Origin: Sipunculus nudus
Taxonomy: Eukaryota > Annelida > Sipuncula > Golfingiida > Sipunculidae
Direction: 5' to 3'
DNA length: 64,000 bases
Assembly: GCA_026874595.1 (NCBI GenBank)
Contig: CM049307.1
Span: 73,384,643-73,448,642 of the forward strand
The notes beneath the pieces were generated by a model. That model did not search any database. It was not told the origin of the DNA and saw only the letters and a list, made by a program, of their open reading frames with translations. The position numbers and the translations under genes were made by a program. Each line of letters starts with the position of its first letter. The stretch's first letter is position 1. Below, piece by piece: positions 1 to 64,000 of the stretch.

Positions 1-203
1 TTTAAGATGTAAAAAACATGTTTTCTTAATGTCCCAAAATAGACTGGTCTTTTACATATCTTACATCTATCTGTTTTCTTAGTATTCCACTCTGTACTCT
101 GTAGCACTCTGTGGCTGTCTCCTGTTTTCATGTTTCATCATACAGATGCTTTGCTGTCATCCACAGACTTATCATCATTATCACTACCAGCTTTATCGCA
201 TCA

Positions 204-297
204 TCAGTAAGCGTCTGATCCTACTTTCCCTCGACTCTGCTTCTTCAGAGAATGTGACCTCTTCTGTCTCAGCATTTCACGACGCATCTTGTCTTTC
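204..297 (-). CDS. MRPL58: ICT1 exon 6, basic C-terminal tail and stop
   Basis: Acceptor TATTCCAG at 298-305. It encodes KDKMRREMLRQKRSHSLKKQ, then SRGKVGSDAY and stop at 204-206. The Lys/Arg-rich tail is typical of ICT1 and enters the ribosomal mRNA channel in known structures. Bases 1-203 are 3'UTR and flank; I see no clear AATAAA. Confidence 0.9.
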
Positions 298-3200
298 CTG
301 GAATACATGATAAACAGAAACTAGTAGTCCGAGGACAACAGAGCTTGCCAGTACAGGGCATTAAAAAAAAGTAATGATAGATTGCATCTTGAAATTTGAT
401 ATACATTTACTTAATTTTTTTGTGAGAAATCACAAGCGTAAAAATCAAGGCAAGACAAAATTTAAAGTACAGGGACTGACTGGTACATCCAGTTCACCAA
501 AATATTTTCAATGGCATAGGTCCTATAATCCAAATGAGCTTTGTTCTTTAAATGCTTATTAAAATTGTAAAAAAAAATATAAAATATCTTGTAACATTTG
601 TCTTGAATGAATAGCAAAGCTGTGAGCTTAATGAGTTGCTACCATTCTGTGCCATTTTCAAGCCTAGGAATTCTATTATGTTTAAATCCTCATTTCATAA
701 GTCTGAGTATTAATTATCACAATCAATCACTAGCAGACCAAGTTTCATTGATACATCTTCACCAGCATTGGAGCAGTGAGCCTGTGAACTTGACATTTTA
801 CCTTTAAACCACTATACTCTATCCATGCAGAGGCTGATTACATACTAGTATCCTGGACTATATGGAGCGTACCTTTTCTCATGCACGAGTATCTCCTCCT
901 CTGAAGGCTCAGCCTCTTTCTGGGCAGCATCAAATATGATGGTCCTGATTTTATACATACAGTCAGCCTGGTTCAGCATCTGTTTTCTAGTTTTGTCTGA
1001 GGATACAATCAGGAAACCTTCCTTTGTTATCCTGTTTCTTTCCTGAATTACAAAAAGTAAGTTGCATTATCCCCAATCTGTGTTATGCTTATCATTAACT
1101 TCAATTATCGCTCATTCTTTTATTACTCAGAACAGGAGGACTTTTTCTACTTCACTCTACCAGAATTATACTCCCTCTGAATAAATATCACAGTCTGGCC
1201 TACATTTTTATTAATGTCCATGGATAAATGTGGTACATGTAATATTTTCTAATGGTACAATATCTAAGAATTGACATCACCATAATATAAGTTTCAAATT
1301 ACAAATTATTATTTCATGTTTTTCAGTCACCTAAAATTAAACAAATGACCTGAAACTACACATGAAAGTTTAATGATTCCATTTTTGATCTGAAGGTACA
1401 CTCTGACTAAAGAGATAGATATTTATGACATAAAGCAAAACACTTATTTTTACAACAGGTGTATTTTACAATAGGTGTATTAAAATTTAGGTCTGTTGGT
1501 ACCTTGATCTGACAAAATTCGCCTGATCAAGTTATTTTACAGTTGCTTACTGTGTTATCACAGTCTGGCGACGTCGACTTTGCAATTTGAATTGTTTATA
1601 TTTTTATATTTTATATATGTCGGGCATTATACAAGACGAAGCACACCAATTCAGCTTAAAAGATGGATCTTTCAAAGTATGTACTTTTAGTCTGTATGAT
1701 TATCGCCTTTCTTGTGTTAACTGGAACTGGAATGCCGCTTTTGGGCAAAGAGGAGTACATATTCGTTATTCAGCTAGTGACCTTCATCAACTTCACAACA
1801 AACTCTCACATTCTAACAATAAGTTTGATATAAGTATACTTCCGGAAGAATGCAAAAAGATTAGAAGAAGACCACGTGGCAGGAGAGGTGGAGTAAGAGT
1901 CAGGTTAAGGAGAAGATGCAGTACTAAACCGTTTGTGCCCACAATAACATTTGGTAACGTCCGTTCACTCAGCTCAAAGATTGACGAACTCCGTGCAAAC
2001 TGCCGATTTCTTTATCAATATCGAGAGGCTTGTTGCATTGCATTGACGGAATCATGGCTGAACCAAAATATATCTGACACATTCTCGAACATTCCTTATT
2101 TTACCTTATTAAGACAAGACAGAACCCAGGACTCTAATAAATCAAGAGGCGGTGGTGTAGCTCTTTATATTAATAACAGATGGTGTCAGAATATAACCGT
2201 CAGGTCTAGTATATGTTCACCAGACCTTGAAGCCCTATCAGTGAGCCTACGTCCTTCATACCTACCTAGAGAGTTTACCAATATATCTCTCACAGTTGTT
2301 TACATTCCCCCCAGTGCTGATAAAGACATTGCATCAAAGAAGATACAGGATATTGTTGCCCAATTAGAAGAAAAGAAACCACAAGCTCTGCATATTGTAC
2401 TCGGAGATATGAACCACTGTGATCTTGATCAAGCACTACCAAACTACACACAGTACGTGAACTGTAACACAAGAGGTCACCAGAAACTGGACTTATTTTA
2501 TTGTAATATTAAATCTGCTTATAAATGTGTTCAAGGTCCTCCACTAAAAAATAGTGACCATAATATGATCTATATGCAACCTACTTACAGACGTAAACTT
2601 CAAATGCTGAAACCACGTGAAATTAATATTAAAGTGAACTCAAAGGAAGCCTATGAGACCCTACAAACATGTTTTGATCTAACAGACTGGCAAATGTTCA
2701 TTGACACTTCATATGATTTAGATGAACTTACTGAAACTGTGTCTAGTTATATATCATTTTGTGAAGACATGCTGGTACCAACTAAAACCATTAAGATTTA
2801 CCCTAATAACAAACCTTTGATTAATAGTGATCTAAGGAAACTTATTGTATGTAAGCACCAAGCCTTCACAAGCAATTCAGATAACAGATATGACTTACAA
2901 AAAGAAACTGATTCTGCCATTGAGAAAGCCAAACAACAATATAAAAAGAAAGTAGAAAAACTTTTCCATAGCAAGCAATCAAAAGATGCTTGGAAGGGTC
3001 TTCAGGAATTAACTGGTATAACTAAAAGCAAGAAAGAATGCTCACTGCTTGCTGAAAATGGCTATGCTGACAAATTAAATACATTCTATGCACGTTTTGA
3101 TGAAAGTGACTTCTCAAAAGAAAAAGATGACATTCGGAGCAGTCTGAGAGCAAATTTAGAATCATGTGATGATGGCATCCTTACTGATGTAACTGATGTA

Positions 3201-6200
3201 AACAAAGTGTTAAGTAAGATTAATGTAAAGAAAGCCTGTGGACCCAACAAAATCAGTGGCAGATTAATTAAAACCTGTAGAAATAGTTTGTCCTTCATCA
3301 TACATCACATTTTTCAATTGTCTCTCTCCTTATGTAAACTACCAAAATTATGGAAGACCGCAGAAATAATTCCAGTCGCCAAAAATAACTCTCCTAAAGT
3401 GATGAATGATCTCAGGCCTGTTGCACTAACATCTATTCTCGCAAAATCTTTGGAGCGAATAGTTCTTAATAAATTACTTATAACTGTTAAACCAATGCTA
3501 GATCAACATCAGTTTGCATATTCATCCAACAGATGCACAAGCGACGCAATTGCCACATTAACTCATTATATTTATCAACACTTAGACAGGGACCCCAGAA
3601 ATTATGCCAGATCACTTTTCATTGATTATTCTTCAGCCTTCAATACAATACAGCCACACATTATGATCAATCAGCTCTGTAGATATAACATTCCTCTTTC
3701 CTACTGTCTATGGATTCTAGATTTTTCTCTCGGATAGAAGACATGTTAGAACAAGCAAAGAAACTTCTTCAGATATAATCATAAATACTGGTGCTCCACA
3801 AGGCTGTGTTCTGTCAGCAGTCCTTTTTATTCTATATACAAATAATTTGTCTGTGAGCCTTTCAGATTGTAAAATTATCAAATATGCAAACGACACTGTC
3901 ATTCTAGGCCTGATACACAAGAATGATGAATCGCTCTACAGGAAAACCATTCAATATGTGACTGGTTGGTGTGAGGAACACTACCTTCAGTTAAATGTAA
4001 AGAAGACTAAAGAAGTAGTCTTTGATTTTAGGAGATCAAAATCTGTAATTACCCCAGTTGCTATCAAAAATGAAGATGTTGATATTGTAGAAAATTATAA
4101 ATACTTAGGATGTATTATTGACAGAAATCTGAATTGGAAAGAACATGTGTTGAATCAATCCAAGAAAGCAAACAAAAGATTATATTACCTTTATTATCTA
4201 AGAAAGCTTAATATTGACAAAACCATAATTACCATGTTTTATAATTCAGTAATTTCCAGTGTCCTTACTTATTCACTGGAGTGCTGATTTACAAATATAT
4301 CTGATAAGTTAAAGAAACAGTTGAATAATACCAGGAGACCAAGAGAAGTAGTAGAATAACTGGTACTTCTCTTGCCACACACCAGGAAATCTGTGAAACC
4401 AAAACAATGGCCTTCATATCTAAGGTCATGAATGACAAAACACATCCCCTATATTCAGAGTTCCATTTTTTACTTCAGGTAAACGCCTAGATTCAATATT
4501 CTGCAGAACAACTCGTTTTAAAAAAATCTCTCGTACCACACAGTATTAAACTATTTAACTCACAACCCTCTTAGAAATTTAATGTTTTGAATTATGTGTT
4601 TTACCCGCAGAATTATCTGTTTTATCATTTTTACATGCTTAATTTTACATGCATAGTCAATATGTTATGTGTAATTTTTATGTATTTTTATGTATTATTT
4701 TTATGTATTTATCTATTTACTTATTTATTTTTTTATGTAATGAATTGCAAGTCAACAACAAATTCCTGGAACTGAAGGCTAATAAATCTTATCTTATCTT
4801 ATCTTATCTTATCTTTATGTTTGATGGTGGAAATGGATATTTTGAAGGCTATTCTTGGCAAACTAGGTTACAGTGGCCTATTTTTTTTTTCCACTGAAGG
4901 TAATTTTATATCAGATGATTTAAGTGCTGATTCAGTGACAGCTGTTACATTACAGACCACAGACATAATAACAAGTATGTAAACTTACCTTTGTTAATAT
5001 GTTGCTTCTGATCCACGCAGGGATCCAGTCTGCACTAGACACATGGAAACGGATCTCTACTTTACTGTTCACTGAAAATAACATTTACAATAATGTGTGA
5101 ATTTAAATCTGTTAAATTATATGACTGGAATAAAAATATTTGACAAAACCAAATATTCTTTACACATTTGGACCATTCAGAAACAGACTATTCTCTGCCC
5201 GCCATGTTTCATATTAAACCGTTATTTTTCACATTTACTCTAAATTGCACTGATCCTTCAATTGTTTTGCTTCCAAAATTCTGCCAATCACCAAGACTGC
5301 CTATTAGTTCTAATTAAAGCAGAACTCTTCCTTCTGCAAGAAAGCTGCTCTGTATCTGACTAAGGCCATGACAATATTATACCTCACAATCTGATACATA
5401 TCAGAAGGTTCACTCACTATATCATATATGTAAAATAAATAATGGAACATGTCCTTCAATTGGTTTGACTGTGCAGTGATTAGCCAATTAGATGCCAGTT
5501 AACATATTTCTGGCCAATGATGTTTCTCCTAATACAAACACAGGGCTGCTGCCAGCAGCCTGCTGGCTAAAACTGAATGGAGGGTGCTAGTTAAATGTTT
5601 TATTTTCTTTTAGATGGTCATATTTTGTCAATATATCAATACAAGTACATACTGAAACATGGACTGACTGTATGCCCCAGTGAATTGCTACAGCCCTAGT
5701 TACAACATACCTTTATTAACATGTTGACCTCCAGGTCCACTGCTTCTAGTATATTGTATTTGTAATTTCTCTGAAAAAAGTAATGGCATAATAATAATAT
5801 TATGTTTTACAAAAAGGAGACAGGAAAAAACCTGTAAAATAGATTACCTATGACTTGTTCTTGACCACAGATAAAGTCAACAACAAAATATGCTTTAGGA
5901 ATTCATGATGACAATAAAGACTATGATGTTGATAATATAAATGCATTAACTGGAAAAATATGAAAGGATTTTAAAATGATCACTTCAGGCATAAAAAGTC
6001 TAGGAAAGGAGAATGTAATTATTAGGACAGACTTGAATATTTTTTTATTATCTTATTATAATGACCCATATGTGAAATGCTGAATCCTCATTCTTACATG
6101 TGAGAATTCCCCATTCCATCCTGATGAAGCTCAAAAGAATAACCATACCTTGTGGTTAAAAAAGAGTTCTGAGGCTCCTGAACCAGCGTAGACTAATGTG

Positions 6201-9200
6201 TGTTGTTGAAACAGTTATGTAAACGAGTATAGGAGTATATTTTCAAAGATGGATAGACATGCCAAATTTAAGACCAATCCCTTGAACCACTCCAGAGATA
6301 TGAGCAATTTTCACCCAAAGCACATGTACAGATGGACGCCATGGCAAAATGATTGCAGATGGCTCCATCAGTCTTGAGTACAAGATGGAGGGGCCCAAGA
6401 TTTATGGAGATGCACAACTTCAGCCCAATTTGTCTATTAGTCTTAGACTTATAATGCTCCAAATACTGTCAAGTGGCAATGATGGGATATTAAAAGGCAT
6501 GAAAACAAGAAAAGGACAGAAAGTGGCGCCACCTGTCTTTCACAGACAACAAAGCTATCCAAGATCTTCAGTCAATTTGATTTTTGGACCAATCCATGCA
6601 TCTCTTATTGAAATATTTAAGATTTTGTGTGATTTTCACCATATATGGCAATATTCAAGGTCAAGGCCACTCTCAAAGGAAAGGTCATGACCCCAGTTTG
6701 AATATACATCATCCTATTACCCATGTCTATGTATATGCATGATATGAAAGAAATCTGTCCATTAGTTTTTGACTTACAATGCTTACAGTACAGTTAAGTG
6801 ATAATGATTGGGGTATTAAATGGCACAAAACAAGAATAGGACAATAGGTGGTGCCACCAATTTCTGGTATATGACAACACTATTCAAGATCTTTAGTCAA
6901 TTTGATTTTTGGATCATTCCATGCAAGATTTCTTGTGATATTTAAGAATTTGTGTGATTTTTACCAAAATAGACCTATTCAAGGACAAGGTCACTCTCCT
7001 AGTAAAGGTCATGACCCCATTTTAAACAGGCTTTGTCCTCTCACCGATATCTATGCACATGTCAAGTTTGGCAAAGATCTGTAAAATATTTTTTGAGTTA
7101 TTGCGTCTAAAGGAAATCTCTGTGGCCGCTGTGGCTCAACCGTGCTTAAACCATAGTATCCCGACTGTCTTGGAATACAATAACTTCAGGGAATCATTAT
7201 AAAAAATCAGAAATAATGAACTTTTCCTCAAAATACCAAATTTATCAGAATAAAGAATTTATATGAATGTGTAAGAACATGTATAGATATGGAAACAAAG
7301 TCCTACTTACCAACAGGTATATAACCACTAAACTCTTCATCTGTGGATTGTGGTGCCTGAAAGATGCAAAATTATCTCATCTGATTGTGTGAATGAAAGG
7401 ACTTCTGGTTGCAGCTGGAAGTTACAATTAGCAGTCATGTGGTCTATTACAGTTGTTCTATTACTATTACTTTCAATTTCTGATATTACTTTTACCAGAT
7501 TTTACCATATATTACTATTATTATCACTTTTACTGAGGTATCTATTACTATTACTTTTACTATAACTTATACTGATTGGAGGATTCAAGACCTTGCCCAT
7601 GTATTAATAATATTACAAGCACCTATATCACCGAGTTACATACACAATTTTCTTATACTGCCTCTGTCATTTACAGAAGGCCTAATGATACTGGAGATCT
7701 TAATTATTCCAGCTTCTTTAATTCTATCCTTTTATATTTTGAAACCTGAATGATTGTTAAGTAGAAATTTTAAGATAATTGAACAACTCTTGAATTATAC
7801 ATGTAATTTGAAACAACCCATTGTAAAGGCCCTGTATAATATTAATTTATATGCATATTTGTACATTTTTCTTCTTATATATTTCCCATAAATTTATTTT
7901 ATATAGCACATACTTCAGTTTAAATTTCATCTTCTTTCTCATATTTAAAACATAAAGATTTTTAGTGTAACTTAAAAATGTCTCCAGAGGAATTATTCAT
8001 CATTACTGCTTATTATTATTCAGTATCAAAGCTGACAATTCAGTTTTTATTTATGTATCAGAGGAGGAATTTATTTCCCCAATCCTTATTGATATATTCA
8101 ATAAAAATATTGTTTACATCACAATTCTTGACAGAACCAAACTGGAGACAAAAGTACCCTAGCATTCTTGACAGAACCAAACTGGAGACAAAAGTACCCT
8201 AGCTTCTGGGTGTATATGTTCATCTGGATGAGATGCCATGTTTTATTCCATTGAATCCATTATTGGACATCTTGAGTGTGGACAGAGAGGTAGTAAACTT
8301 TACAATATTGGTACATGACCTATATTCTTCCCTGCAGTAATTTCTCTTATCATTTCCCATTCTTCAGATGTAAGAGATGTTCTTAGTTTGTCAATATACA
8401 AAATCCTATATGTAAAAGCCAGCATAGGTTAATTTAGGAATGTGGAGATATATTAAAAGTTACATCAATTTGACAAAAAAATAAAATATCATTTAAGTCA
8501 CTTTCATAACAAATTTTGTATTAATCAATCTTGTACTTTACTCTTGTACTTTGTAAATAACAGGATCTTATTAACTGATGTCAAAACATCAGTTATAAAA
8601 CTAGTATAAGGGTAGTCGACAAGCGACTTCATGTATCCGCCAAATTCAGAGTAGGATGGGTGAAGTGATGCATGGATTGAGTGGCAAGGGGAAATATAGA
8701 GTTAGATGTGTTACATATTAGCATGGATGTCTGCCATGTAAACATGATTGTAGGTGGTGCCATCTGTTATTTGAACGAGAAACTATCCAAGATGTATACA
8801 CATGCAAAATTTCAGGTGGAAAATCAAACCACTGCCAAGATATGAGTGATTTTATCCCGCAGCAGACAAACAGATGGACGCCGTGCAAAAATGGTTGCAG
8901 GTGGCGCCTACAGTTTTGTGTATGATAAAGTGCTATGTGAAATTAAAACACATGCAAAATTTCAGGAAGATATGTCAAACCAGTCAGCAGATATTAGCAT
9001 GGATATCTGCAGCATGAACATGAATGTAGATTGTGCCACCTGTCATAAAATAAAGAAAGCTATCCAGGATGTATACGCATGCCAAATTTCAAGTGGATAA
9101 GTCAAACCCCGCTGAGATATGAGTGATTTTAGCCCAAGTCAAAAGAATAGATGGACACTTGCAAAAATGGTTGCAGGTGGCGCCACTAGTTTCTTTTACG

Positions 9201-12200
9201 ATAAAGAGCTATGTGAGATCTAAACACATGCAAATTTTAAGGAAGATACATCAAACCAGTCCAGAAATATAAGCATGGATGTCTGCAGCGTAAACATAAA
9301 TGTAGGTGGCGCCACCTGTCAAAAAATCAAGAAAGCTATCCAGGATGTATACACATGCAAAATTTCAGGTGGATAAGTCCAACCAATGCAGAGATATGAG
9401 TGATTTTATCCCAAGGCAGATGAACAGATGGATGCTGTGCAAAAATGGTTGCAGGTGACCTCACTATTTTTTGTGTATGTTATAAAGCTCTCCAAGGGCT
9501 ACATTTGTACAAAATTTTTTTCCCTGATTGGTCAAACGAGTCCGAAGATATGTGGGTAAATATGCCAAACAGACGCACAGATGGACGCACTGGAGAGAGG
9601 AAAGGTCAGAGGTCAACGTCGAATGGTTAGGCACCAGTTCATATGTGACCTGATAATTGGTGTAAGTTTCAGAAAAATTGGTCCAGTAGACTCAGAGGAG
9701 TTCTCCGGAAACAAATACGGCGGCGGCGGAACCCGGTCAAAAACATTGTATCCGCAAAACTTTGTTTTGGCAGATACAATAATAAAATATTAACCGTCAC
9801 TTACATTCTCATACTAACAAGTGTCCCAGGGATCATAATGCACAGCTGTCTAGGAAGACATTAACAAAAGGAATTTTATCATCTGAATGCCAAATTTTGT
9901 AGGTGGTTTCCCAATTCAACTGAAGCATAGCTCAAAGGACATGGGTAACAGAGACCTTAGTTCAGGTTTCCAAGGAGATTTTTCATGGACCCATCTGGAT
10001 GTCAAGTTAGAAGATTCTAGGTGCAATGGTTACGATATGTGCCCTGTTAACGGACCACTGCATCTTTGAAGGTCTCAAAAATAAAATAATTAACGAGGGA
10101 GACACTGAGGATATTGTATTTAAACAAGAAAATAGGCAGTCGACAAGCCACTTCAGGCAGCTGCAAAATCATAGGTAAATGAAGCACTGAATGTTTCTCA
10201 CCAAAAGCAAAGGAAGGATGGATGCCACATGAAACTAACTGCAGATGGTGCCACCAGTCTTGAGTACAAGATGGAGGCATCTTAGAAATATGGATATGCA
10301 TAGTTCCAAGCCAATACTGCCAAACCCAGAGAAAAGAGCATCAATGTATTCTATAAAAATTAACAGGAAAGTATGTGGTGCCACTGCCAGGTCTATGAGA
10401 ATACTCTCCAAGATGGATGGACATGCCAAATTTCAGACCAATACATTGAACCACTCCTGAGATATGAGCAATTTTCACTGAAAGTAAAACACATAGATTG
10501 ATTTCACGCAAAAAAAAGACTGCAGATGGCGCCACCTGTGTTTACTGCAAGATGGAGGTATCCAAGATCTATGATAATCCACAATTTCAGCCCAATACAT
10601 TGAACCAATAACTCAGATGAACAGATGGCAACTACATGGATGGTCGCCATGCAAAACTGATTGTAGGTGGCACCAGTACAAGATGGAGAGATCCTTGTCA
10701 TGAGACCCGACTTAAAATTACATTAACATCATGGAAACTTGATGCACGGAATAGACAGCAAGCTCCCTCAAATGATAATAACAGAAAAACACGCCAGATA
10801 ACTGCCAATTCACATTAATTATGCTCACAAATGGTTAAGGATGTTTATTTCAGGTTTAGACAAAAAAATGATATTAACTCTACTTGATTCTTCCTAAACT
10901 CATTGTATGACTATCCATTTGCCGACTGATGGCTGAAAATCATTGTGCAGCCATCTGACCATGCATGCATATAAATTATAATTAAGCGGTACAGCCTTTT
11001 ACACTAGGCAGCATGTGTGTAGCCCATAGACCGCTTTGGACTGAAAGTGCGTTTTTATCTTAAATATATTAAATTTTTCATCATACCAATTTTCCAGTGA
11101 ACTATAACAAGCTTTTATCTGTTAGATATCTTTATTCACAATTTACTGCAAAGATCGGACCTTTGTTTATTTTCTGGTAAACTCCCACATTGTTCGAAAC
11201 ACATGCATTTGTTGTCAGCATATTCATTCAAATGAGGCAGTGTGTTGTGAGACCCTGGCTAATAGTAAAGCAGCTTGCCAAGATAATGGCAAGCAGAAGG
11301 ACTGATATCTGAGAAGCCCATTCTGGGTTGTAAAATAAGACCCTAAACAGTTTCAGATATTGTGGCATGTATCTTTTTCTATCAAAACTTGTTAAAAATT
11401 ATCCTTGGATGGAAAATGATGTATCGTTTACAATACACCCTTTTGTCACTTTTTTGTCTGAAAATTTAGGTCGCGCAAATTTATTTTGCGGGATGCATAT
11501 TTTGCATTTTTCTTCCTTAAAAAATGAATGCTTTTTCAAAGACTGAAGTAGCCTAGTCTTGATTGAGACTAGAGAGACCCAAGAACTATTGCCTTGCATA
11601 ACTTCAGCTCAACAGCCAGAACTCCCATGCTTCATTAACATTTTAAAATGAGATTTGGTTTTCAAAATTACACACACGCCACCTAATGATAAGGTGAGTA
11701 CTATTACTGTTGGGACATATTAGTACATGGCTTTATTTGGACAGGCAACCAGTGTGAAAGCTTTATTCATTGAAATTTATCATATCATATACCAATCCTG
11801 AATAAATAGCAAGTATTAATAGACAAACCAAATGGAAACTTTGTCAGTGCATTGAAGCGTAGCAAGCGAGCGTGTCACAGGCTCACTTCAAACTCGATAT
11901 TTGACACTGTACCCTTTCGTTGCTAAAACTATACGCGCATTTTTAATTATAAACTTTGATGCAAAGGGTACCCATGATCCATAATCCGAGCTTACATCTC
12001 TGTCCTAATCATATAAATTATTCTTTAGGCGTTAATTTAACTCAGTGTTTTTGCCCTTGAGCCACAGCTTCGGTGTCCATATTCACATGGTAAACTTGCA
12101 CCCCGTGACTCAGGTCGTAAGCATGTAGATGTCACACTTCGCTGACCCTAAAACTTCAGAGCGGCCAAGCTGTATGCATGTGCAGTATAGGCTATATAGC

Positions 12201-14565
12201 ATTGCCTTTACATAGAAAGCTCACCTGAAGCCTGCTCTGCATGTGATTTTTAGCTGTTATGCAGTTTTCGTTAAGTTTTAAATAATTAAGGAAATAACAG
12301 ACCTGTTTCCACCGTTTTGTTGATAAAAGATATTGAAATACTGTCACGGTAAAAAGGCTTTCTGACAATATTTACAGGGTGAACATATAAGGCTTATTAG
12401 CGCTCAAGGGCTATCAATGTTGGTCAAAATAATGTTCTGGCCATATGATAGACTGTTCCAACCCAGATAATCTATTTTTAAATTATTCTGTTTTTCATAT
12501 TGTAACATTCCATCATGTTCATTTGTTTTGGCTGTTTCTACATCTGTTTGTGTTGTATTCTTGTTTACTATCATCGGGGTTGACCTCGAGACTGATGATG
12601 CTTCAAGCTCAGGAACCAGCTGACGCTCACAAAAATGTGTACCCTGTCTTTGCTAAACCACTTTGAAATCTGATATTTTCCATAACCATATATTTGATTA
12701 TGCTCTTTCCTTTAAAGTATGGTCAGTTTACTGCTGTCTGTAAATTTACCCACTGTTTCATGGATTTTCTGAGTGGTCCCCCTCATCGTGAAAGTAGGTC
12801 AGAGACATGTTGAAAGAGGCCATTTCACAAGTAACAAGACAATGGTCACGATTTAGTAATATCCATTGCCACCAACAGATTGCAGGACACAACTATGAGT
12901 GGACAGACAATGTTGTTATACCAACATTAAAAAAATACTGGCATCTGAAAAATGACCGGAGTACATCTGTGGTCATTCATGTTTGTTTTTACCGTTATGG
13001 GTTGGGGCAGTCGCCCCTCAAGTAAACAAAGAACACGTGCCGATGCATGGGAGATAAGGCTGTCAATACATTGATCCACTCCTGAGATATAGGCTGTTAT
13101 CACTAAGAAACCTAGCACCATTCTGGCCCTCTGACATTACAGTGTCTATGCCCAGCTTGCTGGCTGTCAGAGTGCTGTTACAACCCATCAGCGAGGAATG
13201 CACTTTTAAGTCTTTATGAGGTTGCAAATATTTTCTTCGTTTCTGACAACGCCTTATGACCTACAGGTACATCGCAATTGATATAAACCAGACTAATTGT
13301 TAGCTTTTTAGTACACTTTTAATACAACACCAATCATGAGCAAGAAAAGTTCCGCTTTAACTTAGCAATTATTGGTAAACCCCTTGGCATGTCTGTAGAA
13401 TTTCAAGCATGCCTCGCACAGGTTACCGGATGTAGCCAACTTTTATGTGAAACAGGCAATGGCTCTTTACATAGAGATGGAGGTTCAGTTTGGGTTGCGA
13501 GTTCACATGTATTCTCTTAGTCTTATGTTAATTCATTATTCGTAGCCTAATGTTCAGTTTATTGGCTGTTTACCATACTATTAATGCAACATGAACACCA
13601 ATCATGAGCAAGAAAAGTTCCGCTTTAACTTAGCAATTATTGGTAAACCCCTTGGCATGTCTGTAGAATTTCAAGCATGCCTCGCACAGGTTACCGGATG
13701 TAGCCAACTTTTATGTGAAACAGGCAATGACTCTTTACATAGAGATGGAGGTTCAGTTTGGGTTGCAAGTTCACATGTATTCTCTTAGTCTTATGTTAAG
13801 TCATTATTCGTAGCCTAATGTTCAGTTTATTGGCTGTTTACCATACTATTAATGCAACATGATGGAGGACTACTGCGATGCATTCTCCCATATTGGTGGA
13901 TCACGACTCAAGTAATAGGCTTACCTGCCAATTATCATTGCCTACTGAATTGGGTTGTCTCGGCTATAAGACACCCAGATTCATATTGCATTAAAAGGAC
14001 TGCAGGTGGCACCACCAGTCTTTGTTACCCACAAGTTCACATGTGAGCTATTTAATTTTACTACAGGGTTTCAGATAGATCAGTCCAAGGGTTTCAAAGG
14101 AAACCTTTATAAAAAAATAATTAAATTTACATGACTATCAAATATACAATTTTATGCCTCTCACTTTATTTGAAATAATTTTTAATATTATTTAATAGCA
14201 ACTTTCACACTTGCAATTATTATTTTAACTTTTATTCATATTTAATTATTTGATGAGTTTGGCACCTGCCGAGATTGAGTGACGAATCAAATGAAATGAC
14301 AAAAAAAAACATTTCCTTGAACATCAACAATACAGCCTCAGAGGGAGAGACGGTGTGACCTTCACGTCATATCCACAAATTCCTTTATTATCGTTCAACT
14401 CACCGTGCTCAATGGGTTGCTGGCGAAGTCATGATTACTGTTTGGATAAATCTTATCATAAGAATATTGACTTTTATAATCTACCGCTAGACATCTATGT
14501 GGAACCGGCTGTTGAAGACGCCCGGACAGGTGCCGAGATGCCGACCATAAACACCTCCTTAGCAT
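204..14565 (-). CDS. MRPL58: Mitochondrial peptidyl-tRNA hydrolase ICT1 (mL62), six exons, complete
   Basis: Release-factor-like GGQ protein. In known animals it is a mitoribosome large-subunit component that hydrolyses peptidyl-tRNA on stalled ribosomes. I joined six minus-strand exons: 14565-14404, 7356-7311, 5770-5711, 5071-4989, 1042-873 and 297-204. All have GT/AG borders and compatible phases, and they total 615 nt (204 aa plus stop), close to the roughly 206 aa of the human protein. The N-terminus (MLRRCLWSASRHLSGRL) is basic and hydrophobic, as expected for a mitochondrial presequence. It is followed by YKSQYSYDKIYPNS, which matches the family's conserved pre-domain segment. The catalytic SSGPGGQHVNK lies in exon 3, VNSKVEIRFHVSSADW at the exon 3/4 junction, and NRITKEGFLIVSS in exon 5. 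The C-terminus is a basic tail (MLRQKRSHSLKKQSRGK). Introns hold a LINE and palindrome-core repeats, but the reading frame is intact. Exon calls are direct; function is by family. Confidence 0.93.
298..872. other. ICT1 intron 5, no feature seen
   Basis: Ordinary AT-rich intron with consensus ends. The short reading frames here have no recognisable content. Confidence 0.6.
873..1042 (-). CDS. MRPL58: ICT1 exon 5
   Basis: 170 nt, acceptor GTAATTCAG and donor AAAAG|GTACGC. It encodes the segment from ERNRITKEGFLIVSSDKT through QADCMYKIRTIIFDAA to EEEILVHEK, the conserved C-terminal half of the RF-1 domain of ICT1. Confidence 0.92.
1587..4287 (+). pseudogene. LINE ORF2 (endonuclease-reverse transcriptase), frameshifted
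   Basis: The main part runs 1587-3737 (716 codons). The remainder is read in a second frame, with the open stretch about 3723-4287. The break falls just after the RT segment ending LSYCLWILDFSLG. Besides the frameshift, the catalytic Asp of the RT box reads Asn (codon AAC, near 3888), and a stop truncates the thumb region. It is therefore a dead copy. Confidence 0.85.
1587..4815 (+). mobile_element. Rex1/L2-like non-LTR retrotransposon (LINE), inactivated, in ICT1 intron 4
   Basis: A long reading frame starts at 1587. A basic N-terminal stretch precedes an AP-type endonuclease with GNVRSLSSKIDELR, LTESWL, VYIPPS, LGDMNHCD and the SDHN signature. Reverse transcriptase follows (ACGPNKISGRLI, LRPVALTSILAKSLERIV, LFIDYSSAFNTI). 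A frameshift with early stop occurs near 3737. RT resumes in another frame with GAPQGCVLSAVLF and YANDT, where active elements have YADD. Another stop lies at 4285-4287. The 3' end is a TTATC tandem tail (about 4786-4815), the microsatellite-like 3' end style of CR1/L2/Rex1 elements. The 5' boundary is uncertain (about 1560-1587). Same-sense promoter or TSD not identified. Clade assignment is by motif recall only. Confidence 0.85.
4989..5071 (-). CDS. MRPL58: ICT1 exon 4
   Basis: 83 nt between ATTTTCAG and AAAG|GTAAGT. It completes the split Val codon and encodes NSKVEIRFHVSSADW followed by IPAWIRSNILTK, the conserved strand and helix after GGQ. Ends in phase 0. Confidence 0.93.
5072..5710. 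other. ICT1 intron 3, nothing seen
   Basis: AT-rich intron of 639 bp with consensus splice ends and no repeat or coding signal that I recognise. Confidence 0.6.
5711..5770 (-). CDS. MRPL58: ICT1 exon 3, GGQ catalytic exon
   Basis: 60 nt, acceptor TTTTTTCAG and donor AAAG|GTATG. It encodes KLQIQYTRSSGPGGQHVNK. The GGQ tripeptide positions the catalytic water at the peptidyl-tRNA ester in this family, so the copy is predicted to be active. Confidence 0.95.
6240..7130 (+). repeat. Degenerate family-A repeat in ICT1 intron 2
   Basis: Two or three decayed monomers related to the GGTGGCGCCACC family. They share phrases such as 'gagatatgagcaattt', 'cagatggacgcca' and a relic GTGGCGCCACC at about 6523. 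No intact ends are visible. It looks older than the copies at 8.6, 27.3 and 57.3 kb. Confidence 0.6.
7311..7356 (-). CDS. MRPL58: ICT1 exon 2
   Basis: 46 nt, acceptor TTTCAG and donor GTTG|GTAAGT. It encodes APQSTDEEFSGYIPV and leaves phase 1; the split Glu codon is completed by exon 3, giving YIPVEKLQIQY just before the GGQ segment. Confidence 0.9.
8124..8203. repeat. 40-bp perfect tandem duplication
   Basis: Two adjacent copies of a 40-bp unit (8124-8163 and 8164-8203), beginning attcttgacagaaccaaac, identical to the base. It lies in ICT1 intron 1 and is probably a recent replication slip. Confidence 0.9.
8597..9788 (+). mobile_element. Family-A palindrome-core element, copy A1
   Basis: The left end has 'tagtcgacaagcgact' and TGTATCCGCC. 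The right end carries an inverted repeat (GTATCCGCAAAAC...GTTTTGGCAGATAC, about 9749-9779). Between them are four to five imperfect monomers whose borders carry GGTGGCGCCACC or variants. Ends and core organisation recur in copies A2-A5. No protein is encoded, so it is non-autonomous. The tandem-core-plus-terminal-hairpin plan resembles pearl/Helentron-associated elements of bivalves (inference). Confidence 0.75.
9800..10720 (+). repeat. Relic of family-B end plus degenerate family-A core
   Basis: 9840-10080 matches the segments at about 29045-29205 and 34070-34170, sharing 'gggtaacagagacct', 'caaggagatttttcatgg' and 'tgccctgttaacgga'. 10180-10720 repeats the 'agatggatgcca'/'gatggtgccaccag' monomer in decayed form. 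Too eroded for defined ends. Confidence 0.55.
10820..13100. other. ICT1 intron 1, largely unique sequence
   Basis: No repeat family or coding exon recognised. The short reading frames (for example 11399-11599, 12445-12666) have no motif support. Confidence 0.5.
13130..14050 (+). repeat. Dispersed repeat (family E) with internal 268-bp tandem duplication
   Basis: 13326-13593 and 13594-13861 are almost identical tandem copies beginning aacaccaatcatgagcaag. The whole block is related at lower identity to 16930-17590, sharing 'tgacctacaggtac', 'taaaccagac' and 'cacatgtattctctt'. The high identity of the two units implies a recent duplication inside an older repeat. Confidence 0.8.
14404..14565 (-). 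CDS. MRPL58: ICT1 exon 1 (start codon, presequence)
   Basis: The ATG is the complement of 14563-14565, with A at -3. It encodes 54 residues from MLRRCLWSAS to NPLST and ends in phase 0 at a consensus donor (ACG|GTGAGT). The conserved YDKIYPNS segment fixes the frame. The overlapping plus-strand ORF at 14355-14621 is its antisense shadow. Confidence 0.9.
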
Positions 14566-16929
14566 TTTTCCTTGGTGTCTCAGAAAAAGTTGTAAGTGTA
14601 ACGTATGAGGAAGTGTTTTGAAAATCTAACTGGAATATTACCAGTGCCCTATAAACGAAGCAGGAGTTTTCTTTAACCCCCGCCCGCCCCCGCATTTGTC
14701 TTGATTGAATACAAACGTAACTACAATAGAAGTTTATTAAAAATTACTATTTATTTATGGAATGAAATTTTTAATTAACATTTTAAAGTAATTATCTATT
14801 AAAAAAAAGCTATATAGTTAAGAAATTCCCAAGTGATATTGTGATTACAATTTTCCTCAGGCTCAAGTGTTTTGCATTTTTAATTTTCGATTTTCATGGT
14901 GTCTTATAATTTAAATTTCACAATATAAATCATATTTTGCAGTATTTCCTTTAAAAGGGGGTTGGGCCAACTAAATGGTGGTTGCTCTGAGACTGATTCA
15001 TGATAAGGCAAACAAAATAATTTAACAAAGAAAATTTTACTTTTAATTTACTTGTAATTTGATAGTGTCATTAAAATGAGTACATTTTTTTCATGTTTGG
15101 AGCTTAAGCTTAAGTGTAAACCCTAAATGGTTTAAAATAGTTTTTACTCTTAAATATGACCCAACACACAAAGACAGGCATATCTAATGCATTGCCAATA
15201 AAGCAATTAGTTTTCTGAGTCACACATGTACCTCTGTACATTAATGATCTGTGTTTAAAAAACAAAAGTTGTCAGAGATAGGATATGAGCAAAGGAAGAG
15301 ATGATTTTCTTTAGTTGACCTGAGTCATAAGATCTACTGATCATGAAGGTCAAGCTTTTTCTGTGCTCTCTATAGAGTTCAGCCTTTGGTACACCTCTCT
15401 GATAGTATGAATCCTTGTTATGTGCATGTAAATTAAGGTATGTCCTTTCAATTTCTTTTGTGTGTTGCTGCAGGTTTCATATATATTAAAAGAAACCAGA
15501 AGGGCGGTCCCAGAGAATCAGGACCTCCCTCCCCCCCCCCCCCCAACTTTTTCAGCCACCAATGTTCATATTGGCAAAAATTTGTATTCAACTGTATTTA
15601 TAAGGTTATTTTTATTAAGTGGAAATTTACCAAAGGGCCAGATAGGTCATGGGAGCACATATCCAGTGTTTTAACTGCTTGTCCATATGGCAAGTTTTAA
15701 TAGTGAGACAGGTACTAAGGTAGGTCCGCAATCATACATTGTAAACAACATGAGAATTATACATACAGTCACACACAAATTCATACTAGAACAACTACAT
15801 AAATGGAAATTGTTTATTTGAAAGAAACAATGCATATCACTCATGACACATAGACCTCAACAAGATCAGGGACAATCTCATGATTGGTTTAACCTCAGTT
15901 CATATATAATAGAACCTGCAAGTTCTTTGAGGGAGGACTGTTCTGCATTAATTGCAATACAACATATATCAGATCAATAATAAATCTTTTCTGTTACATT
16001 TTACATATAAACAGAAATCAACAAAAGAATGTCAATCATTCTTTTCATTTCTTTTAGGATTTTATTGTCTGAACAGGATAGAATTAATTGTTTGTGCCAA
16101 GTACTGTATCCTTAATTGCATGCTCCTATTTCCATACCTGTTATACCTGTTTATAGTTTTTAACCTTTCTTCAAGGAAATATCTTCCCACTGTAATGCAG
16201 GTCCCACAAACAGACATCAGATCAGAAGTAGAGACACCAATTAGATGTGTCAGGACAGAATTAAACACTTCAGATCTTTACTCTTGCAGTGCAGTTGTGT
16301 GAAATATTTATATTAATTGTACAAGTTGCTGTTATTTCTTTTAAAGAATATTCATTTAATGTTAACAGATAGCAATGAGATAACAGTTTATTTGTGAGAA
16401 TTTAAATGACAAATAAAAGATCAATGAAAAATGTATATTTTTCAAGTCCTAACATCAATGTCAATTCTGGTGGAGACCCATCATGTAATCTGTGTGGTTC
16501 ATGCAGGCACAACTGATGAATTATAAACTAAAAAAAAAGATATCAATGAACATTTAGATAGTTGTGGCCATCATTTTCCATAACAGTGAAGAAATCTTCG
16601 AGAAATAACAAGAAAATAAAGCAAAAAAATAAAACAAAATGGCATATTTAAAAGGTCAGCATTTATCTGCATATGAATTTCCATGAGAAAGAGTATATTA
16701 AGTTCCTCAAACAGATAAACATGCCCATGGCAAAGACCTTATTTAATCATTACTCAAAATGGATAAAACAGCATAAATACGGAATTACTAATTAAGCAAT
16801 ACAAAATTATATTTTTAGAATATTTCATAAGGCAATATTTGAGAATATCTCCCTGGCCTGTATTCCTGAGAAATTCAGGTGACAAAGCATACACGGCAAA
16901 CCAGAAATCTATGAGCCCAAGTTGCAGAG

Positions 16930-17590
16930 TTTTACAAGCAGTTAACTACAGTGTAATTCCCACAGTAGCAGGTTTGAAGGTAGTGCCATTTCAGCCCTCT
17001 GATATTAGAGAGTCTTCAACCAGCTTACTGGCCGTCAAAGTGCTTTTACATCCTTCAGCAAGGAATACACTTTAAGGCTCAAGGAACGCACTTTAAGGCT
17101 CAATAAGGATGCAAATATTTTTGTTATTTATGACTCCTCATGACCTACAGGTACACTGTCAATTGACATAAACCAGACCAATCATCAGCTTTTTTAGTGT
17201 ACTTTCTAACAACACTAAATATGAGTGAAAAAAAAAAGTTCGGTTTTAACTCAGCATACTGTTAAATCGCTCTGCATATTTGTTTAATTTCCAACCGCAT
17301 GAACACAAGCATGGCTTGCATGTTCTTCTGGATGCAGCCAATTTGACCGTGATACAAGAAATGAATTGTTACCATAGAGACAGAGTCTCAGTTTAGGTTG
17401 TGAGTACACATGTATTCTCTTGTGTAAATTCATCATTTGTAGCCTTATGTTGAGATATTGGGCTGTTTAACACAATATGAAAGTAACATGAAGACCACTT
17501 GATGCATTCCTCTATATTGGTTGTATCATGACTCAAGTAGGATTACCAGTCCAATTATCAGTGTTTACGGAGTCGGCTTGTCACAGCTAG
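16930..17590 (+). repeat. Second copy of family-E repeat
   Basis: Diverged relative of 13130-13860, in the same order: 'ctggccgtcaaagtgct', 'catgacctacaggtacac', 'cagcttttttagtgtac', 'acatgtattctcttg'. It has a single unit, without the 268-bp duplication. Confidence 0.7.
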
Positions 17591-18174
17591 TTTGAAGGTT
17601 CATTCTGACTTAAGTTAAAACAGCACACAGATGTAGGAATAAATTTATCAAAATTATATAAATTAAAAAACAGTGTTTGTTCATTATAAAGTTATCATAG
17701 GCTTTAACACATTTATAATGCTGCAGTCTTTCATGGACCATACTGAGCATGTGGAGGTTGTTGTCAGTCACAGTATATGTATGCGGAGTAAAATGACTAA
17801 CCCAGAATAGCTAAAGACTGTTCATGTATGTTCACACAGTGATAAATAACCAAGATAAATCTCAGAGATTGTTCTGGAACAAACTATGTTTAACCTGAGA
17901 TAAATTAATTGAGGTGTATGTGGCCACAGGCACAAATCAAAAGGTCATGCATCAAGAATACAAACTAAACATTCCACAGCCAATTCACATTGTGCTCCCC
18001 ACTCAGTGGTTACACACTGCAGTAATCCCACATCTCCTTGGCTTTAATAACTGCTTTGTATAACAAGACTCTCTGGGTCCCACCACCAGGGTGGGCACAG
18101 AGCAAATATTTATAATCAGACCAATAAGAGCATGGTATTGCATTGTACATCCAGCTCCAAATTTTAAACATGTG

Positions 18175-18245
18175 CAGGCCCGTAGGCTGGGGGGTTCGGT
18201 GGGTTCGGATGAACCCCCCCCCCCCCCCCCCGAGCATCTTGAGTT
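18175..18245. repeat. GGGTTCG/poly-C fragment of a dispersed repeat
   Basis: Reads 'gcccgtaggctggggggttcg', then gggttcggatgaa, then a run of about 18 C (18214-18231). The G-rich and C-rich halves can pair. The other homopolymer C/G tracts of the window (15531-15543, 39215-39229, 39586-39597) are similar in style, though common origin is not shown. Confidence 0.5.
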
Positions 18246-20456
18246 CCACCTGACAAATACAGATATGCTATAATCTGGAAAAATTATACAGAACTTTATG
18301 TTTAACCCCTTCTGTCCGGTTCCATGCATGTCCCCACAAGGAAAGACTACATTTCTGTATAAATATTGTTTATAGCGGCCTCTTTTCTTTGGCTCTGTCA
18401 GGGATGTAGATTGCAAGTACAGTTCAAAATGTACTTGTTTTCACCTCCAAAACAAGCTTTAAATAACCTGTTCCCTGCTTGATTCTGATTATAGTCCAGA
18501 ACTGGATGTTTGTTGCCGTGTGAGAGGGGATAAAGAGAAAATTGTTGATTGCCCCCTCTCATGCAAAGTAGCACCCTCTTGTTTCCAGGCCAATGGGTGT
18601 AACTAAGGCCACTTTGTCAATAGAGCACGGGGGTATACGTGCCATGGGATCAAACCAAGCTTGATTCCATAAGAATAATAAATAAAGGAAGAAACCAAAC
18701 AAAAAGATAAAATATATAGAGATTTATAAATGAGCTTATGGAACTTTTCCATTTGTTGGTGTTGTAAAATAAAAGGAGGGCCATGCATATTGCTTCATTA
18801 GTTCAGAAGACTATATGGCGATGATCCACTGTCTGTAGTCGTTCTATCAGCAGTTTGTCTGCCCGTTAGATTAGCATGTTTTTACATTGTTACCTACGGA
18901 TTTGAAATTTTACATACAGTACGATGTACAGAAGTTCTACCAAACCGGAAACGTCAGTGTGCTTTGTTCCTTTGAAAAATTAAACTAAACCAGTTTGCAT
19001 TCAAAACCTATTATAACAATTCAAACTGCCTTTAATAAAAAAAATGATTAGCTTGTATTGTTCTGATTAAGGCAGTTAAAGGCACAGAGCTTTTCATTAT
19101 ATGTTCGATGTATATGAGGAAAATTAAGTCAGTATTGAGTAATTAGAAAAATTTATAGACTGGATCATGTGTTCAGTCGAGAATCTTTTTACTAAAAGAA
19201 TATGTTAAGTGCTTTAGCTGGAGCTCAGTTCATCCAGAAAATAACTACAGTTAATTTAGATTTAAGTATACACCAGAGATCAGGTCAGAAATTTAATGTA
19301 TTTTTAAAGTAATCAACAAAAGTAAAATCACTACCATGAATTTCATCCTATACTTTGACTATTGCATATTGTTTTCTTAATTGTAAGCACAGTTGATTTA
19401 ATTTTAAAATACCATGAAAACATGGATTTAAGCTATTGGTTCTAAAATTCTAAGGCAGTTACCCAAAAAAACTGGTCAGGTAAGGGAGTTTTCAAGGGGG
19501 TAATACTATATAATTTATGCGAAATCCAGATCAGGGAACAGGCCACCTCCACAGTGTACTGGTGGGCAAGCTGGCGATTTGCTATAGATATATGTCGAAG
19601 TGGAGCACACCTGCTGTGTGCCCCTTGCCTGTAGGGAATGAGGAATGACATAATTATCATTTAATATGTTTAATATTAATATGGATTTCATTCACCGAGG
19701 CTCTTTAAGTTTCTTTGATAGTTTTTTTTTTTTTTGGTCAGCTTTTAGGCTATACACCCCCTAAATAGTTCAGTCTACACATTTCATTTATCATACAGTA
19801 TAATGTATATACCTAAATAGTTTGTTTTTATTCGGAAATCGCAGAAGTGCCCTGGATCTTCATTGATCCCTTAAAGTTCCAGCCTCGGCCCAGTTCTATT
19901 CATTTGTCAAAGAATGTTAATATAATTCTGACTCTTTCAGCTTCTAACTGCCTCGCCTGCTGGTCATTTTTTTTTAATTTATGCAAATTTTGAGTATAGC
20001 TAGAAACAACAAACAGTGTCCTCTTTGACACCAAACAATACCCGGTTCATTTCTATCCAAGAATGTTAATTTTCAAGTTATCTGCTTTGAATGTATATCA
20101 AGTTCAAGCAACCTCATTTAACTGTCAGTTAACATGATAATCACTCGAATGAACAGCTACCGGAGAATATCGGATGACTGAGGTGTGAGTTTGACAATGA
20201 ATATGTTTCCTATTCAAATCTGAAATGAAATGGATGTCAATGCACTTTTTTGGAACTGAAATGCCCCTGTTCAGTGTACACGTATATATAGCCGAATCCA
20301 CCTTATGAACATACTTTTGCTGTAGCAGACGCTTGCAAAACGCTTTGGATGGGACGCTCTGAGTACACACAACGAGAAATTAAAAGAAAACCTGTTAAAC
20401 CCGAAAACATTGGATATATATATATATATATAGGTGTGTGTGTGTATATATATACA

Positions 20457-20639
20457 CAGTGAAACCTTGTTGTGTCGAACTTGCTTAAGTCGAATACCCC
20501 GCTTATGTCGAAGTTACAGACTCGATATTCCGGACAACGCTAGTTAAATTATAACCAAATAAAACCCGCTTGTGTCGAACCTCGGATGTGTCGAAGTTTT
20601 TCGAGGGCCCCTTGACTTCGACACAATGAGGTTTCACTG
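20457..20639 (+). mobile_element. pogo/Tigger-like MITE
   Basis: A 183-bp element with terminal inverted repeats: CAGTGAAACCTTGTTGTGTCG at the left and, inverted, CGACACAATGAGGTTTCACTG at the right. The interior contains 'gtcgaa' phrases. TIRs starting CAGTGAAACCT are typical of pogo/Tigger-type elements, which duplicate TA. TA follows the right end, but the left flank is a (TA)n/(TG)n microsatellite, so the duplication is unclear. No coding capacity. Confidence 0.85.
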
Positions 20640-20907
20640 TATACATGTATATAAAGGTTCCACCATCAGTGAAATCAAACCCTCCCACTCAGCAGTCAGC
20701 CTACGGGCCTGATGTGACATCCGCTCTCATTTGTCTGATTACATCAAAATTCTTGGTCCTGTGCCAGAATCGATGTAATTACCAGGCATATTTGGATCTT
20801 AACTATGTACATTGTACATAAACAACCTGGGTGCCAATTTCTCCAAAGGTACTGGTAATATTGATTTATCATTAGTGATTTTTTTTAAATACTGTATTTA
20901 TTTTAAT

Positions 20908-21172
20908 TTGGCAACCACTTAAAAATAATTAATTTTCTTCAAGGTAGAGATAATGGAGAAAATATACAAAATATGTTCCAGTTGATCTTTCCATGGTTGA
21001 GAATTGTATCCATGGTATCTTTTAGTATCAGATTAATATGTACACAGCAAGTGGCTGCTACAGCTTGGCAGCTGTGCAAGAACTCAAATGGTTTTGGCAA
21101 CCACTTAAAAATAATTAATTTTCTTCAAGGTCGAGATAATGGGGGAAATATAGAAACTATGTTCCAGTTAAT
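20908..21172. repeat. 80-bp direct repeat spaced 185 bp
   Basis: 20908-20987 and 21093-21172 share 'ttggcaaccacttaaaaat' through 'atgttccagtt', with few changes. Intergenic, and probably a local duplication. Confidence 0.85.
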
Positions 21173-23501
21173 CAAATGATTACCCCTGTTTTAACCATGC
21201 AGAGCTAAAATGTACATAGTAAAAGAGTATCATAAAAATATAATTTTAAATTGAAAACAATCAAACACTTCTTAATGCCATGGTAGTGCTGACAGACCAT
21301 GACAAGGCTTTATAAATGAAACACAACATATATCATCTAAAAAAATATGAAACATTCATCAAGTATAACATGGTATAACTGAACAAGATATCTGAATCAG
21401 ATAACTATACTGTTATGTTTACAAAAAAGGTCAGGTATAGGCATGCACCACATTCCCACCACAAATCAAAATTATGGAATTGCATAAACAGATGTTGCAT
21501 ACACATATCTCATTCCTGTAAATACTGGCAGTAGTCTATTTCAAGCAGTTTGACTGGTGAAGGGTTCTGTGTGCAACTTCTCAGATGGCAAGTAAAAGGA
21601 TAAAAAAAATAAACATAAACAGGTATCAAAGTAACCTTACACATGTCAGATCATAAAACTGTGTTCGATTTACACAAATTACCACCTCATACCTCCAAAA
21701 ATCACCAGGAACAACAAAGTTAGTCAGTAAATGGATGATAAGTACATAATACTGTTACCAGTAAGCTAATTGTGAAAGGTTTGTATTGTGTATGTATGTA
21801 ATACAGGAAAATTATTGTCTATAATCATGAAAACCAGGCCTGCTGGGTTCACCTAGAAAAACAAACAGAAAGAGAACAGTTGAATTATGTTAACAGAAGT
21901 ATGGACATTTTTTTTTTAAACCGGTTTGCTTTTGGGTAAACAATAACAGAGCTGAGCTGACCATCTGCATAAATAAATAATCCTTTAAAAATTTATTTTT
22001 GCTGGTACTTACTATTTTCTTATCCCCTTAGAATAGAAACAACTATGATTAAGCCATTTTTTTTATTTAAATCCCTTTAATTGAAAGTTAAACCATAATT
22101 TTGTTTTTATATTAACAATTTTCATTACCATGGCAACAAAAGCTCAAAGTCCTTCTGAATCACCAAGTCATCAATTTGACATGCAGTAATTACCAATATA
22201 ACTATGATATATTATTCCTTGTGGAACCCATTTTTAAAATCAACAAACAGAACTCTCATATTATATTATGGTCCACATGACTGAATAATACTGAATCAAG
22301 TCTGGGAAGTCCCTGTTTCAACTTTGACACTATTAAATTAAACAACAATATAAGTTACCAGTCAGGAATTTTCATAGATATCTCCCCTGTTCTGGCAACT
22401 GAGTCCCAGTGGGTTAAAGTGACGAATTCAGTCAATTTTCATGTCCAATTTTCTGCTTATTCTTTTTCCCCTTTCTGACACATTGGTTAATATTTTACCT
22501 TTAATTCTTCCTACATTTACTTGGTATATGCATGGACCTGGGGAGGCCTGGGGGCCTGGGGAGACTTTGAAATATCACATTTAGATAAGCCTAATAGATA
22601 TTACTAATAGCCAGTTGACTATTAGTGGTGTGTCAATAATTTTATTATATCAATGATTGGTCGTTTTCTCTCATAATTCTTTAATTGGTTGGATTTTTAA
22701 CAACTGATAAAAAAACAATTGCGCAAGCACACCAAAGAAGTCATATTTTCCAGATAAAATATTCTAATTCTGTCAGAGATATAAGAAAGATGGGACACAA
22801 AAAAGCAAACAGCATGAAAACTATAACTTGTGCTACAAATAAGTGTCAACAAATTGGCCATAACCTTGATTTTACAGCACAACGTAGAAGTCAGACTGAA
22901 TAAGTACAATTCTATATATCAGATTTCATGGTAATACAGAAAATGCATAGAATAATTGATTAATGATCAATCATCATTTGTTTTCTACCGTTCAATCATT
23001 GGATATGGTTTTACAGCAGATTCCTACCACTACCAATAATTCAACTAAAGAATGAAATATTACAATTCTGAGAATTTTCACATGAGATAAGAACATCATT
23101 AGGTACATCTGAATACATGAACATATCAAGCATCTATACAGGCTGTATTACTCACAGTGCAATATGTGAAGCATGAAACAATCTAAAGTCAAATATTTGT
23201 TGAAGCCCAATACCAGGGGACTATATGTACAATATAAAAATTCACCAATATGACTGACAGATTGGGTTAACAATACAAATAATGTACATCCCTGGATGAA
23301 GTTGTATAGTAATTCATGTCATACGATCAGTCAGAGAATATCTCTTCACATTACAAGATATTGTAATGCATAATGATTTATACCCAAAATCACGGTGAAG
23401 GAAAACAAGGTTCCTGTATCACATAATAGCATAAGGTAAAGTTAGAAACAACGGTACCAGAATGGCAGTATCAATGAAAACAATCAATCTGTTTATGAAG
23501 G

Positions 23502-24529
23502 TCAGCTTGTACCCTCCACGATGAGGTGCAGCTCGTTATTAATCCTCTCCACTCCGGTACCCAAACGACGACACTCCCTGTCCATAGTCTTGGTTAACCA
23601 CTCCACATCTGCAGGCTGAGCTCGGTTAACCCGGAGATGTTTGGTCTGTGTGGGCACCATCACAAGTTTTCTGAGATTCCCGGTATCCGGGTCAATGTGA
23701 GGAAAGTACATCAAGGCTAGATCCCCTCGGTAATGTTCATGGCCTGTGATTCCTTCGTAATCGTTTAGGAAGTCCCCACAGCCATAGATAATAAGCTTGC
23801 CTTTGTATACCTCTACACCTTTCACGTGATGCGAGGAATGTCCGTGAATGATGTTGACGTATCCTGTGTCTATCATCGCATGTGCCCATTTCATCTGCTG
23901 CTCATCAATGTCAAACCCCCAGTTTCCACCCCAGTGAATAGAAAACACGACAATGTCACCCTCCTTCTTGTAAGTCTTTATAAGCTCCTTCATTTCCTTG
24001 ACAGATTTTGAATTGTGGATCTCGACCAGATGGACACCAGCCTGCTTTGTACGAGCCCGCCATTCTGTAAACACACCACTAGACTGGTGCCCACCTGCAA
24101 AGACGAGCACACGTCGACCAAGACGAGGTACATCAATGGACACCGGTTGTTGTGCCTCCGTCAGGTTGACACCTGCACCGGCATATGGTATCCCAGCATC
24201 CTTGAGTGAAGTCAGTGTTTCTTGAAGTCCTGGCTCACACCAGTCTAAAATATGATTATTGCTCAGAACACAACAGTCAATTTTAGCACTTTTGATAACA
24301 TTGACATTTTTGGGATGCATACGGTAATGTATCCCCTTGCTTGGCCACGGTTTTGGGTGACTGGTGACTGCGTTCTCGAGGTTGATGATTCTAGCATCTG
24401 GTCTCTTCTCCTCTAGGATTTCCAAGGCATCTCCCCAGATGTATCCCAAAGGACGCTCTGATTTTGGAGTTAACCGTCCATTCTGCATCTCAGCTAAAGT
24501 AACGTATCCAATGGCATCCATCCCATTAC
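23502..24529 (-). CDS. CapA-like gene, terminal exon
   Basis: 1028 nt including stop (23502-23504). The acceptor TTATTATTGCAG sits right before GTAATGGGATGG. Encodes from GNGMDAIGYVTLAE to LHLIVEGTS. The open frame extends upstream to 24650 only because the intron happens to be open; those residues lack family similarity. Confidence 0.9.
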
Positions 24530-27500
24530 CTGCAATAATAAAAGTCGTAAAGTAATGAGTTATAAAGATTAGCAATAATATGTGCATTATGACATGCTGC
24601 TCATTTTGGCTGAATAGAAAAGTTTCTTTGCAAAAATCATCTGGGCACATGGGCTTACTAGCTTCAATTCACTGGTTATAAATCGTGGTTTGATTCTGTG
24701 TGTGAGTAAACAGGGTCCACCTGTGTCTGTGTAACATAACAAGACGGCATGGCCATAGATCTGATCTTGTGCATGCACAACAACACCCACAAAAGGATAA
24801 TTAACATGACAGAAGAAACACAGAAGAAACACCAGTTGGCAGTCTAAATTTGTGAAGTACCTGAGTACAGTACCAGGTGGCGTGCACACTATGTTTATAT
24901 TTTGCAGTACTGATTGTGTATTGTGCAAGCTTTTTCAAACAGGTATACTATGTATAGAAGTTAGTAAACCAAAAATTATGGTGCAAGCAGGTGATTTTCA
25001 AATAAAAACTTTGCTCCCGACTCTGCTCCTTGTTACTCTCATTATAGGCATCTTTGTTTGATTTGAGACAAACAATGAAACAGTGAATGCCTGAACCAGT
25101 GAATGCTTGAATCGGTGAATGACTGAATCAGAAAAAGCCTAAATCAGTGAATGACTGAACCAGTGAATGCCTGATTCTGTGAATGCCTTAATCAGTGAAT
25201 ACCTTAATCAATTAATGAATGCCTAAATCAGTGAATGCCTGAGTCAGTGAATGCCTGAATCAGTGAATGCCTCAATCATTGAATGCCTGAGTCAATGAAT
25301 GCCTGAATCAGTGAATGCCTGAATCAGTGAATGCCTGAATCAGTGAATGCCTCAATTTGTGAGGCTTGAGTCACTGAATGCCAAAATCAGTGAATGACAG
25401 AATCAATGACTGTCTGAACCAGTGAATGCCTGAATTGATCACTGAATGACTGAATTGATCACTAAATGCCTGAATCAATGAATGCCTAAATCAATGAATG
25501 CCTGTTACTCTCATTATAGGCATCATTGTTGGATTTCAGACAAACACTGAAACAGTGAATGCCTGAACCATGTCTGTCCTGACTGACGTAGAAAATGCCG
25601 GTGACCTTGAAGGCAACAGACACGACCAGATGCAAGATAAATGTGATAATCAGGTTGACCAAGGTGATCCGAACCCCTTTGCACACATAGTGGATGTTCC
25701 CGATATTGTGTCTGCAACAGAAACTTGCGTATATACTAATTTAGACAAGAAACAGAATTGTTCTGTTTCAATATTAGACCAAGTGACAATGTTGAAAGCC
25801 ATTCTTGCTCTGCAACAACAGATGAGGACCATTACTTCTAACCAGTTGAAAAGCAAATCACATGATGGTCATGGTTTGCATCAAATCAGAGGGGATATAC
25901 GCGAGTTAAAAGATCATGTATCGAACTTTGAGAGTAGGCTTAGCATACTAGAAACTAAAGTGTCCAGTCTACATGGTCATCTGACTGAGCCCACGGGGTG
26001 TGCAGAGACTCAGTCTGACATAAATGCGTTTAAGACGCTGTTAGAGGACATCAAGGTGCATGTAAACAAAACAGAGCAACTGTCTCTACACTAAAAGGTA
26101 ACGTATGTTCTATGAGACAAAAAATAAAAAAGTCAGAATCAGAAATCCATGCCCAGCAATACAAATTTGCTTCTGTTTTGACATCTGTGACGCATTTACG
26201 AGAGAGGGTACACAAACTGCATAGACATTCCCCAACACAGGTGCCAGGTAGAAGTTACGCCTCGGCGCTTTCTAATACAGACAAATCAGGACATGAAGCT
26301 GCAAGGTGCAATGGACAGACGAGATTACCAGTTGATCGGTCCAGCAAAAGCGCTGGTCCAGCTCACATTTTGGTCACATCAATAACAGATGAAGGTGTGA
26401 GTGGAAACGACTTCCCTCAGGGTAACCGGGAAAATCCATCAACGTCCATTCGCGTTGTTACTGGACATGGTGCACATGGTACAAAAACGAAACGCAGTAC
26501 TGGCTCCACAGTGAATAAAGCATATTATGTAGGGAATATAGATCCCAGTGTTGACAAATCTGACATTGAATCCTACTTGAGGTATGAGGGAATCCAGCCT
26601 GTAAGCATTAGGTTGTTCCCATGCCGTAACGGACCTCTTTTAGGGGCTCAACTGGTAATCCCGTATTCAAAAGGTAACATCATGGAGGACCCTTACTTTT
26701 GGCCCGACAATGTATACATCCGAAACTGGAGACAAGCATCATACGTCAGAGGTCCAACTGGTGGTAGAACTTATTACCGTTCATCGCAGTCTTATTAAAT
26801 AGTTTATCCTGAGGACCTGTGCTCTAATACTATGCAGAATTTACCATTTACTGACACTGTTTTCAAAATAATGTCATTCAATGTCAGGGGTGGTTTTTGG
26901 TCTTCAATGTATCTATGTAACCTACTTGACCGATTTAGTGTAGATTTATGTTTCATTGCCGAGCACTGGCTGTTTTCAGCTGATCTTAGTTTCTTAAATA
27001 CACTTCATGACAAATACACTGTTCATGCTGTATCAGATGCATCTCTCAATCCGCTCGATCCATACAGTAGAGGAAAGGGTGGTATTGCAATACTGTGGAA
27101 ACAAGTGACCCATGGGTCATGACGCTCAGCTGACTGGGAAGAGATTCACAAAAGGAAATTTTATCATCAGAATGGTAGATACCCATTCAACTGAAGCATC
27201 AAACAGATTAACCAACAGGCCAAGATTTAGTCTGTATTTATATATCTGAAAAATAGAGAAAAAATGTGTAAACTTAAAAAACTAGAATACCGGTAGCTGA
27301 CAAGTGACTATGTGTATCCGCCAAAATCAGAGTGGAACAGGTGAAGTGAGGCATGGATTGAGTGGCAGGGGGAAACAGAGTGAGGTATGTTGCAAATTAG
27401 CATGGATGTCTGCAGCCTAAATGTGTATGTAGGTTGTGCCACCTACCACAAATCCAGAAAGCTGTTCAAGTTGTATACATATGCAAAATTTTAGGCAGAA

Positions 27501-30500
27501 AAGTCAAACCATTACATGGATATGAGTGATTTTAGCCCACGGCAGACAAACAGACAGACGCTGTGCAAAAATGGTTGCTGGTGGCCCCTCCAGTTTTGTG
27601 TATGATAAAGACCTATGTGAGATCTAAACACAAGCACAATTTTGGCCCAATCGGTCAAATGGTTCCTGAGATATTAGCTTGAATGTGTGCAGCGTTAACT
27701 AGAATGTAGGTGGTGCCACCTGTCATAAAACCAAGAAAGCTGTCCAGGATGTATAAACCTGCAAAATTTTAGGCAGTTATGTCAAACCACTATAGAGAAA
27801 TGAGTGATTTTAGGCCACGGCAGACAAACAGACAGACGCTGTGCAAAAATGGTTGAAGGGGGTGCCATCAGTTTTGCGTATGATAAAGAGCTATGTTAGA
27901 TCTATACACATGCAAAATTTAGGCCCAATCGGTCAAACGGTTCCCGAGATATGAGCTTGGATGTCATCAGCGAGAACAGAAAGTAGGTGGCACCACCTGT
28001 CATAAAATCTAGAAAGCTATCCAGGATGTATACGCATGCCGAATTTCAGGTGAATTAGTCAATTTACTGCAGAGATATGATTGATTTTAACCAAAGGCAG
28101 ATGGACACTGTGCAAACATGGTTACAGGTGGCGCCACCATTTTTTGTGTATGTTATAGAGCTATCCAAGGACTACATTTGTATAAATTTTATTTCCTGAT
28201 CAGTCAAACAGTTCCCGAGATATGAGTTTGGATGTCATCAGCATGAACGTGAATGTAGGTCGTGCCACCTGTCATAAAATCAAGAAAGCTATCCAGGATG
28301 TATAAAACTGCAAAATTTTAGGCAGATATGTCAAACCACTGCCGAGATATGAGTGACATTATCGCACGGCAGACAAACAGACAGACGCTGTGCAAAAATG
28401 ATTGCAGGTGGCGCCACTAGTTTTGCATATGATAAAGAGCTATGTTAGATCTATACACATGCAAAATTTTGGCCCAATCGGTCAAACGGTTCCCGAGATA
28501 TGAGCTTGGATGTCATCAGCATGAATGAGAATGTAGGTGGCGCCACCTGTCATGAAATCAAGAAAGCTATCCAGGATGTAAAGGCATGCCGAATTTCAGG
28601 GAATTAGTCAATTCACTGCAGAGATATGAGTGATTTTAACCAAAGGCAGATGAACAGATGGACACTGTGCAAACATGGTTACAGGTGGCGCCACCATTTT
28701 TGTGTATGTTATAGAGCTATCCAAGGGCTACATTTGTATAAATTTTATTTCCTGATCAGTCAAATGGTTCCCGAGATATGAGCTTGGAAAGCTGATAAAA
28801 TCAAGTCCCAGAGGAGCTCTCTGGAAACGAACGCGGCAACGGTGGAGGAACCCGGTCAAAAACATAGTATCTGCAAAACTTCATTTAGGCAGGTACAAAA
28901 ATACAGGTGGCTCCACCAGTCTGCAGAAACTAATAAAAACACTTAATGATCAAAATCCATGCAAAGAATCATGGTGATCTCCGCATTAGTTGTTCAGATA
29001 CTTCAGCTTTTGTATCAAATTGTCCATTATTCTGAGGGATACTTCGGAGTCCTATAGCTTGAAGGATATGGGTAACAGAGACCTAATTTTAAGTTTCCAC
29101 AGGCGCTTTTCATGGGCATCCTTGCATGACAAGAATGAAGATTCTAGGTCCAGTTGTTTGATTTGTACCCTGTTGACAGATAACCACATCTTTAAAGGTA
29201 TCAAAAAAAAAGAGAAAAAAATCGTAAAAATTTGAAAAAAGTAGAGGTGGCACACCCAGTCTGCAGAAACTGATGGAACATCTCATGATCAATATGTATG
29301 CCAAAAATCATGACCATCAGTGATGTAGTTATTGAGATATTGAAGTTTTTGTATGAAATGACTGTAAAAAGAGAAAGTGACAAAACTGTAAACAGAGAAA
29401 GTGGTTTCTTGGACAGCAGGAGATTAGACAATGTAGAAGTCATAAACACCTGGGTATAATTACAAATCCTTTACTCACATGGACAGAATGTATATTGGAA
29501 GCGTCTCGTAAGGGTAAAGGTATTTTCATGTCTTTATTTGGTGCTGGAGTGGGTCCAAATGGTCTTAATTCATTAACTTCAGTTAAGGCTCTAAAAGTTA
29601 TAATTTTGCCCAAAGCATTATATGGTGCCAAACTCTGGAGCAGATTGACCAACTATAACATGTTATCACTTGAAAGAATGTATCGCTTTTGTATAAAACA
29701 TATACAAGGATTTCATGTCAGTACCCGCTCTGATATAGCTCTGAGCATGTTAGGACTTCCGCGCGTTCAGGCGTGGGTAGACAGACAAAAACTTTTCTTC
29801 TTTGGTCGACTATGCAGACATGATACAGACGGTATTATATACAACATTTTTCACACCAGGTTTAAGAATCACCTTGAGCGCGCAACAGTTAAAAGTTTCG
29901 GTACTGTTGCGGATATGTGCGACCTACTTCGAAAGTATGATCTTTCTGATTACATAAATAAGGTCATGAATGACTCGTGTTTTCCCTAAAAAAATCAGTG
30001 GTCACAAATTGTCACACAGGCTGTAATACCATATGAAGAATCAGAATATATCTCAAGGACGGGTGATAGTGTCTCGTTCAGGATGATCAACCTGGTCAAA
30101 GAATGTATTTTCTACCCATCTGTATCATGGAGTTATGCAACTTTAATTCCCAGTTCCTTTAAAATATTCAGAACCTCTGCGTAACTGCTAGCGTATTATG
30201 ACCACTTAGAATGCCTATCTGTAGAAACTCTGTCATTTTTGCGGTACATTGTATGTGAATCCCATTGCACATGTTTTGCTTTCCTGTGACTTTACACATA
30301 ATCAAAGAGAGGAATTTTGGTCGTTCATAATCAATGTATTACCTACTGAAGCAGGTGTCTCCCTACACAATGTTGAAGACGAAATATTTGTAGCTCACTG
30401 TTTTGGCAAAGAGGTTCCTTTATTGTCACCGACTGATAATGTTTTGTTTTTCTATAATGCAGCTCTATATTTACATGATCTGCGAAGAGAGATATTAGAA

Positions 30501-33500
30501 CTTTGGCCTCAACAATGCAACTATATGATAAGACATATATAACAGGGACAGAGCGTACAAATTTGTAGTATTATATCTGTATTCTAATTCTGTTTGTTTG
30601 CATTTAAATTCTGTATTATGGTATAATGTGATTATGTACTCTTCATTATTTGCGGAAATAAAGAATCAATCAATCAATCAGTCAAACCTGAATTGGTCAA
30701 TCCCTGAATCAGTGAATGCCTGAACTACTGAATGTCTGAATAACTGAATCAGTGAAGCCTAAATCTGTGCATGGCTGAAACAGTGAATGCCTGATTCAGT
30801 GAATGCCTAAACTAATGAATGCCTGAAACAGGGAATGCCTGAACTAGTCAATGCCTGAATAAGTGAATCAGTGAAGCCTGAATCTGTGAATGGCTGAACC
30901 AGTGAATGCCTGATTCAGTGAATGCCTAAACCAATGAATGCCCAAATCAGTGAATTCCTAAATCGGTGAATACCTGGGTCAGTGAATGCCTGAATCAGTG
31001 AATTTTTTAACCAGTGAATGACTGAATCAGTGAATAGCTGAACCAGTAAATGGCTGAAATATTCAATGCTTGAAACAGTGAATGCCTGAATCAATTAATG
31101 CCTGAAGCAGTTACCACCTAAACCAGTGAATGCCTAAATCAGTGAATGACTTAATCAGTGAAAACCTTAATCAGAGAATACCCAATCAATAGCTGAACAA
31201 AACAAGTGACCCATGGGTCATGACGCTCAGCTGCCAAGCATGACCTGTGACAGCATGGACTGAGATTCACAATTTTGAAGAACCAATTTGCCAATTTGTT
31301 GAAAATTTTCTATGACAACAGAATTATATATCACCTATGTCTGGTTAAAACACAGTGAATTTATGGTCTGAGGAAAATGCATGATTGTTAAGCTATCAGG
31401 AACTATTCCAACAGCTTGCTTGAAACCTGTCAGTCTTAAAAGGAACTCCACAAAGGGCAAATATAAGATCAAAATATATAGCAAAAATCAAGGAAATACA
31501 TGCAAGAACTAGAATACAGGTATTCGACAAGCGACTACGTGTATCCGCCTAAATCAGAATGGCTGCAGGTGGCACCACCAGTTTTGCGTATGATACAGAG
31601 CTATGTGAGATCTATACACATGCAAAATTTTGGCTCAATCGGTCAAACGGTTACCGAGATATGAGCTTGGATGTCTGCAGCGTAAACTTTAATGTAGGTG
31701 GCGCCACCTGTCATAAAATCAGAAAAGCTGTCAAGGATGTATACGCATGCTGAATTTCAGGTGAATTAGTCAAACCACTGCAGAGATGTGAGTGATTTTA
31801 ACCCAAGGCAGACGAACAGATGGACACTGTGCAAACATGGTTGCAGGTGGCGCCACCATTTTTTGTGTATGTTATAAAGCTCTCCAAGGGCTACATTTGT
31901 GCAGAAAAATTTTCCTGATCGGTCAAACGGTTCCCGAGATATGTGGGTTTATGTGTGGAAACAGACGCACAAACTGACGTGGAGCTTAGAGGAAAGGTCA
32001 GAGGTCAAAACAAAATCGGGGCGCAGCAGTTCACATGTGACCTGAACATAATCCCCGGTTTTGTAAAATTCCGCCCAGCGGTTATGGAGGAGTTCTCCGG
32101 ACACCTACATGGCGGCCGCGGCGGCGGCGTGCAGCTGAAAACATAGTATCCGCAAAACTCTGCTTCTGTATGAATTTTTATTCAATACAAGCCAACCGTA
32201 CTGCACTTTTATAAATGATGGTAATATTTATTCAGAAATATTTGACCCAATCCTTTACAAGATTACATAAATATACATCCAACTGCATTCACTTTAACTG
32301 TTCTTGAGATAATATGATCAAAAGGAATTAAAAGATGGTTGCCTGGTGGCCATATTGGACTTCTGACAAGTCTGAAATCAGACAACAAACATTCTCTAAA
32401 TCGGACCAAACATTAAAGAAAAATTACTGAAACTGCACTGAAGAAAGAATTTCTAAGGTGGCTAACTGGCAGACATAATGGATTTCTGACAAGTATGACA
32501 TTTGATATTCCACATTCTCCAATAAGAAACCAAACTTGGGGCAAATTATCCAGTAATGAATGCCCAAAATAATTCAAAAGGCATGTCCAGGCGCTCATAT
32601 CAGATTTATAGATATGCAATTGTAAAAAGTGTAAGTCCAATATTTTTTATTATCACTCTGCTTTTCAATGGGGTCAGCAGGGTAGGTAAACTGCCAAACC
32701 TGAAAGAAAAGAAATGCAGAAAGCATGACTAAGAGTCTTGAAATAAAACAAAAAGCCATCCTAAATCAAGGTACACATCCACATATTATGAGAACAAACA
32801 CTTGCTTTTATATGTGGTGATACATATTAAAATATTCAGATATCTAGGAAACTAAGTTTATTGCTAGGATTCCATAAAATAAACTGCAAAATGTTCCCAT
32901 CATCTTATAAATCAGTAGCTAAACCTTAATACTATACTCTCATAGTCTTAATGCCTGGCTGAAGCATTCAGACAACAGTGTTTTTGTTATGAAGTAAGGA
33001 GGTACTTATCACTGAGCCTTATCACTTAATAGGCTGATACAAAAGGGAGTCATATGTCACCAGTGTCACTCACAATTACAGCCACACAGGGAGATGTACC
33101 AGCTGGAGTGGGATGGTTATATATACAAGAAAAATAGAGATGGTCTATAAAATAAGTAATTGTGAACATCTCTGACCTATGACCTTGGCCTTTCGCCCAC
33201 ATATCAACTGGATTTTTTTCTAAATGATGGGTAACTACTAACCACTTAAATCTGGTGTAATTACTTGGCAACCAATGGGTGAATAACTTTGACCTGCAAC
33301 CTTTAACCTGCTGACCAGCTGACCCCAAAATCAATAAGTTATTTATTCAAGCAAAAAGACCCATAAATATGAAGTTTGAGTCAAACTGAGTGATGCATAG
33401 ATGTGGCATATGTGAAAGACTGAAGGTTTGGGTTGAACAGTTACACTTGAAATATGCTCACAAGCATTTAGAACAATTAAATATTGTGACCTTGACCTTT

Positions 33501-36500
33501 GACTTTTTGACCTCAACATCAATAGGCTTCTTCCCTTATTGGTAGGTAAGCCATATATGATGGAAAACAGATGGAAGGTAAAGATTGAGAAGTTTGCCTG
33601 AAAATGACTCCACGCAAGAAGTGGGTGCTGTGAACTTGACCTTTGACCTCAAAATCAACAGGTCTTTTCCCCTGTTGGCAGAGAAGCGATATCAGTGCTG
33701 AAAGGTTTGGAATGAAAAGTCTAGCTTGAAATGTATCCACAACCTTTTCAAAGAAGTGGATCCTGTGACCCTGACCTTTGACCTTGTGACCTCAAAATCT
33801 ATAGGATTCTTCTCCTACTTAGTAGGTGAGCTATATGTGAAAGATCAAAGAATTGGGATGAAAGGGTTGGCTTAAAATGCATCCACAGGCTTTTCAAAGA
33901 AGAGGCTCCTGTGACCTTGACCTTTGACCTTTTGACCTAAAAAAAATTATGGTTCTTCCCCTGTTGGTAGGTGAGCTGTATGTGAAAGATGTAAGGTTTG
34001 GGATGAAAATTTTGTCTCAAAGAGTTATTTCTGGGGGGTGCAAACACACCCCATAACTTCGAGAATATAGGTCGCAGTGACCTATTTCAGGTTTGCAAGG
34101 AGATCTTTTTATAACCTCTAAGACTGCATAGGGTTCATGGCCCTAGCCCCTACAGTTAGGATTTGTGCCCTGCTAACGGACGGATGGCCGGCCAAACGGC
34201 CGGACGGACAGACGGAAGGACGACGGACAAAGACCCATCGCTATAGCCCAGCATGACTGAAAGTCAGCTGAGCTAAAAATGTGTGAACCAGTGAATGCCT
34301 GAAACAGTGAATGACTGAATCAGTGATTGTGTGAACCAGTGAATGCCCGAGTCATATAATGCCTGAATCAGTGTATGCTTGAAGCTGTGAACTGAATTTC
34401 AATTCACACAAATTCTCTTTAATTCCATTTCAATTCAGGACTGACCCCAGGTCGAATCAGGACTCATTCGGACTACACTGTTTGGACATTATCTGATATT
34501 TCATACCACTGGTGCTACAAGACAGAGGCTTACAACAAGTCCCCCATCTACGGACAGTTTGATTACTGCCAAGCCAACAAAACTTAATTTTTGTCCCCTT
34601 CCATGCCTCCAGGTGGCGGAGATAGGATTTTATGTATTAAAAACCAGCTACTTTCTCCAAGGTTTTAGCCAGTTCTTACCTCAGAGTCCTAGTACAAGTC
34701 TTAGTCCAGGACCCTCGAGTCAGAGTCTTAAGTCCCTGAATAAGTGGACTCAACTCCAAGTCTGGACTCCAGTCCTATGTCACTGATTTATATACCATAA
34801 AGCATAACTATAATGCAACAGTATTGTTTAAGAAAACACTGTTTGACAAGACACTGAGCCATAAAGCATTACAATAATGCAACAGTATTGTTTATGAAAA
34901 CACTGTTTGACAAAACAATGAGCCATAAAGCATAATTATTAAGCTTCAGTATTGTTTATGAAAACACTGCTTGACAAGACACTGAGCCATAAAGCATAAT
35001 TATTAAGCTTCAGTATATTTTATGAAAACACTGCTTGACAAGACATTGAGCCATAAAGCATAACTATAATGCAACAGTATTGTTTAAGAAAACACTGTTT
35101 GACAAGACACTGAGCCATAAAGCATAACTCTAATGCAATAGTATTGTTTATGAAAACACTGTTTGACAAGACACTGCGCCATAAAGCTTAAATTTAATAC
35201 AACAGTATTTTTAATGAAAACACTGTTTGACAAGACACTGAGCCATAAAGCATAACTATAATGCAACTGTATTGTTTATAAAAACACTGTTGACAAGACA
35301 CTGAGCCATAAAGCATAACTATAATGCAACAGTATTGTTTATGAAAACACTGTTTAACTTTAAAGCTGTGTTTCAATGTCTGTGTGTCTTGTCTTGGTTA
35401 ACCTACCTTCATAAAGTATGGGGTCCACAGAGTGCTCCAAGATCTGATCAATTCCCCGCGCCAACATCACATCACCACATAAAAACATGCTGATGGAGGA
35501 CATATTGTTGTTTTTACCTGAAATAAAATGTTAATATTAAAAATCAAATTTATTTACACACATATTTTATTTCTAATTAATACACTCCTGTTTTTCTAAA
35601 CTCAGTGACAGCAAAGACTGAATTTAAACATACATATACTTCAGTCTCCCAAAACATGTTAAGACTTAAAGGTGCCCATTCACCTACCTTTTGAAAAAGA
35701 ATTTATGTGATTTCTTGCTTCCTCTATGGATACATAAATGATCTAAGGGTAATTTTTGTTTTGAAAAGTTCTCATAAGGCTTTCCTGAAGGATGTATGAA
35801 TTTGTTTGTCAACAACATGTTTGTAAACACAGCAATGTTGAAAAAAAAGGAAAAAACATGTAACCTATGGTGCATATTTGTGGTGGTAGAATGATCACTT
35901 GTCGCAAAACACCATTTGCAAAGCCCTGGCTTATCAGACTTGCTGCCAGATGCCCTTGTTGAATTTCTTTTTTTTGCAGGCCCCCAACACATTATAAACA
36001 TGTTGATATAAACACAATTATTAAGCCTGTGTGTGGTGATATCCACATTTATGGCCTATTTTTATAAAAGCTTCAAGGGATTACCTTTAGTTTGTAAAGG
36101 TCAGATATGTGATTGGGCCCCCTTTAAGAGGGACCTATTCCAGTAACATACATCAAATAATAAAGATATCCCCTTGTGTGCTGATTTAATGACTGGGATT
36201 ATTTCAGCATTTCAGAGACTCATCATACTGCTTGTGGCACCCATTAGAAGCAACTGTGCTTGATTTTAGCCTAACACTGCATGACTGATTTGCACAATGA
36301 ACTACAAGACATATGCATTGTCTAATTAGTGAGCAACACTGAGGAAACTGAAAAAGGGGAACAGTACTTTGTTTATCTATTCAACTCAATTTGTTCAATT
36401 AATTTCATTTTCATAAATTCAGTTACAATCCATTCAATTTTGCTTTCATATAAAGTAATTAAAATTGACTCCCAGGTATACCATCTATCATATTTGAAAT

Positions 36501-37130
36501 AAAATTTGACTGATTTAAGATTAAAATAATGAACTGCTAATAACTGCTTGTTACAGAAATATAAATCTGATGTCATATATGCCTGTACTGTTTTAATTTT
36601 ATTTTAAAAAGTATAATTTTAAATTTTATTTCAATTTTAAGTGGAGCTTATTAAACAAATTCACAGGCCATATGATATAGGAAATACTTTCTTTTTTCCC
36701 AAGATGCTTGTAAATCAACACAAATGATGATACTGCTATTTTCATAAGTGAGACTTCTCTGATGAAAGGCCTCCGCAAAAGCTTTGTCCACTCCATTTGA
36801 CAGATGATCATTGTTTACAAATACTGGGACTGCAGCATGGCGAACATTCAGGGCTATCCTTGGTGTAATTTGCCCGTGTTTGTTACCTGTAACATTACCT
36901 GCCTGGCTGTGCCTCTGTCTGGTTTGTCTGCAGACTCCTCTGTCAGTGTGCTTATAAAATAATGGCCAGCGATCTGTTGTTTCGCAGTTCTCCGTCTTTT
37001 TGTCAGCTGGGCTGCCGGGGTTTGACCTTTGACCTCCGTGCTCGCTCAACGATCCGAGACACCGCAACTGAGCGTTCAGAAAGAAAAGAGCGCTTGCCCA
37101 TTGCAATTGTTTAAACTGAGTTTTCAGCAT
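23502..37130 (-). CDS. CapA/PGA_cap-family metallophosphatase-like protein, 2 core exons plus probable first exon
   Basis: Exons are 37130-36899 (probable), 35517-35407 and 24529-23502, all GT/AG with phase-1 junctions. The full join is 1371 nt (456 aa). Starting at the Met in exon 2 (MSSISMFLCGDVML) gives 374 aa, the usual size of bacterial CapA-like proteins. Motifs in order: GDVMLARGIDQIL, LYE, YIWGDALEILEE, INLENAVTSHPKPWPSKGIH, YRMHPKNV, VLSNNHILDW, AGAGVNL, FSIHWGGNWG, IHGHSSHHVKG and YGCGDFLNDYEG. The Asp/Asn/His positions of this metallophosphoesterase-like fold (GDVM, NLEN, SNNH, HWG, HGHSSHH) are all present. Bacterial relatives act in poly-gamma-glutamate or capsule biology; the role in an animal is unknown. 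No secretion signal precedes exon 2. Sequence character is strongly bacterial, but introns and the neighbouring ICT1 gene make it resident. Confidence 0.85.
25072..25569 (+). repeat. 16-bp minisatellite, left part
   Basis: Tandem units of the type GTGAATGCCTGAATCA with point changes. The block is bracketed by two copies of a roughly 68-bp phrase starting gttactctcattataggcat (25031 and 25503). The array resumes at 30680 and 34285, so two insertions have split it. Confidence 0.9.
25570..26798 (+). pseudogene. LINE ORF1: coiled coil plus RRM-like domain, one frame break
   Basis: 25570-26094 codes for a coiled-coil segment (heptads around IRELKDHVSNFESRLSILET). After a stop and frame change it resumes at 26112-26798, with another coiled coil and an RRM-like stretch (KAYYVGNIDPSVDKSDIESY), ending in an Arg/Tyr/Gly-rich tail. 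Coiled coil then RRM is the normal layout of LINE ORF1 RNA-binding proteins. Re-joining needs a single indel near 26094. Confidence 0.75.
26832..27122 (+). pseudogene. LINE endonuclease N-terminus, truncated by insertion
   Basis: Encodes FKIMSFNVRGGFWSS, then LCFIAEHWLF and GKGGIAILWK, i.e. the first catalytic blocks (Asn and Glu) of an AP endonuclease. It is cut at about 27102 where the repeat phrase GTGACCCATGGGTCATGACG starts. Confidence 0.8.
27102..29380 (+). mobile_element. Nested insertion: family-B end plus family-A core (copy A2)
   Basis: Begins with the family-B end phrase CAAGTGACCCATGGGTCATG. Family A follows at about 27280-28905: left end TGTATCCGCC, alternating monomers with GGTGGTGCC/GGTGGCGCCACC borders, and right end AACCCGGTCAAAAACATAG. 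Then comes a family-B-type segment (about 29040-29210) and a short duplicated phrase (actgtaaa..agagaaagtg). It disrupts the LINE. Confidence 0.65.
29380..30542 (+). pseudogene. LINE reverse-transcriptase C-terminal part
   Basis: Coding sense resumes at about 29380 with HKHLGIITNPLLTW (RT thumb). It continues through 29495-29989 (ALYGAKLWSRLTNYNMLSLE) and, after a frame break, 30249-30542 with IAHVLLSCDFTHNQREEFW, the Cys/His motif common at LINE C-termini. No active-site residues remain. Confidence 0.75.
30666..31195 (+). repeat. 16-bp minisatellite, middle part
   Basis: Continuation of the GTGAATGCCTGAATCA array immediately after the LINE tail. It runs to the family-B insertion at 31201. 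Units are somewhat more diverged than in the left part. Confidence 0.88.
31508..32172 (+). mobile_element. Family-A element, copy A3 (short)
   Basis: Left end actagaatacaggtattcga and TGTATCCGCC; right end ACATAGTATCCGCAAAACTC. Only about three palindrome borders (GGTGGCACCACC, GGTGGCGCCACC twice). It ends with a GC-rich 'ggcggccgcggcggcggc' stretch. Nested in the family-B element. Confidence 0.75.
33480..33990 (-). repeat. AGGTCA direct-repeat core of the family-B element
   Basis: Four units, each with AGGTCAAAGGTCAAGGTCA or a close variant on the minus strand (near 33487, 33632, 33766, 33911; spacing about 135-145 bp). Same monomer as 52240-53700. Confidence 0.8.
34280..34400 (+). repeat. 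16-bp minisatellite, right remnant
   Basis: About seven units of the tgaatgcctgaatcagtg type directly after the family-B end. Confirms that the element landed inside the array. Confidence 0.85.
34797..35357. repeat. 64-bp tandem array next to CapA exon
   Basis: About nine copies of a 64-bp unit (34797-34860, 34861-34924, and so on) containing ataaagcataactataatgc and 'aaaacactgtttgacaagac'. It ends about 50 bp from the splice donor of the GDVM exon (35407), on the intron side. Confidence 0.92.
35407..35517 (-). CDS. CapA-like gene, exon with GDVM motif
   Basis: 111 nt, acceptor TTTATTTCAG and donor GAAG|GTAGGT. Encodes MSSISMFLCGDVMLARGI, then DQILEHSVDPILYE, the N-terminal strand and loop of the PGA_cap domain. 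It restores the part missing from the big exon 10.9 kb away. An in-frame ATG here may be the real start. Confidence 0.9.
36899..37130 (-). CDS. Probable first exon of CapA-like gene (or 5'UTR)
   Basis: ATG at 37128-37130 (A at -3) opens MLKTQFKQLQWASALFFL. The donor GGCAG|GTAATG is at 36899, with a second possible donor 12 bp further (36887). It is phase-compatible with the GDVM exon. The local GC rise and lack of repeats suggest a promoter-proximal exon. The coded sequence is low-complexity and matches nothing I know, so it could equally be untranslated. Confidence 0.5.
37022..37036 (-). promoter_or_regulatory. Perfect DR1-type nuclear-receptor motif in CapA first exon
   Basis: The minus strand reads AGGTCAAAGGTCAAA: two AGGTCA half-sites separated by one base, the HNF4/RXR class of site. 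It lies about 95 bp inside the putative first exon. Sequence match only; binding is not shown. Confidence 0.4.
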
Positions 37131-40100
37131 CGTACATGCACAAACTCGCCTTAAATAACTGCATGTTTTAACTATTGGGTAAGCTACGTGCAAGACACAG
37201 CCTTGAACGGGAAAGTATGGCAAAAACGGGCAAAGTTACGCCAAATTTGTTGCACCGTATATTTGGTTAGTTTAACTTCTTACCGACAGGATTCGCTACT
37301 GCTCGCTTCCGAAGGACCCCTGCAACGAGTACCGGGATAATTTCGCATGCATTCCACTAATATACACAATTCTAATAAATACGTCAACTCTGGTGCAAAG
37401 ATGAATGCTCATATGCTGCCGACAAATCCTATCATTTCACTTAGACTATTGTGATAAAACTGTTTATTCTTGGATGATATTAACTACGTAGTATATATCC
37501 TTTACACCTAAGTTGGTTAGCCCGATTAAATCGGACTCCATATATATATATATGACTCAAGATGTTGATTCTGCGTATCTTCTAGGAGATTAAACCTTCA
37601 AAAATCTGTTAAAAATAAGAAATATCACAATTTAGGGGAGGGGAACTGAATATAATTTAATTAAATACTGGCAAATTTATTTATATATTTACACATACAT
37701 ATTGATAATTACACATAATTTCTTATATACTCTTGTGTCATTGCTATGTTTTCAGAAGAAAAGTAAATACAAAAATGCAGGATTCACTGAATAAGGTTCA
37801 TGTTGTTATCTGTGGAGGACCTAGTTTTAAGACTCAGATCCTTTCTTGTCAATTTAATTCCTAACAATAACAAGACAAATGATCGATTTATTTTTAACAT
37901 ACATTGTATATTTAATTCCAAATATTTACATTTTAAGTTTTTCAAATTTAATTCAATTTAAGTAAAGTTGTTTGAGAAGTTAAATGAGTTTATTGAGTAA
38001 CTGCTGAGTTCAGTCCGGTGTACTTTGAGTCAGATCCATGCGATATTAATTAAAACGGTATATAATAAATTATATAAAAAATATAATATATTTGGTTAAA
38101 GCCAGACACTAATGCTTCTTATGGGTGAAACAAGGAGCATGATAACAGCTTAAATGCTTCATAATTACTGTTCCTGAATGGTTTGTATCAACAGTTTCAG
38201 CACAAAAGAGGTGGGATAATATAAATATAATGATATGATATATAGTGATAGAAATTTCCAGCTTTTCAAAGTAATATAGTAGATATAATATTGAGCTGTA
38301 ATAGTAATGATAATAGAATAAGAGTAATATGTATTACTTTATATTATACTTCCAATTTCCTGCTGTGCCATAAGCATGTGATCAGATAATACTGCACAGA
38401 CTTGTACTGGTCCAGTGACTTGTGCATTTGTTATAGCATCCAGTATGCCTGGAGCTACTCTGCTGGCCTGGTGTGCTTGGACAAGTTGTTATTTGTGTAT
38501 AGTGACCAGTGGTTCTGATTACCTATGGGACACTTTACTGACCGGAACAAGCAACAGCCATGAGATTGCTGGTATTTGACGACTAAAATAAGTAAAATTA
38601 TATGGCACACGAGTGTTCATTCAAGTACCAGTTTGTTGACCATGCTATATTGTCTGAGGGTATAACAATGATAGGCCCCTTTCCCCCATGATTATGAGAA
38701 CTTTAATGTTTTTCATCACCCAAAAAGGAATATTTGCATGTACATGTATAGTAATTGCACTATAGATAATAATGACCACTCATTTTGAAATCCAAATTAA
38801 GCCTGTATCAGAATTTAGGCAGTTTACTTGGAACAATTGCCCAGAAAAACGAGTAAAACCTGTCTGGCTGCTCTGCTTTACCACATGAAATGGTAAACTC
38901 ATAATTTATTAAATTTCATTTAGATTTGGAACAAATTCAACCTATTCTGAACAAAACTGTAAGTTGTGTACTTGTGCAAAAGTATTAACAACTTTGAAAA
39001 CACTCATGATACACCAATGAAAGATATTCAAAGGATTCCAATTGTGTGAATTACGAAATGATTTTGAATGAACAAAAATTATATGAATTGAGTTAGAATT
39101 GATATTTTTCTCCAGCACATTGAATTGAATTGGATTTGAAGTTTCATAAAACTTCTTGAATGGGAATTGAAAATTTGAATTGACCCCAGGTCTGTCCATA
39201 GCATGGTCTTGGCCGGGGGGGGGGGGGGGTGGGGAGGTTGAACGTGTATAATATGAGCTGGTACCAAAGATGGTAAACAAGTCAGGGTTAATAGATATTT
39301 TTACAGGACGAAAAGGTGATTGGATATCTGCATTCTTCTCTTCTCTGGAGCAGCTTCATGTCCCCTCCAAAACAATAACTTTTTTTACGGCTTAGGAATT
39401 GGAAATTTTGGATTGTAAACTGTTCATGGCTTGTTATTGACTCATTGACACTCGATGTTATAATAGGAGCTCGTTTCTTTGGAAACTCGTTATATAGACC
39501 ATAGATAGCCTATACACTCACGTTTATGATAATATCTCATCTGCATGAAAAGGCTATCGATCCCAAACCCACATATATGCATACCCCCCCCCCCCCCTCC
39601 CCGAAAGCGTACGTACGACCGGAATTGTCTACAGGCCGAATAATTATGTTCGAATTCTGGCCGTATACAAACGCAGTGAAATCGATTTTTTCCATCACCA
39701 ATGCGGTAAATTACACTCTCACTATTGAAGGCAAATACTGAGTGAAACTGCTACAAGTACAGTTTAAGAATCTGGTTTTCTGCCTTGCAGGGGGGTTTTG
39801 GATGATGAGGTACATAACTGGTAGGCTATTGCTGACCTTACCTGCAAAATGTACGTGATCATGGAAACAGTTTTTTTGTACTTAATATTATATATAGCTA
39901 GTGATTATTTCAGAAAGCTGATTCTAAGCACAAGTATATCGGAAGAAGAGGAAGAGTTTAGGGATAAAACTCTTTAATTATGTGTGAGCATTTAAGATAA
40001 AAAAGGCTAGTTTCATATATAAATCAATCTTTATAAAATACCTTGAAAAACATAGCTTACTTAAATCATATATATATATATACCATGATTTTTGTTCGCA

Positions 40101-40389
40101 CGAATAAATAAAAGACATTTTAATTTGTATTCGCATGGGGACTAGAAAATACTTATTATAGAACCAAGTCTTATGAACAAGGAACTTAATTGCAAGCGGT
40201 TAGTTGTGTTACTATGTGTCAGTATGAGCGTGTTCAAATAGTGGTAATAAAAAAAAATGCGATATTGGGGTCGTAGGCTCCTTCGGTGGCAGTGGTGCTT
40301 AAATGACTTGCCGGTACTAGTAAGAAAAAAAAATATGGCCTTCGTTTCTTGACAATCTTTTCAAGCTTCCCTGATTTTATTTTAAAAAT

Positions 40390-40450
<61 letters not shown>

Positions 40451-40562
40451 TTCAAATTTTACATGAAACAGGCTGGGTCAATTTGAAAAATCATAAATAC
40501 AATAATTTCTAGTACATCAACGGTGTATCGGAAATCAGTGTATTCAGAACATTGTTAAAAGC
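37131..40562. other. Divergent intergenic region between CapA-like gene and the plus-strand gene
   Basis: 3.4 kb, AT-rich, expected to hold both promoters. Contains a G run (39215-39229), a C run (39586-39597) and a (TA)n microsatellite at the right edge. No further gene recognised. Confidence 0.55.
40392..40444. repeat. (TA)n microsatellite
   Basis: About 26 uninterrupted TA dinucleotides, 120 bp upstream of the ATG at 40563. The reading frame across it at 40234-40455 is an artefact. Confidence 0.97.
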
Positions 40563-40690
40563 ATGGCAGGAGAAGGGGGCCTGGAAGTTGATTCCAGCTA
40601 CTCGGATATCGTCAACAGCTGGTTCTCTGATGTCCATGATGATGGCGATGATAAACCGGAAACCAATGATCAAGAAGAACATATTCCAAG
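40563..40690 (+). CDS. Lysine-rich protein, exon 1
   Basis: From the ATG to CCAAG|GTTGAA, a weak donor. Encodes 42 residues, ending in a split Arg codon that exon 2 completes (AG|A, then VPSSQGQ). Confidence 0.7.
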
Positions 40691-43600
40691 GTTGAACATT
40701 CATGAATATTCATGCATGAAGAAAAAAAGTGTACTGATGCCAGAAGAAGTTACGCATCATGATAACCGTGACTCTTTTCAGTTTTTTTTTAGTCTTGACT
40801 TGGTTAAAGATATAATTATGTGCACGCCTTTTCCCTATGATCATGATCCAGAGAAATTTGCTTCAATTTTTGCTATGCATTTTCATTCAAATAATGATAC
40901 ATAAGGTCCAAATTTTTTACTGTTAAGGATTTTTTAATTAAAATATTAAAAATTTATAAAATATCACAAGCATAGTATATTGGTTATACCGGTGTTGATT
41001 ATTCACATAAATGCAACATTTTTAAACAAATGTTAATTGTTAACAAGAGCATCACTTTAGCGTATTTATATTTCACAATATAAATTAATAATTTGTAAAA
41101 TTATGTGGATAATTTGTAAAATTATGTGGTAAAAGCGAGGAATAGTACCAGGAACTTTGTTTACAAATGAATAATGCATAAAATGTTTGTTGTATATTGT
41201 TCTTTTTTTCTGTTTGCATCCCAAAACAGAGTCCCATCATCCCAGGGTCAAGAAAATATAAAATCAGGAGTTGGCAAAAAGAATAAAATTCCAAGAGCTG
41301 GAGAGAAGAGCATCGTTTGTACAGATCTTATAGGAGAGAGACTGAATAAAAATTTAAAGAAAGCAAAGAGGAAACAACAGGATGCTCAGAAAGGTATATG
41401 AATGTGTTATATATTTAGTAGTTCTTAAGAGATCTGTATCTGTTAATAATATAATTGTTTTCTTTAAAAAAAGGGGTTAAAATAAGACTACATAATTGAC
41501 ATAACAGTATGACAACTAATGGCTAATATCAGAAATTTAAAAGTTTTGATATCACACTAAATATAAAACTTTATATTTTTTTTATAATTTTGTCTGTAAT
41601 AGAAATAAAGTCAGAAGAAAAGTTACCAAGACGAGATGCTGCGGCTGATGAAGATGAAGACAGCAAGGCAGCTTCTGTATCAAAAGGTAGAGGAGTGCTG
41701 CAGCTCAGCAGCAAAAAAAAAGTCACAGCACTGCTTGCCAAGATCAGAGAAAAGGGCATAACCAAGTCTAAAAGGAAAAAACTGAAAAAACAGCTGCGCA
41801 GCATACTTGATAAGAGGTGAGTATTGTAGTATAAGAACTCTTGTAATTATAAAGCACTCCTAGAGTAGCATAAGACCTCTTGTAATTATAAAGCACTCCT
41901 AGAGTAGTATAAGAACTCTTGTAATTATAAAGCACTCCTAGAGTAGTATAAGAACTCTTGTAATTATAAAGCACTCCTAGAGTAGTATAAGAACTCTTGT
42001 AATTATAAAGCACTCCTAGAGTAGTATAAGAACTCTTGTAATTATAAAGCACTCCTAGAGTGCAAAAATTACACCAACATGTGGATTAACATTCAAAGCT
42101 AATTGCATATTATTAACATGATAACATAAATAAAACAGCTTGTATGTGGTTGGATTGGTGTTTTCTGGCCTATATTTATAAAAGGATCAAGGTTTATCTT
42201 GCAATAGATCCCTTTAAGCTCAGCTGACTGTAAGTCAACAGAGCTATAGCAGTGGCCCTTTGTTCAACAGTTGTCTGTCTGTCCGTCTGTCAGTTAAACT
42301 GGTAGTTTTGAAACTGTTGGACCTACTAATCTGAAATTTGGCATACTGTTAGGTGTCCCCAAATCTCCTGCCATACCAAACATTGGGTAACTAAGACTGT
42401 TCTTTCAAGATATTAAGGAAAAACCTCAATTTTTTAACCATTCTTCTATATATTTCCTATGTACATACCAGAAATAAGGTTAGTATTGTGTTATTTCTTA
42501 AAGTTGAGTGCCCCAACATAATGCATTATGTGAAAACTCGGGAAATATATATACTCACTTGATAATTTTTTTTAAGCTAGAGAGCAAACTTCAAGCCTAT
42601 AAGTATATTGAACTTAGATTAACTTGTACACCAGAAATTAGATGAAAATTTTGTAAGTTTTTAAGTTATTAGCATAAATGAAAAATAAGTACTTTAAATT
42701 TTGACCAAATTTGACCATGGCACATTTTCTTCCTTTAAGCGCTGTTGTAAAAGGAATAAGTTTATTTTGCATTTGCTAAAATTTTCCAAAATACAGCAGA
42801 GCGACGTGACCCATGGATCCCTTGTTTAATGCCGTGGCCATAAACACTTAAATTTGAAAGTTTGGACTTTTTTAATGAATTCACCTTGCTGCCATAAATA
42901 GATGGTTTACCTAAAATTAACTTTGAGAAGTAATTAGACATCAGGTATCAGAATAGGCCCCTTTTATAGCTCCAGGTGTAGAGAATTCCCCTGGCACCAG
43001 CACCAAACAAGCTGGTTGTGAACCTAGCTTTAAGGTTTCTTGTCAGATGTCACAAGCAGCATCAGACAGGCTTGAACCTGGGAGCCTACCGTCCTTCTAT
43101 ATTGAACCTCCATGTTTTAGCAGAGTACTTATAGATAAATTGTCACACAGGTACATGTATTGTCTGTAATGCATCCTTCCCCTTTGAACCAAAATTGCTC
43201 CTTTAAATCATCTGTCTCTCCCCAAGCTTATTATGCACTGATTTACTAAAAAAATAAATTTGTTTTCCAAAAGATCGTACATTGTTATCATGGTTATCTT
43301 TGAAGAGTTTTGTAAATCTTGTATCGCAAGTATCTATCTATATCCTTTAAACATCCACATATTTGGGAGAAGATTGATTCAAGGCCAGTTGTAAGCAAAT
43401 TTTAAATCATGATATGGTATTTATCTGATCATTGTTAAATAATTTGTTCATTTTTTTAAACACTGATGTTGGGATTACATGGTCAAGTGAATTCATAAAG
43501 CTTGATCTGGATTATGTGATGGCTCTGATAAGAGCCGTTTTGCTCAGAGAGCCGTTGTGATCAGGTAGGGACTTCTGACTGAGTCTACCTGAGGTAGGCC

Positions 43601-46600
43601 ATGTCTGTATCATCATCAGCCTCCAGCTCACGTATGTGAAGCTCAAGCTGGTCAAGCTCATCAGCAAAACGACAGGTGTAGTCATACAGCACAGTGCGGA
43701 ACCCCTCCACACTGGCAATCTGGAGTCTCAGGCGGTGCCGATGTGTCCTTGACCTGTCCTTGAGGGCTCGGTTGTACCGCATCATGATGGCACTGAGGGT
43801 GTTGTTGACATGCACTAGTTGCTTACAGGAAAACTCGAACACTTTGTTCATGGCATCAAAGCGCTCTCTGAGCTCCTCTACGTCAAAAGATAATTCAGCA
43901 GACATGTAGATAATGAGACAATGCAGAAGAGTAACTCTAACACAGGGAGAGAAGTAATCACCTCAAGACTCAGTTGAGAACTGCTCAGCTTAACTCAGTG
44001 AGTAGTATTTATAATAAAATGGTGAGTAGAACCACTGAGTACTACTGTCAGTGGTTCTAAAAAAGTTCAGTGTCAGATGCCACATATCTTTATAATCATG
44101 GTTTCTTTGTGGTTGAAGGTGCATTTCATTAGAAGACACATACAGCTCACATGAGTAGCCTGTCACCTCCAGTGAGCACTCATTAATTGTTCATTGAGTA
44201 GTTTGAGTTACACATGAGTGACCACCCTGGTGGATTTGAGCACTCAGTTGAGTAGGGAGGTTATGCATGACTGAACATGGTCTTATTTGCTGTCATTCAG
44301 GGTTAATGACCAAGTGAATGCTATTACTAGGGTTATTAACATCATATATCACATGTCAAAATGAAGATTAAACATTTTTTAGACAGTTTGAATGACATTA
44401 CTGTGAGAAGTGTTTATTTTGTTTTGAATTAGTTTATGTGAAAATACTTAAGCTAAATGATATAGAATGAAATGTACAGCAAGCTACACATAGCTGTTGA
44501 AATAATACACCAGTTAATTAAAATAACTTCATGTTGAAAGTTCTTTAATGTCAAAAGAATTGTAGGTAATTGATGAAGGTGACATGAGTTTCTTTAATTC
44601 AAAACAATGCCATCAGTGACCCGTTCAGTGGGGTCTGGTATGATAAGGCCCTGAGAAGTTTTTATTTGTGAAAACAATATCTTTGTGTCCATTTTAATGC
44701 ATAGATTATCAGAAACAGAACCCCAGGAATAATCTTTCTATACATAGTTGGCAGGGCATGACCCTAGGACATTGCAGCATCACGTTTGTATAATGTTTCA
44801 AGTGTAATTTTTAAGTTTCAAAACTTCTGTGCTAGATACTAAAAGCTAAGACAGGACAAGAACCTGACATCACACTAATAAACATTGTTGACAAATCAGA
44901 TTATGAAAGAAATTGAGCATTTGCTTTTTAAGTGACATGACTTGGGTTTCTTTTACAATGTTTTGGGTTTATGAAGGTGCTAGGTGAATCTACCTTAAAT
45001 AACAAACCATAACAGACTTTTTTAAATACGATCCCATTAAAGAATTCAAGTAAAACAACACTATTCATAATATATATGAGATTCATGGGCCACATCTCTA
45101 TTAGTTTTAGCTCAGCTGACTATAAGTCATCTGAGCTATAGTCATGGTCCATTGTCCGTCATCCGTCCGTCTGTCTGTCCGTCCGTCCGTCCGTCTGGAT
45201 GTCTGTCCGTCTGGATGTCCGTCCGTAAGACTGGCACGTTTCGACACCGTTGGACCTACGAATCTGAATTTCAGCATACAGTTAGATGTCCCTATAATCT
45301 CCTACCATGCCAAAAATTGGGTCAATAGGACTTCGTTCCGTTGAGATATTAAGGAAAAACCTCAATTTTTTATTAGAAATCTATTTTCACACTTCAGGAC
45401 TGCCTAATATCAAAACCACTCATCTGGTTTTCTTCATATTTACCATAAATATTCCTCTATATAGTTCCTATGTACATGCCAGATATTAAGTCAGTATTAT
45501 ATCATTTAAAAAAGTTATTGGCCCAAACATAATGCACTCTGTAAAAAAATCAGGAAGATATTTTGTCACTTAAGACCCAAAGTGTTAAAGGTAGGGACTT
45601 TTTTCCAGTAATACAACTTTAATTAATCAAAATTTAATTGTATACCAAAAATTAGATCAAAATCTGATAAATTTTTTTAAATATTGGCAAAAATATAAAA
45701 TTGGTACCTTAAATTTTGCCCAACTTTGGCCATGGCACGTTTTTTTCCTGTAAGTACTGTGGATTTAATTTTCACACCATGTATACATAAGGATTTAATC
45801 TGTTAAAATCTGAAATTTGAAAATAAAAGCTGCAAAATTAGGCTAGTTATTGAATTTTTTTGGAGGCTCTTGTTGTATTCCCTTACATTGTCAAGCAGTC
45901 CACTTTGATGACTGTAGGTCATTCAGTGCACATCTCTAAGCTCCCCAGGCTGTTGACATAATTTTAGATGTCCCCAAAATCTCCTACCATACCGAAAGTT
46001 GGGTCATTAGGACTTTGTTCCTTCGAGATATTAAGGAAAAAAACTCTGTTTTCCATAAAAAAAAAGCCATTGTTACACTTCAAGGCTGCCTAATATCAAA
46101 ACCACTGATCTGTTTTTGATCGTATTTAGTATTCACATTCTTTTATACATTTTCTATGAACATACCAAAAATTAGGTCAGTATTGAGTATTATTTTGAAG
46201 TTATGGGCCAAAACATAATGCAATTTTTTAAAAAATCAGGAAATATATTTACTCACATGAGAAATGCTGAACCTAGAGACCTTTTTTCAGGAATATAACT
46301 TTATTTAATCAAAATTCAATTGTTTACCCAAAATTAGATCTGAATTTTGCAAATTTTTCAAGTTATTAGCATAAATAAAAAACAATACCTTAAATTTTGT
46401 CCAACTTTGGCACTGTTGATTTAATTTTCCCAGCATATATGCATAAGGATTTAATCTTTTAAAATCTGAACTTTCAAAAGAAATTGATTGGAATGAATAG
46501 CTTTTATTCATGTTTTCACACACCATGTCAAGTGTTGTTTACATCTAGCCCACCTAGTAGTACAGCCTTCACTTGCATTATGTAACCCACCCCAGGCAGC

Positions 46601-49600
46601 TTACCTTGGCCCAGCTTGGCCACTACCAGCAGGCTTCCCCTCGCCCTGCACTCATCCCCCCCCAGCTGGTGCATAAACTAGATGAATGTTATAATTTTTC
46701 TGTATTTTATTTTATTCTTGGACATGCTACATTTTAGATTTTGTATTGAACCACCAGGGTTACAATGATTAAAGTGTACATTTAATTGTGTCCACAAAGT
46801 GGTGTATTGCTGTGAAAGTCTGGATGTTCATGAGATAAGTAATTCCTTACTTCAGAAGAGTAAAAACTTCACTAGGTGTGAAATTGACTATTAATTCCAG
46901 TAATTAATTAAAACTGGGATAGTAATTAGCACAATGATATTGTTTGTCCCTTATTCAACCAACAGTGTGCATACTTTATTTGAAAAGATGTTTTATTTTG
47001 TCAAATTTACTTTTATTTTATTTTGGTGAATAAAATTAAGCATGTCCTGAAAACTCCAATATGCAAAACTTTTTAATAGTGATTCAAGGAATATTCTTGT
47101 AGATGCCATGTTGTGGCATTATTTTCTTTTAAAATCAGTTAAAACATTTATGATTTAAAAATAATAAAATATATGTGTATGCATAATATGACCCAATGTT
47201 TTTTACTCTGTATATATAATGATTGCAACTTTTGCAACAATTCTAATATTTTAACTTATATTTTCAGGTTTTTTAATTAAAAATTTATAAACCTGTAAAT
47301 AAAAAAATGATACAGATAAAAACTTCTTAATGGAAAAAGTGGATCTGCTTAAAAAAATAGGATTATATATAAACTTGAATGCATTATTCTCTTGAAAGTG
47401 AAATAAAGGTATTAGTCCATTCTGTCCACTTGCCTGTCCATCTGTAAATTTTCGTATGCAACACAGTATCTCAAAACTTTTACTGTTTTTCTTCATGACA
47501 GTCTTGTCAGAGTATTAGTTTGCAATCATATATTTAGAACTTTACTATAACCAAGTAGGAGGGCCCCTTTCCTCTTAGCTTTTCATATTCTTATATAAAT
47601 GAAAAACATTACAATAGAATATTTCTACATCCACCTTCGTGCTGCCCTCACTTTTCCCTTCTCCGAACCCCATCCCAAAGTCAGCCTCAGTAAGCAAGAA
47701 CAAGATGAATCAGATATATTCATACTTTAATATTTTGTATAACTATTCGTCCATAGGTACCTATGTACATGCCAGAAATTATGTCAATATTGTGTAATAT
47801 GTAGACATAGTGGGCATCACAATAATGTACCTTGTCAAGACTAAAGAGATATTGTGTCATACAGTCACATATTCATAAATCACTTCATCAGCATAGTTAA
47901 TCATAACATCATATCTGTCAAATTGAACGCTTGCAGACTACCATACACTTTAGATCCTTCAACAAATAGCCTTATCATCTACTACTGCTTATTACTGCTG
48001 TCATTGCATTCATATTTGCTCAAATATATCACAATTTTCAACCCCTCCTAAATAAATAAAAAATAAACCACTTTATTTGACTCTATTAATCCATCAGTCA
48101 GGTAATTTCATTTATCATTTACTCACATATTACATTACATTCCTTTATAATAGCCCAACATGTACATGATATTCATAAGCTTTATCGACTTGATATAGTA
48201 TAACAGTGGAGAAACATTTATAGTCCAATCACGATCAGCTGAGCGCCGTGACCCATGGGTCCCTTGTTTAAGCAATTTGTTACAAAAGGCTGCAGTCTGT
48301 TTCATAACACTTTGGCACACATAAGTATCTTTTATATAGCAGTATATTGGTGTTATTTTTTTCAAGAAATTCTCATATGGTAATTCCGATTACATACTGA
48401 AGGATTTATTTTTGTTCTTTGTTAATTTAGCATTTACCAACTAAATGGTCTAATCTGATTATTGTATCCGCCAAAACAAAGTTTTGCAGATACTATGTTT
48501 TTGACTGGCCTCTGCTGCCACAGCGTTCATTTCTTGAGAACTCCTCTATGACCACTGGACCAAATTTTCTGAAACTTGACCCCATTTTCTGGTCACATGT
48601 GTATTGGTGCCTTACCTTTTTTGTGTTGACCTCTGACCTTTTCTCTCTGTAGAGCATGCATCCATCTGTGTGTCTTGTTTCACACATTAACCCACATATT
48701 GTCAGACTTGTTTGACCAGTCTGGCTGAAATTTTGCACAAGTGTAGCTCCTTGATAGCTTTACATCATACAAAAAACTGGTGGTGCCACCTGCAACCATT
48801 TTTGCAGTGTCCATCTGTTTGTCTGCTGTGGGATTAAATCACTCATATCCTAGCAGGGGTTGGACTTATCTGCTTAAAATTTTGCATGTATATATACATT
48901 TTGGATAGCTCATTCAATTTTATGGCTGGTGGTGCCACCTTCATTTACTTTTATGCTGCAGACATCCATGCTAATATCTCAGGAATGGTTTGACAGATCG
49001 GCATGAAATTTTGCATGTGTATAGATCTTACATAGCTCTACAGTTTATACAAATTTGGTGGCCCAACTTACAACCATTCTTGCCTTGTGTCCATGGGTTC
49101 ATCTGCTTAGGGTAAAAATCACTCATATCTCAGCAGTGGTTTGACTTATCCACTTGAAATTTTGCATATGTATATATCTTGGATAGCTTTCTCCTTCAAA
49201 TAACAGGTGGCACCACCTAAGATCATGTTTAAGTGGCAGACATCCATGCTAATATGCAACACATCTCACTCTGTTTCCCCTTGCCACTCAATCCATGCCT
49301 CACTTCACCCGTCCCATTGTGATTTTTGCAGATATATGTAGTCCCTTGTAGACTACCTGTATTCTAGTTTATTTATCCTATGAATCCACATTCAGTTTAC
49401 CCAGGCCTTCAAGCCTATAAGTATATTGAACTTAGTTTAACTTGTTCACCAGAAATTAGATAAAAAATGTCTAAGTTTTTATTAGACATTTTATATTTTT
49501 TAATATATTTATATATATATATTTAGACATATTTTTTTTTTTTTATTAGAATAAATGAAAATTAAGTACTTTAAATTTTGGCCAAATTTGACCATGGCAC

Positions 49601-52600
49601 ATTTTCTTCCTTTAAGCATTGTTGTTAAAGAAGTAAGTTTATTTTGTATTTGTTAAAATTTTCCAAAATACAGCGGAGCGACGTGACTCATGGATCCCTT
49701 GTTTAATACCGTGGCCATAAAAACTTAAATTTGAAAGTTTGGACTTTTTTAATGAATTCACCTTGCTGCCATAAATAGATGGTTTACCTAAAATTAACTT
49801 TGAGAAGTAATTAGACATCAGGTATCAGAATAGGCCCTTTTTATAGCTCCAGGTGTAGAGAATTCCCCTGGCACCAGCACCAAACAAGCTGGTTGTGAAC
49901 CTAGCTTTAAGGTTTCTTGTCAGATGTCACAAGCAGCATTAGACAGGCTTGAACCTGGGAGCCTACCGTCCTTCTATATTGAACCTCCATGTTTTAGCAG
50001 AGTACTTATAGATAAATTGTCACACAGGTACATGTATTGTCTGAAATGCATCCTTCCCCTTTGAACCAAAACTGCTACTTTTTGATCATCTGTCTCTCCC
50101 CCAAGCTTATTATGCACTGATTTACTAAACAATAAATTTGTTTTCCAAAAGATTGTACATTTTTATCATGGTTATCTTTGAAGAGTTTTGTAAATCTATC
50201 ATGGTTATCTTTGAAGAGTTTTGTAAATCTAGTGTCACAAGTATCTATCTATATCCTTTTAACATCCACATATTTGGGAAAAGATTGATTCAAGACCAGT
50301 TGTAAGCAAATTTTAAATCATGATATGGTATTTATCTGATCATTGTTAAATAATTTGTTCATTTTTAAACACTGATGTTGGGATTACATGGTCAAGTGAA
50401 TTCATAAAGCTTGATCTGAATTATGTGATGGCTCTGATAAGAGCCGTTTTGCTCAGAGAGCCATTGTGATCAGGTAGGGACTTATGTCTGAGTCTACCTG
50501 AGGTAGGCCATGTCTGTATCATCATCAGCCTCCAGCTCACGTATGTGAAGCTCAAGCTGGTCAAGCTTATCAGCAAAACGACAGGTGTAATCATACAGCA
50601 CAGTGCGGAACCCCTCCACACTGGCAATCTGGAGTCTCAGGCGGTACCGATGTGTCCTTGACCTGTCCTTGAGGGCTCGGTTGTACCGCATCATGATGGC
50701 ACTGAGGGTGTTGTTGACATGCACTAGTTGCTTACAGGAAAACTTGAACACTTTGTTCATGGCATCAAACCGCTCTCTGAGCTCCTCTATGTCAAAAGAT
50801 AATTCAGCAGACATGTTGATAATGAGACAATGCAGAAGAGTAACTCTAACACAGGGAGAGAAGTAATCACCTCAAGACTCAGTTGAGAACTGCTCAGCTT
50901 AACTCAGTGAGTAATATTTATAATAAAATGGTTAGTAGAACCACTGAGTACTACTGTGAGTGGTTCTAAAAAAGTTCAGTGTCAGATGCCACATATCTTT
51001 ATAATCATGGTTTCTTTGTGGTTAAAGGTGCATTTCATTAGAAGACACATACAGCTCACATGAGTAGCCTGTCACCTCCAGTGAGCACTCATTACCTGCT
51101 TATTGATTAGTGGGAGTTACACGAGTGACCACCCTGGTGGATTTGAGGGAGGTTATGCATGACTGAACATGGTCTTGTTTGCTGTCATTCAGGGTTAATG
51201 ACCAAGTGAATGCTATTACTAGGGTTATTAACATCATATATCACATGTCAAAATGAAGATTAAACATTTTTCAGACAGTTTGAATGACATTACTGTGAGA
51301 AGTGTTTATTTTGTTTTGAATTAGTTTGTGTGAAAATACTTAAGCTAAATGAAATAGAATGAAATGTACAGCAAGCTACACATAGCTGTTGAAATAATAC
51401 ACCAGTTAATTAAAATAACCTCATGTTGAAAGTTCTTTAACATCAAAAGAAGAGTAGCTAATTGATGATGGTGACTTGAGTTTCTTTAATTCCAAACAAT
51501 GCCATCAGTGACCCGATCAGTGGGGTCTGGTATGATAAGGCCCTGAGAAGTTTGTATCAATGATGACAATATTTTTGTGTCCATTTTAACGTGTAGATTA
51601 TCGGAAACAGAACCCCAGGAATATTCTCTCTGTACATAGGTGTCAGGGCATGACCCAAGGACATAGCAGCATCACGTTTGTATAATGTTTTAAGTGTAAT
51701 TTTATGTTTCAACACTTCTGTGCTGGATACCAAAAGCTGAGACAGGACATGAACCTTACATCATATTAATAAACACTGTGGACAAATCAGATTATGAAAG
51801 AAATTTAGGATTTGCTTTTTAGGTGACATGACTCAGGTTTCCTTAACAATGTTTTCATAAATGTCAGTGCCTGGAATCATACAGTCCTGCCAGTATCTCT
51901 ATTAAGTGATGGTTGGTTTCCTGTAAAAATATTAACAAAGGTTTCCTATCATATGATATTTATGTGACCTATATCCTCCGAGCTATGGGGCTTGAAATTA
52001 CCCCCCAGAATAATCAAAAATATAAAACAAAACCTCCAATATCTTAATAATTAATGATGGATTGTCATGAATCTTGCCTTGAATATTGACCATTACTAGT
52101 TTTGTCAGTTCCAGAAATGTGGTGGCACCACCTGTATTTTTGTTATTGTAACAAATATTTTTCTATTTTTTTTACCATTAAATGACAACAATCATGTCAG
52201 TTTCTCAGCTGTAATTACATCTAGTGTTCCAAAACCTGGTGTGTTTATTGATCACAAGTGGATGCCATCTAGTTATAACCCTGTCTGTCTGTTTGTCTAG
52301 CTGTCCATCCACACAAATTTGTTTTCAGATGATAACTCCAGGTTGTATTGACACATGGATTTCAAACTTGATTTATGTATGGCCCACCACTAAAGCAAGA
52401 ACCTATATGATTTTGGGGTCACAAGGTCAAAGGTCAAGGTCACAGGACTCCCTTATTTAAAAAGATTATGGCTGCATTTTAAGCCAAGCTTTTCTTCCCA
52501 AACTTTCCATTTTGCCCTTTTAGCTGACTTGCCAGTATGGGGAGAGCTTAAATGAATTTGGGGTCACATGGTCAAAGATCAAGGTCACAGGGGCCATCTG

Positions 52601-55600
52601 TTCACAAATTAGTTTCCAGATGATAACTCCAGTTTAGTTTGACATATTAGTTTCAAACTTAAATTATATATGACTCACCACTTAAGTAAGAACCGTGTCG
52701 ATTTTTGGGTCCAACGGTCAAAGATCAAGGTCATAGTACTCATTTCTTTAAAAAAAATACATATGCATTTGAAGCCAAACTTTTCATCCCAAACCTTCCA
52801 TCTTCAAGATATTGCTAACCTGCCAATAGGGGAAGATTCTGTTCAATTTTTGGGGTCAAAGGTCAAGGTCACAGTACCTACTGTGGAAAGATTATGGAGG
52901 CATTTTAAGCCAAACTTTTCATCCCAAACCTTCCATCTTGCACATAAAGCTGAGTTGCCAGTTGGCTGAGAACCTGATTGATTTGGGGGTCACAAGGTCA
53001 AAGGTCATGATCACATGGGCCAATCTATCCACATATTTGTTTCTGGATGATAACTTTAGTTTAGATTGACATATTGGTTTCAATTTTGACTTATATATGA
53101 CCCACCAATAATGTAAGAACCCTTTTGATTTTTGGGTCATAAGGCTAAAGGTCAAGGTCACAGGACCCACTTCTTTAAAACGATTGTTTATATATTTTTA
53201 GCTAAACTTTCAGTCCCAAACATTCTGTCTTCTAGATGTTGCTCATCTGCCAATAGTGGAAGTAACTTATGGATTTTGGGGTCACAAGGTCAAAGGTCAA
53301 GGTCATGGGGGCCATCTATCCACATATTATTTTTCAGATGATAACACCAGTTTGGTTTGAAATATTGGTTTCAAACTTGACTTATATATTGCCCACCACT
53401 AAAGTAAGATTCTGGGGTCATGAGATCAAAGGTCAAGGTCACAGGACCCACTGCTTTAGGAAGATTGTAGATGCATTGTAAGCCAAACTTTTCATCTCAA
53501 TCCTTCCATCATCGACATGTGGTGCACCTGCTAATAGGGGAAGTTTCTTTTTGATTTTGGGGATCACTAGGTCAAAGGTTAAGGTCACAGGACCCATCCA
53601 TTCACAAATTAGTTTATGGATGATAACTCCAGTTTGGGTAGACAGGTTTGCTTCAGACTGATCACAGGACCAATATTTTGGAAAACCTCATAAACATATA
53701 TCCTTATAGACAACTGCAGCTGAGCGTTGAGACCCATGTGTCCCTAGTTAATTTGTATTATTACCGGTACTCTAACACATAGTTATTCATATACAGTAGT
53801 GGCACTCTTCTTTGAGTCATCCACTTGCCAGTATACTGAAGTATTTAGTTTTAAGGTGTCATATCTGGCAGACTATAATGTATTGAGTTTATGAAGGCGC
53901 TAGGTGAATCTACCTTTAAAAACAAACCATAGCAGACATTTTTAATACCATCCTGTTAAAGAATTCAAGTAAAACAGAACTATTCATAATTTATTTAAGA
54001 TTCATGGGCCACATCTCCATTTTTAAAGCATTTTGTTACAAAAGGCTGAAGTCAGTTTAATAACATTTTGGCACACATAAGTATCTTTTATATAGCTGTT
54101 TATTGTGTTATGTTTTTCAAGAAATTCTCATACGGTAATTCCCATCACATACTTCTCAAGGATTTAAATGTGTTCTTTGTTAATTTAGCATTTACCAACT
54201 AAATGGTCTAATCTGAGTATTGTATCTGCCAAAACAAAATTTTGTGGATACTTTGTTTTTGACCAGACTATGCTGCCACCGCGTTCTCGTGTCACTTGTG
54301 AACTGGTGCCTAACCATTTTGCTTTGACCTCTGACCTTTCCTCTCTGTAGAGCATCCATCTGTGTCTGTATCCACACATCAACCCACATATCATAGGACT
54401 TGTTTGACCAATCTGGCTGGAATTTTTCACAAGTGTAGCTCTTGGATTGCTTCATATCATACAAAGAACTAGTGGGGCCACCTGCAATCATTTTTGCACA
54501 GCATCCATCTATTTGTCTGCCATGGGATAAAATCACTCATATCTCGACAGTGGTTGAACTTATCTGCCTAAAATTTTGCATGTGTATACATCTAGGATAG
54601 CTTACTTGATTTTATGACAGGTGGTGCCACCTACATTTACTTTTATGCTACAGACATCCATGCTAATATCTGAGGACTTGTTTGAGAGATCAGCCTGAAA
54701 TTTGGCACGTGTATAGATCGTACATAGCTCTATAGCTTATACCAATTTGGTGGCCAAACTTGCAATGCTTTTTGCATGGTGTCCATCTGTTCATCTGCTT
54801 AGAGTAAAAATCATATCTCAGCAGTGGTTTCACTTATCCACTTGAAATTTTGCATATATATACATCTTGGATAGCTTTCTCTTTCAAATAACATGTTTAT
54901 ATGGCAGACAATGTCAGACATCCATGTTTATATGCAACTATATCCCCTTGCCAACCAATCCTTGCCTCACTTCACCCATCCCACTCTTATTTTTGAGGAT
55001 ATATGTAGTCGCTTGTCAACTACCCGTATTCTAGTTTATTAATACACTGAATCCACATTCAGTTTACCCAGTGTGATGAATTCCTGAAAACTTAAGTCTT
55101 AGATTACTTCATGTCAATAAGATGCATGGTTTTACAGCTCATTTGCTGTATGTAAAAGACTGAGTAGAATTCTTTGTGATCTTTCATATTGAACCGTTAT
55201 TCATGAAATGTTGTATTTGTGTTTTATTAATTTATGATAAATCATAATTTTATCAGGTTTATAAACTTGTGATAATATTTAATCTTAAACATCATATATT
55301 TATGAATATATGAAAAAGTGTATATGTAAATATGTTAATACTTCATTTGTCCTGAAGTGCACATATTGATGTTAGGAAATCAATATATTTATACATTACA
55401 ATAAAGACTTGTGACAAGAATATTGTTGACATTTTTTGAGAATTGTGAATTTAAACATTTTGATCTGGATTATGTGATGGCTCTGATAAGAGCCGTTGTG
55501 CTCAGATAGCCGTTGTGATCAGGTAGGGACTTCTGTCAGAGTCTACCTGAGGTAGGCCATCTGTGTATCATCATCAGCCTCCAGCTCACGTATGTGAAGC

Positions 55601-57083
55601 TCAAGCTGGTCAAGCTCATCAGCATAACGACAGGTGTAGTCATACAGCACAGTGCGGAACCCCTCCACACTGGCAATCTGGAGTCTCAGGCGGTACCGAT
55701 GTGTCCTTGACCTGTCCTTGAGGGCTCTGTTGTACCGCATCATGATGGCACTGAGGGTGTTGTTGACATGCACTAGTTGCTTACAGGAAAACTTGAACAC
55801 TTTGTTCATGGCATCAAACCGCTCTCTGAGCTCCTCTACATCAAAAGATAATTCAGCAGACATGTTGATAATGTGATGATGTTGAATAGAGTAACTCTAA
55901 CACAGGGAGAGAAGTGATCACCTCAAGACTCAGGTGAGAACTACTCAGCTTGACTCAGTGAGTAGTATTTATAATAAAGTGGTGAGTAATGCTACTCAGT
56001 AGCTTAACTAGAGTTCAGTGTCAGATGTCTGTTACACTGAGTACTAGAGATGACACTCCTGGCTCAAATGAGTACCTTGTCATCTACAGTGAGTACTGAG
56101 TACCTGCTAAAACTAGCATTGGGTCACACATGAATGAGCACCACCACTGATGCTGACACCCAAGTGAGTCGGGGAAGTCATGCATGGATGATCAGCCTTG
56201 GTATTCATTAGAATTAGTGGATGAGTGATTAACTCACAGTTCATTTGATAATTGAACAAACATAATTATTGGGAGCAATATGTCACTATTGATCAATGTG
56301 AACCTTACTGTGAAATTTTATGTCTGAATGATGGGTCCTGTCTCCATCAAGGAACCAGTATTTTTATGCATGAAATGTTCCCTGACTTATCACATTAAGG
56401 GGTTATAGAGGTACAGTTTATACTCCAGAGATATAAACTCTGTCATAGAGAGGCAGTTATACTCCAGGCCCTTTTCTTAAAACCATGCACCAAATGGTTT
56501 ACTAGTATATTGCCTACTATTGGATTTGATGGGTATATGATTGATGAACTAATTTGTGAAAAATGCTCTAGTTAAATTGTAATGAATTCCTCTGATTTTA
56601 ACTTACAGTCTAGTATATACTGTATATTTGGTATATTTGTGTATTTGGTTTCTGCTTGACTTGATTGTTAAATCTTCCTTGTATGTTTAAAAGATTCTCA
56701 ATCATCAATAAGCAACTTTAGCTGCATTACTTGTTAGTGTTACAATAACATGTTCCAGAAACATGTTCAGCCCACTGACAAGAATTCTTTTGTTGATCCC
56801 ACAGGTTGTTTATATATCCTATTACTTGTTTTACAGTTCAGGAGAGCTGACAAAAGAACAAAGAAAGGAGGCTGAAATTGTTTTGAAAGGAAAAACAAAG
56901 GACAACAAATCAAGTGCCCATGTCAAGACACAAGCTTTTTCATTACCAAGGGGATGCTCAGAAGAATCTGCAGTAGTAAGAAAAGAAATCAGAATATCTA
57001 CAGATGAGGAGGCAGAGGATGAAGCTGAGGATGCGGGACACACACCCAGGATGAGCTCATCACCACAGAAAGGACATATAAAG
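40563..57083 (+). CDS. Unrecognised lysine-rich, probably nuclear protein, at least four exons
   Basis: Exons 40563-40690, 41230-41393, 41603-41816 and 56837-57083 join in one frame (phases 2, 1, 2, 0) with GT/AG ends. A possible last exon is 59504-59602. The start has good context (A at -3, G at +4). The protein begins acidic (MAGEGGLEVDSSYSDIVNSW). It then has several basic clusters fit for nuclear or nucleolar targeting (GKKNKIPR, NLKKAKRKQQ, KSKRKKLKKQL), a likely helical segment (KKKVTALLAKIREKGI) and an acidic stretch (STDEEAEDEAEDAG). No membrane segment or catalytic motif. I do not recognise the family. Intron 3 is 15.0 kb and contains the antisense 106-aa genes and several mobile elements. 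Confidence 0.75.
41230..41393 (+). CDS. Lysine-rich protein, exon 2
   Basis: Acceptor CCAAAACAG, donor AAAG|GTATAT. Encodes VPSSQGQENIKSGVGKKNK, then IPRAGEKSIVCTDLIGERL and a basic helix. Confidence 0.75.
41603..41816 (+). CDS. Lysine-rich protein, exon 3
   Basis: Acceptor TCTGTAATAG, donor AAGAG|GTGAGT (consensus). Encodes EIKSEEKLPRRDAAADEDED and the basic segment KSKRKKLKKQLRSILDK. A 39-bp tandem array begins a few bases after the donor. Confidence 0.8.
41827..42061. repeat. 39-bp tandem array at exon 3 donor
   Basis: Six near-perfect copies of a 39-bp unit containing ctcttgtaattataaagcac. The unit is a multiple of three, which explains the open minus-strand frame (41768-42052); that frame is not a gene. 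Confidence 0.95.
42213..42828 (+). mobile_element. Short family-B element
   Basis: Starts TTTAAGCTCAGCTGACTG with an AGTCA..GAGCT inverted partner and then 'gtctgtctgtccgtctgtc'. Ends GAGCGACGTGACCCATGG, then ATCCCTTGTTT. About 0.6 kb. The core phrase 'ttggacctactaatctgaaa' is shared with 45250-45350. Its second half was copied to 49407-49700 by the segmental duplication. Confidence 0.75.
43521..43536 (-). terminator. Histone-type 3' stem-loop, copy 1
   Basis: The minus strand reads GGCTCTTATCAGAGCC: 6-bp stem, 4-nt loop UAUC. This fits the replication-dependent histone mRNA consensus (GGYYYU-UHUH-ARRRCC). Flanks are CAAAAC before and ATCACA after. It lies 48 nt after the stop. In histone mRNAs this element binds SLBP and directs U7-dependent cleavage without poly(A). 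Confidence 0.85.
43585..43905 (-). CDS. Intronless 106-aa protein with histone-type mRNA 3' end, copy 1
   Basis: Complete frame, MSAELSFDVEELRERFDAMN to DDDTDMAYLR. Predicted as a two-helix, coiled-coil-like hairpin: helix 1 about residues 8-50 (hydrophobics L12, F16, M19, F23, L30, L37, I40), helix 2 about 55-95 (L59, L61, I63, V66, F69, L73, L84, L87, L89, I91), acidic tail. No histone fold or basic tail, no signal peptide. A faint likeness to the N-terminal helices of ING proteins (ELRERF, LELHIRELEAD) is not enough to assign it. The gene is compact: TATA box at 44006-44013, ATG about 100 bp on, no intron, and stem-loop 48 nt after the stop. It lies antisense in intron 3 of the lysine-rich protein gene. 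Confidence 0.8.
   Translation of the reverse strand: MSAELSFDVEELRERFDAMNKVFEFSCKQLVHVNNTLSAIMMRYNRALKDRSRTHRHRLRLQIASVEGFRTVLYDYTCRFADELDQLELHIRELEADDDTDMAYLR
44006..44013 (-). promoter_or_regulatory. TATA box of 106-aa gene copy 1
   Basis: TATAAATA on the minus strand, about 101 bp before the ATG, predicting a 5'UTR of about 70 nt. Upstream (44020-44260) is dense in TGAGT/ACTCA motifs. Confidence 0.65.
45104..48268 (+). mobile_element. Family-B element, 3.2 kb, with known empty site
   Basis: Left end GTTTTAGCTCAGCTGACTAT with inverted partner 'agtcatctgagct', then a GTCC-rich stretch (45155-45230). Right end CAGCTGAGCGCCGTGACCCA followed by TGGGTCCCTTGTTT. The interior repeats a unit with 'tctcctaccat' and 'gagatattaaggaaaaa' at about 45290 and 45975. 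The paralogous site at about 54020-54035 lacks it. No ORF of note. Confidence 0.85.
48463..49375 (-). mobile_element. Family-A element, copy A4
   Basis: Inverted relative to A1. Terminal hairpin 'gtatccgccaaaacaaagttttgcagatac' is split about its centre at 48465-48495; the other end (tgcagatatatgtagtccc) is at about 49330. Border palindromes are decayed (GGTGGTGCCACC, GGTGGCACCACC). It is orthologous to A5 in duplication unit 2. Confidence 0.75.
50430..50445 (-). terminator. Histone-type 3' stem-loop, copy 2
   Basis: Identical 16-mer with the same 48-nt distance from the stop at 50494-50496. Confidence 0.85.
50494..50814 (-). CDS. Intronless 106-aa protein with histone-type mRNA 3' end, copy 2
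   Basis: Same length and organisation as copy 1. Six base differences in the frame, of which four change residues (V9I, E24K, H57Y, E83K). It arose through the 42.6-55.1 kb segmental duplication, so promoter, 3' stem-loop and flanks are duplicated too. The frame is intact. Confidence 0.8.
   Translation of the reverse strand: MSAELSFDIEELRERFDAMNKVFKFSCKQLVHVNNTLSAIMMRYNRALKDRSRTHRYRLRLQIASVEGFRTVLYDYTCRFADKLDQLELHIRELEADDDTDMAYLR
50915..50922 (-). promoter_or_regulatory. TATA box of 106-aa gene copy 2
   Basis: TATAAATA at the same distance (101 bp) from its ATG. Confidence 0.65.
52224..53748 (+). repeat. Tandem AGGTCA-type array (family-B core) ending in family-B end
   Basis: Nine monomers of about 135-147 bp, each with an AGGTCAAAGGTCAAGGTCA-like composite. 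Starts are near 52424, 52570, 52716, 52853, 52994, 53141, 53287, 53422 and 53569. The right end 'cagctgagcgttgagaccca' (about 53715-53748) is a family-B terminus. The left end is not recognisable. Confidence 0.8.
54219..55037 (-). mobile_element. Family-A element, copy A5
   Basis: Duplicate of A4 (same flanks: 'catttaccaactaaatggtc' and 'attctagttta'), with internal deletions near 54285 and 54895. Therefore already present before the segmental duplication. Confidence 0.75.
55479..55494 (-). terminator. Histone-type 3' stem-loop, copy 3
   Basis: Identical 16-mer and again 48 nt after the stop (55543-55545), although the sequence beyond it has diverged from copies 1 and 2. Confidence 0.87.
55543..55863 (-). 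CDS. Intronless 106-aa protein with histone-type mRNA 3' end, copy 3
   Basis: Older copy. Only about 55459-56120 aligns with the other two. Within this, the coding frame, TATA region and 3' stem-loop are well kept (E24K, H57Y, F80Y, D101Q relative to copy 1), while sequence further upstream has diverged strongly and downstream flanks are unrelated. That pattern suggests selection on exactly the gene-sized unit. Confidence 0.8.
   Translation of the reverse strand: MSAELSFDVEELRERFDAMNKVFKFSCKQLVHVNNTLSAIMMRYNRALKDRSRTHRYRLRLQIASVEGFRTVLYDYTCRYADELDQLELHIRELEADDDTQMAYLR
55966..55973 (-). promoter_or_regulatory. TATA box of 106-aa gene copy 3
   Basis: TATAAATA 103 bp before the ATG. Conserved in the older copy together with the 'gagtagtatttataataaa' context (plus strand). 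Confidence 0.68.
56837..57083 (+). CDS. Lysine-rich protein, exon 4
   Basis: Acceptor TTGTTTTACAG, donor ATAAAG|GTTGTA. Encodes SGELTKEQRKEAEIVLKG through HTPRMSSSPQKGHIK, ending in phase 0. If the donor is not used, translation stops 12 codons on (57119). Confidence 0.75.
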
Positions 57084-57292
57084 GTTGTACTTGATTATCA
57101 CTTCTTCACTTTGCTTTAAGCTAAACCATGTTAGTCTGACATGTATGTAAATATATATTTGTATTTGGTTTTCATTAGGTTATTTTAAGAATAAAATAAA
57201 TATTATTATACACTAGCTTATAAACCCGGTATACCAGGCTTATTACCAGGGTTGGGGAGATATATTAACTGAGATGTGGAATGTTGGCTCAT

Positions 57293-59391
57293 TTTTAGCA
57301 AACCTGTGAGCTTATGCGATGGCCCAGCGTCGTCCGTCCGCCGTCAGCCGTCCGCCGTCATGTGAACTGCTGCACCCTCATTTTTGGTTGACCTCTGACC
57401 TTTCCTTGCTGCCCAGTGTCCATTTGTGCGTCTGTTTCCACACATAAACCCACATATCTCCGGAACTGTTTGACTGATCAGGCTAAAATATTGCATAAAT
57501 GTAGCCCTTTGATAGCTTTATAACATACACAAAAAAATGGTGGCGCCACCTGCAACCATTTATGCACAGCATCAATCTGTTGATCTGCCTTGGGATAAAA
57601 TCACTCATATCTCTGCAGTGGTTTGACTTATCCACCTGAAATTTTGCAGGTTTATACATCCTGGACAGCTTTCTCGATTTTATGACAGGTGGCGCCACCT
57701 ACATTCACGTTTACTCTGTGGACATCCAAGCTCATAGTTGGGAACCGTTTGACCGATTGGGCCAAAATTTTGCTTGTGTATAGATCTCACATAGCTCTTC
57801 TTCATAGACAAAACTGGTGGCGCCACCTGCAAACGCTTATGCACAGCATCAATCTGTTGATCTGCCTTGGGATAAAATCACTCATATCTCAGCAGTGGTT
57901 TGATTTATCCACCTGAAATTTTGCAGGTTTATACATCCTGGACAGCTTTCTCAATTTTATGACAGGTGGCGCCACCTACATTCATGTTTACTCTGCAGAC
58001 ATCCAAGCTCATATCTTGGGAACTGTTTGACTGATTGGGCCAAAATTTTGCATGTGTATAGATTTTACATAGCTCTTCATCATAGGCAAAACTGGTGGCG
58101 CCATCTGCAACCACTTATGCACAGCGTCCATCTGTTGATCTGCCTTTGGATAAAATCACTCATATTTCAGCAGTGGTTTGACTTATCCACCTGAAATTTT
58201 GCAGGTTTATACATCATGGACAACTTTCTCCATTTATATCAGGTGGCGCCACCTACATTAGCATTTACTCTGCAGACATCCAAGCTCATATCTAGGGAAC
58301 CATTTGACTGATTGGGCCAAAATTTTGCATGTGTATAGATCTTACATAGCTCTTCATCATAGGCAAAACTGGTGGCGCCAACTGCAACCGCTTATGCACA
58401 GCATCAATCTGTTGATCTGCCTTGGGCCTTGGTTTGATTTATCCACCTGAAATTTTGCAGGTTTATACATCCTGGACAGCTTTCTCCATTTTATGACAGG
58501 TGGCGCCACCTACATTCACGTTTACTCTGCAGACATCCAAGTTCATATCTCGGGAACCGTTTGAACGATTGGGCCAAAATTTTGCTTGTCTATAGATCTC
58601 ACATAGCTCTTTATCATAGACAAAACTGGTGGCGCCACCTGCAACCGCTTATGCACAGCATCAATCTGTTGATCTGCCTTGGGATAAAATCACTCATATC
58701 TCAGCAGTGGTTTGACTTATCCACCTGAAATTTTGCAGGTTTATACATCCTGGACAGCTTTCTCAATTTTATGACAGGTGGCGCCACCTACATTCACGTT
58801 TACTCTGCAGACATCCAAGCTCATATCTCGATACCGGTTGACCGATTGGGCAAAAATTTTGCATGTGTATAGATCTCACATAGCTCTTCATCATAGACAA
58901 AACTGGTGGCGCCACCTGCAATCGCTTTTGCACAGCATCAATCTGTTAATCTGCCTTTGGATAAAATCACTCATATCTCAGCAGTGGTTTGACTTATCCA
59001 CCTGAAATTTTGCAGGTTTATACATCCAGTACAATTTCTTGATTTTATGACAGGTGGCACCACCTACATTCACGTTTAAGCTGCAGACATCCATGCTAAT
59101 ATGCAACACACCACGCTCTGTTCCCCTTGCCACTTAATCCATGCCTCACTTCACCCGTCCCACTCTGATTTCTGCGGATACACATAGTGGCTTGTTGACT
59201 ACCCATATTCTGGTTTTAAAATGTCATAGTCCGAAACTTGCAGTTCAGAAACATCCATTTTGCTGAAATAATAATGACTAAGGTAGATATGCAGGACTTA
59301 GGAGGATCAATATTAAATTTTAAAAATAAACCTCCATTCATACTCCTAAACTTTGCACAGGTTCGCATTAGGCCTGTAGGCCTTGTTTATT
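57293..59391 (-). mobile_element. Family-A higher-order array inside a family-F element
   Basis: Outer ends: left tttttagcaaacctgtgagc followed by 'gtcgtccgtccgccgtc'; right 'cacaggttcgcattaggcct'. The same ends bound 59808-62706. Inside is the most regular family-A array. GGTGGCGCCACC-type borders start at 57539, 57688, 57816, 57965, 58094, 58242, 58371, 58499, 58628, 58777, 58905 and 59053. Spacings alternate 149 and 128 bp, apart from one 128 where 149 is expected (a deletion near 58428). The family-A outer end (tgcggatacacatagtggct) lies at about 59173. The putative exon at 59504-59602 lies between the two family-F elements. Confidence 0.8.
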
Positions 59392-59503
59392 CTAAAAGTT
59401 GACAGAAAATATAAGTTTTCAGTGGGAAACTGTCTCAATAAGATATTAAAAAAAAATATAAATATTTTTTACATTTATTTTGTGGAGCTGTCCTGGTGGC
59501 AAG

Positions 59504-59602
59504 AAATTCATACCCCGTAATGTTTACCTTGAAGACCTGGTCAGTGATGATGTTTACATTGTGAACCGGAATGAGAGGCAAGGGCATTTAGGTTTTCCAT
59601 GA
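59504..59602 (+). CDS. Possible last exon of the lysine-rich protein
   Basis: A short open stretch between repeats encodes KFIPRNVYLEDLVSDDVYIV, then NRNERQGHLGFP and stop. Phase 0 would fit exon 4 if GGCAAG is the acceptor, but that acceptor is poor (a GTGGAG upstream would need another phase). Composition looks coding. Confidence 0.35.
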   Translation, partial: KFIPRNVYLEDLVSDDVYIVNRNERQGHLGFP

Positions 59603-59807
59603 TAATTGTCTGGATTCTATCGTTGGACGTATAAAGAATAGGTTGATGTGAGGAACACATGAAAGATTTATTAAATGTACGTTGCAAGGAAACTGTTCCT
59701 GAAGAAAGAAACAGAAATATGCATACCTCGTAAGTAGCAGAAGCTGACCCAGCAGGACTCCATGCAGAGGGTCCATATCCTATTTTCAGTCACCGCAACC
59801 TTTTTTT

Positions 59808-62706
59808 AGCTAACCTGTGAGCTTATACGATGGTGTGGCGTCGTCCAGCATCCGACGTCCGGCGTCTGTACATTAACCCATACTATCTTGGAAACGGCAA
59901 GAATTAGCATCACAAAATTTTATGCATAAAATTAGTCATCTAAAAAACTCTATCGGATTTTGCTTATTTTTTGGCTAACTGCATTTTCTTAGATTTTATA
60001 GGAAAAAAAGCTAAAAAAGCTTAAAAAATCTTCATCTCCGAATCTGTTCAGCCAAATTGTCCAGTATTTTACAGAAATGATTCCTGGAACAATCTCTCTC
60101 AATTTTTTTCGAATGGTTTAAGTTCAGTGATTTTTGGCCAAGTTACAGGTTCCAAGTTGAACTTAGTCATCTGTCCAAAAAAGCATACTTAAATTTCAGT
60201 CTCAGAAATGGCTTGAGCTATCATCACCAAATTTTATGCCAATGTTGGTCACATGAGTCATATCTGAAATTGAGGTATTGGTGGCGCCACCTGCATCGGC
60301 CTTTTTTGTACGGGGGTCATCAGTGCCCGTATCATACTGACAGCTACAAATAACTTCTTCTCTGAAATGAAATGGCCAAATTGTTTAATATCACACAGAA
60401 ATGATCCTAGGGTACTGCTTTCTGAAGTTTGTACAAATGGTCTCAGTTCAGTGACTTATGGCTAAGTTATGGGAAGCTGAATTTAGTCATATGCCATAAC
60501 AGCCCATTTCAGCTAAGTGGCTACAAAAATCTTCTTCTCAAAAATCACTGGGCCAAATTCTTAAATCTCACACATTAATTATCCTTATATGTTGATAATT
60601 CAAGTTTGTTCAAATGGTCTCAGTTCAGTGACTTTTGGCTGAGTTATGGGAAGCTGAATTTAGTCATATGCCATAACAGCCCATGTTAGCTAAGTGGCTA
60701 CAAAGAACTGCTTCTCTGCTCCCTGAATCATTCTTATAATAATTGTCTTTTATGGTTCCAAAAAATGAATTATGGCTGAATTATAAAGATTGAATTGAGT
60801 CATTTTACCATATATGTTAGCTGTGTGAAGCAGATACATCTAGCCTAGCACCAGTTTATCAGCATCCATTACATCATGCCTCTAGACATTTAGATTTCAG
60901 GTTATCTATGGAAAATATTGACAAGAATGTTTTTTAAAAGCTTTTAAAAAATGTAGATTTATGATATTACATATCATCTGAACACTTACTCATAATTTCT
61001 CAGGAATAGCAGGAGCTACCATCCCCAAATTTTATGCAATTATCTGTCACATATCAAATGTTGATGGATTAAGCTTATTTTTGCTATCTGCATTTACTTT
61101 GATTTTACAAGGAAAAAGCTGAAAAAAACTTTAAAAGTCTTCTTCCTGTTAACAGTCTAGCCAAATTGTTCAATATTTTACAGAAATGATCCCAGAGGCA
61201 AGCCCTCTCAAGTTTGTTCAATGGTTTGCATTTGATGAATTTTAGTGGTGTTACACGAATTAGAACAGTCATTTGGCTTATTAAGCATACTGACATAATA
61301 ATCTCAGAAATGACAGAACCCAGCATTACCAAGTATTGTGCATATTTTGGTCACATGACTCATATTTGAAGTTGCAGATTTTGTGGTGCCACCTACATTG
61401 ACCTTTTTTTTTATGGGCAAAAACCTCATAATTTTAGCCTCTTTCAGCTTAAAATGTTTATGATGAAACTGTCAAGTTGAATTGTTCAATTTTTCAAAAG
61501 AAATATCCTAGGACATGGTTCTTTCAGTCATATCAGAAAAGCTTAAGTTGGTCTTATGGCCATTATTATGTCTATTTCAAACTGAGGACTGCAAAACTGT
61601 TCTTCTACAAATTATTGTTTCAATTATAACTTCTGTAACATTGCACAAAAATTATACTTAGGTGGCCTTTGTTCAAGTTTACTTGAATGATTTTTGGCAG
61701 AATTATTGGACCTTTAACAGTGAAAGAACTGCATCTTTTGTTATTTTAGATATTTTGATAAAAAGTTTATGAATATGTCAGCTTAAAAAAAAGGCATTTT
61801 AGCCAAAGTCTTTCAGTATGTGTAAACAGATTTACCAACAGGCCAAGATTGTGTTTGTATCTTTAAATAGGTTGAGAAACTGCCAACTGTTTCAGATTTG
61901 GCAACAGATCAAGAATTCATTCAGTGCAGCCAGATATAGGTCAAGAGTTCAGTCAGTGCAGCCAGACTTAGGTCAAGAGTTCAGTCAGTGCAGCCAAGCA
62001 CAAGGCATGTGATCACCTCATGGGTGACATGTGAACACCTCATGGCCACCATGTGATCACCTCATGAATGTCATGCCCTTCAGGGCTGCATGTGGACTAC
62101 CAACTGTGTCAGATTATGCAACAGGTCAAGAGTTCACTGAATGCAGACAGGTCCAGGTCGAAAGTTCACTCAGTCTAGCCAGGTGCAGGTCATGAGTTCA
62201 CTTAGTGCAGTAGCCTGAGCCAGCTAGCAAATTTGTCACAGTTCACTCAGGGCAACTGCCTTTCTCACCTAAGCCTGGTCAGCCCCATGCATCAGACTCA
62301 AGGTAAGTTTGATGTATTGGCCTGATATTTTGACCTGTCTATGTTTCTTTGTTGGCTTTCTCGTTCACAAGACAGGTGTCGCCACCTACAATGGCTTTTG
62401 CACAGTTTATGTGCCTTCTTATTTCTACAGAGGAATTTGATATATCAGCCTAAAATTGGGCATATGTATATATCTCTGATAGCTTAGTTGTATACAAGAC
62501 TGGTGGTGCCAGCTACAATCATTTTTGTGTTGTGTGCACCCATGCCAGAATTTCAGCAGTGATGTTTGTGTAATTGTTTCTTATTCAAAATGTTAAGTAC
62601 TTGCATTGTTCATATACATGAGAAGTAATGGTCCAGCATTGAAGCATTATACCTGGTGTATTTCCCAATGCACAGGTTCCCACTAGGCCTGTAAGCCTTG
62701 TTTAAG
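59808..62706 (+). mobile_element. Family-F element, second copy
   Basis: Starts ttagctaacctgtgagctta and 'cgatggtgtggcgtcgtcc'; ends 'aggcctgtaagccttgttt'. Core of loosely tandem units with 'ctcagttcagtgacttttgg', 'agtcatatgccataaca' and 'ccaaattgttcaatat'. Isolated palindrome borders GGTGGCGCCACC (60278) and GGTGCCACC (61384) link it to family A. Near 61930-62200 is a separate short tandem repeat (ggtcaagagttcagtcagtg). No coding sequence. Confidence 0.65.
61920..62200 (+). repeat. Short tandem repeats within the family-F element
   Basis: Units 'aggtcaagagttcagtcagt' + 'gcagccag' (about 33 bp, three to five decaying copies), and 'atgtgatcacctcatgg' repeated three times at 62008-62060. Confidence 0.75.
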
Positions 62707-62740
62707 TATTAGATGTATATCCCAATTAGAGATTTTATTA

Positions 62741-62767
62741 TGCCCCCGCCACAAAGTGGCCGGGGCA
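62741..62767. repeat. GC-rich hairpin at repeat boundary
   Basis: TGCCCCCGCCAC-AAA-GTGGCCGGGGCA: 12-bp arms with one mismatch and a 3-nt loop. It marks the left end of the 180-bp array element. Confidence 0.85.
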
Positions 62768-64000
62768 TATAGTTTTACCCATGTCCGTCATTCAATCCTT
62801 CCGAAATCAAACAGTTGTACAGACTTTTTTTCGCAATGCCTGCAGATATTGGCCTGATTTGTGGTGTGTGGGCAGATATAGACCAGTTACAGATTGAGTT
62901 CGCGTTTCCTCCCGGTTGACCTACTTATGACCGTTTTACGGCTCCTTAGCTTAGAAAATTTCATGAAAAATAGAAATATTCATGACAGATACACATGTAC
63001 GGACTTTTTTCGCAATGCCTGCTGATATTGGCCTGATTTTTGGTGTGTGGGCAGATATAGACCAGTTACAGATCGAGTTCGCGTTTCGTCCCAGTTGACC
63101 TATTTAGACCATTTTACAGCTCCTGAACATTGAAAATTTCATGAAAAATATGAAATTTCTTGACAAATACAAATGTACAGACTTTTTTTTGCAATGCCTG
63201 CAGATATTGGCCTGATTTTTGGTGTGTCAGCAGATATTGACCAGTTACAGATCGCGTTCACGTTTCGTTCCAGTTGACCTTCTTTTGACTGTTTTACGGC
63301 TCCTAAACTTAGAAAATTTCATGAAAAATAGAAATTTTCATGACAAATACACTTGTACAGACTTTTCTTTGCAATACCTGCAGATATTGGCCTGATTTTT
63401 GGTGTGTGGGCAGATAATGACCAGTTACAGATCGAGTTCAAGTTTTGTCCCAGTTGACCTACTTTTGACTGTTTGACGGTGCTCTAACATAGAAAATTTC
63501 ATAAAAAAGTGCACATGTATGGACTTTTTTCGCAGTTCCTGCAGATACGGGCCTGATTTTTGTTGTGTAGGCAGATAATGACCAGTTACAGATCGAGTTC
63601 TTGTTTTGTCCCAGTTGACCTACTTTTGACCATTTGACTGCTCCTGAACATAGAAAGTTTTATGAAAAATAGAAATTTTCATAACAAATGCACATGTACT
63701 GACTTTTTTTCCTCAATGCCTGCAGATACCACCCTGATTTTTTATGTGTGGGCAGATAATGACAGTTACAGATCGAGTTCGCGTTTCGTCCCGGTTGACC
63801 TACTTTTGATTGTTTTACGGCTCCTACACATAGAAAATTACATGAAAGACAGAAATTTTTATGGAAAATACCCATGTATGGACTTTTTTTCACAATGCCT
63901 GCTTATACTGGCATGATTTTTGGTGTGTTGTAGATAATGACCCGTTACAGATCGAGTTTGCATTTTGCCCTTGTTGACATTCTTTTGACCATACGACACC
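62768..64000 (+). repeat. 180-bp tandem array, continues beyond window
   Basis: Units beginning ggacttttttcgcaatgcct at about 62822, 63001, 63180, 63360, 63522, 63701 and 63880. Period 179-180 bp, with one shorter (162 bp). Shared phrases: 'gcctgatttttggtgtgtg', 'gaccagttacagatcgagtt'. Cut by the window end. The two overlapping frames at 63660-63916 are artefacts. Confidence 0.9.

Follow-up and report, generated by a model that had tools for sequence, protein, structure and literature searches.

Metazoan replication-dependent histone genes have a frame without introns, a consensus stem-loop (SL) a short distance past the stop codon, a downstream element, and an arrangement in tandem arrays. 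H3.3 is an example of a replication-independent histone variant whose mRNA carries poly(A). Replication-independent histone variants with poly(A) are described in PMC3156773, and PMC2642717 describes bdelloid H2A variant genes that combine an SL with a putative poly(A) signal.

The window analyzed here is a 64-kb stretch of Sipunculus nudus contig CM049307.1 (GCA_026874595.1). It contains three minus-strand copies (A, B, and C) of an intronless gene of 106 codons, whose parts are as follows.

43585..43905, minus strand: copy A, 106-codon intronless frame (ORF; family member by alignment and tblastn)
43521..43536, minus strand: copy A SL, minus-strand sequence GGCTCTTATCAGAGCC, lying 48 nt beyond the stop (RF00032, 33.8 bits)
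43502..43510, minus strand: copy A histone-downstream-like element, CCAGATCAA, two mismatches to TCAGATCTA (coordinates set by hand)
44008..44013, minus strand: copy A TATAAA, starting 108 nt before the ATG
43487..44041, minus strand: gene unit conserved between A and C (93.7%), which takes in 136 nt ahead of the ATG and reaches 34 nt beyond the hairpin
50494..50814, minus strand: copy B, 106-codon frame, protein 96% identical (ORF and tblastn)
50430..50445, minus strand: copy B SL (RF00032, 34.4 bits, above the cut-off)
50411..50419, minus strand: copy B downstream element, TCAGATCAA, one mismatch (coordinates set by hand)
50917..50922, minus strand: copy B TATAAA, starting 108 nt before the ATG
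55543..55863, minus strand: copy C, 106-codon frame (ORF and tblastn)
55479..55494, minus strand: copy C SL (RF00032, 34.1 bits, above the cut-off)
55460..55468, minus strand: copy C downstream element, CCAGATCAA, two mismatches (coordinates set by hand)
55968..55973, minus strand: copy C TATAAA, starting 110 nt before the ATG

The histone-type SL behind this gene is real. The initial annotation had reported it 48 nt past the stop of the copy A frame, which was confirmed at the coordinates given above, and a perfect SL with the same spacing is found in all three copies. The TATA box and the lack of introns that it had also claimed hold for every copy, the latter as regards the frames, which are uninterrupted. 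Copies B and C, a CAGATC element lying approximately 10 nt beyond the SL in all three copies, and a genome-wide family of related genes go beyond what had been annotated. When A and C were compared, the conserved block was found to stop 34 nt past the SL. No AATAAA or ATTAAA occurs within 200 nt after the stop in any of the three copies.

The SL pattern GGYYYTNNNNARRRCC occurs three times in the window, each time behind a copy of the 106-codon gene, whereas 100 shuffles averaged 0.14 occurrences and none of them reached three. In searches with the Rfam model RF00032 (Histone3), whose gathering cut-off is 34 bits, full-length matches were obtained for copies A, B, and C, and their scores resemble that of the H4 gene in this genome's own histone array (33.3 bits; the array's H3, 26.2 bits). 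The initial annotation had named a sub-threshold covariance score as something that would refute its reading. Copy A does fall short, by 0.2 bit, and copies B and C lie above the threshold, but the cut-off does not separate here because the genome's own H4 and H3 fall below it too. At E values up to 0.1, RF00032 gave no report for the family loci L036, L061, L067, L071, and L072, each of which has an SL or a compensated SL.

The family is divergent, with 108 protein matches genome-wide by tblastn, including arrays of 60 and 26. In a protein search that was blind to the SL, the SL was present in 21 of the 23 intact loci or arrays (18 strict and 3 with a compensated first pair); both members without it have AATAAA/ATTAAA. 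Of 26 gene loci, 21 have a strict SL no more than 120 nt from the stop, compared with 16 of 52,000 shuffles. In addition, a DNA-only genome search for the SL plus CAGATC returned 126 places, against one in the reversed control, and led to a third array, on C11, and a further gene; the one unit read from each encodes a family member. A chance palindrome at one gene was considered, since the letters fixed by the pattern predict, by our own arithmetic, one 16-nt match in about 260 kb. This explanation was rejected as extremely improbable on the basis of the family-wide linkage, the register of the downstream element, and the genome-wide excess over the reversed control.

At the level of base pairing, stem changes in the family hairpins are compensated. 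Among 12 hand-picked hairpins, double changes at two stem pairs (9 cells) were matched by none of 500 shuffles; the number of double-changed pairs in the same 12 was not above shuffles (221/500), and the number of stem pair types was below them. The family protein is under purifying selection as judged from its coding sequences, with dN/dS values of 0.11 to 0.45 across 11 non-independent pairs and 0.54 between copies A and B. In a tree of 26 proteins, the SL-less members need two changes, and so do the members with a U:A stem; because the deep forks of this tree are not firm, either group may have a single origin.

In 22 of 24 cases, the start of the downstream element lies 9 to 11 nt past the SL. 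Tested against shuffles, single element matches often fell short of significance (fractions 0 to 0.52), and the consensus was picked after the matches had been seen. The genome encodes an SLBP domain (matches of 60.7 and 30.5 bits). An Rfam search for U7 was empty in the genome and is uninformative because it was empty in the controls as well. Our own U7 pattern was found at 15 places compared with 17 in the control, which is chance level, and no convincing candidate emerged from the 8 of these 15 places that were inspected for a hairpin.

Of the 24 SL-bearing genes, 8 have AATAAA or ATTAAA within 200 nt of the stop, so some of them could be polyadenylated too. Taken further, the mRNAs of the family might be polyadenylated in general, with a hairpin that serves another purpose or none, for which the bdelloid genes carrying both signals, as described in PMC2642717, offer a precedent. 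We regard this as very unlikely, given that the window copies have no such hexamer within 200 nt and that the hairpin is conserved along with the element at constant spacing, which fits SLBP/U7 processing rather than a hairpin alone.

The protein is predicted to form a two-helix hairpin. Searches of Pfam gave no family match over the cut-off (best E value 0.0019, for DUF4455, in 2 of 11 members) and no match to the histone domains. The best PDB match by sequence was a coiled coil (E value 0.017), and Foldseek gave nothing at an E value of 0.001, with best values of 0.027 in PDB and 0.018 in BFVD. The earlier statement that the protein is not a histone agrees with the lack of histone Pfam matches and with the predicted helical hairpin. 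The relation to ING proteins raised at the same time was not borne out, as there is no Pfam match and the ING4/ING5 chains, with E values of 0.069 to 0.12, are accompanied by numerous helical matches that are unrelated. The ING N-terminal dimerization domain was rejected as a candidate for want of detectable homology or a significant fold match (best E value 0.069). Because the family resembles histones in its arrays, dosage, and 3' signals, we tentatively suggest, with rather less than even confidence, that the protein is abundant, acts in the nucleus or in association with chromatin, and is required in amounts that scale with newly made DNA.

Mobile elements could use host histone 3' signals, and the family might have been captured from or spread by one. 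The SL and element indeed stand behind several unrelated frames in the virus-like loci L025 and L026, with six RF00032 matches in L025, and behind a 350-aa frame in L020. Against such an origin, which seems unlikely to us, no relatives of the family were found in IMG/VR or phage records or among the frames read from virus-like loci (this covered 3 of the 9 places of this kind), and orderly tandem arrays together with purifying selection fit host genes. One frame of a virus-like locus had no relatives in phage and viral collections, and one exact SL string gave no hits in viral contigs.

The central proposal of the initial annotation, a gene that encodes no histone but carries 3' signals of the histone type, is supported at the sequence level by the linkage of the SL to the family, the register of the element, the compensated stems, the SLBP domain, and the DNA-only search. 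The family-wide SL and downstream signal suggest that these messages are finished like histone messages, and we consider it probable that the genes form a multi-copy, partly tandem, intronless family for small two-helix proteins other than histones, and that the histone pathway processes their pre-mRNAs. In this pathway, the hairpin would be bound by SLBP, a U7-type particle would pair with the CAGATCTA element approximately 10 nt downstream of the hairpin, and cleavage between the two would yield a poly(A)-less mRNA ending at the hairpin. The supply of the protein would thereby be coupled to S phase, or would draw on histone-type mRNA stored in oocytes and early embryos.

If so, this conserved family would be an exception to the usual association of the hairpin and its downstream signal with replication histone messages. 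The hairpin would be a cassette that can be carried to other genes to give S-phase or maternal expression, the family would point to an unknown protein perhaps needed in histone-like amounts, and such genes would be missed or mis-ended by poly(A)-selected RNA-seq. We see a nearly even chance that this large array-forming family of helical non-histone proteins, in which members with the SL would be "replication-dependent" and those without it "replacement" forms, gives the lineage a second bulk class of mRNAs that are of the replication type and lack poly(A); the same 3'-end code would have been adopted by virus-like elements as well, so that the histone pathway would be a general expression route and no histone monopoly. 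No paper on such a non-histone SL family was found by title or abstract in searches of open-licence PMC full text, which does not disprove that one exists.

Compared with known systems, the full-length RF00032 matches at all three window copies, two of them over the cut-off, are as in the Rfam family, and the differences are the attached non-histone frames and several low-scoring or unreported members. The genes share with metazoan replication-dependent histone genes the intronless frame, the tandem arrays, a putative downstream element, and the consensus SL soon after the stop; the SLs of this genome's H4 and H3 lie 34 and 42 nt after theirs. The element is mostly CAGATCT in the family but CATATCT in this genome's H4 and CAGTTCT in its H3, and the product is an acidic-to-basic helical hairpin with no histone fold, whereas replication-dependent histone genes encode core or linker histones. 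The two SL-less members with AATAAA/ATTAAA resemble replication-independent variants and recall the split of histone genes into two classes, although the members of this family are not histones.

The 106-codon frame described in the initial annotation, and the histone-type mRNA 3' stem-loop (hairpin) placed 48 nt past its stop, were both read in the window as described. This gene is designated copy A, and two further intronless genes of the same length, copies B and C, lie on the same strand. The features of the window are as follows.

43585-43905, minus strand: frame of copy A, 106 aa
43521-43536, minus strand: hairpin of copy A, separated from the stop by 48 nt
50494-50814, minus strand: frame of copy B, hairpin likewise 48 nt after the stop
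55543-55863, minus strand: frame of copy C, hairpin likewise 48 nt after the stop
23502-24650, minus strand: intronless 382-aa frame assigned to PGA_cap (E 2.4e-68), a bacterial capsule-synthesis family, here in an animal genome
1617-3737, plus strand: retrotransposon frame; its reverse transcriptase domain scored above the cut-off and a weak endonuclease match below it

A degenerate hairpin consensus occurred behind copies A, B, and C and nowhere else in the 64 kb, compared with a mean of 0.14 in shuffled sequences (n = 100 shuffles). In the covariance search that the initial annotation had proposed, using the Rfam Histone3 model (RF00032; cut-off, 34 bits), copies B and C passed with 34.4 and 34.1 bits, respectively, and copy A, with 33.8 bits, fell 0.2 bit short. 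This shortfall carries little weight, because the H4 and H3 genes of the same genome, used as a yardstick, scored 33.3 and 26.2 bits. The match between copies A and C (557 columns, 93.7% identity) began 136 nt ahead of the ATG and stopped 34 nt beyond the hairpin. The conserved unit of A and C takes in the TATA box, the leader, and the frame, followed by the hairpin and a downstream element, a CAGATC-type motif about 10 nt past the hairpin. Copies A and B shared a longer stretch of ca. 2.3 kb at 93.2% identity.

A tblastn search of the genome with the window protein gave 108 matches; all 121 candidates were scored, and the matches were grouped by hand count as below (C, chromosome).

3 in the window and C2:72.53 Mb: window-type copies, the latter being the fourth
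C2:72.58-72.69 Mb: C2 array of 60 matches, 1660-nt period, 45-48% identical, stop inside 2 of 60
C3:79.21-79.26 Mb: C3 array of 26 matches, ca. 2030-nt period, 40-46% identical, stop inside 4 of 26
18 places: scattered family matches

The 3' flanks were read at every one of the 18 scattered places and in units from the C2 and C3 arrays; C3:79.154 Mb, a scattered place with a broken frame, was excluded. The resulting protein-search set comprised 23 loci or arrays from a search blind to the hairpin, some of which had earlier turned up via the hairpin too. C3:31.7 and three loci at C14:14.4 Mb were found first by hairpin and are family members by alignment. A table of 26 genes combined 22 of the 23 protein-search loci (C13:60.19 being absent) with these four loci.

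The strict hairpin was present in 18 of the 23 loci or arrays. Three others (the C3 array, C10:25.23, and C2:61.840) carried TGCTCTTTTCAGAGCA, in which both bases of the first stem pair are changed, and the two members listed here had no hairpin, with AATAAA or ATTAAA within 200 nt in both.

C2:23763391-23764184 (L059; C2:23.76): hairpin-less, most acidic family member (pI 4.6)
C3:50929418-50930200 (L060; C3:50.93): hairpin-less member

L059 and L060 could be polyadenylated "replacement" versions. Such signals were also found near 8 of 24 hairpin-bearing genes, and the window copies had none nearby. Within 120 nt of the stop, the strict hairpin occurred in 21 of the 26 gene loci versus 16 of 52,000 dinucleotide-shuffled flanks; likewise, 21 of the 26 had TATAAA or TATATA in the 200 nt upstream. 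In the C2 array, at least 57 units had the strict hairpin with CAGATC, and one stem base was altered in three units. Rfam support across the family is uneven: RF00032 matches among the family loci searched ranged from 36.9 (C2:61.846) and 35.3 bits (C14) to 27.5 bits (C11:41.325), and none was reported at E up to 0.1 for the family loci L036, L061, L067, L071, and L072.

The best TCAGATCTA match began 9-11 nt past the hairpin in 22 of 24 cases. Individually, many matches lacked significance, with shuffle fractions between 0 and 0.52, and the consensus was picked after the sequences had been inspected; the fixed position of the element is a stronger point than single matches. In a hand-picked set of 12 hairpins (eight from the family, those of H4, H3, and a gene identified by eye as H1-like, and that of the L020 frame described below), 72 of 72 stem cells were paired. 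Double changes affected two stem pairs in 9 cells, a number reached by none of 500 shuffles. The count of double-changed pairs alone showed no excess over shuffles (221 of 500), and the pair-type count was below that of shuffles.

Across the genome, the hairpin followed by a correctly spaced CAGATC occurred at 126 places versus one for the reversed pattern. Among the 100 places listed, on which the breakdown rests, 57 were in the C2 array, 23 in a C11 array, 4 were window-type, 11 were other family loci, and 5 remained. Canonical histone genes were unmatched because their elements are CATATC and CAGTTC. The C11 array (63.386-63.428 Mb; ca. 1930-nt period) was first revealed by this DNA-only census; ten of the 11 other family loci were already known, and C4:65.31 was confirmed afterwards. 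One C11 unit, C4:65.31, C3:18.847, and C1:29.45 were read, and C3:18.865, C9:8.94, and C11:37.54 were not. The C11 unit and C4:65.31 encode family proteins (E 2.4e-13 and 6.3e-12, respectively, in a small set), C3:18.847 encodes a related, frame-broken one (1.3e-15, small set), and C1:29.45 encodes no family protein. Therefore, a rule based on DNA signals alone leads back to the protein family, and we count this as the strongest single test.

AlphaFold2 predicted two helices (residues 2-47 and 53-105) for the three window copies, with a mean pLDDT of 88.4 and a pTM of 0.70 from a shallow alignment, two of five models being far poorer (67 and 61). By eye, the family shares the motifs KFxxAC+QLVxLNN, RYxRA, RYxLRL, EGLR, YEYA, and AD.LD. 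The family proteins had no Pfam match above the cut-off, nothing significant in PDB by sequence or by fold, and no significant fold match in BFVD. The term "acidic" does not describe the family, in which pI ranged from 4.6 to 10.3 across 26 members. The dN/dS values were 0.11-0.45 in 11 of 11 non-independent pairs and 0.54 for A versus B, from six differences; they fit purifying selection, although the fit is weak for the window copies, which are nearly identical.

Histone-type hairpins were also observed at non-family loci. A repeated virus-like locus (L025 at C2:12.63 Mb and L026 at C4:32.06 Mb, also L007 and L008) carried them behind several unrelated frames on both strands, with six RF00032 matches of 29.6-34.1 bits in L025. 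Paired hairpins ca. 540 nt apart occurred at nine genome places, three of which were read. One frame of this locus gave a PC4 match just below the cut-off (23.1 versus 25), and two others look like what we take to be capsid proteins of Maverick-type elements. A 350-aa frame at L020:915-1967 (plus strand), with no Pfam match above the cut-off and transposase-like by impression only, was followed 34 nt past its end by a hairpin (L020:2002; CAGATCTAAG element; 32.1 bits); a relative at L017 carried a hairpin resembling this one, together with a short fragment of a frame like it. L018 (C1:68.24 Mb) and L019 (C13:53.48 Mb) had near-identical histone-type hairpins, and the 350 nt upstream contained no frame of at least 50 aa on the same strand as the hairpin.

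An SLBP RNA-binding domain was found at C1:29.647 Mb in two stretches 0.8 kb apart (60.7 and 30.5 bits), which we read as two putative exons. Together with the histone arrays and the hairpin, this domain marks the source as an animal. U7 was not found in the genome, and the Rfam search for it had no working control. On the most likely reading, the 3' ends of family mRNAs would be formed in the histone manner, via SLBP and U7-type cleavage, to give mRNA without poly(A), whose supply may track either S phase or the storage of maternal histone mRNA. The arrays suggest that the protein is required in large amounts and, together with the company of histone-like signals, we infer from them that it may serve chromatin or replication. 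The passages of PMC2642717 and PMC12775136 on this subject state that only histone mRNAs use histone-type 3' ends, and searches of open-licence PMC full text gave no counter-example by title or abstract. The pathway itself is known; the new part is its use by a non-histone family.
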